DNA of 64,000 bases from Falsiroseomonas tokyonensis (GTDB lineage Bacteria > Pseudomonadota > Alphaproteobacteria > Acetobacterales > Acetobacteraceae), in NCBI RefSeq assembly GCF_019024325.1, contig NZ_JAFNJS010000001.1, positions 1,240,001 through 1,304,000 of the forward strand, read 5' to 3'. This document shows, one piece after another, positions 1-64,000 of the stretch (its first letter is position 1; each line of letters starts with the position of its first letter). The translations under genes and the position numbers were made by a program. Under the pieces are notes generated by a model. That model did not search any database and was not told the DNA's origin. It saw only the letters and a program-made list of their open reading frames with translations.

Positions 1-2315
1 GTGAACAGCACGCGCAGGCGCGGGCGCCGCGCCAGGGCGGCGGCGGCCAGTTCCCGCCCGTTCATCGGGCCGACCAGCACCACGTCGGTGAACAGCAGCG
101 TCACCTCCGGATGCGCCTCCAGCAGCGCCAGGGCGGCGGGGCCATCGGCGGCGGCGATGGGGCGGCAGCCGGCCTCCGCCAGGGCGGCCACCGCGAAGTC
201 CCGCACCATGTCCTCGTCCTCCACCACCAGCACGGTTGCGCCCGGCGGCAGGGTGGGGGCCAGGCGCAGGCTGCCATTGGCGGCGGCCGGGCCGGGCTCG
301 GCCGGCCGGGCGCGCTCGGCCGCCGCCGCCTCCGCCTCCCGCAGCCGCGGCAGGTAGAGCTTCACCGTGCTGCCCTGGCCTGGTTCGCTGTAGATCGCGG
401 CATGGCCGCCGGACTGGCGCGCGAAGCCATAGACTTGGCTGAGGCCGAGGCCGGTGCCCTGGCCCGTGGGCTTGGTGGTGAAGAAGGGCTCGAAGGCGCG
501 GCTGACCACATCGGCCGACATGCCGGTGCCGGTGTCGGAGACGCAGATCAGCACATATTGCCCGGCCTCCACATCCTCCCGCCCCGCCGCATAGGCCTCG
601 TCCAGGTGGGCATTCGCCGTCTCGATGGTCAGCTTGCCGCCGGCGGGCATGGCATCGCGCGCATTCACCGCCAGGTTCAGCAGCGAGGCCTCCAGCTGGT
701 TCGGATCCGCATGCGCGCGCCAGAGCCCGCCCGAGAGCACGGTCTCGATCTCGATATCTTCGCCCAGCGTCCGCCGCAGCAGGTCGGACATGCCGGCGAC
801 CAGGCGATTGGCATCCACCGGCTCCGGCGCCAGGGGCTGCTGGCGGGAGAAGGCGAGCAGCCGCTGGGTCAGCGTCGCCGCGCGATTGGCACCTTCCAGG
901 GCATTGTCGATGCCCCGGCCGATGCGCCCTTCCAGCGCCTGGCGCGCGGCGGGATCGCCCTGGCCCTCCAGCTCCCCAAGGCGGCGGCGGGCCAAGGCGA
1001 GATTGCCGATGACGACGGTCAGCAGGTTGTTGAAGTCATGCGCCACGCCGCCGGTCAGCCGGCCCACCGCTTCCATCTTCTGCGACTGGCGCAGCTGCGC
1101 CTCTGCCCTGTCCCGCCCGCTGGCGGCGGCGACCAGCCGGGCATTGGTCTCGGCCAGGTCCCGCGTGCGTTCCGCCACGCGCTGTTCCAGCGCCTCGTTC
1201 AGCCGGCGCAGCTCCTCCTCCCGCCCCAGGATGGTGCGGGAGGCCTCGGCCAGGGCTGCGGCGGTCTCGGAGACTTCGCGGATGCCGCTCGGCACCGGCG
1301 CCACCGGCTCGCCCCGCCCCAGGGCCCGGGCCTGGGCGGCCAGGCGCAGCAGCGGATTGGCGATGCGGCGGCCGAGCACCAGCGCCAGCACCAGCGACAG
1401 CAGGGCAAGCCCGCCGCCGATCGAGCCGAGCAGCAGCAGCGCGCGGTCCAGCGGCTGGTTCAGCGTGGCGAGCGGCACGCCCACCGCGACCCGCCAATCG
1501 GCCAGGGCGGTCTTGGCGAAGCTGCCCAGCACCGGCGTGCCATCCGCCGTGAAGCCGTGCCAGCTGCCTTCCCACCCGCCGGTATGGCGGCGCAGATCCT
1601 CCGTCGCCAGCTGGCCGACGAACTCCTCGTGCCGGGTGTTGCGCGCCAGGATGCGGCCCTGGCCATCGACCACGGCGAGCGTCCAGCCCTCCGGTGCCTG
1701 GCGGTCCTCCAGCACATGGCGGATGCGGTCCGCCGGCGTGCTGAGGCTGAGGTAGAGCCCGCCCGGCTCGCCCTGCACCGGCACGCCGACCGGCAGCTCC
1801 ACGGCGAACATCGGCACCTGGTGCAGGATGCCGCGGAACAGGTCGGTGACCACCAGGTGATTGCGGCCCGGCGCCGGCGGCGGCAGCGGGGAGGTGGTGG
1901 TCGGCGGCTCACCCGGCGCCAGCCAGGCGTTCAGGCGCTGCCGCCCGTCGGGGTCGCGCAGCACCGCCGCCATGCCCAGCCGCTGGCGCAGCTCCACCGT
2001 CAGGCGGTGAAAGCCCGGCAGGTCCCCCTCCGCCAGCTGCGGCGACAGGGCCAGCAGGTTCAGCGTGGCGGCGATGGCCGTCAGCTCCCGGTCCACCGCC
2101 AGGGCGACGGCGCGGGCGGTGTTCAGCGCCTCATCCTCCAGCCGGTCGCGCTGCGCCTCGGCGAAGCGGTTGGACAGGGTGGCGACGAAGACCAGGATGG
2201 GGAGCGCCAGCGCGGCCGCGAAAAGCACCAGGTGGCGCCGCACCGGGCGGCCGGCCGCGCGCCCGGGATCGGTCGCGGCGTCCGGCGGGGGCGGTCCAGG
2301 CGCGGCTGAGTCCAA
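1..2315 (-). CDS. Hybrid sensor histidine kinase / response regulator, C-terminus beyond window edge
   Basis: Membrane-bound sensor kinase with an attached receiver. Reading leftward from a TTG at 2315 (GGAG seven bases upstream; an in-frame TGA lies just before it) there is a short Pro/Ala-rich N-terminus, a first membrane segment at about residues 27-47, an extracytoplasmic sensor of about 240 residues, a second membrane segment near 288-312 and a HAMP-like linker. The phosphoacceptor His is near residue 426 in GGVAHDFNNLL. The ATPase domain follows, with N-box NLAVNARDAMP and G boxes DTGTGM and GTGLGLS. The receiver starts near residue 690; its phosphoacceptor Asp lies in LLFTDVV and the protein is cut soon after at VLFT. 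A GTG at 2243 is an alternative start but would leave only a very short tail before the first membrane segment. No cognate regulator or ligand can be named. Confidence 0.88.
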   Translation of the reverse strand, partial: MDSAAPGPPPPDAATDPGRAAGRPVRRHLVLFAAALALPILVFVATLSNRFAEAQRDRLEDEALNTARAVALAVDRELTAIAATLNLLALSPQLAEGDLPGFHRLTVELRQRLGMAAVLRDPDGRQRLNAWLAPGEPPTTTSPLPPPAPGRNHLVVTDLFRGILHQVPMFAVELPVGVPVQGEPGGLYLSLSTPADRIRHVLEDRQAPEGWTLAVVDGQGRILARNTRHEEFVGQLATEDLRRHTGGWEGSWHGFTADGTPVLGSFAKTALADWRVAVGVPLATLNQPLDRALLLLGSIGGGLALLSLVLALVLGRRIANPLLRLAAQARALGRGEPVAPVPSGIREVSETAAALAEASRTILGREEELRRLNEALEQRVAERTRDLAETNARLVAAASGRDRAEAQLRQSQKMEAVGRLTGGVAHDFNNLLTVVIGNLALARRRLGELEGQGDPAARQALEGRIGRGIDNALEGANRAATLTQRLLAFSRQQPLAPEPVDANRLVAGMSDLLRRTLGEDIEIETVLSGGLWRAHADPNQLEASLLNLAVNARDAMPAGGKLTIETANAHLDEAYAAGREDVEAGQYVLICVSDTGTGMSADVVSRAFEPFFTTKPTGQGTGLGLSQVYGFARQSGGHAAIYSEPGQGSTVKLYLPRLREAEAAAAERARPAEPGPAAANGSLRLAPTLPPGATVLVVEDEDMVRDFAVAALAEAGCRPIAAADGPAALALLEAHPEVTLLFTDVVLVGPMNGRELAAAALARRPRLRVLF

Positions 2316-2566
2316 CGGGGGGCTCCGTCATGGGGCATGGCGTGGCGTCCCCGTCGGGCGCGCGGGCGTCGGGCGTTCCACCCGCCTCCCATGCCTTCTG
2401 GCGCGGCGCGGGGCAAGGCCGCCCCATGCGCCTGGCGGCGCGAAGCCGCTGGTATCGGGGCGCCGCCACCCCATATACCATGCTGGCGCTGGACCGATCC
2501 GCGCCGGGGCTGGGCAAGGGCCCCGGAGGACAATGGCATGTTCACCCGCACAAGCGGCGCCTCGAA

Positions 2567-2824
2567 ATGACCCAGACCCGCACGAGCCGCGAGCAGCTGG
2601 TGTTCCGCCGCCCCTTCGCCCTGCCCGGCCTGGCGCAGAAGCTGCCTGCCGGCACCTATACGGTGGAGGTGGAGGAGGAGCTGATCGAGGCCCTGTCCTT
2701 CCCCGCCTGGCGCCGCACCTCCACCACCCTGACCCGGCGCCCCGAGCGCGCGGGCGAGCTGATCGAGGCCCATGCCGTCACTGCACGCGACCTCGAGGCC
2801 GCGCAGCTGATCGATGCGGCGTGA
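2567..2824 (+). CDS. Hypothetical protein, 85 aa
   Basis: Small soluble protein that I do not recognise. It begins MTQTRTSREQL and contains FRRPFALPGL, an acidic TVEVEEELIEAL stretch and a basic middle (WRRTSTTLTRR). No signal peptide or membrane segment is seen. The frame is open further upstream (in-frame ATG near 2480), but that part is Arg/Pro/Gly-rich and unlike coding sequence, so the ATG at 2567 is preferred even though its ribosome site is weak. It runs in the same direction as the DUF1488-like gene 30 bases downstream, so the two may be co-transcribed. Confidence 0.6.
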   Translation: MTQTRTSREQLVFRRPFALPGLAQKLPAGTYTVEVEEELIEALSFPAWRRTSTTLTRRPERAGELIEAHAVTARDLEAAQLIDAA

Positions 2825-2855
2825 GGCGAGGGATCCACGAGACGAGGAACGCCGG

Positions 2856-3176
2856 ATGAGCCAAAACATGCCCGCAACCCCCAGCACGCCCGCCCCGCGC
2901 TGGGACGGCCGCCGCGTGCTGTTCGAGGTGGTGGATGCGGACCAGCTGGTGCCCTGCGCCATCTCGATGAACGCGCTGCAGGACATCAGCGAGATACGCC
3001 GCTTCAAGCCGGCCGACCTGATGCAGTGCTTCGCCGCGCTGCGGCCGCGCATCGAGGCGATCGCGCTGGACAAGCACCGCGCCCGCTCCGGCGCCGCGGC
3101 GGGGCTGCTGCATATCTGGACCGAGGATATCGAGGACGCGGCGCCCGCCGCGCCGCCCCCTGCACCGCCTGCCTGA
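2856..3176 (+). CDS. DUF1488-like small protein, 106 aa
   Basis: The central part, RWDGRRVLFEVVDAD followed by VPCAISMNALQDI and then FAALRPRIEAIALDK, matches the pattern of the DUF1488 family as I know it: a W-D-G start, an IS-x-x-AL motif and a basic helix. Function in that family is not established. The C-terminus is a low-complexity Ala/Pro tail. ATG 2856 is chosen because the homologous part begins shortly after it. It sits between two other small genes on the same strand. Confidence 0.7.
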   Translation: MSQNMPATPSTPAPRWDGRRVLFEVVDADQLVPCAISMNALQDISEIRRFKPADLMQCFAALRPRIEAIALDKHRARSGAAAGLLHIWTEDIEDAAPAAPPPAPPA

Positions 3177-3211
3177 ACCGAGCGGCCTGAACCGAGCGAA
3201 GGATCACGACC

Positions 3212-3349
3212 ATGGCCAAGGGCCAACAGCGTTCCAACCGGGAAGCGAAGAAGCCGAAGGCCGCGAAGAAGCCGGAGGCCGCCGCCGCTTCCCCCTTCAC
3301 CCGCGAGCCGACCAAGAAGGCGCCCCCGCCGAAGCCCGAGAAGGGCTGA
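3212..3349 (+). CDS. Lys/Ala/Pro-rich small protein, 45 aa
   Basis: A very short gene with a good ribosome site (GAAGGA about eight bases before ATG 3212). The product begins MAKGQQRSNREAKKPK and is almost entirely Lys, Ala, Pro, Arg and Glu, so it should be basic and disordered. Similar 40-60 residue KKPKAAKKPE-type proteins are common in alphaproteobacteria and their role is unknown; nucleic-acid binding is only a guess from composition. It lies 35 bases downstream of the DUF1488-like gene and may share its transcript. Confidence 0.65.
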   Translation: MAKGQQRSNREAKKPKAAKKPEAAAASPFTREPTKKAPPPKPEKG

Positions 3350-3463
3350 GCGAAGCGGGCGCCGCCCGGGCCGGCCTGGTTTCCCGCCGCGGCGCCGCGC
3401 TGGCCTGATTCTTGGAAGGTCCCGCCCGTGCCATGATCGCCTGGCACGGTGCGGAGGCTGACC

Positions 3464-4849
3464 ATGAAGACGCTGATCCTCGAACCCGGCTGGATCTGGG
3501 ACGCGCAGGCCGGGTTGCGCAGCGGGCGCTTCGTGGTGGTGCGGGACGGCCGCATCGCCGATGTCACGACGCAGCGTCCGACGCTCGACGCCGAGCGGAT
3601 CAGCCTGCCCGAAAGCCTGCTGCTGCCGGGCTTCGTCAACCTGCACAACCACGCCTTCAGCGCCCCGCTGTTCCGCGGCCTGGCGGATGACATCGCCGAG
3701 GGCGAGCTGCCGGGCGACATCGTCTATTCCCTGCTGATGCCGCTCGGCGACATCGCGGCGGAGGTGTTGGACGCGGAGGCCATCGGCGACGTGGCCGAGA
3801 TGGCGCTGCTGGAGACGCTGAAGGGCGGATCCACCACCATCATGGATGTCTGGCGCCTGCAGCAGGCGCCCTTCATCGAACGTGGACGGCGGCTGGGGCT
3901 GCGGACCTATTCCTGCCCCTACCTGTTCTCGACACCCAAGATGGACATGGGGCCGGACGGCAGGCCGGTGACGGCGCCGGAAACGGCGGAGACCGGCTTC
4001 GACAGGGTGATGGAGCTGTTCGCCGAATACGACGAGGGCCCACGCGGGCGCACCCGCATCGGCTTCGGGCCGCATGGGCTGGATACCTGCACGCCGGAAT
4101 TGCTCATCCGCATCCGCGACGTGGTCGACGATATCGGCTGCCCGCTGACCATCCATGCGGCGCAGAGCCAGGTGGAGCTCGACATCGTGCGCGCCCGCTA
4201 CGGCAAGTCCCCTATCGAACACATCCGAGACCTCGGCCTGCTGCGGCCCGGCACGGTGCTGGCGCATTGCGTGATGGCCACCGATGCCGAGCTGGCGATG
4301 ATCCGCGACCACGGCGCGGCCGTGGCCTCCTGCCCCTATGCCTTCTCCCGCTTCGGCGTCGCCGTGCCTTTCGCGCGGTTCCTGGAGGCCGGGATCAACC
4401 TTGGCGTCGGGACGGATGGCGTCGGCCTCGACATGGTGGCGGAGCTGCGCGCGGCGGCACTGCTGGCCAAGGTGCAGGCCGGGCGCGGCGGCATCGCGAG
4501 CGGGGAGGCGATGCTGCGCGCCGCCACGGCCGCCGGCGCCGCCGCCATCGGGCGGGAGGATCTCGGCACGCTGGCGGTGGGCGCGACGGCGGACTTGCTG
4601 CTCTTCGACCTGTCCGGCGCGCGCTACCAGCCGGTGTGGAACCCGCTGCAGGCGCTGCTGACCAATGGCGTGGCGGCCGACCTGCACACGATGCTGGTGG
4701 ACGGCAAGCCGCTGATCCGCGACCGCCGGGTGCAGGGTGTGGACGAGGCCGCGGTGGTGCGCCGCGGCGCCGCCGCCATCCGCCGCGTCTGGGACGCGGC
4801 GCGGCGGCTGGGGCGCGTGCCCGCCGGCATTGCGGCGCGCATGGCGTAG
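3464..4849 (+). CDS. Amidohydrolase family protein (cytosine deaminase / chlorohydrolase-like), 461 aa
   Basis: Cytoplasmic metal-dependent hydrolase of the AtzA/TrzA/guanine-deaminase type. The expected metal ligands are all visible: the HxH pair in NLHNHAF near residue 65, a His in TIHAAQSQ, a His in AHCVMATD and the Asp in GVGTDGVG. The N-terminal beta-sandwich start (MKTLILEPGWIWD) and its C-terminal return (GTLAVGATADLLLFD) are both present, and the length is normal. Members of this family deaminate or dechlorinate N-heterocycles; the substrate cannot be inferred here. It is a single gene that converges on the binding-protein gene at 4898, with a strong hairpin between them. ATG 3464 is chosen over one five codons upstream. 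Confidence 0.85.
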   Translation: MKTLILEPGWIWDAQAGLRSGRFVVVRDGRIADVTTQRPTLDAERISLPESLLLPGFVNLHNHAFSAPLFRGLADDIAEGELPGDIVYSLLMPLGDIAAEVLDAEAIGDVAEMALLETLKGGSTTIMDVWRLQQAPFIERGRRLGLRTYSCPYLFSTPKMDMGPDGRPVTAPETAETGFDRVMELFAEYDEGPRGRTRIGFGPHGLDTCTPELLIRIRDVVDDIGCPLTIHAAQSQVELDIVRARYGKSPIEHIRDLGLLRPGTVLAHCVMATDAELAMIRDHGAAVASCPYAFSRFGVAVPFARFLEAGINLGVGTDGVGLDMVAELRAAALLAKVQAGRGGIASGEAMLRAATAAGAAAIGREDLGTLAVGATADLLLFDLSGARYQPVWNPLQALLTNGVAADLHTMLVDGKPLIRDRRVQGVDEAAVVRRGAAAIRRVWDAARRLGRVPAGIAARMA

Positions 4850-4862
4850 CGCCCCCACCCAA

Positions 4863-4888
4863 CCCTCCCCCGCAAGCGCGGGGGAGGG
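4863..4888. terminator. Bidirectional terminator hairpin
   Basis: A perfect 11-bp stem (arm CCCTCCCCCGC at 4863-4873, its complement at 4878-4888) with an AAGC loop fills the 48-base gap between two convergent stop codons. Its position makes it a likely terminator for both genes, although there is no clear T-run. Confidence 0.7.
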
Positions 4889-4897
4889 CCATGGGCA

Positions 4898-5920
4898 TCA
4901 GACGATCTTGCGGTCGTCGGGCAGGTAGCGGTCGGTATAGGTGAAATCCATCGTCGGCGTGCCGGGAATGCCAAAAGCCTCCGCCACCTGGCGGGCGGAG
5001 GTCTCGAAGCGCTCCTTCACCACGCTGGAAACACCATTGGCGCGCACATGCGGCGTCAGCAGCGCGACCTCGTTGATCAGCTCGTTGCGTGCGATCTCCA
5101 CCGCCGTGTCGATCAGCGGCTCGCGGCGCTTCAGGGATTCCATGGCGGCGGCGGGCTCGGCCAGCATGGCGCGCAGCCCGCGCACCGTCGCCTGGTTGAA
5201 GGCGCGCACCACATCCGGATTCTGCTCCGCGAAGGCTTTGCGGACCACGAGGCCCGAGGAATAGAGCTGCACGCCCCACTGGTTGTATTGCAGCCAGCCG
5301 ATGTCGCGCAGCGGCACGCCGGTGCCCACCATGTTCAGCGCCGTGGTGGTTAGGAAGCCCAGCGTCGCATCCGCCCGGCGCTGGATCACCATGGTGTCGC
5401 GCAGCTGCGCCGTGACGGACAGCAGGTTGATCTTCGACACATCCAGCTGGTTGGCGCGGGCAAAGATCGGGAAGAGCAGATGCGTGCCCTCGCCCGGGGA
5501 GACGGAGACGCTGCGCCCCTCCAGGTCCTTTGGCTTGGTGATGCCCGAGGATTTCAGGAAGATCGCCGCATTGGGCGAGGCGTCATACAGCACGAAGACC
5601 GAGGTGACCTGGCTGCCCGGATTCTCGGTGTTGAACTTCAGCGCGAGGTTGGTGTCGGCGAAGCCGATGTCATAGGTGCCTGCGGCCACCTTGGTCAGCG
5701 TATCGCCGGAGCCGAAGCCGCGGTCGATCTGCACATCGAGGCCGGCTTCCGCGAAGAAGCCGCGGTCGGCGGCGAGCGTCCAGGCCGAATGGGCGGATTG
5801 CCAGGCCCAGTCCAGGCAGAATTTCACGGGCCGGCGGGCCCCCTGGGCCAGGGCGGGCGCGGCCAGGCTGGGCAGCAATAAGGCAGATGTCAGGACATTG
5901 CGGCGGGTGAATGCGTGCAT
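4898..5920 (-). CDS. ABC transporter substrate-binding protein, NMT1/SsuA-like, 340 aa
   Basis: Periplasmic binding protein of the NMT1/THI5 and SsuA/TauA class, which bind sulfonates, nitrate or pyrimidine precursors for uptake. The N-terminus MHAFTRRNVLTSALLL, ending in APALAQ, is a signal peptide with a twin-arginine, so Tat export is possible. The mature protein has the family features FCLDWAWQSAHSAW, AADRGFFAEAGLDV and GTYDIGFADTN. No permease or ATPase gene is next to it, so it is an orphan in this window. A longer frame exists upstream, but ATG 5920 puts the signal peptide first. It is divergent from the TTT binding-protein gene at 6067. Confidence 0.85.
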   Translation of the reverse strand: MHAFTRRNVLTSALLLPSLAAPALAQGARRPVKFCLDWAWQSAHSAWTLAADRGFFAEAGLDVQIDRGFGSGDTLTKVAAGTYDIGFADTNLALKFNTENPGSQVTSVFVLYDASPNAAIFLKSSGITKPKDLEGRSVSVSPGEGTHLLFPIFARANQLDVSKINLLSVTAQLRDTMVIQRRADATLGFLTTTALNMVGTGVPLRDIGWLQYNQWGVQLYSSGLVVRKAFAEQNPDVVRAFNQATVRGLRAMLAEPAAAMESLKRREPLIDTAVEIARNELINEVALLTPHVRANGVSSVVKERFETSARQVAEAFGIPGTPTMDFTYTDRYLPDDRKIV

Positions 5921-6066
5921 CTTGGGCAGCCTCCGGTCTTGGATTGCGCGGTGCGCGGCGCGGCTGAAATCCAGCAAGCGCCATGCCGTGAACCGGCATC
6001 GCCCGGACGCTGGACAGAGGAAGTGTCGCGCCCGATCCTGGCGGCCGGTCACAAAGGACAGGACAA

Positions 6067-7014
6067 ATGCGAGCGATGCGTTTCCTCGGCGTGATGCTTG
6101 CCGCGATGGCGACACTCGCCACGCCGGCCTTGGCGCAGACCTGGCAGCCCAGCCGGCCGATCGAGATCGTCGTGCCCTTCACCGCGGGATCCCTGGCCGA
6201 CCGCAATATGCGCGTCGTCGCGCCCCTGCTTTCGGCCGAGCTCGGCGTGCCCGTGGCGGTCCAGAACATCCCCGGCGCCAATGGCTACAACCGCGTCTAT
6301 CGCGCCGCGCCGGATGGCCAGACCATCGGCTATGGCGATCCGGTGGCGCAGATGGCGCTGGCCATCGTGCAGCCGCAGCCCTTCGACGTGCTGCGCTTCA
6401 CCTGGCTCGGCCATTTCTCCGCCGGGGTGCAGACCATGGTGGCCTCCGCCCGTGGCCGGGTGGCGAGCCTGGAGGCGCTGCGTTCCATGCGCCAGCCGGT
6501 GCGCTGCGGCACCTTCGGCGGCATTTCCACCGGCGCCGCGCAATGCGCGCTGCTGGGTGCGCAGATGGGCTTCCCCGTCGCCTTCGTCTCGGTCCAGGGG
6601 CCGCCGGAACTGGTGCTGGCGGCGGTGCGCGGCGATGTGGATATCGCCTCCCTCGGCCCGACGCTCTGGCGCGACCATATCGCGGCCAATGCGGTGCGGC
6701 CGCTGCTGTCCTGGTCGGCGCAGCGCGATGCGCGGCTGCCGGAACTGCCGGCACTGAATGACATCAACCTGGCCAGCCTGGCCGATGTCACGGTCATCCG
6801 CGGCGTCGCAGCCCCGCCGGCGCTGCCGGCGGCAATCCGGGACCGCCTGATCGCGGCGCTGAATGCCGCCATGGCCAAGCCGGAGTGGGAGGCCTTCGTC
6901 ACCCAGGCGCAGCTGGAGCGCGACTGGACCTTCTCCGCGACCTATCCCGAGAGCCTGGCCCGCGCCCAGGCGCTGCTGCAGCAGAATGCGGCCACGCTGC
7001 GCGGCGCCTTCTGA
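6067..7014 (+). CDS. Tripartite tricarboxylate transporter substrate-binding protein (Bug/TctC family), 315 aa
   Basis: Periplasmic solute receptor of the TTT family. A Sec signal peptide (RFLGVMLAAMATLATPALAQ) is followed by the family signature RPIEIVVPFTAGSLADRNMR near residue 30 and by PGANGYNR, GPPELVLAAVRGDVD and a late AALNAAM helix. Bug proteins capture small carboxylates, but the ligand cannot be read from the sequence. It is the first gene of a tightly coupled operon: its TGA overlaps the ATG of the next gene by one base, and the permease comes third. An ATG at 6076 is an alternative start. Confidence 0.9.
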   Translation: MRAMRFLGVMLAAMATLATPALAQTWQPSRPIEIVVPFTAGSLADRNMRVVAPLLSAELGVPVAVQNIPGANGYNRVYRAAPDGQTIGYGDPVAQMALAIVQPQPFDVLRFTWLGHFSAGVQTMVASARGRVASLEALRSMRQPVRCGTFGGISTGAAQCALLGAQMGFPVAFVSVQGPPELVLAAVRGDVDIASLGPTLWRDHIAANAVRPLLSWSAQRDARLPELPALNDINLASLADVTVIRGVAAPPALPAAIRDRLIAALNAAMAKPEWEAFVTQAQLERDWTFSATYPESLARAQALLQQNAATLRGAF

Positions 7015-7754
7015 TGCACAGCCTGCTGCTGCCGGGCTGGCGCGCGCGGATCGGCGTGATCAGCCCGACGGTGCTGGAACGCATCCCGCTGGATTTCCAG
7101 CGCATCGCCCCCGAGGGCTGCATGATCTGCGGCATCACGACCGGCATGGGCGGCTGGGCTGGCAACCAGTACGGCCAGGCGCTGGCGCAGCTGAAGGAGT
7201 CCGTGCGCTACCTGGCCGCGCGCAAGGTGGACTACATCCTGCACGTCGCCTCCCCCATCGTGGTGGCGCAGGGGCCGGGCTATGACCGCTTGCTGCTGGC
7301 CGAGATGGCGGAGGTCTCGAACGGCATCCCCTGCGGCACCACCATCCGCTGCGCGCTCGATGCTTTTGCCGCCCTTGGCGCCCGGCGCATCCTGGCCGTC
7401 ACGCCCTTCCACGCGACGCTGAACGGCCAGATGCGCGCCTTCGTGGAGGCCGAGGGCTACGGCTTCTCCCGCATCGCCAGCGTGCCCGCGCATTTCGACT
7501 TCCTCCAGGACATCCCGCCGGATGTGCTGTTCCGCACGGCGTTGGCCGCAGCAGCCGAGGATCCGGATTTCGACGCCATCTGGCTGCCTTCCGGCCAGGT
7601 GCCGGCGGTGGAGGTGGTTCGAGCGCTGGAAGCCCGCCTCGGCAAGCCCGTCGTGGCGCAGAACCATGCGGACTTCCTGGCCGCCTTCCGCGCGCTGGGC
7701 GTCGGCGGCATCGCCCGCGGCCACGGCATGCTTCTCGACAAGTTCGCCAACTGA
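7014..7754 (+). CDS. Asp/Glu racemase - maleate isomerase fold protein, 246 aa
   Basis: Looks like the arylmalonate decarboxylase / maleate cis-trans isomerase branch of the Asp/Glu racemase superfamily. The start WRARIGVISPTVLERIPLDF and the middle GIPCGTTIRCALDAF then ALGARRILAVTPF fit that family. The two catalytic Cys positions appear not to be Cys: the first region reads HVASPIVVAQG and the second IWLPSGQVPA. The activity may therefore differ from the namesake enzymes. It is translationally coupled on both sides (TGATG overlaps) to TTT transporter genes, so it probably acts on the imported carboxylate. Confidence 0.7.
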   Translation: MHSLLLPGWRARIGVISPTVLERIPLDFQRIAPEGCMICGITTGMGGWAGNQYGQALAQLKESVRYLAARKVDYILHVASPIVVAQGPGYDRLLLAEMAEVSNGIPCGTTIRCALDAFAALGARRILAVTPFHATLNGQMRAFVEAEGYGFSRIASVPAHFDFLQDIPPDVLFRTALAAAAEDPDFDAIWLPSGQVPAVEVVRALEARLGKPVVAQNHADFLAAFRALGVGGIARGHGMLLDKFAN

Positions 7755-9757
7755 TGGACAATCTCGCCCAGGCGCTGATGGAGGGGCTGGCCCAGGCCAC
7801 CACCTTCGATGCGCTGGTCTTCATGATCTTCGGCACCGCCGTGGGCTATGTCTTCGGCATCCTGCCGGGGCTGCAATCCATCACGGCCATGTCGGTGTTC
7901 CTGCCGCTGACCTATTGGTGGACGCCGGCCCAGGCGATGTATTTCTTCGCCGGCATCATCGGCGCCGCCGGCAATGGCGGGGCCGTGACGGCCATCGTGC
8001 TGAACATCCCCGGCACGGCGCAGAATGCGGCGACGACGCTGGAGGGCTATCCGATGACGCGCGCCGGCCGCGCCGTCTTCGCGCTGAACCTTTCGGCCTC
8101 CGCCAGTTGGCTCGGCGCCGTCTTCGGCGTGGTGGTGCTGGTGGCGCTGGTGCCGGTCTTCCTGCCCTTCCTGCTTTCCTTCGGCCCGGCCGAGACCTTC
8201 TGGGTCGCGGTGTTCGGGTTGGTGACCATGGTGCTGGCGGTGGCGGGGTCGCCGGCCAAGGGGCTGGTCGCCATCGCCATCGGCGTCTTCCTCGCCATCA
8301 TCGGCATGGGCGGGCCCCGCCTGCCGGTGCCGCGCTTCACCTTCGGCAGCAGCTACCTGCTGGATGGGCTGGAGATCGTGGTGGTCATCATCGGCTTCCT
8401 CGTCGTCTCGGAATGCCTGTTGCAGGTGGCGGGCGTCTGGGCGCGGGGGCGGGAGTCCGGCATCGCCACCAATGCCGTGGCGCGGGTCGGCGATGACTGG
8501 AAGCAGCAGATGCGCGATGGCTGGAAGGCGCCCTTCCGCCATCCCGGCATCTTCCTGCGCTCCTCCGCGCTCGGCACCGCCGTAGGCGCGCTGCCCGGCG
8601 TGGGCGGCACGGTCGCGCAATTCCTGTCCTACAACCTGGCCGTCGCCACCACCAAGGATGCCAGCCAGATCGGCAAGGGGGCGGAGGACGCGCTGGTGGC
8701 GACGGAGGCCGCGACCAATTCCAAGGAAGGCGGCGCGCTGTTCCCCACCCTGCTCTTCGGCATCCCCGGCAATGCGGAGATGGCGCTGGTGCTGGCCGCC
8801 TGGCAGATCCATGGGCTGGAGCCGGGGCCGAGCTTCATGACCACCCATGGCGCGCTGGCCTGGGCGCTGGTCTTCGGCCTGCTGTTTTCCAACCTGGTCG
8901 CCAGCGTCGGCACCGCGGCGGCCAGCCCCTGGCTGGCGCGGCTGCCGGGCTTCGACATGGGCATCCTGGCGCCGGCGGTGCTCGTGGCGTCCCTGATGTC
9001 CGCCTATACGGTTCGCTCCAATTTCCTCGATCTCGGCCTGCTGCTCGGCATCGGCGTGTTTGGCGCCTTCCTGCGGCTCTATGGCTATTCGGTGATCGGC
9101 GTGGTCATCGGCTTCGTGCTGGGCGATGTCATCGAGCGGAATTTCTACACCGCGCTGCAAAGCTCGCTGGGTGACTACACCGTCTTCATTGGCTCCCCGG
9201 TGGCGGCCGGGCTGGCGGCGATCACCGCCATCGCGGCGCTGGTCTGCGGGGCCAAGGTGGTGCGCGGGCGGCGGGAGGCGGCGGATGCGGCGGGCTTCTC
9301 GCGCGGTGCCATCCTGTTTGGCGCGCTGATGCTGGTGGCGGCACTGGCGCTGCTGTGGCAGGCGATGGCGCCGGGCTGGCGCGGCGGCATCGTGGCGCCG
9401 GGCGTGCTGGGCCTCGCCGCGCTACTGCTGGCGCTGGTGCTGGTGCAGGCCTGGCGGGGGCGGGAGGCCACTTCGGGGCCGGAGGCCGCGGCCACGCTGC
9501 GCCTGGCCGCCCTGCTGGTGGCGGCGCTGGGCGTGGCGCTGTGGCTTGGTTTCCTCGCCGGCATGGCCGCCTTCCTGGCCGCCTTCTGGATCGGCGTGCA
9601 GCGCCGGTCGCCCGGCCGCGCCGTGGCGATGGTGGCGATCTTCGCCCTGGCCCTGCCGCTGGGCTTTTCCTGGCTGGTGGACAGCCCGCTCTGGCGCGGC
9701 GTGGTGGCGCCGCTGCTGCCGGGCGTGATGGGCGGGGAGGTGATGCCGGCGCCGTAG
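7754..9757 (+). CDS. TctA-TctB fusion: tripartite tricarboxylate transporter permease, 667 aa
   Basis: Inner-membrane permease of the TTT system. Residues 1 to about 500 are a TctA domain, with the paired motifs GILPGLQSITAMSVFLPLTY and GALPGVGGTVAQFLSY and the stretch TLLFGIPGNAEMALVL. From about residue 515 to the end there are four further hydrophobic segments separated by short basic loops, with the look of the small TctB subunit that is normally a separate protein of about 150 residues. No separate tctB lies nearby, so the fusion would complete the transporter together with the binding protein at 6067. ATG 7754 overlaps the upstream stop. It is the last gene of the operon. Confidence 0.85.
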   Translation: MDNLAQALMEGLAQATTFDALVFMIFGTAVGYVFGILPGLQSITAMSVFLPLTYWWTPAQAMYFFAGIIGAAGNGGAVTAIVLNIPGTAQNAATTLEGYPMTRAGRAVFALNLSASASWLGAVFGVVVLVALVPVFLPFLLSFGPAETFWVAVFGLVTMVLAVAGSPAKGLVAIAIGVFLAIIGMGGPRLPVPRFTFGSSYLLDGLEIVVVIIGFLVVSECLLQVAGVWARGRESGIATNAVARVGDDWKQQMRDGWKAPFRHPGIFLRSSALGTAVGALPGVGGTVAQFLSYNLAVATTKDASQIGKGAEDALVATEAATNSKEGGALFPTLLFGIPGNAEMALVLAAWQIHGLEPGPSFMTTHGALAWALVFGLLFSNLVASVGTAAASPWLARLPGFDMGILAPAVLVASLMSAYTVRSNFLDLGLLLGIGVFGAFLRLYGYSVIGVVIGFVLGDVIERNFYTALQSSLGDYTVFIGSPVAAGLAAITAIAALVCGAKVVRGRREAADAAGFSRGAILFGALMLVAALALLWQAMAPGWRGGIVAPGVLGLAALLLALVLVQAWRGREATSGPEAAATLRLAALLVAALGVALWLGFLAGMAAFLAAFWIGVQRRSPGRAVAMVAIFALALPLGFSWLVDSPLWRGVVAPLLPGVMGGEVMPAP

Positions 9758-10079
9758 AGCACGATCCCTCCCCTTGGACGGATCTGGTGCTCAGGAAGCT
9801 ATTGCTATGGCGCCGGATCGCCCCTGCGGTGCTCAGTCGCGACCTCAGGCCTTGGCCGCCTCCTGCCAGGACATGTGCTGCGTCGAGCCGCGAGCGCGCA
9901 CATCTGTCCTTATCTGCAGCAATCAGCACATAGGGCCGATGAGCCGCGCCTGACCAACGCGAAAGCCCATCCATCGCCGCGCGTCCGACTTCCTCCTTCG
10001 CGACACAGATGCCGGCATTCCCCATCACGAGAAGAATGTCGGCGATCGGGCCGCTACCAGGTCCCCGGACGCGTCGGCA
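9758..10079. other. Gene-free stretch between TTT operon and recombinase remnant
   Basis: About 320 bases with no convincing gene. The minus-strand frame of the recombinase remnant stays open through it, but after position 10080 it no longer resembles a recombinase and eventually runs antisense through the permease gene. I could not identify the residues it encodes. Confidence 0.5.
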
Positions 10080-10433
10080 CTGTTTGACGGACACGAAGGT
10101 CACGCCATATGCGCCCATCACCTCCGCCAGCTTGGCGAAATCCATCCGTGAGCGGGACGGACGGTCGATCTTGTAGACCACGATCACATCGACCAGGCCG
10201 GCCTGGATAGCGCGCAGCAGGCGCTGCAGTGCCGGCCCCTTCAGCGTGCCGCCGGAGAAGCCGCCATCGTCGTAGCGGTCGCGCACCAGCATCCACCCCT
10301 CGGCGCGCTGGCTGGTGATGTAGGCCTCGCAGGCGTCGCGCTGCGCGTCGAGGGTATTGAACTCCTTCTCCAGCCCCTCGTCCGTGGACTTCCGCTTGTA
10401 GACGGCGCAGCGCAGCTTCGTCGTCGCAGGCAT
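10080..10433 (-). pseudogene. Serine recombinase, N-terminal resolvase domain only (truncated)
   Basis: The first 118 codons are a clear resolvase/invertase catalytic domain of the large serine recombinase family. They hold the nucleophile Ser in AVYKRKSTDEGL, then FNTLDAQRDACEAYI, RYDDGGFSGG, LLRAIQAGLVDVIVVYK and the IDRPSRSRMDFAKL helix. At FVSVKQ the similarity stops abruptly: the usual QFNTTT-SMGRL-NVLLSFAQFERE continuation, the recombinase domain and the zinc ribbon are absent. In an intact protein the domain would be followed by about 350 more residues. It is a truncated remnant of a mobile element integrase and marks the left side of the accessory region. Confidence 0.75.
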
Positions 10434-11146
10434 GGCCGGCTCTCCACTGGCACCACGCTGGATGACGAGCTGGTCCTGTTCAGCCGGCAGTCTTCATGCT
10501 GCCGCTGCGCGCGATGGTCGCACTGAACCTCAGCCAGCGCATCGCCGGCCAGACCGTATGGCTGGAACTGGTCAGCATCACGCCAGAAACAGGCGTGCCC
10601 AAGGGGGCGGCCAATGTGCGGGAGGACACCGGTGGTGACGTGCTGGCCTCCGGTACCACAATGCAGTGGAACCGCCCGGTGAAGAGCTGGAACGCCGGTG
10701 CGGTGATGGTCGACGCCTAGCTGAACCGGCGGCAGACGATCCGGGTCGGAGAAGGCGTGGTCTAAGCGCAGTTGGGGATCGAGGGCTTCGACGGGCGAAT
10801 CGACCTCGAGGCATTGCGGCTCGTCGGGTTGCCGGAGGCCTCGCGGACCGTCCTATACGCCTGTCCCGCGGTGCCGGTGAGGACGCGGAGTCTGGCGCTG
10901 GAGACCAACTGGAAACTGCCAAGCCAGACTGCTGGGGCGCGTGCTGCTGCGGCTAGAATCGCCAAACAGGGCAGTCCACTTCAATCAGGCCGAAAGGGCT
11001 TGCCCCATTGTGCGGCGGCGATGCACGACGGCTGACCAGACGTTCCTGCAACAATGCAGGCGGCAGGAGGACCGGCGAGGCATGGCGAGCCGACGATCCC
11101 GGCGCAAGCAACCCGCTTCCGCCCCTTAGCCAGAAAGGCGATCACC
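10434..11146 (+). other. Unassigned stretch; possible decayed gene at 10496-11035
   Basis: About 710 bases with no intact gene. One plus-strand frame from 10496 to 11035 has protein-like composition (NLSQRIAGQTVWLELVSITP, then SGTTMQWNRPVKSWNAGAV, then LGIEGFDGRIDLEALRLVG), but it is interrupted by stops at 10718 and 10763. It could be a broken gene belonging to the same mobile element as the recombinase fragment. I do not recognise the family. Confidence 0.35.
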
Positions 11147-11686
11147 ATGAACATTCGTAAGCCTCTCCATCGCGCCGCCCTGCTCATGGGCTTCGCCATC
11201 AGCGCAACCCTGGCCGGCACCGCGGCCCATGCGCAGCATCGCAACTGCATCGACACCCTGGCCGGTCTGGGAGACGCGTCGCGCTTCGTCGGCGTCGTGA
11301 ACCGCAGCCATCTGGTCGCGGATTTCCGCGAGGTCGGGCCCTTCACCTTCTTCGTGCCGACCAATGCGGCCGTCGCCGCCGTCACGCCCGGCCTGGTGAA
11401 CATCCTGTTCCCAGCGGGTGCCGGTGGCGAATCCAGCGCCGACCCTGTCCTGGCGCCCGCCGCCGTCAACGCGCATATCCTCGACGGACGCTACACGTCG
11501 GCGGCGCTTGAGCCAGGTATGACGATGCCTGCCCGCACCCGCGCGGGCAACACGATCCAGGTGTCGAACGTCGATGGCAAGGTGACGCTGCGCACCGGCA
11601 ATGGTGTTGTCGCCACGGTGCTGCGAGGGGACATCCCCTGCTCCAACGGCGTGATCCACATCATCGACCAGTCTCTGGTCCGCTGA
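11147..11686 (+). CDS. Secreted fasciclin-domain protein, 179 aa
   Basis: Exported single-domain fasciclin (FAS1) protein. A Sec signal peptide (LLMGFAISATLAGTAAHAQ) precedes the domain, which shows both conserved regions: the H1-like GPFTFFVPTNAAVAAV near residue 68 and the H2-like NGVIHIIDQSL at the very C-terminus. Between them is an AVNAHILDGRYTS strand. FAS1 domains mediate adhesion or matrix interactions in some bacteria; the role here is inferred. ATG 11147 is chosen because the signal peptide begins there. It converges on the response-regulator gene at 11735, with a hairpin in between. Confidence 0.85.
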   Translation: MNIRKPLHRAALLMGFAISATLAGTAAHAQHRNCIDTLAGLGDASRFVGVVNRSHLVADFREVGPFTFFVPTNAAVAAVTPGLVNILFPAGAGGESSADPVLAPAAVNAHILDGRYTSAALEPGMTMPARTRAGNTIQVSNVDGKVTLRTGNGVVATVLRGDIPCSNGVIHIIDQSLVR

Positions 11687-11699
11687 GCCACCGCCTTAC

Positions 11700-11727
11700 C
11701 GCCACGCGGTCGCAGGGCCGCGTGGCG
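11700..11727. terminator. Bidirectional terminator hairpin
   Basis: A perfect 10-bp stem (CGCCACGCGG at 11700-11709, complement at 11718-11727) with an 8-base loop lies in the 48-base gap between the convergent fasciclin and response-regulator stop codons. There is no T-run. Confidence 0.65.
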
Positions 11728-11734
11728 TGCCGGC

Positions 11735-12346
11735 CTAGGGTGGCGCGTTCAGCAGCGCCGCCAAGCGCACCAACTCGGCGAGCGAGCGCGCGCCCATCTT
11801 CTGCATCGCGGCGCGGCGGTGGATCTTCACCGTGATCTCGCTGAGCCCCAGCTCCCACGCCGCCTGCTTGTTCATGCGCCCGGCCGTGACGAGTGCCATG
11901 ACCTCGCGCTCCCGCACCGAAAGCGTTTCGAAGCGGGCGCGCAGGTCGGCACTGCTGCTGGCCGCGGCGCGCCGCGCCTGGTCGCGCTCCAACGCGTTGG
12001 CGACGGCATCGAGCATCTCCTGATCGCGGAACGGCTTGACCAGGAAGTCCACCACGCCCGCCTTCATCGCCCGTACCGACATCGGAATGTCGCCATGGCC
12101 CGTGATGACAATGGTGGGCAGCACGATCCCAAGCTCCTCCAGCCGGCCGTGCAGTTCGAGCCCATCCATGTCGGGCAGCCGCACATCGAGGATGAGGCAG
12201 CCCGGCCTGTCCGGTCGTGCCCTGCCAAGGAAGTCGCCCACCGACGAATGCGCCTCCGATGCCAGCGCAGCCGAGCGGAACAGGCGCACCAGCGCCTCGC
12301 GGAGCGGGGCGTCATCTTCCACGATATGGATTAGCGGCTCGTTCAC
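11735..12346 (-). CDS. FixJ-type response regulator (receiver + LuxR HTH), 203 aa
   Basis: Cytoplasmic transcription regulator controlled by phosphorylation. The receiver occupies about residues 1-120, with the acidic pair in IHIVEDDAPL, the phosphoacceptor Asp in LILDVRLPDMDG, Thr in VITGHGD and Lys in FLVKPF. A LuxR-type helix-turn-helix follows (LSVREREVMALV, MNKQAAWELGLSEITVKIHR). The start is a GTG at 12346 that overlaps the stop of the kinase gene upstream (GTGA), so the two are translationally coupled and form a cognate pair. It is the last gene of a four-gene kinase-receiver-kinase-regulator operon. Targets are unknown. Confidence 0.9.
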   Translation of the reverse strand: MNEPLIHIVEDDAPLREALVRLFRSAALASEAHSSVGDFLGRARPDRPGCLILDVRLPDMDGLELHGRLEELGIVLPTIVITGHGDIPMSVRAMKAGVVDFLVKPFRDQEMLDAVANALERDQARRAAASSSADLRARFETLSVREREVMALVTAGRMNKQAAWELGLSEITVKIHRRAAMQKMGARSLAELVRLAALLNAPP

Positions 12347-13533
12347 GGCGCGGCCGGTAGCAGTACATGGAAGCACGCACCGCTCCCAGGCGCGCCGCTC
12401 ACCCAGATTCGTCCGCCCTGCGCCTCGGCAGCAGTGCGGCAAATGGCGAGGCCGAGGCCGATGCCGTCCGTGCGGGTTGAGTAAAAGGGCTCGAAGACAC
12501 GCAGCAGTCGGTCGGGCGGAATGCCTGCGCCACTGTCCGCCACCTCGATGAGCACGCCGGCGGCATGCGGCCTTGCTCGCAGGGCGATCTCGCGCAGCCC
12601 GTCATGCGCCACAAGCGCCTGCGCGGCGTTGAGCAGCAGATTCGTCAGGATCTGCTGCACCTGGACCGGGTCGGCCAGCAACCGAGGCGTGTCGGCCATG
12701 ACCTCCAACCGCAGCGTCGCCTCCGCGAGGCGCAGTTCGCGCTGGACGAACTGCGCGGCATCCCGGATCGCGTGATGCGGGTCGAGCGCCACCGGCCTTG
12801 GCGGAGCGTTGCTCAGCAGCGCGCGGGTTCGGTCGACGACGTCACGCGCCCGCAGCGCATCGCCGATGGCCGCGACGATCGCGGCTTCGGCCTCGACGGT
12901 GTCGGGGTTCGGCCGGCGCAGCCAGCGCAGCGCGGCTTCGGCATTGGTGACGACGGCGGCGAGAGGGTTGTTCACCTCATGCGCAATCGCGGCGGTGACG
13001 AGGCCCATGGCGGAGGCGCGCAAGGCACGATCGACAGCGCGCTCCGCCTCGGTCAGGCGCATCTGGTCCGCCTTGTAGCCGGTGATGTCCACGACGCAGA
13101 CGAAGAGCCTGGCGAGGCCCTCCGGATCCTGCGGCAGCCTTGCCATGACCAGGCAGTCGCGGAGGCTGCCATCCAGCCGCCGCACGCGGCTCTCGAAACG
13201 ATAGAACCGGTCGCCCCGCGCCAGCGCCGCGAACCAGCGGGCGAAGGTCTGCGCCGAATTGGGCACCACCTCCGCGAGCGAGCCGATCAGCATTCGCTTG
13301 TCCGGCATGCCCATCAGCTCGAGCGTGAAGTTGTTCACGTCCGTCACCTGCACGGTGGCGTGCAGCCTGGCGAGTTCCCCGGGTGCGGTGGCGAGATGCT
13401 GCACAGGGTCGATACCGGCCGCGCGCAGGGCGAGAATGGCCTGTCCGACCGCACGCCAATCCTCCGTCCAGACGGAGATGCCTAGACCGTGAAAGGCATC
13501 TGTCAGCGTGGATGCGGGGGAGAGTTGCTCCAT
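12343..13533 (-). CDS. Cytoplasmic sensor histidine kinase, 396 aa
   Basis: Soluble kinase with no membrane segment. Its N-terminal part of about 90 residues (GISVWTEDWRAVGQAILAL, then VTDVNNFTLELMG) is shared with the kinase encoded at 13913-15406. A PAS-like region follows, ending in VVDITGYKADQ. The phosphoacceptor His is in AIAHEVNNPLAAVV near residue 205, then come the N-box NLLLNAAQALV and the G boxes DSGAGIP and GIGLGLAICR. It starts at ATG 13533, four bases after the stand-alone receiver gene, and its end overlaps the FixJ-type regulator, its probable partner. Lacking a membrane anchor, it should sense an internal signal or protein. Confidence 0.88.
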   Translation of the reverse strand: MEQLSPASTLTDAFHGLGISVWTEDWRAVGQAILALRAAGIDPVQHLATAPGELARLHATVQVTDVNNFTLELMGMPDKRMLIGSLAEVVPNSAQTFARWFAALARGDRFYRFESRVRRLDGSLRDCLVMARLPQDPEGLARLFVCVVDITGYKADQMRLTEAERAVDRALRASAMGLVTAAIAHEVNNPLAAVVTNAEAALRWLRRPNPDTVEAEAAIVAAIGDALRARDVVDRTRALLSNAPPRPVALDPHHAIRDAAQFVQRELRLAEATLRLEVMADTPRLLADPVQVQQILTNLLLNAAQALVAHDGLREIALRARPHAAGVLIEVADSGAGIPPDRLLRVFEPFYSTRTDGIGLGLAICRTAAEAQGGRIWVSGAPGSGACFHVLLPAAP

Positions 13534-13537
13534 CGCG

Positions 13538-13909
13538 CTACTTCCGCTCGCCAAGCGCTTCGGCCAACCAATGCAGGATCGCCGCAGTCTCAAAGGGCTT
13601 GCTCAGGAAGCAGAGCGCCCCATCGGCCATCGCCTGCCGGCGGATCGCCTCCTCCGGGAAGGCAGTGATCACAATGACGGGCAGGCCTGGCATGGTGCGA
13701 CGGATCTCCCGTTGCAGGTCGAGACCGTTCATCCCGGGCATCTGGATGTCCGTCAACACACAGTCCGGTGGCCGGAGCGTCGCCTCGGCGAGGAAGGAGA
13801 AGGCGTCGGCGAAGAGCCGCACCTCGTGGCCCATGGAGCGCAGGAGGCTGCGCAGCGCGACGCGGATTGCCTCGTCATCGTCCACCACGGCGATGATGCC
13901 TGGTACCAT
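13538..13909 (-). CDS. Single-domain response regulator (receiver only), 123 aa
   Basis: A stand-alone CheY-like receiver with no output domain. The acidic pocket (IIAVVDDDEAIR), phosphoacceptor Asp (CVLTDIQMPGMNG), Thr (VIVITAF) and Lys (CFLSKPF) are all present. It sits between two paralogous kinase genes, four bases from each, so it is co-translated with both. It may carry phosphate between them, act as a sink, or bind another protein; the sequence cannot decide. Confidence 0.88.
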   Translation of the reverse strand: MVPGIIAVVDDDEAIRVALRSLLRSMGHEVRLFADAFSFLAEATLRPPDCVLTDIQMPGMNGLDLQREIRRTMPGLPVIVITAFPEEAIRRQAMADGALCFLSKPFETAAILHWLAEALGERK

Positions 13910-13912
13910 CGC

Positions 13913-15406
13913 CTAGAGCCCCGCCGCCGGCAGGGTGACGTGGAAGGTGGAACCTTCGCCCAGAGTGCTCTCCGCCCAGAGCCGCCCGCCATGCGCCTCG
14001 ACGCAGTTGCGGCAGATGGCGAGGCCCATGCCCATGCCGCCGGCGCGGGTGGAGTGGAAGGGCTGGAAGATCCGCGCCAGCTGCTCGGGCGCGATGCCAA
14101 CGCCGCGATCGCGCACCGCCACCTGCACATCCTGGCCGACATGCCGCAGCGTCAGCGTGAGATCCCGTGGCGCAGGCGTCTCCGCCATGGCATGCGCGCC
14201 GTTGAGCAGCAGGTTCACCAGCACCTGCTGGATTTGGATCTGGTCCGCCACGACCTTCGGCAGGTCCGAATCGGCATCGAAATGCATCGAGACACCATGG
14301 CCGCGCAATTCGCGCTCGACGATCATGATCGCGTCGCGCGCGGCCTCGGTCAGGTCCAGATGCCGATGCTGACGCGGCGTGTTGCTGAGGAAGGCGCGGG
14401 TGCGCGCCACCACGTCGCGTGCGCGCGTTGCGTCATTCACCACGCGGGCGATCGCGGCCTCGGCTTCGGCCAGATCGGGTATCGGCCGGTGCATCCAGCG
14501 CAGGCAGGCCTCGGCGTTCACGACGATGGCCGCGAGCGGCGAGTTCACCTCATGCGCGAGCGAGGCGGTGAGCGTGCCGACGGTGATGACGCGCGAGGCG
14601 CGCGCGAGTTCGGTCTCCGCCGCCACCAGGCGCGCATGTGCGGCCTTATAGTCGGTGATGTCGATCGCCGTCACCACGATGTGTGCGAAGCCGTCCAGCG
14701 ACTTCGGCAGCTCCGCCATGAAGATCGTGTCGATCACGCTGCCGTCGGGGCGGGTGATGTGCGCTTCGGAGCGGAACACCGACTCGCCGTTCGCGAGGGC
14801 CACCAGCCATTGTACGAAGGTCTGGTCGGTGTCCGGTAGGATGCGATCGAGCGGACCGATGAAATCCTCGGGCCCTCTGGCGCCCATCATCTGCACCGTG
14901 AACGCGTTGACATTGCGGATGATGACCTTGCGGCGCAGCGTGCGCGCCTGTTCGGGATGCGCGGTGAAATGCGCCTGAATGTCGTGGATGCCCTGCTGCT
15001 TGAGGGCGAGGACGGCCTGGCTGGCGGCGGTCCAATCCTCCTCCCACAGCGAGACGCCGGCGCGTTCAAAAATGGCATACGCGCGCGCCTCGCCGCGCTG
15101 CAGGCGGTCCAGCAGGCGTAGGACGAGCATGAAGACGGCGAGCAGTGCCAGCCCGGCCAATGCCAGGGCCAACCAGCGCCAGGACGCCCCGGCACCGCCT
15201 GGCCCCGGCAGCGCCAGGATCGACGTGCCGCCGGCAAATGCCGCCGCTAGAACCAGCGCCGCAGCTTGGAAGTAGTGCCGCGACCCTCGGAGGGCCGTGG
15301 TGGGCATGCCCGATGCCCAGGGCGGCAGCTTCCCATTGACGTTGCGGGGCACCCGCAAGGCCTCCGGCGACTGTTGCGAGGGCCACAGGGAAAAGGCCTG
15401 CTTCAT
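13913..15406 (-). CDS. Membrane-bound PAS sensor histidine kinase, 497 aa
   Basis: First gene of the four-gene signalling operon. Two membrane segments (AAALVLAAAFAGGTSILAL and the stretch LALALAGLALLAVFMLVLRL) lie at about residues 48-65 and 77-98, with almost no periplasmic loop. The WEEDW-type module (GVSLWEEDWTAASQAVLAL, then IIRNVNAFTVQMMGA) and a PAS region ending VTAIDITDYKAAH follow. The His is in SLAHEVNSPLAAIVV, the N-box is NLLLNGAHAMA and the G box is GMGMGLAICRN. It is paralogous to the kinase at 12343 over the whole cytoplasmic part. Start ATG 15406 gives a cytoplasmic tail of about 45 residues; a longer frame upstream does not look coding. Confidence 0.88.
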   Translation of the reverse strand: MKQAFSLWPSQQSPEALRVPRNVNGKLPPWASGMPTTALRGSRHYFQAAALVLAAAFAGGTSILALPGPGGAGASWRWLALALAGLALLAVFMLVLRLLDRLQRGEARAYAIFERAGVSLWEEDWTAASQAVLALKQQGIHDIQAHFTAHPEQARTLRRKVIIRNVNAFTVQMMGARGPEDFIGPLDRILPDTDQTFVQWLVALANGESVFRSEAHITRPDGSVIDTIFMAELPKSLDGFAHIVVTAIDITDYKAAHARLVAAETELARASRVITVGTLTASLAHEVNSPLAAIVVNAEACLRWMHRPIPDLAEAEAAIARVVNDATRARDVVARTRAFLSNTPRQHRHLDLTEAARDAIMIVERELRGHGVSMHFDADSDLPKVVADQIQIQQVLVNLLLNGAHAMAETPAPRDLTLTLRHVGQDVQVAVRDRGVGIAPEQLARIFQPFHSTRAGGMGMGLAICRNCVEAHGGRLWAESTLGEGSTFHVTLPAAGL

Positions 15407-15658
15407 GATCCCGTCGGCGCCCGTCCGGGCGCCCCAGTCCTTGTCACCAGCGCATACCTCCCCACGCCCGCCTGCCGTCAAGCCTAGAGGCACGAGGCCG
15501 GACAACATAGCCCGCGGTGCGTGAGCAAGGCGCCTTCAAGGGCCTTCCGGCCTCATACCTTCGTATAGGCGACACGCCCTGCATGGTCGCAGGACATTGT
15601 GTGGGGCCCTGCGGCGCCGGCGGAGCCTCGCCCGGCGCCCGATGCGGCGAAATGACGT

Positions 15659-16243
15659 CTAGTCGGGCCTCGAATGATGGCGGCGCCAGGCGCTGGGGCT
15701 GGTTCCGGTCGCCCGCCGGAACACGCGGGAGAGGTGAGCTTGGTCGCACATGCCGCAATCCAACGCGATCTGCGCCAGAGGCACATCGCTGTGCAGCAGT
15801 TGCAGCTGGGCGTGCTGTACACGCAGGCGCAGAAGGTATTCGTGCGGCGTGTCGCCGAAGCTGGCCTTGAAGGCACGCGCGAAATAGCTGGCGCTCAGGC
15901 GAACCAGGGCTGCGAGATGCTCGACACGGATCGGCTCCTGCAGGTTCGCCTCGATATGTGCGATGACGCGGCTTTCTTGCCATGGCGCGAGGCGGCCGGT
16001 GCGTCGTTTTGCCGCCGGCGCCGCTGGCCGGCGCAGCATGGCGGAGGCGCGCGCCAGAAGGCCGCGCACCGCATCGGCGTTGTGCGGCAGGGCGCGGTCC
16101 GCCTCATCCAGCAGCTGCGCCAGGGCGGCCGCCACCATGGCGTTCGGGAGGGTGGGCGCCATCCGCGCCGGAACGGCGCCAAAGGGGGTGCGATCTTGCA
16201 GACTGGACATCGTCGTCTCCTTCTCGTTGCCGGCGTCCGACAC
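15659..16243 (-). CDS. AraC-family transcriptional regulator, 194 aa
   Basis: A short regulator whose C-terminal 100 residues are an AraC-type double helix-turn-helix: HIEANLQEPIRVEHLAALV, SASYFARAFKASFGDTPHEYLL and the second helix pair VPLAQIALDCGMCDQAHLSRVF. The first 90 residues are Ala-rich and do not resemble the usual cupin sensor, so ligand control is unclear. It is divergent from the STAND regulator gene at 16436 across about 190 bases, so it may control that promoter and its own. An alternative start is the in-frame ATG at 16210. Confidence 0.85.
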   Translation of the reverse strand: MSDAGNEKETTMSSLQDRTPFGAVPARMAPTLPNAMVAAALAQLLDEADRALPHNADAVRGLLARASAMLRRPAAPAAKRRTGRLAPWQESRVIAHIEANLQEPIRVEHLAALVRLSASYFARAFKASFGDTPHEYLLRLRVQHAQLQLLHSDVPLAQIALDCGMCDQAHLSRVFRRATGTSPSAWRRHHSRPD

Positions 16244-16435
16244 AGGCCCGGTATTGCCGGGATGCGTTCGCGCTTCGAGGCAGAGCTTCTCTCAATGGAA
16301 CGGGGAGGCGTGTGTGAAGCTGTGTGAAGAATCGCTTAGCGCCGGCTTCCCGCCGATCGGCCCGATGGGAAGCTTCAGGTTCCAGTCGACAGGAAATGAT
16401 TCGCATCGCCGAATAGCGCAGCGCCGGGCGTGATC

Positions 16436-19210
16436 ATGACCGTTCCGGATGTAAGCACCCTCGCCCCACCATGCGTCTGGACCTTCGGTCCCTATCGCCT
16501 CGATGCGTCTCGCCAGGCGCTGTTCGAGAACGACCGCCGCATGCGCCTCGGCGGCCGTGCCTTCGACATCCTACTCGCGCTCGTCGAACGTGCCGGCGAG
16601 CTCGTCAGCCGCGACGACCTCATGGCGCGCGCCTGGCCGAAAGTCTTCGTGGATGAAAGCACGGTGCGCGTGCATGTCGCGGCCCTGCGCAAGGTGCTCG
16701 GCGACGGACAGGCGGGGCAACGCTACATCGTCAATGTGCCTGGTCGCGGCTACATGTTCGCCTCCCCGGCCATCCGCGCGGAGGTGGCGGCCATGCCGGC
16801 GCCGTCACGCCGCGACACGCCCACGCATCTGCCGGCACTGTTGTCCCGCATCATTGGGCGCGACGCGCTGGTGCAGCAATTGGCCGCACAGATGGCGCAG
16901 AGGCGACTTCTCACCATCATCGGGCCGGGCGGGATGGGCAAGACCACGCTGGCCGTGACCCTCGCTGAGAGCATTCAGCATCGCTTTGCAGACGGCGCGC
17001 ATTTCGTTGATTTCGCGGCACTCTCGGATCCGCATCACCTCGCGCCGGCCATCGCCGCGGTGCTCGACATTTCCGTTGTCTCGGGGGAGGTCACCACCGA
17101 GCTCGTTACGGCATTACGCGGGCGCTCCCTGCTGCTGATCCTCGACAATTGCGAGCATCTCATCGATGCATCCGCGGTGACGGCGGAGAAGCTGCTCTCT
17201 GGGCTGCCCGGGCTGCACATCGTCGCCACCAGCCGCGAGCCGCTGCGCGCCGCCGGCGAGTGGGTGCACCGGCTGTCGCCGCTTGCTGGGCCGGAACCCC
17301 TGGCGGCACTTCGCGCGACGGATGCGCTGGCCTATCCGGCGGTGCAGCTCTTCGTCGAGCGCGCCCGCGCCAGCCTCGAAAGCTTCGTACTGGGCGATGC
17401 CGAGGCACCCGCCGTCGCCGGCATCTGCCAGCGGCTCGACGGCATTCCGCTGGCCATCGAGCTTGCGGCCGCGCGCGTCGATTTCTTCGGCGTCATCGGC
17501 CTGGCGGAGCGGCTCGACGACCGGTTAATCACGCTCGACAAGGGCCTGCGCTCGGGCCTGACGCGGCATCGCACGCTGCGCGGCACGCTCGATTGGAGCC
17601 ACCAGCTGTTGCCGCCCTTCGAACAGATGCTGCTGCGGCGCCTCGCGGCATTCCGCGCCGCCTTCCCGCTCAGCGCGGCGCAGGCCGTCGTCGGCGAGGC
17701 GGAAGCCGGCGCGACGGACGTGATCGAGGGCCTCGCCAGCCTCGCGGCGAAGTCGCTGCTGGTCGTGGACATCAGCGGCGATGCCGTGCGCTATCGGCTG
17801 CTCGCAATGACGCGCGCCTATGCGCTGGAGAAGCTTGCGGAAAGTGGTGAGGCAGCCTCCATCGCCGCACGCCATGCGCGGCATTGCCTCGCCTTGCTCG
17901 CCGCGGCCGAGCGGGACTGGGAGGCCATGGAAAAAGCCCCCTGGCTCGCGCGTTATGCCGGGTGGATCGATGACGTCCGCGCCGCGCTCGAGCACGGCTT
18001 CGCGCCGGGTGGGGAGCGGGAGACGGCCATCGCGCTCGCCGCCGCCTCCGCGCCACTATGGTTCGCGCTATCGCTGGTCGAGGAGTTCCGCGGCCGCGCC
18101 CTGCTGGCGCTGGACGCGATCGAGGGAACGTCGTGGCCGGGGACCGAGACGGAGCTGCAATTGTGCCTCGCCGCGGGTGCCGCGATCTTCAATACCCAGG
18201 GCCCCACGCCGGCGATGTCGGCGCTGTCGTCCCGCGCGCATGACCTCGCCACCCGCCGCGGAGCGACGACCTACCAGTTGCGCGCGCTCTGGGCGATGGC
18301 GCGTGAGCGCTACGTGCAGGGCGACTATCACGGCGCGCTCGCGCATTGCGAAGACTTCAATGCGCTGACCGCCACGGTCAACGACCTCGGCTCCGGCCTG
18401 GTGCGCGACAGGATGATGGCGCTGGCGTTGCACCTGGTGGGCCGGCAGGACGAAGCCGGTTTTTATGCCGAACGCGCATTGAACCATCCGGCGGAGGCGA
18501 TCCGCAGCGCCCACAAGAGCTTCCACGAATACGACAACCGCGTCGCCTCACGCTCGCACCTGGCGCGCATCCTGTGGGTGAAGGGCGAGCCGGATCGCGC
18601 GGCCGACGTGGCGGAGGAAGGCGTGCAGCACGCGCTCACACTCGGCTACCCGCCGCCGCTTTGCTATATCCTGGCCTTCGCGGCCTGCCCCGTCGCCTTC
18701 TGGAATGGCGACCTTGTCGCCGCCGAGCGCTATGTCGGGATGCTGATGGCGCATTCCGCGACCCTCAGCTTCGGCTATTGGGAGAATTGGCGGCGGCTCT
18801 ACGCGCAGGTGCTCGCACTCCCTGCCTCAGGCGGCGTGGCGCAGCCGGCCGGGGCGGTGGGGCCGATCCATGCCGATCTGCTCGGCACCTTCCACCCCGC
18901 GCTGCTCCTGCCCGCCGCCCTCCGGCGCGCGACAGCGAATTCGCCGAGCTGGTGCACGGCGGAAATCCTGCGCGCGCAGGGCACCGTGCTGCTCGATGCC
19001 GGGGATGCGCCGGCGGCACGGGCGATGTTCACCCGCGCGCAGGATATCGCGCGGCAACAGGGGGCGCTGGCCTGGGAGTTGCGTGCCGCGAAGAGCCTCG
19101 CGGCGCTGGACGGTCCGGGTGCGGCTCTGGCCGCTGTGGTCGCTCGCTTCGGCGTGACCACCCGAAGCCTGGACCACCGGCAGGCGGCCGCGCTGCTCAG
19201 CGGTGGCTGA
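16436..19210 (+). CDS. Winged-helix STAND (NB-ARC-like) ATPase transcriptional regulator, 924 aa
   Basis: Large cytoplasmic regulator. Residues about 15-105 are an OmpR/CadC-type winged helix (RAFDILLALVERAGELVSRD, DESTVRVHVAALRKVLG, YIVNVPGRGYMF). A signal-transduction ATPase follows: P-loop IIGPGGMGKTTLA near residue 160, Walker B LLLILDNCEHLID, sensor VATSREPLRAAGE and a GLPL-like DGIPLAIELAAARVD. The C-terminal half is helical and TPR-like, ending in QDIARQQGALAWELRAAKSL. STAND proteins are switches that oligomerise after ligand binding to the repeats, and here the output would be DNA binding. It precedes two hydrolase genes on the same strand, plausible targets. A GTG two codons upstream (16430) is an alternative start. 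Confidence 0.85.
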   Translation: MTVPDVSTLAPPCVWTFGPYRLDASRQALFENDRRMRLGGRAFDILLALVERAGELVSRDDLMARAWPKVFVDESTVRVHVAALRKVLGDGQAGQRYIVNVPGRGYMFASPAIRAEVAAMPAPSRRDTPTHLPALLSRIIGRDALVQQLAAQMAQRRLLTIIGPGGMGKTTLAVTLAESIQHRFADGAHFVDFAALSDPHHLAPAIAAVLDISVVSGEVTTELVTALRGRSLLLILDNCEHLIDASAVTAEKLLSGLPGLHIVATSREPLRAAGEWVHRLSPLAGPEPLAALRATDALAYPAVQLFVERARASLESFVLGDAEAPAVAGICQRLDGIPLAIELAAARVDFFGVIGLAERLDDRLITLDKGLRSGLTRHRTLRGTLDWSHQLLPPFEQMLLRRLAAFRAAFPLSAAQAVVGEAEAGATDVIEGLASLAAKSLLVVDISGDAVRYRLLAMTRAYALEKLAESGEAASIAARHARHCLALLAAAERDWEAMEKAPWLARYAGWIDDVRAALEHGFAPGGERETAIALAAASAPLWFALSLVEEFRGRALLALDAIEGTSWPGTETELQLCLAAGAAIFNTQGPTPAMSALSSRAHDLATRRGATTYQLRALWAMARERYVQGDYHGALAHCEDFNALTATVNDLGSGLVRDRMMALALHLVGRQDEAGFYAERALNHPAEAIRSAHKSFHEYDNRVASRSHLARILWVKGEPDRAADVAEEGVQHALTLGYPPPLCYILAFAACPVAFWNGDLVAAERYVGMLMAHSATLSFGYWENWRRLYAQVLALPASGGVAQPAGAVGPIHADLLGTFHPALLLPAALRRATANSPSWCTAEILRAQGTVLLDAGDAPAARAMFTRAQDIARQQGALAWELRAAKSLAALDGPGAALAAVVARFGVTTRSLDHRQAAALLSGG

Positions 19211-19285
19211 GGCGGCGGCGGTCTCGTCCAAGCCGCGCCGCCATGCTGCAAGCGCCGGCGGCGTGCGGCGGGCCAGTCTGCTTGC

Positions 19286-19939
19286 ATGAACACGAACCCA
19301 GCCATCGATGCCAGCCGGACGGCGTTGTTCTTCGTCAATCCCGACAATGATTTCCTCGCGGAGGACGGCAAGCTTTGGCCCATGGTGGCCGAGGTCACGC
19401 AACGCGTGGGCGTGCTGAAGGATCTGCGCCGCGTCTGCGCTTCGGCGCGTGCCAGTGGGCTGCAGGTGGTGATCGTGCCGCATCATCGCGCCCGGCCCAC
19501 GGATTTGGCCGGCTGGGACCACCCCACGCCCTACCACCTGGGCGGCCACGCCGCGCAGGTCTGCGCGGAGGGCAGCCCAGGTGGCGACTTGCACCCGGAC
19601 TTCGCACCGCAACCCGGCGAGCTGGTCTGCACCGAGCATTGGTGCAGCAGCAGCTTCGCCAATACCAACCGCGACACCCCACTGAAGCAGCACGGCATCA
19701 CGCGCGTCATCCTGGTTGGGCTGATCGCCAACGCCTGCATCGAGAGCACCGCCAGGTACGCCGTCGAGCTCGGCTACCAAGTCACACTCGTGCGCGATGC
19801 GACCGCCGCCACCAGCGAGGCGGCGATGCACGCCGCACACGACATCAACGCGCCGACCTACGCCCATGCCGTGGTCACCACAGCGAAACTTGTCTCGGCC
19901 CTGGGCACCGGACGCCAGCAAAAGGAAATGCCCGCATGA
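19286..19939 (+). CDS. Isochorismatase-family cysteine hydrolase, 217 aa
   Basis: Cytoplasmic alpha/beta hydrolase of the isochorismatase/nicotinamidase type. The catalytic Asp is in LFFVNPDNDFL at the N-terminus and the nucleophile Cys is in LIANACIESTARYAVELGY near residue 150, followed by the usual VTLVRDATAA strand. These enzymes cleave amide or enol-ether bonds in small molecules; the substrate is unknown. It begins 75 bases after the STAND regulator gene, and its stop overlaps the start of the next hydrolase (ATGA), so the pair is co-translated. Confidence 0.88.
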   Translation: MNTNPAIDASRTALFFVNPDNDFLAEDGKLWPMVAEVTQRVGVLKDLRRVCASARASGLQVVIVPHHRARPTDLAGWDHPTPYHLGGHAAQVCAEGSPGGDLHPDFAPQPGELVCTEHWCSSSFANTNRDTPLKQHGITRVILVGLIANACIESTARYAVELGYQVTLVRDATAATSEAAMHAAHDINAPTYAHAVVTTAKLVSALGTGRQQKEMPA

Positions 19940-20811
19940 GCTTCATCGCCCGAACCTCGCTTGCGCTTAGCGCGCCGAACCGGATCGTCGAGACGGCTGG
20001 CCGTAGCCTCGCCTATCGGCGTTTCGGCACGGGGCCGGACCTCGTCCTGTGCGTTCGCCTGCGCGGCACGATGGACAGCTGGGACCCGCTTTTCCTAGAC
20101 GTGCTGGCGCGCCACTTCACCGTCACCGTCTTCGACTATTCCGGCCTCGGCCTGTCCACCGGCACCGCGAGCTACGGCAAGCGGGAGATGGCGCGCGATG
20201 TGGACGATCTGGTGAGCGCGCTCGGCCTCACGCGGGTCATCATAGGCGGCTGGTCGCTCGGCGGCTTCGCGGCGCAGACCTTCGCGGCCCTTCACCCGCA
20301 CAAGGTCAGCCATGTTCTTGCGATTGGAACGATGCCGCCGGGGCCGATGCTCAAGCCGCCGGAGCCGCTGTTCCTGGAGACTGCGACAAAACTCTCCAAC
20401 ACGGTGGCCGATGAGTACATCCTGTTCTTCGAACCAGATTCAGCCGCCAGCCGGGCGCTCGGCGATGCCTCGATGGCGCGCATCGCCGCGCGTACCGAGC
20501 CGCGCGACCATCCGACGCCGCCCGAGGTCTTCCTCCGCTCGCTTCAGGCCTCGATCGAGCCGTCCGGCCCTTTTCCCGATCCTGACGACGCCTACGCCCG
20601 GTTCTATCGCAACACCGACATCCCGGTGCTCGCCCTGTCGGGCGACCACGACATCATGTTCCCGGTGGAGAACTGGTACGCGCTGAACGATCTGTGGCCG
20701 ACGCTGTTCGTCGTCACGCTTCCCGACAGCGGCCATGGCCCGCAGCACCAATACCCCGAGATGTCGGCGGAGATCATCGCGAGCTTCGTGCGGCACACGG
20801 CCGCTCGGTAG
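19936..20811 (+). CDS. Alpha/beta hydrolase, 291 aa
   Basis: Serine hydrolase with a visible catalytic triad: nucleophile elbow GGWSLGGFAAQ near residue 105, Asp in LALSGDHDIMFP and His in LPDSGHGPQHQ. The oxyanion region is the VLCVRLRGTMDSWDP form seen in one subfamily rather than the usual HG motif. No signal peptide, so cytoplasmic. ATG 19936 overlaps the isochorismatase stop by four bases. Together with that gene and the upstream STAND regulator it forms a likely regulated catabolic or detoxification unit. Confidence 0.88.
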   Translation: MSFIARTSLALSAPNRIVETAGRSLAYRRFGTGPDLVLCVRLRGTMDSWDPLFLDVLARHFTVTVFDYSGLGLSTGTASYGKREMARDVDDLVSALGLTRVIIGGWSLGGFAAQTFAALHPHKVSHVLAIGTMPPGPMLKPPEPLFLETATKLSNTVADEYILFFEPDSAASRALGDASMARIAARTEPRDHPTPPEVFLRSLQASIEPSGPFPDPDDAYARFYRNTDIPVLALSGDHDIMFPVENWYALNDLWPTLFVVTLPDSGHGPQHQYPEMSAEIIASFVRHTAAR

Positions 20812-20900
20812 GTCGCAACACAAACGTGGCAAGGATGGTCGTTCCAGCGGCGGCGCTACCTGCGCTACGCTGTGTCGGACGGGAGAGAGCGGAGAGGGCC

Positions 20901-21884
20901 ATGACGAAGGTCGATGCAACTCGACGCGGATTGTTGGGTCTGGCTGCTGGCCTGGCTGCTGGCCTGGCTACGGGCGGCGCCTTCGCGCAGGGCGGTTGGC
21001 CCGCGCGCGTCATTCGCCTCGTCATCCCGTTTTCGGCAGGCACCACGGTGGACCTTCTAGGGCGGGTGCTGGCGGCGGGGCTGGCGCGGGAACTCGGCCA
21101 GGCCGTGGTGGTGGAGAACCGCGGTGGCGCCGGCGGCAATCTGGGCTCGGCCCATGTCGCGCGGGCGCTGGCCGATGGCCATACGCTGCTGCTCGGCACC
21201 ATCGGCACGCATGGCGTGAATGCCTCGCTCTACGCCGACCAGGGCTTCAACCCCGTCGCGGATTTTGTCCCTGTTGCGCCCTTCGCTGCCACGTCGAGCC
21301 TGCTGGCGGTGCCGCCGGGCCTGGGTGTGACCGATGCCACGGCGCTGATTGCCCTGGGGCGCCGGCGCGGCGCCCCCCTGACCTTCGCCTCCACCGGGCA
21401 GGGCACCACCGCGCATCTGTCGATGCTGCTGTTTGCGAAGGTCACAGGCGTCACGGTGCAGCATATTCCCTACCAGTCGCCGACGCAGGCGATCGCGGAT
21501 CTGCTGCAAGGGCGTATGGACGCAATGTTCTACAGCCCCGCCGTGTTGGGGCCGCATCTGCGCAGCGGGGCGCTGCGCGCGCTGGCGGTCACCGCGCCTG
21601 AGCGGCTGCCCAGCCTGCCCGAGGTGCCGACCACCACCGAGGCAGGGCTGCCGGGCCTGGTGGTGCAGGCCTGGTGCGGACTCTATGCGCCAACCGGCAC
21701 GCCCGGCGACGTGCTCGCGCGGCTGGTGCCGACGATGCGTGTGCTCGGCACGGATGCCGGGCTGGTGGCGGCGCTCGCCCGGCTGGGCGCGCAGCCGATG
21801 CCTGGCGGTGCCGAGGATCTCGCCCGGCTCACGCGCGAGGAGGTTGCGCGGTGGCGCGGCCTGGTGGACCGCGCCGCGGATTAG
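20901..21884 (+). CDS. Tripartite tricarboxylate transporter substrate-binding protein (Bug family), 327 aa
   Basis: Second TTT periplasmic receptor in the window. The signal region has a twin-arginine (DATRRGLLGL) followed by a hydrophobic GLAAGLAAGLAT run encoded by a 12-base tandem repeat, ending GGAFAQG. The mature part shows RVIRLVIPFSAGTTVDLLGR, ENRGGAGGNLGSAHVA, HIPYQSPTQAIADLLQGRMD and APTGTPGDVLARL, all typical of Bug proteins. No permease is adjacent; it may use the TctA-TctB at 7754 or one elsewhere. Its stop shares the four bases TTAG with the stop of the convergent gene at 21881. Confidence 0.9.
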   Translation: MTKVDATRRGLLGLAAGLAAGLATGGAFAQGGWPARVIRLVIPFSAGTTVDLLGRVLAAGLARELGQAVVVENRGGAGGNLGSAHVARALADGHTLLLGTIGTHGVNASLYADQGFNPVADFVPVAPFAATSSLLAVPPGLGVTDATALIALGRRRGAPLTFASTGQGTTAHLSMLLFAKVTGVTVQHIPYQSPTQAIADLLQGRMDAMFYSPAVLGPHLRSGALRALAVTAPERLPSLPEVPTTTEAGLPGLVVQAWCGLYAPTGTPGDVLARLVPTMRVLGTDAGLVAALARLGAQPMPGGAEDLARLTREEVARWRGLVDRAAD

Positions 21885-22633
21885 CGATCCTGCGACGATG
21901 CCGCACCGCGCAGCGCCGCAAGCAGGGCTGGCCCATCCTCTGCCGTTTCGAACCCCACGGCATCCGCCCAGCGTAACTCCACGGCCGCCAGCGCTGAAGC
22001 CGGCGTGAAGGGGCCCGAGACCAGCATCGGCCAAGCGATCGCCGCCCGCAGCCGCCGTGCCCCTGCCACGCCGTAGAGGTCCGGGCCCGGACAGGCGCCC
22101 GCGCCGGCGAGGTGGACAAAGGCGACCTCTCGCTCATTCACCTCGCGCAGCACCGCCTCGGTTGCGGCGAGCGGTGATGGGCTATGGCCCTGCGAGGCAC
22201 CAGGGGGGGTGAGGCGAAGGCCGACCCGTTCTGCCGCCCAGTCCGCGATGACGGCGTCCAGCGCCCCGAGCCCCAGGGCCGTCCTGTCCTCCGGCACGGC
22301 GATCTCGACACCATCGAACCCGGCCTGCCGGGCGTCCTCGGCCGCCTGGCGGCAATCGTCGATCCGGTCGGGCAGGGGGAGCTGCGCAAGGATGAAACCG
22401 CCTGTCGCATGCACCGCGGCGACCGTCGCCGGCCAATGGGCGCGGCGGAAGGTTGCCCTTGCCGCCAGCCGGCGCGTGATGACCAAGCCGCCGGGGCTGG
22501 CCTGGCGGCCATAGGCCAGGGGCGCGGAAGGCGGGTGAAGCGCGCCATCGGGGCTCCATCCCGCCCCCGGAAACACCGCGCGGTGGCACAAATCCAGGGC
22601 GCCGAGGTTGAGCGGCGTCAGCAGCTTGGCCAT
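21881..22633 (-). CDS. Shortened Old Yellow Enzyme (NADH:flavin oxidoreductase) homologue, 250 aa
   Basis: The start KLLTPLNLGALDLCHRAVFPG, the GGLVITRRLAA segment, AAVHATGGFILAQLPLPDR, ARQAGFDGVEIAVPEDRTAL and the final ADAVGFETAEDGPALLAAL follow the order of Old Yellow Enzyme family proteins. It is only about 250 residues against the usual 350-370. The region that normally carries the substrate-binding His/Asn pair and active-site Tyr after GFDGVEI (an HGANGYLL-type motif) is missing. It may be a reduced, non-catalytic or re-purposed flavoprotein. A GTG at 22648 is an alternative start. It lies upstream of nothing obvious on its strand and converges on the gene at 20901. Confidence 0.65.
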   Translation of the reverse strand: MAKLLTPLNLGALDLCHRAVFPGAGWSPDGALHPPSAPLAYGRQASPGGLVITRRLAARATFRRAHWPATVAAVHATGGFILAQLPLPDRIDDCRQAAEDARQAGFDGVEIAVPEDRTALGLGALDAVIADWAAERVGLRLTPPGASQGHSPSPLAATEAVLREVNEREVAFVHLAGAGACPGPDLYGVAGARRLRAAIAWPMLVSGPFTPASALAAVELRWADAVGFETAEDGPALLAALRGAASSQDR

Positions 22634-22666
22634 TCGGGCGGCGCACACGTCAGGCGACGCGCCGCG

Positions 22667-23170
22667 TCACGCCAGACGCCCGCCCATCACGGGGTGGAAG
22701 CGCCGCAGCGCCAGCCCGCCGGCGACCACGAAGGTGGCCAGCAGGGCGATCTGCGCGAGGAGGAAAGGCGGCTCCGACTGGGTCGGTGCTAGCGCCTGCA
22801 GCCTGCCCAGCTTGAGGAAGGCCTGCGCCACGCCGACGAAGCAGTTCAGGTAGAGCGACGCGGCCGCCGCCACGACATAAGTGGCGCGCCAGCGCCCCGC
22901 GAGGCGCCGCGCATAGAGCGCGTAGAACGCGACCGCGAGGGTGACCACCGAGATCGCGCCCACGACATGCGAAGGCAGGATCGCGCCGATGGGGAAGATG
23001 AAGCCCGTGACCACCGTCGCCGCGGTGGTTCCAAGGAACAGCGCGGACCAGCGCCCGGTCCAGTTGCCGGCCAGCATGGCACCAAGGGCGACAAGCCCGG
23101 CAACGATGCCGATCAGGCTCAGCACGACATGCAGCGTGACGAAGGTAGTGAAGGACAGGCCGAGGATCAT
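22667..23170 (-). CDS. Small integral membrane protein, 167 aa
   Basis: A protein of five or six membrane segments with no soluble domain. It begins MILGLSFTTFVTLHVVLSLIG; the second segment is IVAGLVALGAMLAG, and there are hydrophobic stretches around residues 42-60, 66-86, 95-115 and 130-155. Similar DUF2306-like proteins of unknown function exist, but I cannot assign the family firmly. The His residues near segment ends (TLHVV, PSHVVG) could in principle bind a cofactor. It is 37 bases downstream of the chloroperoxidase-like hydrolase and probably in the same operon. Confidence 0.7.
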   Translation of the reverse strand: MILGLSFTTFVTLHVVLSLIGIVAGLVALGAMLAGNWTGRWSALFLGTTAATVVTGFIFPIGAILPSHVVGAISVVTLAVAFYALYARRLAGRWRATYVVAAAASLYLNCFVGVAQAFLKLGRLQALAPTQSEPPFLLAQIALLATFVVAGGLALRRFHPVMGGRLA

Positions 23171-23207
23171 GGCACGCTCCTGCGATATGAGGGGAGGGAG
23201 GTTGCGC

Positions 23208-24047
23208 TCAGGCCGCGACGGCCAGGCGTCGTTCAAGGAAGGCGAGCAGGTCGGCGTTGAAGACCTCGGGATGCGTGGTCGCGATGCCGTGGGAGCCGCC
23301 CGGATAGACCTTCAGCACCGCCCCACGGACCAGCTTAACCGAGGCCAGGCCAGCGGCGCCGATTGGCACGATCTGGTCGTCATCGCCATGCGCGATCAGC
23401 GTCGGCACGTCGAAGCGCCTGAGGTCGTCGGTGAAGTCCGTCTCGGAGAACTGCGCGATGCAGTCTAGCGCGGGCTTGATCCCCGCCATCATCCCCTGCT
23501 GCCAGAAGGCATGGCGGATGCCCTGCGAGACCGTCGCGCCAGGTCGGTTGAATCCGTAGAAGGGCATGGTCAGGTCGAAAAAGAATTGCGAGCGGTCAGC
23601 CAGGGTGCCGGCGCGGATGCCGTCGAACACCTCGATCGGCAGGCCGCCCGGATTGGCCGGCGTGCGGAGCATCAGCGGCGGCACGGCGCCGAGCAGCACC
23701 GCGCCCGCGACTCGCGCCGTGCCATGCCGGCCGATTGTACGCGCAACCTCGCCCCCGCCGGTCGAATGGCCGACCAGCACCGCGTTCTTCAGGTCCAGCG
23801 CCTGCATCAGCGCGGCGAGGTCGTCCGCGTAGGTGTCCATGTGGTTGCCCGACCAGGTCTGGTCGGACCGGCCATGGCCGCGCCGATCATGCGCGATGAC
23901 GCGGTAGCCGCGCGCGCCCAGGAACATCATCTGCGCGTCCCAGGCATCGGCGTTCAGCGGCCAGCCATGGCTGAACACAACGGGCTGGCCACTGCCCCAA
24001 TCCTTGAAGAAGATCTTCGTGCCATCCGGCGTGGTGAATCGTGGCAT
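23208..24047 (-). CDS. Alpha/beta hydrolase, non-haem chloroperoxidase / arylesterase-like, 279 aa
   Basis: Cytoplasmic serine hydrolase of the cofactor-free haloperoxidase group. Characteristic elements are the start [18 protein letters not shown], oxyanion motif [24 protein letters not shown], nucleophile [11 protein letters not shown] near residue 97, Asp in [10 protein letters not shown] and His in [14 protein letters not shown]. Physiologically such enzymes are esterases; halogenation needs peracid. ATG 24047 is chosen as the usual start of the family. It lies upstream of the small membrane protein on the same strand. Confidence 0.9.
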
Positions 24048-24160
24048 GGGCGGTGTCCTTCGCAACGGGGACCGCGATGCGCGGCCGGCGACACCATGGC
24101 GTGGCGGCGGCGGACGGGATTGCACGCGCGCGGCCGAATTTGGCGAATCCCGCCGCCGTC

Positions 24161-26020
24161 TCAGAAGGCCCAGCAGGCGCAGCCAAGCGCGCCCCAGAAG
24201 CCGCGGTCAGACCCCGCCGGCACGTCGGCCGCCCAGGTCCGGGCGTGGTCATGGCCATGCACGCCGCAGGCGGTGTCGCAGCAACGCGCCATCCTGCCCG
24301 GCCGGGGCTGATAACCGCCATGGCGGCGCACCGGTGACCAATCCGGCATGGCGGGCGGCAGGGGCGATGCCAGGCCGGCGAAATCGCCAGTGTCATACAC
24401 GACCCGCCCGCCCAGCAGGGTCAGCACCGATGCAATGTCCTGGATCTCGTCGCCGGGCACGGCAAAGTAGTCGCGGTCGAGCACGGCAAGGTCGGCGAAC
24501 TGGCCCAGCGCGATGCGCGCCCTTGCGGCCCTCCTCATTCGAGAACCAGGGCACGCGGTGGGTCAGCATGCCGAATGCGGTCATGCGGTCGAGCGTGTCG
24601 CACTCGGGCGTGACCCGCAGCCTGTCGAGCGTGCGGCCCGTCACCGGCCAGGACAGCGCGATCCAGGGGTTGTAGGAGGCCACGCGCGTCGCATCGGTGC
24701 CAGCCGAGACGGCGACTCCCATCTCGATCATGCGCGCCACCGGCGGTGTGCGCGCGGCCGCCGCGGCGCCGTAGCGTTCGACGAAGTACTCGCCCTGGAA
24801 CGCCATGCGGTGCTGCACCGCCACGCCACCGCCGAGCCGCGCGATGCGCTCCAGGCTGCGGTCGCTGACAGTCTCCGCATGGTCGAAGATCCAGTGCAGG
24901 CCTTCGAGCGGGATCTCCGCATCCACCTTCTCGAAGACATCCAGTGCGCGGGTGATCGTTTCATCATAGGTCGCATGCAGCCGCCAGAGCCAGCGATTTG
25001 CCGTGAGGATGTGCACCTGTTCGAGCTCGCCTTCCATCGCCGCCGGCATCTCAGGCCGTTCGACGCGGAAATCCTCAAAGTCGGCGGCGCTGTAGACCAG
25101 CATCTCGCCTGCCCCGTTGAGACGGAAGTAGTCGTCGCCCTGGCCGTAGCGGGCACTCGAGGTCCAGCGCAGGAAATCGTCACGCTCCTGCTTCGGCTTC
25201 TGGGTGAACAGGTTGTAGGCGATGCGCAGCGTCAGCTCGCCCAAACCGCCCAGGCTCTCGATGATCGCGTAATCATCGGGATAGTTCTGGAAGCCACCGC
25301 CCGCATCGATCACGCTGGTAACGCCGAGACGGCTAAGCTCGCACATGAAATGGCGCGTGGAGTTGCGCTGGTATTCGGGCGGCAGCTTCGGGCCGCGCGC
25401 CAGCGTGGCGTAGAGGATGCTGGCGTTCGGCCGGGCCAGCAGCAGGCCGGTGGGATTGCCCGACGGGTCGCGCTGGATCTCCCCGCCCGGCGGATCGGGC
25501 GTGGCGCGGTCATAGCCCACGGCGCGCAGCGCGGCGGCGTTCAGCAGCGTGCGGTCGTACAAATGCAGGATGAAGTGGCGTGTCGGGCGCGGCGGCGTTG
25601 ATCTCCGCAAGCGTTGGCAGGCGCTTCTCGACGAATTGGTGCTCGGGGGAGCCACCGATGACGCGCACCCATTGTGGCGGCGGCGTGATGGCGATCTGCG
25701 CCCGCAGCATCGCCATGGCGTCGGCCAGGCTACGAACGCCGTCCCAGCGCAATTCCATCGTGTAGTTCAGCCCACCGCGGATGATATGGATGTGGTTGTC
25801 GATCAACCCGGGGATCATGCGACGTCCACCGAGGTCGATGACCTGCGTCGCCGCACCCGCCAGCAGCAGGATGTCACGCGCCGATCCGATGGCGGAAAAA
25901 GCGGCCATCGGTGATGGCCACCGCTCCTGGCGCCGGCTGTGCGGGGTCCATCGTCGTGATGGCCGCGTTGTGCAGGATGGTCTGGGGGGCGGCGTCGGTC
26001 AATGCAGTGCTCCGGATCAT
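24161..26020 (-). pseudogene. Amidohydrolase family protein (YtcJ-like), three frameshifts
   Basis: The gene reads from ATG 26020 (TILHNAAITTMDPAQ) through ILLLAGAATQVIDLGG and MIPGLIDNHIHIIRGG, then FILHLYDRTLLNAA, LHWIFDHAETVSD, GVAVSAGTDATRVASYNPW and finally GQFADLAVLDRDYFAVPGD: a YtcJ-type amidohydrolase of about 600 residues. Three shifts break it. One is an extra base in an A5 run at 25896-25900, one a single-base loss near 25580, and one a two-base loss in a GC repeat near 24518. The metal ligands (HIH, HAE, GTDAT) are otherwise intact, so inactivation looks recent. The start overlaps the xapX stop region, showing a former operon with xapX and the hydrolase at 26287. Confidence 0.8.
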
Positions 26021-26280
26021 GCCTTCGGGCGGGATTCGGCGGTAACGCGCCCGGGTAGGCGGCCCAGCACATGCTCGCCGCACTCCTCGCGCAGTGTGCT
26101 GAGGTTGACGCCCTGCCCCTCGAGGAGCCGGCGCGCCAGCGGCACCACCTGCTCGCCCAGCAGGATGCCGAGCAGTCCGACCAGCGCGATGACCGGCGGG
26201 GCGGGCGAGCGGATCTGCAACAACCCGTAGATCACCCCTACCAGCGCCCCCGCTCCGAGCGCGAGAAGATAGGCCTTCAC
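26017..26280 (-). CDS. XapX domain protein, 87 aa
   Basis: Small membrane protein with the XapX signature: MKAYLLALGAGALVGVIYGL, then RSPAPPVIALVGLLGILLGEQ, giving two membrane segments at about residues 4-22 and 30-48, then a basic/polar tail. The family has no established function and usually sits beside amidohydrolase and isochorismatase-like hydrolase genes, as here. It is intact although both neighbours carry inactivating changes. It starts six bases after the hydrolase reading frame and its end overlaps the amidohydrolase ATG. Confidence 0.88.
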   Translation of the reverse strand: MKAYLLALGAGALVGVIYGLLQIRSPAPPVIALVGLLGILLGEQVVPLARRLLEGQGVNLSTLREECGEHVLGRLPGRVTAESRPKA

Positions 26281-26286
26281 CTCCGC

Positions 26287-26940
26287 TCAGCCTTCATGGC
26301 CGCCGAACATCGCCCCGGCATAGACGATGCCCAGGCCATAGGCGCCGCCAAGCCGTGCCGCGATGCCGGTCGTCAGGCCGTAGGTCGCGCCTCGGCCCCA
26401 GTCGCGCTGGAGTTCCAGAAGGTATTGCAGCGCCGTCATCGGCTGCGCCCCGGCCTGCACCATGCGGTCCATGGCGCGATCATGCGCCTCGTCCGAAACA
26501 TCGCCGCAGGCATCGGCGATGACGCAGACGTCTTAGCCCTGCTCGAGAGCCGAGAGCGCGGGCCCGACGATGCACACCGAGGTCCACAAAGCCGCCAGCA
26601 CGATGCGCCGTTGCCCGGCCTCGTTCACCCGGGCGATGACGGCCGCATCCTCCCAGCAATTCATGGTGGTGCGGTCAATCATCGCGGCACCCGGGAACGG
26701 GCGTGTCACATCATCGAACATCGGGCCGGAGAAGGTCTTCTCGGCGACCGTTGTCAGCAGTGTCGCCGCACCGAAGCCCGCGGCGGCCTCGGCCACCATG
26801 CCCGCGTTATTGCGCAGCGAAACCCCGTCGATAGTGCGCGTGGCGAAGGCCATCTGCGACTGGAAGTCAATCAGGATCAGCAGGTGATTTTCAGGCGTGA
26901 GCAGCTTCAGGCTCGGTGCCACGGTAGCAAGGATGGGCAT
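26287..26940 (-). pseudogene. Isochorismatase-like hydrolase (YcaC type) with in-frame stop
   Basis: Full-length reading frame of 217 codons for a YcaC-like cysteine hydrolase: catalytic Asp in LLILIDFQSQMAFA, a Lys in VAEKTFSGP, TTMNCWEDAAV, and the region of the nucleophile in LAALWTSVCIVGPALSAL. Codon 136 is TAA at 26535-26533 in the context GLU-GLN-GLY-stop-ASP-VAL, where the family has Tyr, so a single TAC-to-TAA change explains it. Downstream the frame continues correctly (DVCVIADACGDVSDEAHDRA) to GAMFGGHEG. Without readthrough the product would be truncated just past the catalytic Cys. It is the first gene of the decaying operon with xapX and the amidohydrolase. Confidence 0.75.
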
Positions 26941-27725
26941 GGGATTTTCCTCGGCAAAGCGGCCTCGATGCAGGTCGCGTTGGGCGAGGAGGCAGGACTA
27001 CACGCCGCTGGCAGAGCAGGATTGGATGGCACTACCTCACTTGCACTCTTTCGGCGCAACGAGAATTCGGCGAGGCCACTTCAGAGGGCGTTTGCTCGGT
27101 CGGCGGTTTCTCGCCTTCCAGGCTGCAAGAGAGACGGTGGTCACGTTGGCGGCTTGCGTCAGTCAGGGAAGTCCCCCGCGGCATGGTACCAACCTGATAC
27201 GGGTGATGGACCCTAGCGGGCGGCAGCGACCGCGCGGCGATTGGCGCCATCCCTGCCCAGGACATGTGGGCTTTTTGGCTGCGGCGCCCGAGCGTCCGCT
27301 TTTAGTGCCAGGTGACGTCGTGCACGAAGGACGTGCTCGGCAGCGAATTGGTGGGCCCAACGTGAGACGCGAGGTAGCCGCGCACCACCTGGCCGAGCCA
27401 GCGCCCCTGCACGGGCATGGGAAGTCGTTTCAGTCAGCGAGACGCGTCTCACAGCGCCCAGCTAACGTTGGAGTCCGGTTCCCACCGCTGCTGGTCTCCT
27501 GGCCACCGCCACCGCCACCGCCGCGCACGCCGCCGGCACCGGCACGGCCGGCGTTGCCGTGGCCCGCGCTGGTGACCACGCTACCGAATCCCTCGCCCGG
27601 CTGCAGGCCGCGTCAGGTGCGATCGCCGCGGCCGAGGCGGCCCACGGGGCCTTTAACGCCTCGCGGAGCAGACCGGCGTCGCCGTCTCGGAGAGCGCCGG
27701 CGCCTTCGACCGCTTCGCGTTGGCC
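26941..27725. other. Gene-free 785-base stretch, partly low complexity
   Basis: No convincing gene on either strand. A plus-strand frame around 27490-27660 has a protein-like Ala/Thr/Gly-rich composition (TAGVAVARAGDHATESLARL, then QAASGAIAAAEAAHGAF) and appears to continue after a shift with EQTGVAVSESAGAFDRFA. It may be the end of a decayed gene. A short CCACCG repeat lies near 27495-27515. The left part should hold the promoter of the hydrolase-xapX operon, but no consensus is visible. Confidence 0.4.
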
Positions 27726-28655
27726 TCAGGCAACGGCCACGACCCGGTTGCGGCCACCCTGTTTCGCGGCGTAGAGCGCCGTATCCGCGCGGGCCAGCAG
27801 CGTTGCAAGCGCTTCCCCCGGCTGTGCCGCTGTCACTCCGATGCTGCAGGTCACGCGCAACGGCCCGACTTCGGTCGGGAAGACAGCGGCCTCGACGGCG
27901 CGGCGAAGCCGCTCGGCGACGGCGCCGGCCTCCGAGATCGTCACTCCGGGCATGCAGATTGCGAACTCCTCGCCACCCATCCGGCCGAACAGGTCGACGC
28001 GTCGCAAGTTCTCAGCCAGGACATCCGCAACCGCCATCAGCACGGCGTCGCCTGCGGGATGGCCATGCGTATCGTTCACGCGCTTGAAGTGGTCAATGTC
28101 CACCCAGGCGGCGCAGAAGCCTCCATCGCCACGCGACGCGAGCTCCGCCTCGGCACCACGCAGCAGCGCGCGCCGATTCGGCACGCCGGTCAGCGTGTCG
28201 CGGTCCGCCAGATGCTCCAGTTCGTCGTATTGCCGCTTGTCCAAGGTGACATCGCGCTCGAAGGCGGCGAAGCCGTCGATGCGGAGCTGCGCATCGAACA
28301 GCGGCACGATGCGCAGGTCCAGCCAGTAGGGCGCGCCGTTGCGGGCGTAGTTCAGGATCTTCGCCGATGTCCGTTCCCCGCGTCGCAACGCCGCGCCGAT
28401 GGCAGCGGTGGTCGCCCGATCGGTGCCCGGACCTTGCAGGATGCGGGGTGAACGGCCCACCACCTCCTGAGGCTGCCAGCCGGTCAGGCGTGTGAAGGCC
28501 GGATTCACATAGCGGATGAAGGGGCCGGGCTGGTCGAGCGCCACATCGGTCACGATGACGACGTCGGATGCGCTTTCCACGAGGTCGCGGAACGCAATCT
28601 CCCGCGGCGCGGCGCTGCGCTGCATGAGCTGCTCGGCGATGTCGGACGCATTCAT
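27726..28655 (-). CDS. PAS-GGDEF diguanylate cyclase, 309 aa
   Basis: Makes the second messenger c-di-GMP from GTP. An N-terminal PAS domain (about residues 20-135) has NPAFTRLTGWQPQEVVG and GRSPRILQGPGTD, the LOV-like motif without the photoactive Cys. It is joined to a GGDEF domain whose active-site signature is GGEEF in LFGRMGGEEFAICMPG. An intact inhibitory I-site, RRVD, lies five residues upstream, so product inhibition is expected. DIDHFKRVNDTHGHPAGD supplies the metal and GTP contacts. No membrane segment. The HD-GYP phosphodiesterase gene lies 90 bases upstream on the same strand, so synthesis and breakdown are encoded together. Confidence 0.9.
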   Translation of the reverse strand: MNASDIAEQLMQRSAAPREIAFRDLVESASDVVIVTDVALDQPGPFIRYVNPAFTRLTGWQPQEVVGRSPRILQGPGTDRATTAAIGAALRRGERTSAKILNYARNGAPYWLDLRIVPLFDAQLRIDGFAAFERDVTLDKRQYDELEHLADRDTLTGVPNRRALLRGAEAELASRGDGGFCAAWVDIDHFKRVNDTHGHPAGDAVLMAVADVLAENLRRVDLFGRMGGEEFAICMPGVTISEAGAVAERLRRAVEAAVFPTEVGPLRVTCSIGVTAAQPGEALATLLARADTALYAAKQGGRNRVVAVA

Positions 28656-28744
28656 GGCGGATGTCCTGCTGATCGTGCGGGAGCGGTTCCCGGGGATGAC
28701 ACGGTGCCGCGGCGCCTGCCCGGGCGAGGGCGGGCCCGACGGTG

Positions 28745-29428
28745 TTAGGAGGCGAAGAGCTCGATCCGGTCGGCTGGGTTGCCGGCGAAGGTGACAAGCA
28801 GCAGGGCGGTCGCGTCGGGATCGAAATGCGTGCCGCTGCAGCGCGCGATCTCGGCCAGTGCTGCCGCTCGGCCGAGCGGTGCACGGTAGGCGCGCCCGGG
28901 CTCGACCATGGCTACGAAGGCGTCGGCGACGGCAACAATGCGCCCGAGGGGATGCAGCAGGCGGGACGGCCGGCCCGTGGGATAGCCCTGGCCGGCCCAG
29001 CATTCGTGATGCTCCCGCGCAGCGGCGATCACCCCCTCATCGAAGCCGAGGCCCGCCAGCACGCGCTGCCCGGCCGCGGGGTGCTCGCGCACTTGCGCAC
29101 GCTCGTCCAGCGAAAGCTGGCGGCCGGAGTCGAGTGTGGCGGCGGAGATGAACAGCTTGCCGATGTCGTGCAGCACGCCGGCGGTGGCCGCGGTCACCGG
29201 ATCGCCGAGTTGCTCCGACCCATATTTCCACATTGCCATGACCGTATGGGCGACGCGCAGGGAATGCTTTGCGCTCGGCATGTGGTGGCGACCCAGCTGG
29301 TCCAGCAGCGCGCGCATGGCTCGTGCTTGCCGTGCGTCGCCGCGGCAGCACAGATCGAGCAGCGACAGATCGTCGTTAGCCGGCATCCAAAGGGGACGCG
29401 GCGCGACCGCGATGCAGGTGTCAGGCAT
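28745..29428 (-). CDS. HD-GYP domain protein, probable c-di-GMP phosphodiesterase, 227 aa
   Basis: A single HD-GYP domain protein. Visible signatures are the first His in SLRVAHTVMAMW, the HD pair in GVLHDIGKLFI, a His in REHPAAGQRVL and the diagnostic HHECWAGQGYPTG, followed by RIVAVADAFVAM. HD-GYP enzymes hydrolyse c-di-GMP to pGpG or GMP. No receiver is attached, but a response-regulator gene lies 96 bases upstream on the same strand and could act with it. An internal ATG at 29386 (MPANDDL) is an alternative start. Confidence 0.88.
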   Translation of the reverse strand: MPDTCIAVAPRPLWMPANDDLSLLDLCCRGDARQARAMRALLDQLGRHHMPSAKHSLRVAHTVMAMWKYGSEQLGDPVTAATAGVLHDIGKLFISAATLDSGRQLSLDERAQVREHPAAGQRVLAGLGFDEGVIAAAREHHECWAGQGYPTGRPSRLLHPLGRIVAVADAFVAMVEPGRAYRAPLGRAAALAEIARCSGTHFDPDATALLLVTFAGNPADRIELFAS

Positions 29429-29524
29429 CGAAGCTCCCCAGGCAGCCCATTCCGTCTCGGGATAACCATGAACCGTGCAGCCGCGGCTCGCATGCCTGGA
29501 GTCGTTATGACTTGTAGGCTTATG

Positions 29525-30046
29525 TCAGCCGCACCGAAGGGCCTGCATCAGCGCCGCAACCAGCATCTGGCGGCGGAACGGCTTGGGCAGCATCACCGCT
29601 CTGCCGTCGCGGCACAGCTGCTCGACAATGGGGTCGACGTTGTGTGCCGTCACGAAGACCACCGGCAGCCCGGGCGACAGCAGCCGGGCCGCCTGGGCAA
29701 GCTGACCGCCGCTCATCCTGGGCATCACGACATCGGTCACCAACAGGTCGCAGCGCAGGTCGGCAGACAGGGCCTGCAAGGCGTCCATCCCGCTGCCAGC
29801 CGTACGCACGCGAAAGCCGAGCGCCGTGACGATCCGGACAATGTGGCTCCGCACGGGCTCGTCATCCTCGACGACAAGCACCCGGACCGTCGCGGACGCC
29901 GATGTGCCGTCGCCGGAGTTCTGACTGGCGCTGCATGCGCAGATGCCGCGGACAGCGTTTAACGGCTGACATGCCTGCCTGTCCCACGCAACACTGGGTG
30001 CTCGGACACTGAGGCGCGGCACATGGTCTGTGGGCGTGCCGCGCAT
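29525..30046 (-). CDS. Single-domain response regulator, start uncertain
   Basis: The C-terminal 118 residues are a receiver: VLVVEDDEPVRSHIV, phosphoacceptor Asp in LLVTDVVMPRMSGGQ, Thr in VVFVTAHNV, Lys in MLPKPFRR. The segment before it (from ATG 30046) has no recognisable domain and looks poorly coding, so translation may really begin at GTG 29881, directly at the receiver. It sits between the HD-GYP gene and a hybrid kinase gene, all on the minus strand, and probably belongs to their signalling pathway. Confidence 0.7.
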   Translation of the reverse strand: MRGTPTDHVPRLSVRAPSVAWDRQACQPLNAVRGICACSASQNSGDGTSASATVRVLVVEDDEPVRSHIVRIVTALGFRVRTAGSGMDALQALSADLRCDLLVTDVVMPRMSGGQLAQAARLLSPGLPVVFVTAHNVDPIVEQLCRDGRAVMLPKPFRRQMLVAALMQALRCG

Positions 30047-30181
30047 GCGCCCCCGTCCTGGGCGCTCCCGCCTTCGGCCGACGAAAGGCCAACCCGGCCC
30101 GCCCGGTTCAGCGCAGGGCGGCATGCTGGGCGTCCGTGGCGTTCCAGCCAGCAGCAAGCCCGACGCATATGGGAGAGCCGA

Positions 30182-31609
30182 TCACCGCTCCAGCGCCCCG
30201 CTCAAGACCTGTTCCAGTTCGCTCGTCCCGAACGACTTTTCCAGCAACGGCAGGTCCGATGCTCTCTCCCTGGAGTCAACGCTCCCTAGCGCAGCGTCGT
30301 CCGAGATCAGCACCGCGGGAAGCGCCGGGTGCAGTCGCCGCGCCTGTTCCACCAGCAGCGCTCCACCTGCGCCATTGGGCAGGACCGCATCCGCGAGCAG
30401 CAGCGCCGGGCGCGGACCCTGGCGCAAGGCCTCCAGCGCATCGCGCGACTTTGCGGCGGCGATCACGTCGCAGCCGAGTGCGTCGGGCAGCCGCGTTTCT
30501 TTGGTCCTTCCATTCGCATCGTCGTCCACCAGTAGCACATGCGGCCGTTTGGCGCCGTGGCGCAACGGCGGCGGCTCCGCCTCGCCAGCCGCCGCGGGCA
30601 GGTCGAGCGTCACGATCGTGCCGGCGCCAGGATCGCTATCGATCTGCAGCGTCGCCCCGTGCGCCGCGGCGAAGCCCCGCACGACCGACAGCCCGAGCCC
30701 CTGCCGCGAACCGGAGGTCACGAAGGGCTCCATGCAGCGCAGGCTCAGTGCGGGCGGCATCCCACAGCCGCCGTCGACCACCGCAATCATCACCCGCCCG
30801 GGCCGTGCCGACGCCTGCGCGAGAAGCCGCACTGGTCCACCGTCCGGCAGGGCGGCGCGAGCGTTCAGCACCAACTCCGACAGCGCCGCCTCCAGATCTT
30901 CGGCATCGACCAGCACCGGCGGAAGGTCGGGCTCGCAGGCCACCAGCACCGGCCAGTCCGGCGCGTTCGATGTCAGGCGCGCGGCCATTCGCGGCAGCAG
31001 CGCGTCCGGCGGCGTCTGGCCGAACCCCTGGCGGCGGTAGCTTGCGAAGCTCTGCACGCGCTTAGTCAGCGCCGCCAGGCGCTCCGCCGCATCCGCGACG
31101 AGCCGCACGACCTCCAGAAGGTCCGGCCGGCCGGCCAGCTCCTCCTCGAGGAACTCCGCATTGCCGAGAACGACGGTGAGGCCGTTGTTGACATCGTGCG
31201 CCAGCCGGCCTGTTGCCTCCGCCGCCGCGTCCAGCCTCTCGGCCACAATCTCGTCGTTCAGCGCGCCGAGCTCGGCCGTCGCATCGTAGAAGCGGACCAT
31301 CAGGCCGGCCGGCGCCTGCGGCGGGCCGACCGGATCCACCTGCGCCGCGTACCAGCGATCGACCGGGCGAAGGCGGCAGACGAAACGGCTCGCCCCGCCG
31401 CCCTGCAGCACCGCCTCGAAGCGGGCCTGAAGCGGCACGCGGAGCTCCGGCAACACCTCCCAGATGATGCTGCCGGTCAGTGACCAGGCAGGCTGGCCCA
31501 GCAATTCGGCCGCGTGCGCATCCACGGTCACGAATCGGCAATCGGCATCGAGCCGATAGCTCCCTCCCGCCTCAGCGCGGCCGATCAGGTCGCCATCGTC
31601 GTCGCGCAT
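30182..31609 (-). CDS. Cytoplasmic PAS hybrid histidine kinase with C-terminal receiver, 475 aa
   Basis: No membrane segments. A PAS domain (about residues 10-120: GGSYRLDADCRFVTVD, WEVLPELRVPLQ) is followed by a kinase core with an unusual H-box, RLAHDVNNGLTVVLGN, where HDFNNLL is common. The N-box is ELVLNARAALP and the G boxes are DGGCGMP and RQGLGLSVVRG. The C-terminal receiver begins VLLVDDDANGRTKE. Its phosphoacceptor is probably the Asp in LLLADAVLPNGAGG, and its Lys is in LLEKSFG. ATG 31609 is chosen because the PAS domain begins right after it. It is divergent from the GH8 gene at 31886. Confidence 0.88.
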   Translation of the reverse strand: MRDDDGDLIGRAEAGGSYRLDADCRFVTVDAHAAELLGQPAWSLTGSIIWEVLPELRVPLQARFEAVLQGGGASRFVCRLRPVDRWYAAQVDPVGPPQAPAGLMVRFYDATAELGALNDEIVAERLDAAAEATGRLAHDVNNGLTVVLGNAEFLEEELAGRPDLLEVVRLVADAAERLAALTKRVQSFASYRRQGFGQTPPDALLPRMAARLTSNAPDWPVLVACEPDLPPVLVDAEDLEAALSELVLNARAALPDGGPVRLLAQASARPGRVMIAVVDGGCGMPPALSLRCMEPFVTSGSRQGLGLSVVRGFAAAHGATLQIDSDPGAGTIVTLDLPAAAGEAEPPPLRHGAKRPHVLLVDDDANGRTKETRLPDALGCDVIAAAKSRDALEALRQGPRPALLLADAVLPNGAGGALLVEQARRLHPALPAVLISDDAALGSVDSRERASDLPLLEKSFGTSELEQVLSGALER

Positions 31610-31885
31610 GCTGCCCCCGGGCTCGCCAAGGCGCCGAGAGTGACACGGCTGCCTCGGTCTCGAATGTCGCCAAAGGTCAGGAAAGGTGAGCCATCGTGCC
31701 AGCCGGCCGTCATCGGCCTGCGGCTCCCCGATTTCCGTAGGCAATGTCGCGATTGACCATCGCGGGATACGGGCAGGTCGCACAACTCAGCACAAATGCT
31801 GGCTCGAAGGCCGGGCGGCGGCGGCGCTACCAGGATCGGCAGCTGGCCGGGCCATCCGGGCCGCCGCCGACGAGGAGCGCGCGTG

Positions 31886-33091
31886 ATGCAACATCTGCCT
31901 GGCGGGGACATGCAGAGTGCCCAGGCTCCGCGGTTCGGCCGGCGACTCCTGCTCGGCGGTGCCACAGCGCTCGCCGGGATCACCGCCGCGACACCGCTGA
32001 CGCGTACCACCGGGCCCGGCCAGGCACGCGCCACCGAACAACCGGCGCCATCAGCCGTCGTCGTGGCCGAAGACTGGCAGGATTTCGCCCGCCGCTTCAT
32101 CACTCCCGAAGGACGGGTGGTGGATTCGGGAAATCAGGGCATCTCGCATTCGGAAGGTCAGGGCACAGGCTTGCTGTTCGCGTTGCGCTTCGGTGACCGC
32201 GCCAGATTCGAGCGTATCCTGGCATGGACCCGGGGCACATTGCGCCGGCCGCATGACACGCTGCTCGCCTGGCGCTACCAGCCGGGTGCCGCAACGCCGG
32301 TCGCGGACCTCAACAATGCCAGCGACGGCGACCTGCTCGTCGCCTGGGCGCTGGCGGATGCGGCGGAGCGCTGGTCGAGCGGCGAGTGGCGGAGTCTTGC
32401 GGCGGAGATGGCGCGCGACCTGCTGCGCCGCGCGGTGCTGCCGCGGCCGGAGGGTGCGATGCTGCTGCCCGGGGCGGAGGGCTTCCTCAAGGTCGACCAT
32501 CTCGTCGTGAACCCCAGCTACTTCGTCCTGCCCGCCTTCCGCACGCTGGCGCGCGTCGCGCCGAGCCCAATTTGGCGTGAGCTCGAGGCCGGCGGCATCG
32601 CCCTGGCCGAGACGGCACGCTTCGGCCGCTGGCGGCTTCCGGCCGACTGGGTGGCGCTGCCGCGCGGCGCCGGGCGCCCGGCCCCCGCGCCGGGCTGGCC
32701 GCCGCGGTTCTCCGACGACGCGCTGCGCGTGCCGCTGAACCTCGTCTGGGCCGGCCAGGCGCAGCATGCGGCGGTGCGCGCTGCGGTCGCGTTCTGGACC
32801 GACCCGGGCCACCGCGTCATGCCCGCTTGGGTAGACCTGCGCACCGGCCTCGCCGCGCCCTATGCCGGCGATGCGGGACAGGAGGCGGTGGCCCGCCTGG
32901 CGTTCGCCGCGTCGGTGGGCAACAGGCGCGACAGCGCCTTGCCCGCGGTCGCCGATGCGGTGCACTACTACCCAGCGGCGATCACGCTGATGGCGCGCCT
33001 CGCATGGCAGGATCTCGGCCTCTCCGCGCCGTTGGTCCCGGGCTGCGCCAAACAGGCTGCCGTCATGTCGGCACGCCGGCGGGATGCGTGA
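31886..33091 (+). CDS. Glycoside hydrolase family 8 (cellulase-type endoglucanase), 401 aa
   Basis: Exported beta-glucan hydrolase. The N-terminus has a Tat-type signal (FGRRLLLGGATALAGITAA). The GH8 active site is visible: the general acid Glu in ISHSEGQGTGLLFAL near residue 90 and the catalytic Asp in NNASDGDLLVAWALAD near residue 144. Conserved VVNPSYFVLPAF and the late VHYYPAAITLMARLAW helix are also present. GH8 enzymes of the BcsZ type trim cellulose during export, yet no bcs synthase genes occur here. It sits between sensor kinases in the c-di-GMP block, which suggests a biofilm role (inference). ATG 31910 is an alternative start. Confidence 0.88.
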   Translation: MQHLPGGDMQSAQAPRFGRRLLLGGATALAGITAATPLTRTTGPGQARATEQPAPSAVVVAEDWQDFARRFITPEGRVVDSGNQGISHSEGQGTGLLFALRFGDRARFERILAWTRGTLRRPHDTLLAWRYQPGAATPVADLNNASDGDLLVAWALADAAERWSSGEWRSLAAEMARDLLRRAVLPRPEGAMLLPGAEGFLKVDHLVVNPSYFVLPAFRTLARVAPSPIWRELEAGGIALAETARFGRWRLPADWVALPRGAGRPAPAPGWPPRFSDDALRVPLNLVWAGQAQHAAVRAAVAFWTDPGHRVMPAWVDLRTGLAAPYAGDAGQEAVARLAFAASVGNRRDSALPAVADAVHYYPAAITLMARLAWQDLGLSAPLVPGCAKQAAVMSARRRDA

Positions 33092-33144
33092 CAGATCCAG
33101 TCAGCGGTTCCCATCCGTTGCCACCAGGACGTATGGTGCGTCTC

Positions 33145-33161
33145 CCAGTCGTCGCGACTGG
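33145..33161. promoter_or_regulatory. Perfect 7-bp dyad upstream of the multi-PAS kinase
   Basis: The arms CCAGTCG (33145-33151) and CGACTGG (33155-33161) are separated by three bases and lie 18 bases before the ATG at 33180 and 54 bases after the GH8 stop. It could be an operator, or an RNA hairpin near the ribosome site (GGAG at 33169). Function is inferred from position only. Confidence 0.4.
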
Positions 33162-33179
33162 CGATTACGGAGCGTTGTG

Positions 33180-36100
33180 ATGGATGTGGCGGCGCAGGTG
33201 CTGTTCGAACGCCATCCCGACCCGGTCTGGGTGCTCGATGCCGCCACGCTTCAGTTCCTGGACGTCAACGACGCGGCCATTGCGGCCTACGGCTATTCGC
33301 GTGCGGAGTTCCTGGCGGTCACGGCGGACGAGATGGGCTTGCCGGAGGATGCCCCCGCGCTGCGACACAGCCTGGCCTCCGCCCCCGGCGGTTCCGACCA
33401 CGCCCGCGTCTGGCGCCATCGCAGGAAGTCGGGCCATGCCATCCATGTCGAGCTGACCTCCCAGGGCCTTGATATCGGCGGGAGGCCCGCCAGGATCGTC
33501 GTCGCGCGGGATGTCAGCCGCCACGTCGCCGGCGAACGGGCCTGCGCCGAGGCACTGCATCGGGAGGCCGGGTTGCGCCGCGCCGCGGAAGACGCACGCG
33601 GCCACTATCAGGGCCTGGTGCAGGTGCTGCCTGGGCGCTACCTGGTGCTGGATGCGGTGACGCAATCCGTCGTGGCAACCAGCGACGCCTACCTCGCCGG
33701 CGCAGGCCTGCAGCGCGACGCCGTGCTCGGCAAGCCGCTGTCCGGAATCTTCGGCCCGGACGATGCGGAGGCGATGCGTGCCTCCCTCAAGCGCGTCGTC
33801 GCGACGGGTCTGGCCGACACCCCCGGCCGGCCCGCCGGCGTCAACGCGCCGGTGCGCGGCACGGACGGCACGGTGGTGCTTATCGTCCACCAGCCGGGGG
33901 GGATCCCGGGCGACGGGCCGTGCGGGCGGGCGGACGTCCTTGCCCTCGAAGCGCGGCTCCAGGCGCAGGCGATGGAGGCAGCGACCCGGCGCCTTCGGGA
34001 GCAGGAGGCCACGCTGCGCAGCGCGCAGCAGATGCTCGGCATGGGCATCTGGCAGATGGAGTTGACGACCAACGCCCTTCGCTGGTCGGACAACCTCTAT
34101 GCCCTGCACGGCGTCGCGCCGGATGAGTTCGGCCACACCCGCGATGCGTATGTCCGCCTGGTGCATCCCGACGACCGTGCCGCGATGCAGGACAACTTCG
34201 CGGCCTTTCTCGCGTCCGGTGACACGCATTTTCGGTTCGACCACCGCATCCTCCGCTCCGACGGCACCATCGTGCATGTGCGTGGCGAGGCGGACGCGAC
34301 GGAGGCGGCCGGCCAGCGGATCCTCTCGGGCGTGGTCCGCGACGTCACACGTGACATCGAGGAAGCGGCACGGCTTGCGGAAGCGACCGAACTGCTGCGG
34401 ATCGCCGGCCGAACCGCCCGCGTCGGCGGGTGGCGCCTGCAGCTGCCTTGCAGGCACGTGGAATGGTCGGCCGAGGTCGCGGCCATTCACGGCGTGCCGA
34501 ATCTGCGCGGCATGCCGTTCGACGAGCTGTGCGACTTCTACATCCCGGAACACCGAAGCCGCATCCAGGCGGCGGTGGATGCCTGTATCCAGCACAGTAC
34601 TCCCTTCGACGAGCCGTTCCAGATCATCGACGCCTGCGGTCGTCGCGTGTCGGTTCGCGTGATTGGCGAGGCCACGCGCGACGACGACGGGCGTGTCTTC
34701 GCGCTCCGCGGCGCCTTCCAGGACGTCTCCGAGCTGGTGGAGGCGCGGCAGCAGGCCGAAGAGATCGGCCGGCAGTTGACCAACGTGCTGGAGAACATCG
34801 GCGACGGCTTCTTCACCATCGACGCTGAATGGCGCTACACCTTCCTGAACCATGAAGCCGAGCGTCTGATGCAGCGCAGTGCGGCCGAGCTGCTGGGCCG
34901 AAGCGTCTGGGACGTGTTCCCCGAGGCCGTCGGATCGAAGCTCGCCCACGAATACGAGGCAGCGCTCACCGGGCAAGAGACGCGGCGCTTCACCGAGTTC
35001 TTCCCGCCGCTCGGCGCGTGGTTCCAGGTCACCGCCTATCCCGGCACGGAAGGGCTGGCGATCTACTTCCGGGACGTCACCCGCGAGCGTGCCGACCAGC
35101 AGGAGCTTCGCCTGTTGCAGGCCGCGGCGGCGCGCATCACCGACATCCTGCTGATCACGGAAGCCGAGCCGACCGCCGGTCCCGAAGGCCCCCGCATCGT
35201 CTATGCGAACGACGCCTTCGTCCGCCGCACCGGCTTCACGCGGGAGGACGCCATCGGCCGCACGCCGCGCTTCCTGCAGGGCCCGGCGACGGACCGGGCG
35301 GAGCTCGACCGCATCGGCGCCGCGCTGAAGGCCTGGCAGCCGGTCCGCGCCGAGCTCGTGAACTACACCAAGGCCGGAGAGGCCTTCTGGATAGAGCTGG
35401 ACATCGTGCCGCTCGCCGACGAACGCGGCTGCTTCACCCATTGGGTGGCGACCGAGCGCGACGTGACCGAACGCAAGCGGGCGGAGACGGCGCTGCGCGC
35501 CAGCGAGGAACGCTTCAGGCTGGTCGCGCGCGCGACCAACGACATCGTCTGGGACGCGGACCTCGTCACCGGCGAGGTCTGGTGGAACGAGAACGGCCGG
35601 CAGCTGTTCGGCGAGAAGGCCGCGAGCGAGGCGGACCGCGTCCAGCGCTGGATCGACCTGCTCCACCCCGAGGACCGCGATCGCGTGCTGCAGTCGTCCC
35701 GCACCGCCATCGAGGGCGGTGCGGAGGTCACGCAATGCGAGTACCGGATGATCGATCATGCGGGCAGCACGCGCTGGATCATCGACCGGGCCTTCATTAT
35801 TCGTGACGACCGGGGACGCGTGGTGCGCATGCTCCGCAGCATGGCGGACCAGACCGAACGGCGCGAGCTCGACGAGCGGCTGCGCCAGGCGCAGAAGCTG
35901 GAGGCGGTCGGACAGCTGACCGGTGGCGTTGCGCATGACTTCAACAACCTGCTGACGATCATCCTGGGGAATGCCGAGCTGCTGGTCGACGAGCTGCAAG
36001 CCCAGCTGGACCTCCGCCAGATGGCGGGCATGGTGATGACCGCGGCGGAACGCGGCGCGGAGCTGACCAGCCGCCTGCTGGCCTTCGCGCGCCGCCAGGC

Positions 36101-37016
36101 GCTGGAGCCGCGCTCGATCGATGTCGGCGCGCTGGCGATCGGGATGCAAGCCATGCTGCGCCGTACCCTGGGCGAGCACGTCCAGATCGCGGTGCGCTGC
36201 GCGCCGGAGTGCTGGCTCGCGGATGTCGATCCCGGCCAGCTCGAAGTGGCGCTGCTCAACCTCGCGATCAATGCGCGGGACGCCATGCCGCAGGGCGGCA
36301 GCCTGACCATCGAGACGGCGAACGCCTGGCTCGACGAGGACATCGCCACGCAGCAGTTCGACGTCCGACCCGGCCCCTATATCACCATCGTGGTCTCTGA
36401 CACCGGAACCGGCATGGCACCGCATGTCATGGCGCGCGCGTTCGAGCCCTTCTTCACGACCAAGGAGGTCGGCAAGGGCAGCGGCCTTGGCCTGAGCATG
36501 GTCTACGGCTTTGCCCGGCAGTCCGGAGGCCATGCGCGCATCCATTCCGAACCCGGCCATGGCACGGTGGTAAGCCTCTACCTGCCGCGGTCTATGGAAG
36601 GGCAGGAGGCGGCGGCGGCACAGGACACACCTGCCGCGCTGCCACCCGGGCGCGAGCACGTCCTTCTCGTGGAAGACGACATGCTGGTGCGGGAGCATGT
36701 CAACGGCCTGATGATAGGCCTCGGCTACCGCGTCACCGCTGCCGCCGCCGGGCCCGAGGCGCTGGCGCTGCTGCGGCAGGTGCACGACTTCGACCTGCTG
36801 TTCACGGACATCGTCATGCCCGGCGGCGTGAACGGCGTGGAGCTTGCCAAGGCTGCGGTGGTGGTGCAGCCGCGGCTGAAGGTGCTGTTCACCTCCGGCT
36901 ACAGCGAGCAATCCATTGTCCATGAGGGCCGGGTCGATCGCGGGGTGCACCTGCTGACCAAGCCGTATCGCCGCCACGAGCTTGCTGCGAAGCTTCGCCA
37001 CGTGCTGGAAGCCTGA
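33180..37016 (+). CDS. Multi-PAS hybrid histidine kinase with C-terminal receiver, 1278 aa
   Basis: A very large soluble sensor kinase. About 900 N-terminal residues form roughly seven PAS-type domains in series, recognisable by FERHPDPVWVLDAAT, LPGRYLVLDAVTQSVV, LSGVVRDVTRDIEEAA, ALRGAFQDVSELVEA, IGDGFFTIDAEWRYTFLN, RRTGFTREDAIGRTPRFLQG and WIDLLHPEDRDRVL. The phosphoacceptor His is near residue 919 in GGVAHDFNNLLTIILGN, the N-box is NLAINARDAMPQGG and the G boxes are DTGTGMAP and GSGLGLSMVYG. A receiver starts near residue 1160 (VLLVEDDMLVREHV), with its Asp in LFTDIVMPGGVNG. No membrane segment or chromophore Cys is seen. It is followed by an OmpR-type regulator gene on the same strand. 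Confidence 0.9.
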   Translation: MDVAAQVLFERHPDPVWVLDAATLQFLDVNDAAIAAYGYSRAEFLAVTADEMGLPEDAPALRHSLASAPGGSDHARVWRHRRKSGHAIHVELTSQGLDIGGRPARIVVARDVSRHVAGERACAEALHREAGLRRAAEDARGHYQGLVQVLPGRYLVLDAVTQSVVATSDAYLAGAGLQRDAVLGKPLSGIFGPDDAEAMRASLKRVVATGLADTPGRPAGVNAPVRGTDGTVVLIVHQPGGIPGDGPCGRADVLALEARLQAQAMEAATRRLREQEATLRSAQQMLGMGIWQMELTTNALRWSDNLYALHGVAPDEFGHTRDAYVRLVHPDDRAAMQDNFAAFLASGDTHFRFDHRILRSDGTIVHVRGEADATEAAGQRILSGVVRDVTRDIEEAARLAEATELLRIAGRTARVGGWRLQLPCRHVEWSAEVAAIHGVPNLRGMPFDELCDFYIPEHRSRIQAAVDACIQHSTPFDEPFQIIDACGRRVSVRVIGEATRDDDGRVFALRGAFQDVSELVEARQQAEEIGRQLTNVLENIGDGFFTIDAEWRYTFLNHEAERLMQRSAAELLGRSVWDVFPEAVGSKLAHEYEAALTGQETRRFTEFFPPLGAWFQVTAYPGTEGLAIYFRDVTRERADQQELRLLQAAAARITDILLITEAEPTAGPEGPRIVYANDAFVRRTGFTREDAIGRTPRFLQGPATDRAELDRIGAALKAWQPVRAELVNYTKAGEAFWIELDIVPLADERGCFTHWVATERDVTERKRAETALRASEERFRLVARATNDIVWDADLVTGEVWWNENGRQLFGEKAASEADRVQRWIDLLHPEDRDRVLQSSRTAIEGGAEVTQCEYRMIDHAGSTRWIIDRAFIIRDDRGRVVRMLRSMADQTERRELDERLRQAQKLEAVGQLTGGVAHDFNNLLTIILGNAELLVDELQAQLDLRQMAGMVMTAAERGAELTSRLLAFARRQALEPRSIDVGALAIGMQAMLRRTLGEHVQIAVRCAPECWLADVDPGQLEVALLNLAINARDAMPQGGSLTIETANAWLDEDIATQQFDVRPGPYITIVVSDTGTGMAPHVMARAFEPFFTTKEVGKGSGLGLSMVYGFARQSGGHARIHSEPGHGTVVSLYLPRSMEGQEAAAAQDTPAALPPGREHVLLVEDDMLVREHVNGLMIGLGYRVTAAAAGPEALALLRQVHDFDLLFTDIVMPGGVNGVELAKAAVVVQPRLKVLFTSGYSEQSIVHEGRVDRGVHLLTKPYRRHELAAKLRHVLEA

Positions 37017-37035
37017 TCGGCCGGCAATCGCCCCT

Positions 37036-37055
37036 GGCCCGGTCGCTTCCGGGCC
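37036..37055 (+). terminator. Hairpin after the multi-PAS kinase gene
   Basis: A perfect 7-bp stem (GGCCCGG at 37036-37042, CCGGGCC at 37049-37055) with a TCGCTT loop begins 20 bases after the stop at 37016. There is no T-run, so it may be a weak terminator or a 3' end stabiliser. Confidence 0.45.
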
Positions 37056-37161
37056 CATTGCCCGGCGGCCGAACAGCCATGGGCATGATTTGGGATCGAC
37101 ACCAAAGCGTTAATCACGTAAATTTGCACTAACGAGGCGGGAACTTTCTGGAAGACAGCTG

Positions 37162-37884
37162 ATGCAGTCCGCTCGGCCCGTTCTGATCGTCGAGGACGAC
37201 CCCGGCGTTTCCGCGATGATCAACGCGGCCTTGACCCGCGACGGATGGCAGACCGTTACGGCGAAAACCCTCGCGGAAGGGCGTGCACGCCTGCGCGATG
37301 ACCAGCCCTGCATCGCAGTCGTCGATCTGGGCCTGCCCGACGGCAACGGCATCGCCTTTGTGCGGGAAGCGTCCGGCCAGGGACGGCTTGGCATCATCGT
37401 GGTCAGTGGCCGCGGCGACGCGATGGACCGCGTCATCGGCCTTGAGGTCGGGGCGGACGATTACCTCGCCAAGCCCTTCTCCCCGCGTGAGATGGTGGCC
37501 CGCGTGCGCGCGCTGAGCCGCCGGCTGGAGCCGCAAGTCCCGACCGCAGAAGCGCCCGCCGCGGCCGAGCTCGACACGCGGCAGGCCTGGCGGTTCGGCA
37601 GCGTCAACCTGGAGCCCGCCCGCCACCGTCTGGTCGATGCCGAAGGGGCGGAGACACGGCTGACCGGCGGCGAGGCCAGGCTGCTGTCCCTTCTGCTGAC
37701 GCAACAGGAGAACCTGGCGGACCGCGAGACCATCTCGGAGCGCGTGCTCGGGCGCCGCCTGCTGCCGGAACAGCGTGGAGTGGACCAGTTGGCCTCCAAT
37801 CTTCGCCAGAAGCTGCACGAGGCGTCGGCCGGGCGCATCACGCTCGCCGCCGTCCGCGGCCGGGGCTACCGCCTCGTCTGGTAG
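37162..37884 (+). CDS. OmpR-family response regulator (receiver + winged helix), 240 aa
   Basis: Transcription regulator. The receiver (VLIVEDDPGVSAMI; phosphoacceptor Asp in AVVDLGLPDGNG; IIVVSGRGD; Lys in DYLAKPFSP) occupies residues 1-120 and is joined by an Ala-rich linker to a winged helix (TGGEARLLSLLLTQQENLAD, GVDQLASNLRQKL, VRGRGYRLVW). It lies downstream of the multi-PAS hybrid kinase, a natural partner. The preceding 60 bases (37085-37145) are much more AT-rich than the surroundings and contain a TTTGG/CCAAA dyad, suggesting a promoter of its own. Confidence 0.9.
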   Translation: MQSARPVLIVEDDPGVSAMINAALTRDGWQTVTAKTLAEGRARLRDDQPCIAVVDLGLPDGNGIAFVREASGQGRLGIIVVSGRGDAMDRVIGLEVGADDYLAKPFSPREMVARVRALSRRLEPQVPTAEAPAAAELDTRQAWRFGSVNLEPARHRLVDAEGAETRLTGGEARLLSLLLTQQENLADRETISERVLGRRLLPEQRGVDQLASNLRQKLHEASAGRITLAAVRGRGYRLVW

Positions 37885-37909
37885 CTCGCCCCCTCATCAG
37901 GAGCGGCTC

Positions 37910-38578
37910 ATGCAGCAGCTTGCCCCGGAACCCCAGCGTCTCGGTATCCTCATGGTCGGCGATGGGCCGCAGATCGTCGACATGCTCCTGCGCTTTCTCC
38001 CCAGGCACGGCCACCAGTCCACCGGCGCCGGCGATGCGACGACGGCATCAGCCCTGGCGAAGGCGGACCCCCAGATTGGCGTTGTCACATCCGACGTGCG
38101 CATGCCCGGCGTGGATGGCCTGCAACTGACAGAGGTGCGGCGCCGCGACCGCCCCGAGGAAGCGGCGATCGAGGTGGTGCTGCTGACCGGCGGCGCGGGC
38201 ACGGATGTCGCCCTCGGCGCGCTGCGCGCCGGCACCTTCGGCCTGCTGCAGAAGCCTCCCCGCCTGGCGGAGGTCGCCGAAGTCATGGATCGCGCCATTG
38301 TCCGTGGGGCCGCGCGCGCGCAGGCGGAGGTACACGCGGCCATGCAGGCCGCTCTCGCCGAAAGTACCCGGCTCGCGGCTGCGGCCTGGAAAGCCGGCAC
38401 AGGAACTCGCACACCGTGGCAAGCTTGTGCGAGTGGCGCGCTGCGAAGAAGCGCATCGTCGCGTTGGCGCGTTGCAGCACGGTTTCGCGCCCGCCGCTGG
38501 CTTGTGATCGCACCGCCCTGCATCTACGATCTCGAAACGCTTGGCTGCCGCGCGGCTGGCGTGGAGGAAAGCGCATGA
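37910..38578 (+). CDS. Atypical response regulator, 222 aa
   Basis: The first 125 residues are a receiver: the Asp phosphoacceptor is in VVTSDVRMPGVDGLQ, Thr in VVLLTGGA and Lys in LLQKPPRL. The N-terminal acidic pocket is incomplete: where VDDE-type pairs are expected it reads LMVGDGPQIVD, leaving one Asp. Mg2+ binding and phosphorylation may be impaired. The remaining 95 residues are Ala/Arg-rich and match no output domain I know; their low quality raises the possibility of a shifted frame near 38400. However, the stop overlaps the ATG of the kinase gene at 38575, which supports the reading frame. Located 25 bases after the OmpR-type regulator. Confidence 0.75.
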   Translation: MQQLAPEPQRLGILMVGDGPQIVDMLLRFLPRHGHQSTGAGDATTASALAKADPQIGVVTSDVRMPGVDGLQLTEVRRRDRPEEAAIEVVLLTGGAGTDVALGALRAGTFGLLQKPPRLAEVAEVMDRAIVRGAARAQAEVHAAMQAALAESTRLAAAAWKAGTGTRTPWQACASGALRRSASSRWRVAARFRARRWLVIAPPCIYDLETLGCRAAGVEESA

Positions 38579-40689
38579 AGACGCCGCGCATCATCGTCGC
38601 GCTGTTCGCGCTCTCCGTGCTGCTGCCATTCGGGTTGCTGGCGGGCATCTCGGCCGAGCGCTGGACGTTGATGAAGGTCACTGCGGAGAACGACACGCTC
38701 AATACCGTCACCATCATCGAGCAGCAGGCCCGCCACATCTTCGAGACGCAGGAACTGGTGCTCAAACTCGTCGACGGCATGGTCCGCAACATGTCGGACG
38801 AGGAGGTGCGCTCCAGCAGCGTTGCCGCGCAGCTCGCCGAGTTGGCAAGCCAGCTTCCGCAGACCGTCTCCATCTGGGTGAGCAACTCGGAAGGCGCGAT
38901 CATCGCCGCCAGCCTGCCGTGGCCATCCAGCCTGAGTCTTGCTGGCCTCGAATACTTCGAGGTGCATCGCCATGGTTTCGTGCCACACTTCATCAGCGAG
39001 CCCTATATCGGCCGCACCACCAACCTGCCCTCCTTCGCGATGAGCCAGCGCCGCTCCGCTCCAGGCGGTGCCTTCGTCGGCATTCTGCATGTCGCCATCA
39101 GCCCGCTGCACTTCGAGAATGCGTTCGGCGCGATGAAGCGCGGCCTGGGGGGCGCCGCCAGCCTGATCCGGGAGGACGGGGTCATCCTGGCGCGTCACCC
39201 GCCGGCCCCGGCGATCGAGCGGCTCGAACCCTCCAGCCCGCTCATGCGCGCCCTCGCCACCGGCTCGGCACGTGGCGAGCTGTACGCCAGCTCCTCGGTG
39301 GATGGGGTGGAGCGCGTCTATGCCTATCGGCGACTTGGCGCGTTCCCTGCCTTCATCGGCTACGGCGTCGACATGCCGGTAAGGGTGGCGGCCTGGCGAG
39401 CGGATCTGCTGCGCGATGCCCTGCTGGCGCTGGCCGCAACGCTGCTGCTGGCCAGCGCCACCTGGCTCGCACACCGCGCCTTCCGGGAGCGCTCCAACGC
39501 GCTGCATGCGCTGGAGCAGGAGACCGACCGGCGCATCGCCCTGGAGGCGCGGCTGGCGCAGGCACATGCACTGGAAGCGCTGGGGCGGATGGCACGGGGG
39601 GTGGCGCACGATTTCAACAACCTGCTGACGGTCGTCATCGGCAACCTGGAAATGCTGGAGGAATCCGCGACCAGCCCGGTCCAACGCGGCGTCGCGCATC
39701 GCGCGCGCAAGGCGGCGGAAGCGGGTGCGCAGCTCGCCGGCAGCCTGCTTGTCTATGCGCGCACGCAGGTGCTGCAGGTCCAGCCGGTTGCGATCGGATC
39801 GCTGCTGGAGGAGATGAAGCCCGTGCTGGAGGATCTGGCCGGGCAGAAGACGAAGGTCACGCTCGACATCGCGCCGGGCCTGCCGGACTGCCTCTGCGAC
39901 CCCGCGCAGCTGCGCGCCGCCATCGGCAACCTGGTCGCCAACGCCCGCGAGGCAATGCCGGAGACCGGCGGCCGGATCGCGCTGGCCGTCCGCGAGGTCA
40001 CGCTGACCGCCGGCGACCTTGCCGACAGCGACATCGCACCTGGGCGCTTTGTCGCCATCTCGGTGACCGACAACGGCCGCGGCATGAGCAGCGAGATCGT
40101 GGCGCGCGCCTTCGAACCCTTCTTCACCACCAAGACCGGTCGTCCGGCCTCGGGCCTCGGGCTGTCGCACGTCGGCGGGCTGGTGGGCCAGCTTGGCGGA
40201 CGTGTGCGCCTGTCGAGCGAGCCCGGCACGGGCACGACGGTGACGCTGGAGCTGCCCGCGATGGCCGCGACCACGCGCCTTCCGCCCGCGTCCGATGAGC
40301 CCGCCAGTTCCTTGCCTGCGGCGGACGTCACCACGCCGCGTCGCGTGCTCGTGGTGGACGACCAGCCGGAAATCCGTGCCCTCGCGGAACGCATTCTGAT
40401 CCGCGCCGGCTACGATGTCGCCGTGGCGGCCTGCGGCGCGGAAGCTGCGTCCCGCGTTGAGGCGGGGGAACGGGTCGACGTGCTGCTGACCGATGTCGTG
40501 ATGCCAGGCGAGGTCAACGGGCTGGCGCTGCTGGAGCGTGTCCGCTGCATCAATCCAGCGGTCGCGGGGCTGCTGATGTCGGGCTACACGCCCGACACGC
40601 TCACGCTGAACGCCGCCGGCGCCGTCTTCCTGCCCAAGCCCTTCACGCGCCAGGCGCTGCTGGATGCGGTGAAGACCGCAATTGGCTGA
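38575..40689 (+). CDS. Membrane hybrid histidine kinase with Cache-like sensor and receiver, 704 aa
   Basis: Sensor kinase with an external ligand domain. The first membrane segment (IVALFALSVLLPFGLLAGI) and the second (DALLALAATLLLASATWLAH near residues 280-300) bracket about 250 periplasmic residues with dCache-like features (TVSIWVSNSEGAIIAAS, AFVGILHVAISPLHFENAF, VYAYRRLGAFPAFIGYGV). The His is in RGVAHDFNNLLTVVIGN near residue 345, the N-box is NLVANAREAMPETGG and the G boxes are DNGRGMSS and ASGLGLSHVGG. A C-terminal receiver (RVLVVDDQPEIRALAE, Asp in LLTDVVMPGEVNG, Lys in FLPKPFTR) completes it. Its start overlaps the preceding regulator gene (ATGA), so they are coupled. Confidence 0.9.
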   Translation: MKTPRIIVALFALSVLLPFGLLAGISAERWTLMKVTAENDTLNTVTIIEQQARHIFETQELVLKLVDGMVRNMSDEEVRSSSVAAQLAELASQLPQTVSIWVSNSEGAIIAASLPWPSSLSLAGLEYFEVHRHGFVPHFISEPYIGRTTNLPSFAMSQRRSAPGGAFVGILHVAISPLHFENAFGAMKRGLGGAASLIREDGVILARHPPAPAIERLEPSSPLMRALATGSARGELYASSSVDGVERVYAYRRLGAFPAFIGYGVDMPVRVAAWRADLLRDALLALAATLLLASATWLAHRAFRERSNALHALEQETDRRIALEARLAQAHALEALGRMARGVAHDFNNLLTVVIGNLEMLEESATSPVQRGVAHRARKAAEAGAQLAGSLLVYARTQVLQVQPVAIGSLLEEMKPVLEDLAGQKTKVTLDIAPGLPDCLCDPAQLRAAIGNLVANAREAMPETGGRIALAVREVTLTAGDLADSDIAPGRFVAISVTDNGRGMSSEIVARAFEPFFTTKTGRPASGLGLSHVGGLVGQLGGRVRLSSEPGTGTTVTLELPAMAATTRLPPASDEPASSLPAADVTTPRRVLVVDDQPEIRALAERILIRAGYDVAVAACGAEAASRVEAGERVDVLLTDVVMPGEVNGLALLERVRCINPAVAGLLMSGYTPDTLTLNAAGAVFLPKPFTRQALLDAVKTAIG

Positions 40690-40878
40690 CGCGGCATGAT
40701 CGTCCCGGGTGGATGGGGGCTAGGCACGTCGCCATAGACAAGTCGCGTTCCAGGCACATGCGTCGGCCTGTCAATGAGCCAGGCAGCGAGGCTCGTTGCC
40801 TGCTGGGTGGCCAATGATGAGCCGTCCGCAGCGCTGTCGCTCCCTTGCCCTGCGCGGCATGAAGAGCAGCCTCGTCAC

Positions 40879-41289
40879 CTACCAGATAAGCTGCTGCGTC
40901 TCACGGATCTGGCTGACACGGCCTGCCAGCACGGTGACGAGGAAGGCGAAGTCGTAGCGTACCTCGATGCTTGCGGAGTTCGTCGTGCCATTGCCGGCGC
41001 TGCGCGTGACGCAGACGGTCAGCTTCGCCGGGTCGCTCAGCATCGGCGTGCGGGCAGCCAGCGCTTTGGGCGCGGTGCAGCCGGCCAGGGCCGGGTCGAT
41101 CATCGCTGCGCGAGAGACGATTCCGCTCAACTCGCGGACGGATTGCGCGGTGAACATGTACCGGCCCAGATCTATGCCGCCGACGAGCAGGACAATCAGC
41201 GCCGGTGCGACCAGCGACCATTCCAGGGCAACCGACCCCGCCACTCCCAATCGGCGGCGGCGCGGCCTATTCGATGCGCAGCGTGACAT
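40879..41289 (-). CDS. TadE-like pilus pseudopilin, 136 aa
   Basis: Minor pilin-like protein of the Tad system. A basic N-terminus (CASNRPRRRRLGVAG) precedes the TadE signature SVALEWSLVAPALIVLLVGG, with the conserved Glu five residues into the hydrophobic stretch, and then IDLGRYMFTAQSVRELSG. Two Cys in the periplasmic part (AGCTAPK, LTVCVTR) may form a disulfide. It is the last gene of the minus-strand tad unit; its start overlaps the end of the preceding tadE-like gene by 23 bases. Confidence 0.85.
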   Translation of the reverse strand: MSRCASNRPRRRRLGVAGSVALEWSLVAPALIVLLVGGIDLGRYMFTAQSVRELSGIVSRAAMIDPALAGCTAPKALAARTPMLSDPAKLTVCVTRSAGNGTTNSASIEVRYDFAFLVTVLAGRVSQIRETQQLIW

Positions 41290-41704
41290 TGCCAGTCAGC
41301 ACCTTCACGTTCTTGAGAAGGGTGGCGTTGAAATCCTGCTGCGCGACGATCGTCAGCAAGCGCTGCCGGCCGGAGCAGGGGCTGGTGCAGCCCGGATCCG
41401 CCGCCGGCACGCCACCCCCCGCGGAGGGGCATTCGCAAGCCATCGTGACCTGCGGCGTGCGCAATCCGGCCTGGCCATTAAGTGCCGTGCTGACGCTGTT
41501 CCGGATGCCCGCCAAGTCGTCGGGGAAGGACAGCGCGTATTGCGCGCCGTCACGCGCCGCTGTCTCCAGCCGGATGGTCTGGTCGATGGCTCGGCCCAGG
41601 TCCATGACTCCGACCAGAACCGTCACCAGCATCGGCGCCGCGATGCAGAACTCGAGGGCGGCGAGGCCCCGCCGGTCGCGCGATGCCTTCCATGCCTTAA
41701 GCAT
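41267..41704 (-). CDS. TadE-like pilus pseudopilin, 145 aa
   Basis: Second TadE-type protein. The leader (LKAWKASRDRRGLA) is followed by the conserved ALEFCIAAPMLVTVLVGVMD, with Glu in the expected position, then LGRAIDQTIRLETAARDGAQY. The C-terminal part contains four Cys (TMACECPSAGG, DPGCTSPCSG). ATG 41704 is chosen because the prepilin-like leader begins there, although the frame is open upstream inside tadG. It starts six bases after the tadG stop codon (41710) and overlaps the next tadE-like gene. Confidence 0.85.
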   Translation of the reverse strand: MLKAWKASRDRRGLAALEFCIAAPMLVTVLVGVMDLGRAIDQTIRLETAARDGAQYALSFPDDLAGIRNSVSTALNGQAGLRTPQVTMACECPSAGGGVPAADPGCTSPCSGRQRLLTIVAQQDFNATLLKNVKVLTGNVTLRIE

Positions 41705-41709
41705 CCCAA

Positions 41710-43191
41710 CTAGCTCGCCAGCTTGACGAATTCGAGCGACGGCAAGCGCACCCCGCTTGCCGTGCAGCCCGAGGTGTCGAGCCCCGACCCGCCCTGGAAT
41801 GTCATGCCCCGGACCACGAAGGCCATGCAGTTTGTCGCCGCAGCGGTATCCACGTTCGGCCCGCCCCGCAGTTCGACATTCGTCGTCGGTCCCACGATCG
41901 CGCCGCGCAGCAGCACGGCGGGACCGCCCTGGATGGTGATGCGCGCGACGCCGGTCTCCGCGGGCCAACGCCCGTCGCGATAGAAAAGCACGCCGTCGAG
42001 GCCGGTGGCGAGCTTCGGGTCGGCCGTCGTGCTGCGCGCGCTGAGGTTCACGATGGCATTCGCCTGGATGTCGATGGCACCGACATCGGACGGCTTGTTG
42101 CCGGAACCTGGCACCATGGCGATCGTCACGCCGTTGGTCGGCGAGGTGCAGAGCGGGCAGTTCACCTGCGAACCGCCGGAGACCGAGAAATTGCCCTGCG
42201 AGACGACGTAGATGCCAGGGCTGAGTTGCAGCGTGCGCCCGCCTGTCACCGACATGCTAGTATAGCAGCCTGGCGGGAGCGCGACGATGCCTTGTTCGGG
42301 CGATTCATCGAGCTTCTTCGGCGACGCGCAGGCGCTGCCGCGGGTCATGTCGTCGAGCAGGGCGGGCCCTTGGCTGGTGATACTCGCATAGGGATTGGCC
42401 GTGTCGGCCTGATAGAAGGCCGGCCGGTTGCGCGTGAAGGCCAGCTTCAGCAGCGCTTCCGCCGCTGTGCAGGTCGTGCAGCCCCCGCTCGAGATGAGCG
42501 AGGACACTCGCACGGTGAAGCTGCTGCCCGCATTGGACCCGCCCGACCCGAAGCGGAGGGAGTCCGGATGGCGGTAATTCGAGCTCAGGCCGCAATTCGG
42601 CGCCTGCAGGTTGGAGTTGCCGGCGAAGGCGATCGGCTGGCTGAGCGACAGCACGCAGGCGCCGCCAGGGTCGCTCTGCGCCACTGCCGTGGCAGAGGCG
42701 GTCACCACCGGCGCTGCGCTCATCATCGCCCGCACGAAGGGCATCGGCTGGGTCTGCTGGACAGTGACGGTGACCTGGCGCGGGCTCGTGGCTCGCAGGA
42801 CCGCGACATCCACGTTCGTGATGCGTGTCTGCGTGCCGGTCTGGAAGCCGTTTCTCGCCGCCACATCGGATGCGAGCGCCCCAACGGCGACGTCGTCTGC
42901 CCCTCCGGCCATGCCGCGTGCTGCCGCGATCGCGGCCGCATCGACCGCGCTCTGCATGTTCCGGCGCACCAGGTACAGGTTGCCCACATCGGTCGCGAGC
43001 GCCGCGGCGCCGAGCAGCGCTGAGGCGCCGATCGCGACCGTGACGGCCACGGTTCCCCGGCGGTCGCGACGCAGCGCCCAGGCGGCTGACATACCCTGCG
43101 GCCGCGGAGCGGGTACACCCTTCGTGGTCGCGTGCTTTGCCGCCTGTGCGGCGCGCCGATCCGCCACTGGCGCTGTCGGGATGGGGACCAT
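41710..43191 (-). CDS. tadG: TadG-like pilus assembly protein, 493 aa
   Basis: Large Tad-locus protein anchored by one N-terminal membrane segment. RRDRRGTVAVTVAIGASALL leads into AALATDVGNLYLVRRNMQSA and VDAAAIAAARGMAGGADD, the hallmark TadG_N pattern. The rest is a periplasmic domain rich in Ser, Gly and paired Cys (SSGGCTTCTAAE, QVNCPLCTSP) with LSPGIYVVSQGNFSVSGG. ATG 43191 is preferred over 43092 because it has a strong AAGGAG eight bases upstream. It is the first gene of the minus-strand unit and is divergent from the pilin gene across 526 bases. Confidence 0.85.
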   Translation of the reverse strand: MVPIPTAPVADRRAAQAAKHATTKGVPAPRPQGMSAAWALRRDRRGTVAVTVAIGASALLGAAALATDVGNLYLVRRNMQSAVDAAAIAAARGMAGGADDVAVGALASDVAARNGFQTGTQTRITNVDVAVLRATSPRQVTVTVQQTQPMPFVRAMMSAAPVVTASATAVAQSDPGGACVLSLSQPIAFAGNSNLQAPNCGLSSNYRHPDSLRFGSGGSNAGSSFTVRVSSLISSGGCTTCTAAEALLKLAFTRNRPAFYQADTANPYASITSQGPALLDDMTRGSACASPKKLDESPEQGIVALPPGCYTSMSVTGGRTLQLSPGIYVVSQGNFSVSGGSQVNCPLCTSPTNGVTIAMVPGSGNKPSDVGAIDIQANAIVNLSARSTTADPKLATGLDGVLFYRDGRWPAETGVARITIQGGPAVLLRGAIVGPTTNVELRGGPNVDTAAATNCMAFVVRGMTFQGGSGLDTSGCTASGVRLPSLEFVKLAS

Positions 43192-43464
43192 GCGGAAGGC
43201 TCCTTGATGAGCGCGCTGCAGAGCAGGGCATTGGCAGCGCCATCGCACGATGTTCGACGCCCGCCGGAATCGCCCGGCAGGTTTCGTCATGAGTTGTATG
43301 CGGTTCCCGAACCCGCGGAGGGCCATGACGGCGTCACCTGGGTCCGCATCGTCGTCGGAAACGCCTTGTCCGGACTGATGTGACCTTGATGCGGTGGCAG
43401 CATCCACCCCGCTCAAACCACCGCGCTGCGGGGGAATGGCCGCCCTACGATGTCAGCAAAGAAG

Positions 43465-43494
43465 TACACTCGAATACATCCGACTACACTTGAA
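43465..43494. repeat. Three contiguous 10-bp direct repeats upstream of flp
   Basis: Three 10-mers follow each other without gaps: TACACTCGAA at 43465, TACATCCGAC at 43475 and TACACTTGAA at 43485. They fit the consensus TACAYYYGAM. The 10-bp period puts each copy on the same face of the helix, as expected for cooperative binding of a regulator. They lie about 225 bases upstream of the pilin start. Confidence 0.6.
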
Positions 43495-43504
43495 TTGCTT
43501 GCGT

Positions 43505-43535
43505 GACATTGTCGCAAATCGTCAGACACATTGTG
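43505..43535. promoter_or_regulatory. Pair of 9-bp palindromes, operator candidates
   Basis: GACATTGTC (43505-43513) and CACATTGTG (43527-43535) are each perfect dyads around a central T. They share the core ACATTGT and have centres 22 bases apart, about two helical turns. They follow directly after the 10-bp repeats in the AT-rich part of the tadG/flp gap. Confidence 0.55.
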
Positions 43536-43717
43536 AATGAGATATCAAACAAAGCAAAGCGGGGTGGGTTTAACTGACAATTCCAGTGTTGTTGGGCTTC
43601 GATCAACCGCGCATTGTGTTTCCGGCGACGGGAAATACCGCTGGTGTGCATGCGCTCACCGCGGACGCGCATTGGGTGCGTCCCAAAGCCTGTCGACCTA
43701 CAACGCGGAGACAGAAC

Positions 43718-43885
43718 ATGCTGAACAAGTTCGTTACCGTCACCAAGCAGGCCGCCGCCGACCGCAAGGGCGTGACGGCCTTGGAATACGGCCTCATCGC
43801 CGCCGCGCTGGCCGTGGGCGTCATCGGTGCGTTCAGCGGCCTGTTCGGCCGGCTGGTCACCGCCCTCGGCGGCTTCACCTTCTAG
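43718..43885 (+). CDS. flp: Flp family type IVb pilin, 55 aa
   Basis: Major subunit of the Tad adhesive pilus. The short basic leader (MLNKFVTVTKQAAADRKG) ends at the Flp processing site, and the mature part has the conserved Glu-Tyr in GVTALEYGLIAAALAVGV followed by IGAFSGLFGRL. Cleavage after Gly by the prepilin peptidase encoded next door is expected. The length is normal. ATG 43718 gives the canonical leader. It is the first gene of the rightward tad operon, and a very stable hairpin follows it. Confidence 0.92.
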   Translation: MLNKFVTVTKQAAADRKGVTALEYGLIAAALAVGVIGAFSGLFGRLVTALGGFTF

Positions 43886-43900
43886 GCAATGAACATGTTC

Positions 43901-43924
43901 GCGGCGCCGCTTCGGCGGCGCCGC
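43901..43924 (+). terminator. TTCG-loop hairpin between pilin and downstream tad genes
   Basis: The self-complementary 10-mer GCGGCGCCGC occurs at 43901-43910 and again at 43915-43924 around a TTCG loop, giving a perfect 10-bp stem closed by a C(UUCG)G tetraloop. It begins 15 bases after the flp stop and ends 12 bases before the GTG of the peptidase gene. There is no T-run. It probably acts as a partial terminator or as an RNA stabiliser that keeps pilin mRNA in excess over the assembly genes. Confidence 0.7.
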
Positions 43925-43936
43925 ACGAGGTGACCC

Positions 43937-44455
43937 GTGGCCATCCTGCATTCGGCTCTCCTCTACGGCGTCCCCATCCTGCTGATCGCCGCAGCCCTGC
44001 GTGACGTGGCCACGCGGACTATCCCGGATGGCTTCAGCATCGCGCTCGCAGCTGCCGGCTGCGGCCTGAGGGCGACCGAGGGGCCGCTCGCCGTGGTCCT
44101 CTCGCTCGGCAGCGCGGCGCTGCTGTTCCTGCTTCTCGTCCCGCTGCACGCCCGCGGCATGCTGGGCGGTGCCGACCTGAAGCTCGGCGCGGCCGTCGCA
44201 GTGGGCCTGCCGCCGTTCGGCACCATGGACTTCCTGTTGCTCACTGCGCTGGCGGGCGGCGTGCTCGGGTGCGTCTATCTGGCCCTCGCGCGCCTGCCCT
44301 CGCCGCAACCCTTCGCAGTCGGCATCCCGGCTTCCCTGCCCGGCCGCGTCCTGGCCGTCGAGCGCCGGCGCATCCGCCGGCGTGGCCCGCTTCCCTACGC
44401 CGTCGCCATCGCCTGTGGCGGCACGCTGGTCCGACTGATCCCCGCAGGAGGCTGA
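43937..44455 (+). CDS. cpaA: Prepilin peptidase CpaA/TadV, 172 aa
   Basis: Inner-membrane aspartyl protease that cleaves Flp and TadE leaders. The two catalytic Asp motifs of the A24 family are visible: RDVATRTIPDGFSI near residue 25 and GMLGGADLKLGAA near residue 75. Several hydrophobic segments run through the protein, but the methylase domain of PilD is absent, as expected for TadV. The start is a GTG at 43937 with GAGGTGA upstream. The next gene starts seven bases after its stop. Confidence 0.9.
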   Translation: MAILHSALLYGVPILLIAAALRDVATRTIPDGFSIALAAAGCGLRATEGPLAVVLSLGSAALLFLLLVPLHARGMLGGADLKLGAAVAVGLPPFGTMDFLLLTALAGGVLGCVYLALARLPSPQPFAVGIPASLPGRVLAVERRRIRRRGPLPYAVAIACGGTLVRLIPAGG

Positions 44456-44461
44456 TGCGCG

Positions 44462-45334
44462 ATGATCCGCACCGTTCTCGGCGCCTGCCTGCTGATCGGC
44501 GCCGCCGGCTTTGGCTACCTGACCCTGGCAGCGCTGCGCACGGCGTCTCCGCCCGCAGCGCTGGCCGTCGAGGCCCCGCAACCCGCGCCGCCGGCGCGCG
44601 CCGCGCTGCTGGTCGCAGCGCGTGCGCTGCCCGCGGGCACGCTGGTGAAGGACGAGGACTTCGCGGTGCGTCACATCAACCCGGCGGAGCTGCCGGATGG
44701 CGCGCTCGAGCATTCTGACGAGGTGCGCCAGGAACTGCGCGGCGGCATGCTGCGCCGCTACCTCGACCCCGGCGCCACCGTGGCGCGCACCGACGTGCTG
44801 CGCCCGCGCGACCGCGGCTTCCTCGCCGCCGTGCTGCGCCCCGGCACCCGCGCCATCGCGGTGGGCGTGGATGCCGTGACGGGCGCGGCGGGATTGATCT
44901 GGCCGGGCGACCGGGTGGATGTGATCCTGACGCAGGAACTCGACGCCGCCGCCACCCCGCTCGGCCGCCGGGTGGTGGGGGAGACCGTGCTGACCGGTGT
45001 CCGCGTCATCGCCGTCGACCAGCATTTCACCCAGGGCGCCACGCTCGAGCCAGGCCCCGGCACCGGTGGCACGCAGCGCGGCATCGCACGGACCGTCACG
45101 CTCGAGGCCACTGCGGAGGAGGCCGAGCGTGTCGCCGTGGGCGGCCGGCTCGGGCGGCTGTCCCTGACGGTCCGCGCGATGGAGGACACAGCGCAGGCGT
45201 CGCAGGGCGATGCAATTCCGAATTCGGTCTTCGGCGGCGACGTCTCCCCGGCGTTGTCACGGGCCGGATCGGCGGTCGGGTCGCGCATGCGCGTCCTGCA
45301 GGGCAACGACACGCAGGAGGTCGTCTTCCGGTGA
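44462..45334 (+). CDS. cpaB: Flp pilus assembly protein CpaB/RcpC, 290 aa
   Basis: Periplasmic Tad component with one N-terminal membrane segment (VLGACLLIGAAGFGYLTLAAL). A SAF domain (VAARALPAGTLVKDEDF) comes next, then the CpaB core RAIAVGVDAVTGAAGLIWPGDRVDV in two halves and ARTVTLEATAEEAERVAVG. It is thought to modulate the secretin. The order cpaA-cpaB-cpaC is the standard one. Its stop overlaps the GTG start of the secretin gene. Confidence 0.92.
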   Translation: MIRTVLGACLLIGAAGFGYLTLAALRTASPPAALAVEAPQPAPPARAALLVAARALPAGTLVKDEDFAVRHINPAELPDGALEHSDEVRQELRGGMLRRYLDPGATVARTDVLRPRDRGFLAAVLRPGTRAIAVGVDAVTGAAGLIWPGDRVDVILTQELDAAATPLGRRVVGETVLTGVRVIAVDQHFTQGATLEPGPGTGGTQRGIARTVTLEATAEEAERVAVGGRLGRLSLTVRAMEDTAQASQGDAIPNSVFGGDVSPALSRAGSAVGSRMRVLQGNDTQEVVFR

Positions 45335-46911
45335 GATGGCAGGCCCGGTTCGCACTGCCCCTCGTCCTGACATTTGCCGCCCTGCTCGCCGCGGGCAGCG
45401 CCGACGCCCAGAGGCGGTCGCGCGACCCCGAGCCCGCATCACCTGCGCGGGATGCCGGCGCCCTACCCCGTGTCAGCCAGATCATGCCGCGCCGCGGTCC
45501 CGTGGCCAATTCGGAGCCCTTGGCGCCCGAGGCTGCGCTGCGATCGGAATTGACGCTGGAGGCCGGGCGGGGCCGAGCGGTGACGTTGCCGACGGCGGCC
45601 TCGACGGTGGTGGCGGCCGATCCGCGCATCGCCCGCGTTCAGCCCACCTCGCCGACCAGCCTTGTCATCATCGGCGTCTCAGCGGGACGCACCACGATCC
45701 TCGCCGCGGCCGAAAGCGGCGCCACCATCGCCGAGTATCTCGTGACGGTGCGCGGCGGCAACCCGCCGGCCGGTGCGTCCGCCCCCGCCGCCGCGCCTGC
45801 CCCGGCCGCAGCGCGGCCTTCCGCCGCTGCCATTCAGGCAGCGATCCGCCAGGCGGTGCCGACCCTCCAGGGGCTCGGGGTGCAGGCCACGGCGTCCGCC
45901 GTGATCCTGACAGGCACCGCCGCCACGGCTTCCGAGGCGCAGCGCGCCGAGGCCGTCGCCAAGGCCTTCGCCGGCGAGGACGGGCAGGTCCTCAACGAGA
46001 TCGAGGTGATGTCGAGCATCCAGGTGAACCTGCGCGTCCGCGTCATGGAGATATCACGCGAGATCACGCGGGAGCTCGGCTTCAACTGGCAGGCCCTGGC
46101 GAATAGCGGGAACTTCGTGCTCGGCCTGCGCTCGGGCGCTGCCGCGGCCAGCGTGATCAGCGGCCTCACCACGGGCACCGCGACGCTCGGCGCGCCGACG
46201 CGCTTCGGCGCGGGCGTCACCTCCTCGCGCTTCGACATTAACGCCATCGTCGATGCGTTGGCGCAGGACCGCCTGGCCACCATCCTCGCGGAGCCGAACC
46301 TCACGGCCCAATCCGGCGAAACGGCAAGCTTTCTCGCGGGCGGCGAGTTCCCGATCCCGGTCGCGGCCTCGCAGATCGGCCAGATCACCATCCAGTTCAA
46401 GCAGTTCGGCGTCAGCCTGGCCTTCGTGCCGACCGTGCTCGGCCCTGACCGCATCAACCTGCGGGTCCGCCCGGAGGTCAGCGAATTGTCGGAGAACGGG
46501 TCCATCACCGTCCCGCTCGGTGCCGGCACGGTCCGCATCCCCGCCCTGGCGGTACGCCGGGCGGAGACGACGGTGGAGCTTGGCAGCGGGCAAAGCTTCG
46601 CGATCGCGGGCCTGCTGCAACGCAGCTCCTCCCAGGTGTCGGACGGCGTGGCCGGCCTGGGCGAAGTGCCGGTGCTCGGCGCGCTGTTCCGCTCCGAGCG
46701 CTTTCGCCGCAGCGAGAGCGAACTGGTGATCATCGTGACACCCTATCTCGTGCGCCCGGTCTCCGACCCGCGCCGTCTGGCCGGCCCCACGGACGGCTTC
46801 CGCCCCGCCACCGACCTCGACCGCCTGCTCCATGCGCGGCAGGTCGCGCGGGGCCTGCCGCACCAGCCGCTGCCGACCGAACGGCGCGACGCCGGCTTCA
46901 TTCTGGAGTAG
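45331..46911 (+). CDS. cpaC: Tad secretin CpaC/RcpA, 526 aa
   Basis: Outer-membrane channel through which the pilus exits. A signal peptide (LVLTFAALLAAGSADAQ), an N-terminal pilus-secretin domain (GRAVTLPTAASTVVAADPRI, SLVIIGVSAGRTTILAA), a BON-like segment and the secretin core are present. The core shows VRVMEISREITRELGFNW, LAEPNLTAQSGETASFLAGG, EFPIPVA and FAIAGLLQRSS, then VPVLGALFRSERFRRSESELV. The start is GTG 45331 within the cpaB stop (GTGA). The length is typical. Confidence 0.93.
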   Translation: MRWQARFALPLVLTFAALLAAGSADAQRRSRDPEPASPARDAGALPRVSQIMPRRGPVANSEPLAPEAALRSELTLEAGRGRAVTLPTAASTVVAADPRIARVQPTSPTSLVIIGVSAGRTTILAAAESGATIAEYLVTVRGGNPPAGASAPAAAPAPAAARPSAAAIQAAIRQAVPTLQGLGVQATASAVILTGTAATASEAQRAEAVAKAFAGEDGQVLNEIEVMSSIQVNLRVRVMEISREITRELGFNWQALANSGNFVLGLRSGAAAASVISGLTTGTATLGAPTRFGAGVTSSRFDINAIVDALAQDRLATILAEPNLTAQSGETASFLAGGEFPIPVAASQIGQITIQFKQFGVSLAFVPTVLGPDRINLRVRPEVSELSENGSITVPLGAGTVRIPALAVRRAETTVELGSGQSFAIAGLLQRSSSQVSDGVAGLGEVPVLGALFRSERFRRSESELVIIVTPYLVRPVSDPRRLAGPTDGFRPATDLDRLLHARQVARGLPHQPLPTERRDAGFILE

Positions 46912-46916
46912 CGCCG

Positions 46917-47228
46917 ATGCCCCGCACCACCTGCCTGACCCTGCTGTTGACCTGCAGCGCGCTGGCCGGCTGCGGTGGCGCGACGGATCCCTTCGACCGA
47001 CCCGGCACATTGCGTGCGCGCGGCCTGAACGACGCCAACCTGCGCGCCATGATCGCCGATCCGTCGCACCTTGAGCGCGGCGTGGCCACCACGACGGAGC
47101 GCGGCGCGGCCGCCGCGACAGGCGTTGGCCTGCTGCGCAACGGCCGGCGGCGGGAGCTTCCCGGGGCGCCCGCGCAGGGGTCGCCGGTGTTCCTTCCAAG
47201 CGCGGCGGGCCAGAATGGCAATCGCTGA
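46917..47228 (+). CDS. Small Tad-locus lipoprotein, 103 aa (CpaD position)
   Basis: A short exported lipoprotein: signal CLTLLLTCSALAGCGG with lipobox LAGC. The mature part contains NDANLRAMIADPSHLERG, reminiscent of the start of CpaD, which is normally about 200 residues and helps assemble the secretin. Here only about 85 mature residues exist and no second piece follows, so it is a reduced CpaD or an unrelated pilotin-like protein. It begins five bases after the secretin stop and its end overlaps cpaE by 14 bases. Confidence 0.75.
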   Translation: MPRTTCLTLLLTCSALAGCGGATDPFDRPGTLRARGLNDANLRAMIADPSHLERGVATTTERGAAAATGVGLLRNGRRRELPGAPAQGSPVFLPSAAGQNGNR

Positions 47229-48432
47229 CGCCGCGCCCCGCGCGACCGCACCCGCCATGCCTGAGCGCGTGGCTCTCCTGGCCTTCGCCACCGACGATGA
47301 AACGGAGGCGACGCTGCGCGCCGGCCTGTCCGACACGGTCGAGGCGATGCCGGTGCGGCGCGGCGGCATCCGCGCCGCGATCCGCGCGCTGGAGCGGGAA
47401 CGGACACCGCGCGTGCTGGTCGTGGACCTTTGCGGCGAAGGCGATCCGATCGGCGCGCTCGACGCCCTGGCCGCGGTCTGCGAGCCGGACGTGACGCTGC
47501 TGGTCACGGGCGAGCAGTCCGACATCGGCTTCTACCGCGATCTCACGCGGGATCTCGGCGTGGCGGAATACCTGCACAAGCCGCTGACCCGTGAAAGCGT
47601 GGCGCGCGTATTCGGCCCGCGTGTCGCCGGGATGGCGGAGGCGCCGGCGCATCGCGGCAGCCGTATCGTCACGGTGTGCGGCGTGCGCGGCGGCGTCGGC
47701 GCCACCACCATCGCGGTCAACCTGGCGCTGCAGGTCGCCGAGACCACGCATGGCCATGTCGGGCTGCTGGACCTCCATCTTCGCGGCGGGACCGCGGCGA
47801 TGATGCTCGGCCTGCGCTGCTCGGCAGGGCTGCGCGTTGCGCTGGAGAATCCGGACCGGGTGGACGCGCTGTTCCTGGAACGCGCCTCGGTCCTCGCCTC
47901 GGACCGCCTGCGCCTGCTCGCGGCCGACGAGCCGCCGGAGGCGGAGATCGCGCCGAAGCCCGAAGGCGTCACGCGCCTGCTCGATCTGCTGCGCGCGCGC
48001 TGCAGCATCGTGGTGGTGGACCTGCCCTATCCACCCGGGCCGATGGAACGCCAGGTGCTCTCGCTTGCACGGCAGCGCGTGCTGGTGCTCGGGCCGGATC
48101 TCGCAGGGGCTCGGGACCTGGTCGCGGCGCGCAAGCTGCTCGCGGGGCTGCAGGGCAACGGCCCGGTGCTCACCGTGCTGAACCGCGCCGGCGCGCCGGG
48201 CACGTTGCCGCTCAACATGATGCAGGAAGGGCTGGGCGGCCTGCCCGATGTGGTGGTGCCCGACCTGCCGAAGCAGCTTCCGCGCGCTGCCAACCTCGGC
48301 CGCCCGGCGCTGCACGACAGCGCCGCCCTGCGCAAGGCCCTGGCGCCACTGGCGTTGGAGGTGGGCGGCACGCGGCCGCACGCGGCGTCGCGCTCCTGGC
48401 TCGGGCGCCTTCGGGAGAGGATCGGGCGATGA
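47215..48432 (+). CDS. cpaE: Tad localisation ATPase CpaE/TadZ, 405 aa
   Basis: MinD/ParA-like protein that places the pilus at the pole. The N-terminal part is an atypical receiver (RVALLAFATDDETEATLRAG, VLVVDLCGEGDP, YLHKPLTRES) lacking a normal phosphorylation pocket. The C-terminal ATPase has a deviant Walker A (CGVRGGVGATTIAVNLAL), the switch region GLLDLHLRGGTAA and VVVDLPYPPGP. ATG 47215 overlaps the lipoprotein gene by 14 bases and its stop overlaps cpaF (ATGA). Confidence 0.9.
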   Translation: MAIADAAPRATAPAMPERVALLAFATDDETEATLRAGLSDTVEAMPVRRGGIRAAIRALERERTPRVLVVDLCGEGDPIGALDALAAVCEPDVTLLVTGEQSDIGFYRDLTRDLGVAEYLHKPLTRESVARVFGPRVAGMAEAPAHRGSRIVTVCGVRGGVGATTIAVNLALQVAETTHGHVGLLDLHLRGGTAAMMLGLRCSAGLRVALENPDRVDALFLERASVLASDRLRLLAADEPPEAEIAPKPEGVTRLLDLLRARCSIVVVDLPYPPGPMERQVLSLARQRVLVLGPDLAGARDLVAARKLLAGLQGNGPVLTVLNRAGAPGTLPLNMMQEGLGGLPDVVVPDLPKQLPRAANLGRPALHDSAALRKALAPLALEVGGTRPHAASRSWLGRLRERIGR

Positions 48433-49805
48433 AGCGCTTTGGCCGCAGATCGGACGCCCCGCCACCGGAACCCACGGCCGAATCCGCCACCGGCCAGCAC
48501 GCCCCGCTCGCGCCCCGGGTGGAGCCCGAGGTCGCCGTCGCCGCGGAGAAGGCGCGCGTGATCGCGCAGCTGCGCACCACCGTGATGGACCGCATCGATC
48601 CAGCCGTCGCCGCCAGGCTGTCGCCCGAGCAGCTTTGCGAGCAGCTGGCGCGGCTGGTGCACGAGGTTGCCGGCCAGGAACGGCTGGAGCTCACGCTGCG
48701 CGAGCAGGCGGCGCTCGCCGAGGAATTGACGCAGGACATGGTGGGCTACGGTCCGCTCGACCCGCTCCTGCGGGACGAGACCGTGACCGACATCATGGTG
48801 AACGGTCCCGACTGCGTCTTCGTCGAGCGCCGCGGCCTGATCCAGCGGGAGTCGGTGCTGTTCCGCAGCGGCGCGCAGCTGGCGAGCATCGCGCAGAAGA
48901 TGGCGGCCGCCGTCGGCCGGCGCGTCGACGAATCGAGCCCGCTGGTGGATTGCCGCCTGCCTGATGGCAGCCGCGTCAACGTGGTCTTCCCGCCGCTGGC
49001 GCTCGACGGCGCCTGCATCTCGATCCGGAAGTTCGCCAAGAAGAAGATCGACTTCGGTTCGATGGTTGCGAATGGCAGCATCTCGGAGCCGATGGCGCGG
49101 GTGCTGGAGATCGCCGGGCGCTGCCGGCTGAACATCCTGATTTCCGGCGGCACCGGATCGGGCAAGACCACGCTGATGAACGCACTCAGCCGCTGGATCG
49201 ACCATGGCGAACGCGTCGTCACCATCGAGGACGCGGCCGAACTGCAACTGCAGCAGCCCCACGTCGTGCGGCTGGAGACGCGGCCGCCCAACCTCGAGGG
49301 GCGCGGCGAGATCACCCAGCGCGACCTGCTGAAGAACGCGCTGCGTATGCGCCCGGACCGCATCATCGTGGGCGAGGTGCGCGGCCCCGAGGCCTTCGAC
49401 ATGCTGCAGGCGATGAATACCGGCCATGACGGTTCCATCTGCACCGTGCACGCCAACACGCCGCGCGATGCGCTGACGCGGGTGGAGAACATGGTGCAGA
49501 TGGGCACCACCAGCCTGCCCCCGCGCGCCGTGCGCATCCAGATCACCAGCGCCGTGGACCTGATCATCCAGGTGCAGCGCATGCGCGACGGCCAGCGCCG
49601 CGTCACGCATGTGACGGAGATCTGCGGACTGGAAGGCGAAGTCGTGACGCTGAACGACGTCTTCCTGTTCGAGTACCAGGGCGAGGACGCGAACGGCCGC
49701 ATCCGCGGTCGCTGGGTCTCTCCCGGCATCCGCCCGGCCTTCGCGGACCGGCTGGAGTATTTCGGCCTCCTATCCGCCTGGATGGCGGCGACGGAGCCGC
49801 GCTGA
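48429..49805 (+). CDS. cpaF: Pilus assembly ATPase CpaF/TadA, 458 aa
   Basis: Hexameric secretion ATPase that powers Tad pilus extension. A variable Pro/Ala-rich N-terminus leads to GYGPLDPLLRDETVTDIMVN, then the Walker A ISGGTGSGKTTLMNAL near residue 243. The Asp box is VVTIEDAAELQLQQPHVV, the Walker B MRPDRIIVGEVRGPEAFDML and the His box GHDGSICTVHANTPRDAL. All hallmarks of the VirB11/TadA family are intact. ATG 48429 overlaps the cpaE stop; tadB follows three bases after its own stop. Confidence 0.94.
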   Translation: MKRFGRRSDAPPPEPTAESATGQHAPLAPRVEPEVAVAAEKARVIAQLRTTVMDRIDPAVAARLSPEQLCEQLARLVHEVAGQERLELTLREQAALAEELTQDMVGYGPLDPLLRDETVTDIMVNGPDCVFVERRGLIQRESVLFRSGAQLASIAQKMAAAVGRRVDESSPLVDCRLPDGSRVNVVFPPLALDGACISIRKFAKKKIDFGSMVANGSISEPMARVLEIAGRCRLNILISGGTGSGKTTLMNALSRWIDHGERVVTIEDAAELQLQQPHVVRLETRPPNLEGRGEITQRDLLKNALRMRPDRIIVGEVRGPEAFDMLQAMNTGHDGSICTVHANTPRDALTRVENMVQMGTTSLPPRAVRIQITSAVDLIIQVQRMRDGQRRVTHVTEICGLEGEVVTLNDVFLFEYQGEDANGRIRGRWVSPGIRPAFADRLEYFGLLSAWMAATEPR

Positions 49806-49807
49806 AC

Positions 49808-50755
49808 ATGGCGAACCTCCCCCTGCTGGCAGCCTCCGCCGCCGGTGCCGCCTGCTGCGTCGCAGCGCTGTTCACGCTGCGCGCCCCGGACGGCGACAAG
49901 CAGGTGCGGGGACGCATGCGGATGGTCGCGCTGCCGGCCGCCGCGGCGGCGCCGCGGGGCCCGGACATCCGGCGCGACAGCGGCGAATCGGCGCTCGATC
50001 GAGCCCTGGCCCGCTGCGGACGTTCGCCGCACGTGCCGTCCGCCTGGCGGATTGCCTGGCCGCTGGTGCTGCTTGGCGGGATCGCCGCGGCGTGCGGTGC
50101 GGCCTTCGTGGCGGCGACGGTTCTCGGCGCGCCGGCGGCGCCCATCGCCGGGCTGGGCGGTTTCCTGCTGATGGTGAATGTCCTGTTCAGGGGCGAGGTG
50201 CGGCGTTACCGCGACCGGATCTTCCAGCAGATCCCGGACGCGCTCGGCCTGATCCTGCGCGCCATCCGCGCGGGGCTGCCGATGGCGGAGGCGATCGCCA
50301 ATGCGGCACGCGAGGTCCCCTCTCCCACGCGGGAGGAATTCGCGCGCGTGGTCAGCGGCACCGCGATCGGCCAGCCGCTGGATCGCGCGCTGTTCGGCCT
50401 GGCGGAGCGGACCGGGCTCACCGAATACTTCTTTCTCGCCGTCACCATCGGCCTGCAGTCGCAGACCGGCGGCAATCTGGGCGAGACGCTGGAGAACCTG
50501 GCGGACATGGTGCGCAAGCGCGTCACGATGATGGCCCGCGTGAAGGCGGTGACGGCGGAAGGGCGGCTTTCCGCGATGATCATGGCGGGGCTGCCCTTCG
50601 CGGCCAGCGGTGCGATCGCGCTGACCAGCCCCGGCCATCTGGTGCCGCTGTTCACCACGGATGGCGGCATCCGCCTGCTGCTGGTCGGGCTGCTGCTGAT
50701 GGGCTCCGGGCTGCTGATCATCCGGTGGATGCTGCGCTCCGCGGTGTCGGACTGA
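49808..50755 (+). CDS. tadB: Tad inner-membrane platform protein TadB, 315 aa
   Basis: Type II secretion F-domain protein. It has an N-terminal membrane anchor (LAASAAGAACCVAALFTL), a pair of membrane segments near residues 80-130, and the conserved platform motif IPDALGLILRAIRAGLPMAE with GLQSQTGGNLGETLENLAD. The C-terminal membrane segment is LLLVGLLLMGSGLLIIRWML. Forms the inner-membrane base with TadC. It lies between cpaF and tadC with three-base gaps. Confidence 0.92.
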   Translation: MANLPLLAASAAGAACCVAALFTLRAPDGDKQVRGRMRMVALPAAAAAPRGPDIRRDSGESALDRALARCGRSPHVPSAWRIAWPLVLLGGIAAACGAAFVAATVLGAPAAPIAGLGGFLLMVNVLFRGEVRRYRDRIFQQIPDALGLILRAIRAGLPMAEAIANAAREVPSPTREEFARVVSGTAIGQPLDRALFGLAERTGLTEYFFLAVTIGLQSQTGGNLGETLENLADMVRKRVTMMARVKAVTAEGRLSAMIMAGLPFAASGAIALTSPGHLVPLFTTDGGIRLLLVGLLLMGSGLLIIRWMLRSAVSD

Positions 50756-50758
50756 GCG

Positions 50759-51685
50759 ATGGACGCGACGCTGGCCACCGTCCTGGGCGTTCTCGGCCTG
50801 CTGCTGTGGCTGGCGGGCGCCTGGCTGCTGCTGGGCCGTTCCCCGCGGGAGGAGGAGATCACCGCCCGCCTGCGCGCGCTGCGCGACGGCGGCACGCCGG
50901 TGCCGGGTGCGATGATCAGCGGGCGGTCGATGCTGCTCGGCGCATTGCGTCGGGTCGGGGAGGTGCTGCGCGACCGCGCCATCCTCTCGGCCACGGACCT
51001 CGCGGATCTCGAACGCACGGTCGCCGCCGCGGGCTACAACCCACGCCGCGCCGTCTCGGTCTTCATCGGCACCAAGGCGACCTTGTTCCTCGCCCTGCCC
51101 GGCGCCGGTCTCGGCCTTGCGACGCTGCAGGGCGATGGCAACGAAGTGACCTTCACGCTGGTGGCCGCGGTCGTCGGGCTGATGGGCCCCAACTGGGTCC
51201 TGGGCTTCATGCGCCGGTCCTACGTGGCCGCGCTGCGGCGCGGCGTGTCGGATGCGCTGGACCTGCTGGTGGTCTGCGCGGAAGCGGGGCTCGGCCTCGA
51301 TTCCGCGGTGGACCGCGTGGCGCGCGAGCTCGGCCCCTCGAACCGCGCGGTCGCCGGCGAATTCGCCCTGCTGGCGCATGAACTGCGCGTCCTGCCGGAT
51401 CGCCGCATGGCGCTCGAGCGTCTGTCGGAGCGGGCGCCGATCGACACCTTGCAGCGCCTGGCGGGCACCCTCTCGCAGACCTTCCGCTTCGGCACGCCAC
51501 TGGCGCAGGCACTGCGCATCCTGGCGGCCGAATGCCGGCAGGATCGCATGCTGCGGCTGGAGACGAAGGCAGCGCGGTTGCCCGCGATGATGGTGCTGCC
51601 GCTGATCCTGTTCATCATGCCCTGCCTGTTCATCGTGCTGGTGGGGCCCGCGATCATCACGCTGTCCGAGCGAATGGGAGGCTGA
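50759..51685 (+). CDS. tadC: Tad inner-membrane platform protein TadC, 308 aa
   Basis: Second F-domain platform protein. The first membrane segment (LATVLGVLGLLLWLAGAWLL) is at the start. The core shows DALDLLVVCAEAGLGLDSAV, then LAHELRVLPDRRMALERLSE and SQTFRFGTPLAQALRIL. The final segment is MMVLPLILFIMPCLFIVLVG. It pairs with TadB. The gene is followed by tadD after three bases. Confidence 0.92.
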   Translation: MDATLATVLGVLGLLLWLAGAWLLLGRSPREEEITARLRALRDGGTPVPGAMISGRSMLLGALRRVGEVLRDRAILSATDLADLERTVAAAGYNPRRAVSVFIGTKATLFLALPGAGLGLATLQGDGNEVTFTLVAAVVGLMGPNWVLGFMRRSYVAALRRGVSDALDLLVVCAEAGLGLDSAVDRVARELGPSNRAVAGEFALLAHELRVLPDRRMALERLSERAPIDTLQRLAGTLSQTFRFGTPLAQALRILAAECRQDRMLRLETKAARLPAMMVLPLILFIMPCLFIVLVGPAIITLSERMGG

Positions 51686-51688
51686 CGC

Positions 51689-52378
51689 ATGGCTGGATTC
51701 CGGGGATGGCCGGGCCTTCTGCTGCTGGCCGGGCTGGCTGGCTGCGCCGGGGCGGCGTCGCCCGGCGCCGACGTGTCGGCGCGGCTTCGCGTGGCCGCTG
51801 TCGCGGAAGCCTCCGGGCAGTCCGAGATCGCCGTCTCGGTCCTGTCCTCCCTGGCTGCGTCGGCGCCGGACAACACGGAGGTGCAGGCCCGCTTCGCACG
51901 CAGCCTGATCCAGGCCGGCAATCTCGCCGAGGCCGAGGCGGTGCTGATGCGGACGCTCCGCGCCCGGCCCGGCGACGCGCGGGCGCTGCGCGAGCTCGGC
52001 CGGATGCGGCTGCTCGAGGGTCGCGCGGCGGAGGCGCTGGATGCCTTCCGCACGGTGCTGGCCGCGGCGCCGCGGGACGTGCCGTCGCTCGTCGGGTCCG
52101 GCGTGGCGCTCGACCTGCTCGGGCGCGAGGAGGCGAAGGCGAGCTACGCAGCCGCGCTGGCACTGGAACCCGGCAATTTGGCCGCCGCGAACAATCTGGC
52201 GCTTTCCCTGCTGCTGGCGGACCGACCGGCCGAGGCTGTCGCGCTGCTCGGCCCGCTGGCGCGCCGCCACGACGCGCCAGAGCGGGTGAGGAACAACCTC
52301 GCCGTGGCCGAGGCCGCGACAGCCGGTGCGAGCGGTGTGGCCCTGAGGGGCAGCTCGGGTTCGACGTCTCTCCGCTGA
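51689..52378 (+). CDS. tadD: TPR lipoprotein TadD, 229 aa
   Basis: Outer-membrane-associated lipoprotein with tetratricopeptide repeats. The signal LLLLAGLAGCAGAASPG carries the lipobox LAGC. TPR helices include NTEVQARFARSLIQAGNLAE, ALRELGRMRLLEGRAAEALD and LAAANNLALSLLLADRPAEA. It is thought to scaffold pilus assembly. The C-terminus (VALRGSSGSTSLR) is weak and ends where the recombinase remnant begins, so the last residues may have been altered by that junction. Last gene of the tad operon. Confidence 0.88.
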   Translation: MAGFRGWPGLLLLAGLAGCAGAASPGADVSARLRVAAVAEASGQSEIAVSVLSSLAASAPDNTEVQARFARSLIQAGNLAEAEAVLMRTLRARPGDARALRELGRMRLLEGRAAEALDAFRTVLAAAPRDVPSLVGSGVALDLLGREEAKASYAAALALEPGNLAAANNLALSLLLADRPAEAVALLGPLARRHDAPERVRNNLAVAEAATAGASGVALRGSSGSTSLR

Positions 52379-52394
52379 TCATGAAGGCCGGGCT

Positions 52395-52640
52395 TGGCCT
52401 GGCCTGCACCTTCCGGCCTGGGTCCGCCGCGGACCGCCCGAGGCGCGGGTCTGCGAGGCGCTCGGGCGCGAGCTGATGGACCCGGAGCTGGCCGGGGACA
52501 ACGCCACCGCGGCGCTCGAGGCAGCCCGGACCCTGATCGAGCGGGTGGTCGTCTCGCCGCCGGACGGCGACGGCGGGCCGCCCGGGATCGCATGGGTCGG
52601 AGCCTTCGGGGCGATGCGGGCGCTGGGCGGCGCCGTGCTA
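52395..52640 (+). pseudogene. Serine recombinase, C-terminal fragment
   Basis: A plus-strand frame without its own start reads LHLPAWVRRGPPEARVCEAL, then RELMDPELAGDNATAALEAA and RTLIERVVVSPPDGDGGPPG. This is the pattern of the C-terminal coiled and beta region of large serine recombinases (LHPNLAE-YRRKV-L-AL-DPE, then EALRGLIERVVVHP). Nothing upstream supplies the catalytic domain; the pilus gene tadD ends 16 bases before it. It is a remnant of a mobile-element integrase on the opposite strand from the N-terminal fragment at 10080-10433. Confidence 0.55.
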
Positions 52641-52764
52641 CCGGTCGTTATTCGTGGGCGGACGGGACCGCTACGCGCAAGGCCCGCCTGCCGTTCGGCT
52701 GAAGGAGATCTCCGAGGGCAGAGCCCACCCTGCGAGGCCCCTCAGCGCAGCACCACCCCGGCCC

Positions 52765-53904
52765 TCAGACCCCCACCCGTTCGGCCGCCCCGCGCAGGAA
52801 GCCGCCAAGGGCGCGGTGGAAGACGGGCTCGTCGAGCAGGAAGGCGTCGTGGCCTTTGTCGGTCGAGATTTCGATGAAGGAGGTATTGGCGGCGGCGGCG
52901 TTCAGGGCGCGGACCAGGGCGCGGGATTCCTCGGTGGGGAACAGCCAGTCGCTGCTGAAGGAGGCGACGAGGAATCGGGTGGTTGTGTTGCGGAAGGCGG
53001 CGGGCAGGTCGCCGCCGTGTTCCGAGGCCAGGTCGAAGTAGTCCATGGCCCGGGTGATGGTCAGGTAGCTGTTGGCGTCGAAGCGGTGGACGAAGGTGCT
53101 GCCCTGGTAGCGCAGGTAGCTTTCCACCTCGAAGACGTCCTCGAGGAAGGTGAGGGCGGAGGCGCCGCGCAGCCGGCGGCCGAATTTGCGGCCGAGGGCG
53201 GCTTCCGAGAGGTAGGTGATATGCGCCACCATCCGCGCCACGGACAGGCCCTTGGCCGGGATGCGCCCGTCTTCCCAGTAGCGGCCGCCGACCCAGTCCG
53301 GGTCGCCGTGGATGGCGGCGCGGCCGACCTCGTGGAAGGCGATGTTCTGGGCGGAGTGGTAGGCGGCGCAGGCGATGGGGGCGGCGGCGGCGACCATCTC
53401 CGGGTAGGTGGCGGCCCATTCCAGCACCTGCATGCCGCCCATGGATCCGCCGACCACCGCCAGCAGCCGTGCGATGCCAAGGTGGTCCACAAGCAGCTTC
53501 TGGGCGCGGACCATGTCGCGGATGGTGATGGAGGGGAAGTCGGTGCCGTAGGGCCGCGTCCCGTCCGGCATGGGCTCGGCGGGGCCGGAGGAGCCCATGC
53601 AGCCGCCCAGGACATTGGCGCAGATGACGAAGTAGCGGTCGGTATCAACCGGCTTGCCGGGGCCGACCACGGCTTCCCACCAGCCCGGCTTGCCGGTGAT
53701 GGGGTGGCGTTCGGCCACGTATTGGTCGCCGGTCAGGGCGTGGCAGACCAGCACGGCATTGCTGCGCTGGGCGTTCAGCTTGCCGTAGGTGCGGTAGGCG
53801 ACGGCCAGCGGTGCGATGACCGCCCCGGAATCGAGTGCCAGCCCCGCCGGGAAGATGGCGCGCTGGTGGTCGATCTGCGGCGTGCGGGCGAGTGCCTCGG
53901 TCAT
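52765..53904 (-). CDS. metX: Homoserine O-acetyltransferase, 379 aa
   Basis: Acylates homoserine for methionine synthesis. Alpha/beta hydrolase fold with the MetX signatures: [50 protein letters not shown] and the nucleophile Ser in [15 protein letters not shown] near residue 150. Catalytic Asp lies in [13 protein letters not shown] and His in [12 protein letters not shown]. The GSSGP form cannot by eye separate acetyl from succinyl specificity. ATG 53904 is chosen over a start 19 codons upstream. It is divergent from hisC across 125 bases. Confidence 0.93.
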
Positions 53905-54029
53905 GCAATCCCGGGGGTCTTGAACGGGCCGAGAAATAGGGCCGCGGATCCCGGGGGGCAACCGCTGCCTTGGCGGGGGGCTGTGCTGCGTCTATGCAGG
54001 GCGCCCCTCTTCCAGCCGGAACAGCCCCC

Positions 54030-55115
54030 ATGAGCGTCATGCCGCGCCCGTCCATCCTCTCGGTGGAGCCCTATGTCGGCGGCGAATCCAAGGTGCCGGG
54101 GGTGAATCGCATCATCAAGCTCTCCTCCAACGAGGGGGCTTTCGGCCCGCCGCCGGGCGCGATCGCGGCCATCACCCAGGCGGCGAGGGAGGCGCATCGC
54201 TACCCGGATGGCGGCGCCAAGGCGCTGCGGGAGGCGATCGGCGCCCGCTTCGGGCTGAATCCGGAGCAGATCGTCTGCGGCAATGGCTCGGACGAGATCC
54301 TCACCCTGCTGATCCTGGCCTATGGCGGGGAGGGGACGGAGATCGTCATGTCCGCTCATGGCTTCCTGATGTACGACCTGGCCGGCCGCTGGTCCGGCTG
54401 CCGCGTCATCAAGGTGCCGGAGAAGGATCTGCGGGCCGATGTGGACGGCCTGCTGGCTGCGGTCGGGCCGCGCACGAAACTGCTGTTCCTGGCCAATCCG
54501 AACAACCCCACGGGCAGCATTTTGGCGCAGTCCGAGCTGGTGCGGCTGCGCCGGGGGCTGCCGGGGGATGTGCTGCTGGTGCTGGATTCGGCTTACGCGG
54601 AGTATGTCACGCTGCCGGATTACGACCCGGGCCAGGCGCTGGTCGATGCCGGCGACAACACGGTGATGACCCGCACCTTCTCCAAGATCTTTGGGCTCGG
54701 CGGCATGCGGCTGGGCTGGTGCTATGCGCCGCCGGCGGTGGTGGATGTGCTGGGCCGGGTGCGCGGGCCCTTCAATGTGAGTGGCGCGGCCATGGTCGCC
54801 GGCATCGCGGCGCTGGCGGAGCCGGGCTGGATCGAGGCCTCGGTCGCGCACAATACCGAATGGCGCGGCAAGGTGGCGGCGGCGCTGGAGGCGGCGGGGC
54901 TGAAGGTCTGGCCGAGCCAGGGCAATTTCCTCCTCGTCGATTTCGGCGCGGCGGAGCGGGCCAAGGCAGCCGATGCGCATCTGCGCGGCCGCGGGCTGAT
55001 CGTGCGCGCCATGGGGTCCTACGGCCTGGCGGCCTGCCTGCGCATCACCATCGGCACCGCCGAGGAATGTCAGATGGTGATCGAGGCGCTGACCGAATTC
55101 TGCCGAAATGGCTGA
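54030..55115 (+). CDS. hisC: Histidinol-phosphate aminotransferase, 361 aa
   Basis: PLP-dependent class I/II aminotransferase of histidine biosynthesis; in this position beside tyrA it may also serve aromatic amino-acid transamination. Features are [58 protein letters not shown], the Asp/Tyr pair [11 protein letters not shown] and the Schiff-base Lys in [17 protein letters not shown] near residue 220. ATG 54030 is chosen over an upstream in-frame ATG at 53970. Its end overlaps tyrA by eight bases, so they are co-translated. Confidence 0.92.
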
Positions 55116-55995
55116 GCCTCTCTTCGACCGGCTCTGCCTGCTCGGCGTCGGGCTGATCGGCTCCTCCATCGCCCGCGTGGCCCGGCAGCGGGGCGACCTG
55201 GCCCGCACGGTGGTGGCGCATGCCAAGACGCCGGCGACGCTGGACCGGGTGCGGGAACTCGGCATCGCCGATGTGGTGGAGGCCGATGCGGCGCGCGCGG
55301 TGCAGGGCGCCGATTGCGTGATCTTCTGCGTGCCCGTGGGCGCGAATGCGGCGGTGATGGCCCAGGTCGCGCCGCATCTGAAGCCGGGGGCCATCGTCAC
55401 CGATGTCGGCTCCACCAAGATGAGCGTGTTCCGCGACCTCGGCCCGCTGCTGCCCAAGGGGGTGCACCTGGTGCCGGCGCATCCCATGGCGGGCACGGAA
55501 TTCTCCGGCCCCGATGCCGGCTTCCCCGAGCTGTTCCAGGGCCGCTACACCATCCTGACGCCCCTGCCGGACGCCGACCCGGCGGCGGTGGAGAAGGTGC
55601 GGGAGCTGTGGCGCCGCTGCGGCAGTATGATCGAGACGATGGATCCGGCGACGCATGACAAGGTGGTGGCCATCGTCAGCCACCTGCCGCATCTGCTGGC
55701 CTTCACCATCTGCTCCACCGCCGATGACCTGGCAGAGGAAACGAAGGAGCAGGTGCTGAAATTCGCCGCCTCCGGTTTTCGGGACTTCACCCGCATCGCG
55801 GCCAGCGATCCCACCATGTGGCGCGACGTCTTCCTGAACAACCGGGAGGCGCTGCTGGAGATGCTGGCCCGCTTCACCGAGGACGCGCAGGCACTGGGCC
55901 GCGCCGTGCGCTGGGGCGAGTCCGGCTTCATCGAGGACCGCATCCAGCGTGGCCGGAAGATCCGCAAGGGGCTGATCGAGCGCAAGCAGGCCTGA
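55108..55995 (+). CDS. tyrA: Prephenate/arogenate dehydrogenase, 295 aa
   Basis: NAD(P)-dependent dehydrogenase of tyrosine synthesis. The N-terminal Rossmann fold is clear ([20 protein letters not shown]). [52 protein letters not shown] and [15 protein letters not shown] are the conserved substrate-domain motifs, including the His of the HPMAG loop. The typical C-terminal [19 protein letters not shown] helix is present. It overlaps hisC. Part of its 3' end is duplicated in decayed form at 56655-56865. Confidence 0.92.
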
Positions 55996-56043
55996 GGGTC
56001 CGCCCAGCACCCTCCCGGCTGCGTCCTGCCTGGATCGGCGGAT

Positions 56044-56071
56044 GCGGGAAGCAGGGCCTTCCTGCTCCCGC
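56044..56071. terminator. Hairpin between tyrA and a convergent gene
   Basis: GCGGG (56044-56048), a bulged A, then AGCAGG (56050-56055) pair with CCTGCT and CCCGC (56061-56071) around a GCCTT loop: an 11-bp stem with one bulge. It lies between the tyrA stop (55995) and the stop of the convergent gene (56091), so it probably terminates both. Confidence 0.6.
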
Positions 56072-56090
56072 GGCAATCGGCGGATCGGAT

Positions 56091-56459
56091 CTAGCCGCAG
56101 GTGATCCGCACCGCAGGGATCACCGCGCTCCACTGCGGGTTGGGGCTACCGGCCGCCGCCTGGTGCATGAACAGGCCATAGGAGGTCGGCGAAGCGGAGA
56201 CGAGGAGCTGCGCATCGACGGGGGGATAGGGCGAGAGGTTGAATTGCAGCCGGATTCGTTGGGCGCCGCCGGTGTTCCGGATATCCGCCCGGTAGATCGT
56301 TTTCCTCAGCTGGGGCTGCGCGCGATTGGCGGGCGCCATCGCGAAATCCACCAGCACCCTGCCGTCGCAATAGAGATGGGCCGCCTGTGCCGGAGCAGCC
56401 AGCGTTGCAAGCGCGAGCCCAGCCGCGGCAACCAGGCCGATCCGATGCAGCGTCTTCAT
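56091..56459 (-). CDS. Secreted hypothetical protein, 122 aa
   Basis: Unrecognised exported protein. A Sec signal peptide (GLVAAAGLALATLAAPAQA) is followed by a mature domain of about 95 residues with two Cys, one near each end (AAHLYCDGRVL and AVRITCG), that could form a disulfide linking the termini. The middle (TIYRADIRNTGGAQRIRLQF) suggests beta strands. It lies between intact tyrA and the decayed tyrA copy, in opposite orientation to both, and may have arrived with that rearrangement. Confidence 0.7.
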   Translation of the reverse strand: MKTLHRIGLVAAAGLALATLAAPAQAAHLYCDGRVLVDFAMAPANRAQPQLRKTIYRADIRNTGGAQRIRLQFNLSPYPPVDAQLLVSASPTSYGLFMHQAAAGSPNPQWSAVIPAVRITCG

Positions 56460-56654
56460 GGTGAATTCCCCTTTGCGTGGCGCGACGGTAGGGGGAACCG
56501 GTGCCGTGTTACCAATTCATTCGAAGGCAAATGGCGTCAGCCTCGCCTATGGACCGAATAGGACATCCCTGCATGCGCGAACCGCCGCGCAGGGATACCC
56601 TGTCTGGCTGCCACTGGGCCGCGCAGCGCCAATGGGCGACCAGGCCCGCCGAAA

Positions 56655-56865
56655 GGCCCCGGGGCCGGCTTCACGGAGCTGTTCCAGGGCCGCTACACTA
56701 TCCTGGCCCCGCTGCTGGAGCATGATCGAGACGATGGATCCGGCGACGCAAGACAAGGTGGTGGCGATCGTCAGCCACCTGCCGCATCCATCCGGCTTCA
56801 TCGAGGATCGCATCCAACGCGGCCGCAGGATCCGCCAGGGTCTGATCAAGCGCAAGCAGGCTTGA
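56655..56865 (+). pseudogene. Decayed partial duplicate of the tyrA 3' end
   Basis: Three blocks of tyrA reappear in order with the spacer sequence lost. The first corresponds to [13 protein letters not shown] (bases 56655-56706). The second is [20 protein letters not shown] plus LPH (from about 56720). The third is [20 protein letters not shown] plus RKQA with the stop at 56865. Identity to the intact gene is high, but the first block is out of frame with the others, and two internal segments, including the [10 protein letters not shown] region, are deleted. It cannot encode a functional enzyme. Confidence 0.85.
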
Positions 56866-56873
56866 GCAGCGAC

Positions 56874-57737
56874 ATGGCCAAGGCCGCCCCCCCAAAACCC
56901 AACCGCAGCACCCTGCTGGCGGTGGAGGATATGGAATTCCTGCTGCGGGACGAGATGCGCTCGGCCCGCTTCGGCATGGAATACCTGAAGGCGGAGCTGG
57001 CGCTGCGCGACTGGGGCGTGCGCTCCACCATCGTGGTCTTCGGCAGCGCCCGGGTGCCGAGCCCGGAGGAGGCGGAACGCACGCTCGCCGCGGCCGAGGG
57101 GCCGGAGGCGCAGCGCTTGGCCCAGCAGCGGCTGGACTTCTCCACCCACTACGACAAGGCCCGCGCCTTCGCCCGCATTGTCAGCCTGCGCGGCGGGGCG
57201 CTGGCCGAAAGCGGTGGGCCGCGGGACAATGTGATCGCGACCGGCGGCGGGCCGGGCATCATGGCGGCGGCCAATCGCGGCGCGGCCGATGTCGGCGCGC
57301 CCTCCATCGGCTTCAACATCACCCTGCCGCATGAGCAGGCGCCGAATGAATGGTCGACGCCGGCGCTGACCTTCCGCTTCCACTATTTCGCCATGCGCAA
57401 GATGCACCTGGCGATGCGGGCCAATGCGCTGGCGGTCTTCCCCGGCGGCTTCGGCACCTTCGACGAACTCTTCGAACTGCTGACCCTGGTGCAGTCCCGC
57501 AAGACGGGTCCGCTGCCCATCGTGCTCTTCGGCAGCGCCTATTGGAACGAGGTGGTGGATTTCCGGGCCATGGCCCGGCACGGCATGATCGACCCGGCGG
57601 ATCTCGACCTGTTCGAGGTGGTAGACGAGCCGGAGGAGGGCTGGGCGGCGCTGGTCCGCCGCGGCCTGAAGGCCCATACGCCCCCAACCGACCGGCCGGC
57701 GGCAGTCGCGGCGCCCAGGCGGCGTCCTCGCGGCTGA
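56874..57737 (+). CDS. LOG family protein (TIGR00730-like), 287 aa
   Basis: Lysine-decarboxylase-fold protein of the LOG (Lonely Guy) group, whose members are cytokinin-type phosphoribohydrolases acting on nucleotide monophosphates. The two signature motifs are NVIATGGGPGIMAAANRGA near residue 125 and AVFPGGFGTFDELFELLTL near residue 195. FGSARVPSPEEAE marks the first strand. The protein is longer than the 180-200 residue short LOGs, with an N-terminal extension of about 50 residues. A TTG at 56862 is an alternative start. It begins nine bases after the decayed tyrA copy and converges closely on the MFS gene. Confidence 0.88.
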   Translation: MAKAAPPKPNRSTLLAVEDMEFLLRDEMRSARFGMEYLKAELALRDWGVRSTIVVFGSARVPSPEEAERTLAAAEGPEAQRLAQQRLDFSTHYDKARAFARIVSLRGGALAESGGPRDNVIATGGGPGIMAAANRGAADVGAPSIGFNITLPHEQAPNEWSTPALTFRFHYFAMRKMHLAMRANALAVFPGGFGTFDELFELLTLVQSRKTGPLPIVLFGSAYWNEVVDFRAMARHGMIDPADLDLFEVVDEPEEGWAALVRRGLKAHTPPTDRPAAVAAPRRRPRG

Positions 57738-57740
57738 GCC

Positions 57741-58961
57741 TCACCCCCGCCGACGCAGCACCAGCACCCCCGCCACCCCCTGCAGCGCCAGCGTAACCCA
57801 GAGCGCGGCCTCGGCCCCCGCTGCCTCCCGCAGCAGGCCGAAGGCGGCCGGAGCGAAGGCATAGAGCGCCTGGTTGATCGCCTGCATCAGCGCCACCACC
57901 CGCCCAACCTCGGCCGACGGAAACTCCGCCTGGACGATCAGCGGCGGCAGCGACAGCAGGTTGCCCACCCCCAGCCCGAACAGGGCGCAGCCCGCCAGCA
58001 GCAGCGGCACGGATCCGCCGGCGGAGACCAGCGCCAGGCTGCCCGCCATCTGCACCGCGAAGGTGGCCGCCGCCGCCCAGCGCCGGCGCCGCCCGGCCGG
58101 CAGCACCCAGCCGGTGACGGTCCGGCCGAGCAGGGCGAAGACCGTGACCAGCGCCATGGCGAGCCCCGCCCCGCGCGGCCCCAGCGCCGGGACCAGCAGC
58201 GAAATTAGGTGCGTCACCAGCCCCATCTGCGCGAAAAGCCCCAAGGCGAAGGCCAGCGACAAGGCGCGGAACAGCGGGTCCCGCAGCAGCGCCCCCCGAC
58301 TGCGCGCGGGCGCCGCCGGCGGCGCGGGCGGGGCCGCGCCGACCCGGCCATCCGGCTGCTGGCCGTATTCCGCCGGCACCCGGGCCAGAACCCGCCCGGC
58401 CAGCGGCCAGACCACCGCCAGCAGCAGCGCCGCCACCACCGCGGTGGCCGTCCCGAAGCCGAAGCCCGCGATCAGCCAGGCCCAGAGCGGCACCATCAGG
58501 ATGCCGCCGGCGCTCGCCCCGTTGAAGGCCATGGCGAGCGCCGCCGGCCGCCGCCGTTCGAACCAGGGGGAGAGCATGGCATTGATCGCCGCCCCGCTGG
58601 TCAGCGCCCAGCCCATGCCGGTCAGGGTGGCCGCGGCGAAGAGCAGGGCGGGAAGATGACCGAATCCCCATCCGAGCAGCCCGGCCGCCGAGGCCAGCGC
58701 CCCCGCCCGGGTCACCGCGGCGATGCCCCAGCGCCGGTGCCAGTCCGGCAGCCCCGCCACCAGCGCGGCCGCCACCAAAAAGTGCCAGGTGACCGCCGCC
58801 GAAAGCAGGCCCAGCCGCCAGCCGCGGTTTTCCGCCAAGGTGGCGATGAAGATACCGGGGCCGTAGAAGCCGATTCCCCAGGCGAAGACCGCCAGCAGGA
58901 AGGCGCCCGCCACCACGCGCCAGCCCTGGAACGATGCCTGCATGGGGCGATCCTGGGCCAT
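57741..58961 (-). CDS. MFS transporter, 406 aa
   Basis: Twelve-segment major facilitator. The first helix contains VVAGAFLLAVFAWGIGFYGP, a loop carries SPWFERRRPAALAMAFNGAS after helix 4, and a long Pro/Ala-rich cytoplasmic loop (about residues 205-230) separates the two halves. The second half contains ALFGLGVGNLLSLPPLI and GRVVALMQAINQALYAFAP. The family resembles the monocarboxylate/oxalate-type MFS proteins, but the substrate is not inferable. Its stop lies three bases from the stop of the LOG gene, and it is divergent from the atp operon. Confidence 0.88.
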   Translation of the reverse strand: MAQDRPMQASFQGWRVVAGAFLLAVFAWGIGFYGPGIFIATLAENRGWRLGLLSAAVTWHFLVAAALVAGLPDWHRRWGIAAVTRAGALASAAGLLGWGFGHLPALLFAAATLTGMGWALTSGAAINAMLSPWFERRRPAALAMAFNGASAGGILMVPLWAWLIAGFGFGTATAVVAALLLAVVWPLAGRVLARVPAEYGQQPDGRVGAAPPAPPAAPARSRGALLRDPLFRALSLAFALGLFAQMGLVTHLISLLVPALGPRGAGLAMALVTVFALLGRTVTGWVLPAGRRRRWAAAATFAVQMAGSLALVSAGGSVPLLLAGCALFGLGVGNLLSLPPLIVQAEFPSAEVGRVVALMQAINQALYAFAPAAFGLLREAAGAEAALWVTLALQGVAGVLVLRRRG

Positions 58962-59121
58962 CCGGATGCGTCAGGGAAGCTGCCCAGGCGTTGGACATGT
59001 GTTGCCGCAACGCAATACGCATGCTAAGGCGCCGCCGCCGCATAAAGGGGGCGGTCACACCTGCCCCCCGGACCCGCGTGCCGCATTTCACGCTCCGACC
59101 AGAGACAGGACCGGGATCCCC

Positions 59122-59726
59122 TTGGCCTCCGAAGCGACCACCGTAACCTCGGCCTCCACCCAGGCCCCGAACCCCACCGGGCTGTCGGAGCGCTATGCGC
59201 TCGCGCTGCTCGGCATCGTCGATGACCTGCGCGCGACCGAGCCGGGTGCTGCGGACCGTATCGCGGCCGACCTCGAGCGTCTTTTCGGGCTCTGGCAGGG
59301 GGATGCGGGCTTCCGCGCCTTCGTCGCCGATCCGCGCCTGGATGCCGCCGAGCAGAAGCGCGCCATCTTCGCGGTGCTGGAACGGGCCGGGATCGGCACC
59401 GAGGTCCGCAACCTGCTGGGCGTGATGATCGTCAACCGGCGTCTCTCCGCCCTGCCGGCGGTCGCCGCCAGCTTCGGCGCGCTGCTCGCGGAACGCCGCG
59501 GCCAGCAGATCGCCACCGTCTCCACCGCCCATGGCCTGACCGACACGCAGCGCTCGCAGATCGTCGCGCGGCTGACGGAGGCCGGCTATTCCGGCGTGCA
59601 GTTGAAGGAAAACGTGGACCCGACCCTGCTGGGCGGCCTCGTGGTCCGGATCGGCTCGCGCCTCTATGACAATTCTCTCAAGTCCAAGCTGCAGCGCCTG
59701 CAGTACGCCATGAAGGGGGCCGCCTG

Positions 59727-59727
<1 letters not shown>
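59122..59727 (+). CDS. atpH: F1 ATP synthase delta subunit, 201 aa
   Basis: Peripheral stalk subunit linking F1 to F0. Family features are [55 protein letters not shown] and the C-terminal [22 protein letters not shown] in two parts, ending [13 protein letters not shown]. No ATG or GTG exists in frame near the homologous start; TTG 59122 (AGGA upstream) gives [12 protein letters not shown] and is the likely initiator. The stop overlaps the atpA start. First gene of the F1 operon. Confidence 0.93.
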
Positions 59728-61265
<1,538 letters not shown>

Positions 61266-61276
61266 GATAGAGCGCA

Positions 61277-63608
<2,332 letters not shown>

Positions 63609-63619
63609 TTGAGCGGCCT

Positions 63620-63647
63620 GCCGGCGGAGGCGCCTGCCCCCGCCGGC
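63620..63647 (+). other. Intercistronic hairpin between atpD and atpC
   Basis: A 12-base arm at 63620-63631 (GCCGGCGGAGGC) pairs with 63636-63647 around a GCCT loop, with a single A-C mismatch. It lies 11 bases after the atpD stop and 28 before the atpC start. It has no T-run and may lower epsilon-subunit expression or protect the upstream mRNA. Confidence 0.45.
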
Positions 63648-63675
63648 TATCGACAGATTGAGGACAGGTTTCCCC

Positions 63676-64000
63676 ATGGCCACCTTCCAGCTCGAACTCG
63701 TCTCCCCGGAAAAGCTGCTGCTCAGCCGTGCGGTGGAGATGGCCGTGCTGCCCGCCGCCGAGGGCGAGATGGGCGTGCTGCCCGGCCACGCGCCGATGAT
63801 CGTCACCCTGCGCGGCGGGGTCATCGCGGTGACCGAGAACGGCCAGGTGACCGAGCGCCTCTACGTCGCCGGCGGCTTCGCCGAGGTGACGCCGGAGCGC
63901 TGCACCGTGCTGGCCGATGAGGCGACGCCGGTGGGCCAGCTTTCCAAGGCCGCTGCCGAGGCGCGCATGCGGGACGCCGAGGCCGCCTATGCCGCCGCCG
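63676..64000 (+). CDS. atpC: F1 ATP synthase epsilon subunit, truncated by window end
   Basis: The first 108 residues of the epsilon subunit: FQLELVSPEKLLLSRAVEMA, LPAAEGEMGVLPGHAPMIVT and AGGFAEVTPERCTVLADEAT are the conserved beta-sandwich motifs. The C-terminal helices continue beyond position 64000. It completes the order delta-alpha-gamma-beta-epsilon typical of the alphaproteobacterial F1 operon. Confidence 0.93.
   Translation, partial: MATFQLELVSPEKLLLSRAVEMAVLPAAEGEMGVLPGHAPMIVTLRGGVIAVTENGQVTERLYVAGGFAEVTPERCTVLADEATPVGQLSKAAAEARMRDAEAAYAAA

Follow-up and report, generated by a model that had tools for sequence, protein, structure and literature searches.

Repeats in the AT-rich patch between the divergent tadG and flp genes of Falsiroseomonas tokyonensis, compared with other flp upstream regions of the family

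Two described systems stand closest to the locus dealt with here. The promoter of pilA of Caulobacter crescentus—the gene of a Tad-type pilin—contains four CtrA sites built as TTAA-N7-TTAA, in some cases with a 6-base spacer; these sites are irregularly spaced, being 31, 3 and 78 bases apart (PMC11264516). In Pseudomonas aeruginosa, the response regulator PprB is described as controlling the Flp pilin gene flp (PMC6821963).

The locus of F. tokyonensis resembles Caulobacter pilA in having several—here putative—regulator sites upstream of an alphaproteobacterial Tad-type pilin gene, as well as a match to the CtrA model in its own genome; it differs in that the sites of pilA are TTAA-N7-TTAA with irregular spacing, whereas the repeat found here is TACANNNGAN. 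With PprB it would have in common a two-component response regulator for a Flp pilin gene, that role being putative here; the host of PprB is, however, a Pseudomonas, i.e. non-alphaproteobacterial, and the putative site at its own promoter, GGCTAATAC, is unlike the decamers and dyads described below (PMC6821963). The preliminary description of this DNA, which knew of no described Tad operator of such a form, overlooked Caulobacter pilA, although the sequence and spacing of the pilA sites do differ (PMC11264516). At the level of titles and abstract openings, no description of the decamer/dyad repeats was found in the literature.

The divergent gap and its AT-rich patch

The window, i.e. the whole stretch of 64,000 nucleotides analysed, contains the following elements of the locus:

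41710–43191, minus strand: tadG, with a Pfam match to the Tad domain PF13400
43192–43717, no strand: tadG/flp intergenic gap between the divergent genes, 526 bp, 58% GC
43440–43620, no strand: AT-rich pocket, 46% GC, a putative promoter or regulatory patch
43718–43885, plus strand: flp pilin gene, with a Pfam match to Flp_Fap PF04964
43508–43537, minus strand: sigma-70-like promoter candidate facing tadG, TTCACA, spacing 18, GACAAT, a match to the consensus only

The start of tadG was placed at 43191 because of the AAGGAG upstream of it. By Pfam, the genes around the gap encode TadG, TadE-like proteins, Flp, a prepilin-type peptidase and RcpC/CpaB, the Flp gene being the only one found by the Pfam model search of the whole genome. 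The preliminary description was right about the anatomy, i.e. an AT-richer pocket in a divergent tadG/flp gap: the GC content observed in 43440–43620 is 46%, that of the whole gap being 58% and that of the window 70%, and the 60-base stretch starting at 43490 is the AT-richest within the 400 bases before flp. When compared with the rest of its own genome, the gap matches itself only, and a mobile or repeated element was rejected on this ground. Transcription terminators were also looked for, and none was found.

A regulatory region in the gap is likely on general grounds; promoters are expected in 43440–43620 because this is an AT-rich patch between divergent genes in a genome of 70% GC. We infer that the patch most likely carries both the promoter of the tadG operon on the minus strand and that of flp on the plus strand. 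The candidate facing tadG, whose second hexamer is preceded by TG, has 9/12 consensus matches, and one such site was present in the gap, where shuffles give 0.2 on average. A strong flp promoter was not found in the gap, the plus-strand candidates picked by eye reaching only 8/12.

Probably, the gap as a whole is a divergent control region of an ordinary kind, and the decamers and dyads are species-specific features of its AT-rich patch. It should be noted that, against such an ordinary region, the promoter matches are to the consensus only and that the leader of tadG would be ~310 bases long. That flp has a riboswitch or another structured RNA leader was rejected: Rfam gave no match at E up to 1, the fold of 43536–43720 had a z of −1.67 with 6/200 shuffles equally stable, and that of the repeat stretch 43450–43560 was ordinary (z 0.22).

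The decamer array and the two dyads

The repeats themselves lie in the AT-rich patch as follows:

43465–43494, plus strand: three contiguous decamers, TACACTCGAA (43465–43474), TACATCCGAC (43475–43484) and TACACTTGAA (43485–43494), exact strings with 22/30 pairwise matches
43505–43513, no strand: dyad GACATTGTC, exact string, 4-bp arms and one central base
43527–43535, no strand: dyad CACATTGTG, exact string, 4-bp arms and one central base, 22 bp from the first

Ten bases separate the end of the array (43494) from the first dyad (43505), and thirteen bases lie between GACATTGTC and CACATTGTG. The strings, coordinates and spacings of the three contiguous 10-mers had thus been reported exactly; the strings and the 22-base spacing of the two perfect 9-bp dyads had been exact as well, their number being, however, that expected by chance (see below).

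In tests that were devised for both the array and the dyads after the pattern had been seen, the array score of 22/30 was reached in a fraction of 0.0006 of dinucleotide shuffles of the gap at period 10 and in 0.003 at any period from 7 to 22, the corresponding fractions for shuffles of the AT pocket being 0.0004 and 0.0005. The decamer array is non-random locally, and its being rarer than local chance (0.0004–0.003) speaks against an ordinary control region. Tandem Repeats Finder reported no repeat in the gap.

With regard to the dyads of the 4+1+4 type, 479 of them occur across the window, and the gap has three where its shuffles average 2.5. A pair of dyads sharing 7/9 positions or more and lying no further than 40 bp apart was met in 0.008 of the gap shuffles and 0.002 of the AT-pocket shuffles; some 7-mer recurring over the same distance was common (0.67 and 0.24, respectively). 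The dyads are unusual only in their mutual likeness, their number being at chance level; that likeness, again rarer than chance (0.002–0.008), is a further point against the ordinary region. Both dyads are overlapped by the hexamers of the tadG-facing promoter candidate, so that, should these hexamers act as a promoter, the dyads would be promoter elements rather than operators.

That the array and the dyads are pure coincidences picked by eye from 64 kb is possible, but less likely than not. The window holds three period-10 arrays of equal score (22/30), the dyads are present in the expected number and the patterns were chosen post hoc, all of which is consistent with chance; the two other arrays, however, are 90% GC, where matches are easy, leaving the decamer array as the sole one at ordinary composition, and both unusual features fall within 71 bases in a likely promoter patch.

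Searches of the own genome gave different pictures for the two elements. The decamer triple, with at most 2 mismatches, is present in a single copy, i.e. itself, and the decamer pair, with at most 3 mismatches, matches one further place (3 mismatches) versus one control match. An equal frequency of the motifs at unrelated sites, which the preliminary description had named as evidence against itself, was therefore not seen for the array, unique in the genome. The 17-mer comprising a dyad and its flank, GACATTGTCGCAAATCG, matches 14 places with at most 3 mismatches, versus 1 for its reversed control. A genome-wide regulon for this stretch was nevertheless rejected, the closest of the other 13 places—the sole one with fewer than three mismatches—being inside a 356-aa reading frame; a weak spot of this rejection is that the coding context was read for that closest place of the 13 only. 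Within the window, there are four other ACATTGT-type sites, of which that at 59935 lies inside the long frame 59727–61265, and the arrangement ACATTGT-N15-ACATTGT, with the cores 22 bp apart, was found in one of the 15 genomes of the genus, namely the own one.

Recurrence in related genomes and the operator hypothesis

For the comparison of flp upstream regions, 59 tad loci were fetched, 46 of which were usable besides the window; those dropped were L135, without a tadV match, and 12 loci without flp by the signature used. Together with that of the window, this gave 47 upstream regions from 22 genera. The first ATG in the 40 codons preceding the signature was taken as the start of flp, and upstream positions may therefore be off by tens of bases; in L075, judging from the printed protein, flp may begin 51 bases further downstream. 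A tadG match is divergent from flp in only 22/46 regions. A relative of CpaB was found in 81 of 150 family genomes and in 11 of 15 genus genomes, the own genome being counted in both; three of the 11 genus matches lie near contig ends and yielded no flp.

The 46 upstream regions of flp compared from elsewhere in the family contain neither a comparable decamer array nor such a dyad pair. The best array score among them was 20/30, in a GC-rich stretch, the window ranking first, and two of the 46 reached a shuffle fraction of 0.05, about as expected from 46 tests. The heptamer ACATTGT/ACAATGT occurs in five of these regions—once in four of them and twice in one—the dyad pair being absent from each of the five. 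A query made of the gap plus flp was matched in 11/15 genus genomes, own included; outside the own genome, the BLASTN matches in these 15 genomes start only at the flp end of this query and not in the gap, and in 397 family genomes all the BLASTN matches listed outside the own genome start at or after flp. The conservation in orthologous tad loci that had been proposed as a check was thus not observed (0/46).

The nearest tad locus found is in genome G102, its CpaB being 71% identical and its gene order as in the window (kinase, two TadE-like genes, tadG, flp, tadV and cpaB). The search for related loci gave one named locus, Falsiroseomonas bella. It should be pointed out here that, because the nearest tad locus is that distant, the absence in relatives is weak evidence against a recently evolved operator.

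Two observations were made on the loci of relatives. First, both tad loci of the genus g48 (L076 and L079) share a nearly identical AT-rich stretch before flp, which holds the string CGCAACATGATACAGAACGTTTCG and a CtrA-like site with an N6 spacer; as a conserved element controlling flp, this stretch is a more promising candidate than the repeats of the window. Second, two to four flp-like genes are in a row before tadV in L066, L078, L081, L096, L124, L130, L137 and L139.

It is common for OmpR-family proteins to bind direct repeats spaced by roughly one turn of the helix, and the window contains a gene of this type:

37162–37884, plus strand: OmpR-type response regulator (Response_reg and Trans_reg_C), Pfam match

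This gene sits between two hybrid kinases. The regulator at 11735 has a receiver plus a GerE/LuxR-type domain (LuxR/FixJ-like) and that at 15659 is AraC-type, which bears out the families previously assigned to all three. On one reading, the OmpR-family regulator at 37162 would bind the decamers as a tandem-site operator and another regulator would bind the dyads as a second one, pilus expression being tied in this way to the sensor block; this we consider quite unlikely. It would agree with the array being locally non-random and upstream of flp, and with the OmpR-type gene being 6.3 kb away between the two hybrid kinases. As in OmpR-family tandem-repeat operators, contiguous direct repeats ~10–11 bp apart, i.e. 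one helical turn, were found upstream of the presumed target (22/30) with an OmpR-type gene nearby. The uniqueness of the array in the genome would be allowed for a dedicated one-target regulator.

On the other side, the array, as a putative operator, differs from such operators in having neither a second genomic site nor conservation: recurrence at orthologous promoters or other targets was not seen, with 0/46 flp upstream regions and no second array. No second decamer pair occurs in the window, the region upstream of 37162 included, the next best score being 11.8 versus 31, and the window has no other TACA-N6-TACA. The two closest own-genome relatives of the 37162 regulator are 62–69% identical in parts, and the stretches around them are without a comparable pair (best scores 4.1 and 10.1). 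Near the tad locus of G102 (14 kb), the search gave no more than a receiver domain of 31% identity, the best match of the 37162 regulator in that genome—37% identical over nearly the full length—being located elsewhere than the tad locus. A pairing of regulator and array that is recent and private to this species would still be compatible with these results. The two stacked operators for a nearby regulator, as originally suggested, are accordingly not borne out by any recurrence of the array or the dyad pair.

No regulon could be recognised to which the decamer array would belong, and the relatives examined lack it. Within the ordinary control region preferred above, the decamers may serve as a weak binding site private to this species, any binding being conjectural, or may have arisen by chance as a short tandem duplication in the AT-rich DNA of the promoter patch.

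CtrA-type boxes upstream of flp in the family

TTAA-N7-TTAA with at most one mismatch occurs 17 times in the 47 upstream regions, versus 2.7 (sd 1.7) in shuffles, 0/200 of which reached that number. The box is present in 13/47 regions (L075, L077, L084, L091, L096, L102, L103, L123, L124, L129, L131, L136 and L137), versus 2.3 expected in shuffles, and in 9/22 genera. In the spacer scan, N7 gave 17 sites and N6 13, the other spacers giving 2–8; the control word AATT-N7-AATT gave 10. In the band from −200 to −80, which was picked after the positions had been seen, N7 accounts for 12 sites, spread over 8 genera, and N6 for 8, spread over 5 genera, versus 0–5 sites for the other spacers; with shuffles confined to the band, 11/46 regions had a box versus 1.5 expected (0/200 reaching). 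The box-forming events are fewer than the sites, because 5/13 box regions come from one genus.

As to the regulator, the CtrA candidate from the list of own-genome regulators, L156, which we take by eye to be ChvI-like, was rejected as CtrA on this appearance, and a family model was for the same reason used instead. A match to the CtrA model above the curated cut-off was obtained in 8/8 genomes tested, the own one included, and in 1/14 control genomes, the own-genome CtrA matching NF045991 with 381 bits versus a cut-off of 350.

The window and its genus do not follow this pattern. An N7 or N6 box with at most one mismatch was found in none of the 8 flp upstream regions of the genus, and no TTAA-N7-TTAA of that quality, as expected of a CtrA-controlled pilin promoter, is present upstream of the flp of the window. 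The window has two CtrA-like sites, both with two mismatches, and 0.28 of local shuffles give such a site; one of them is:

43570–43584, plus strand: weak CtrA-like site TTAACTGACAATTCC, 148 bases before flp, two mismatches, not significant

CtrA-type boxes are clearly enriched upstream of flp in part of the family, and not in the genus of the window. The flp of the family might accordingly have been ancestrally under CtrA via TTAA-N7-TTAA ~80–200 bases upstream, as is Caulobacter pilA, the species of the window keeping just the weak site at 43570 and the preliminary description having pointed to the wrong element. This scenario, which seems unlikely, would account for the 17 boxes versus 2.7 in shuffles, the spacer peak at 7 and 6, the enrichment in the band (11/46 versus 1.5) and the CtrA-model match in 8/8 genomes; against it are the 0/8 regions with a box in the genus of the window, the chance level (0.28) of its two-mismatch sites, the 34/47 regions without an N7 box, the origin of 5 of the 13 carriers in one genus and the control word, which also reaches 10 sites. 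In parts of the Rhodospirillales, the CtrA relay is reported to be incomplete (PMC2877005). A rewiring of the Tad pilin in this species—loss or degeneration of the CtrA box found before flp in many relatives, and takeover by the private decamer array under a response regulator dedicated to it and encoded in the two-component block next to the tad genes—is very improbable.

A species-specific promoter patch, which is how the gap is preferably read, by itself changes little. The more useful side result is the enrichment of CtrA boxes at a preferred position before flp in part of the family; an extension of the Caulobacter-type cell-cycle control of the Tad pilin therefore becomes testable, as does the loss of CtrA control in some lineages, such as the genus of the window.
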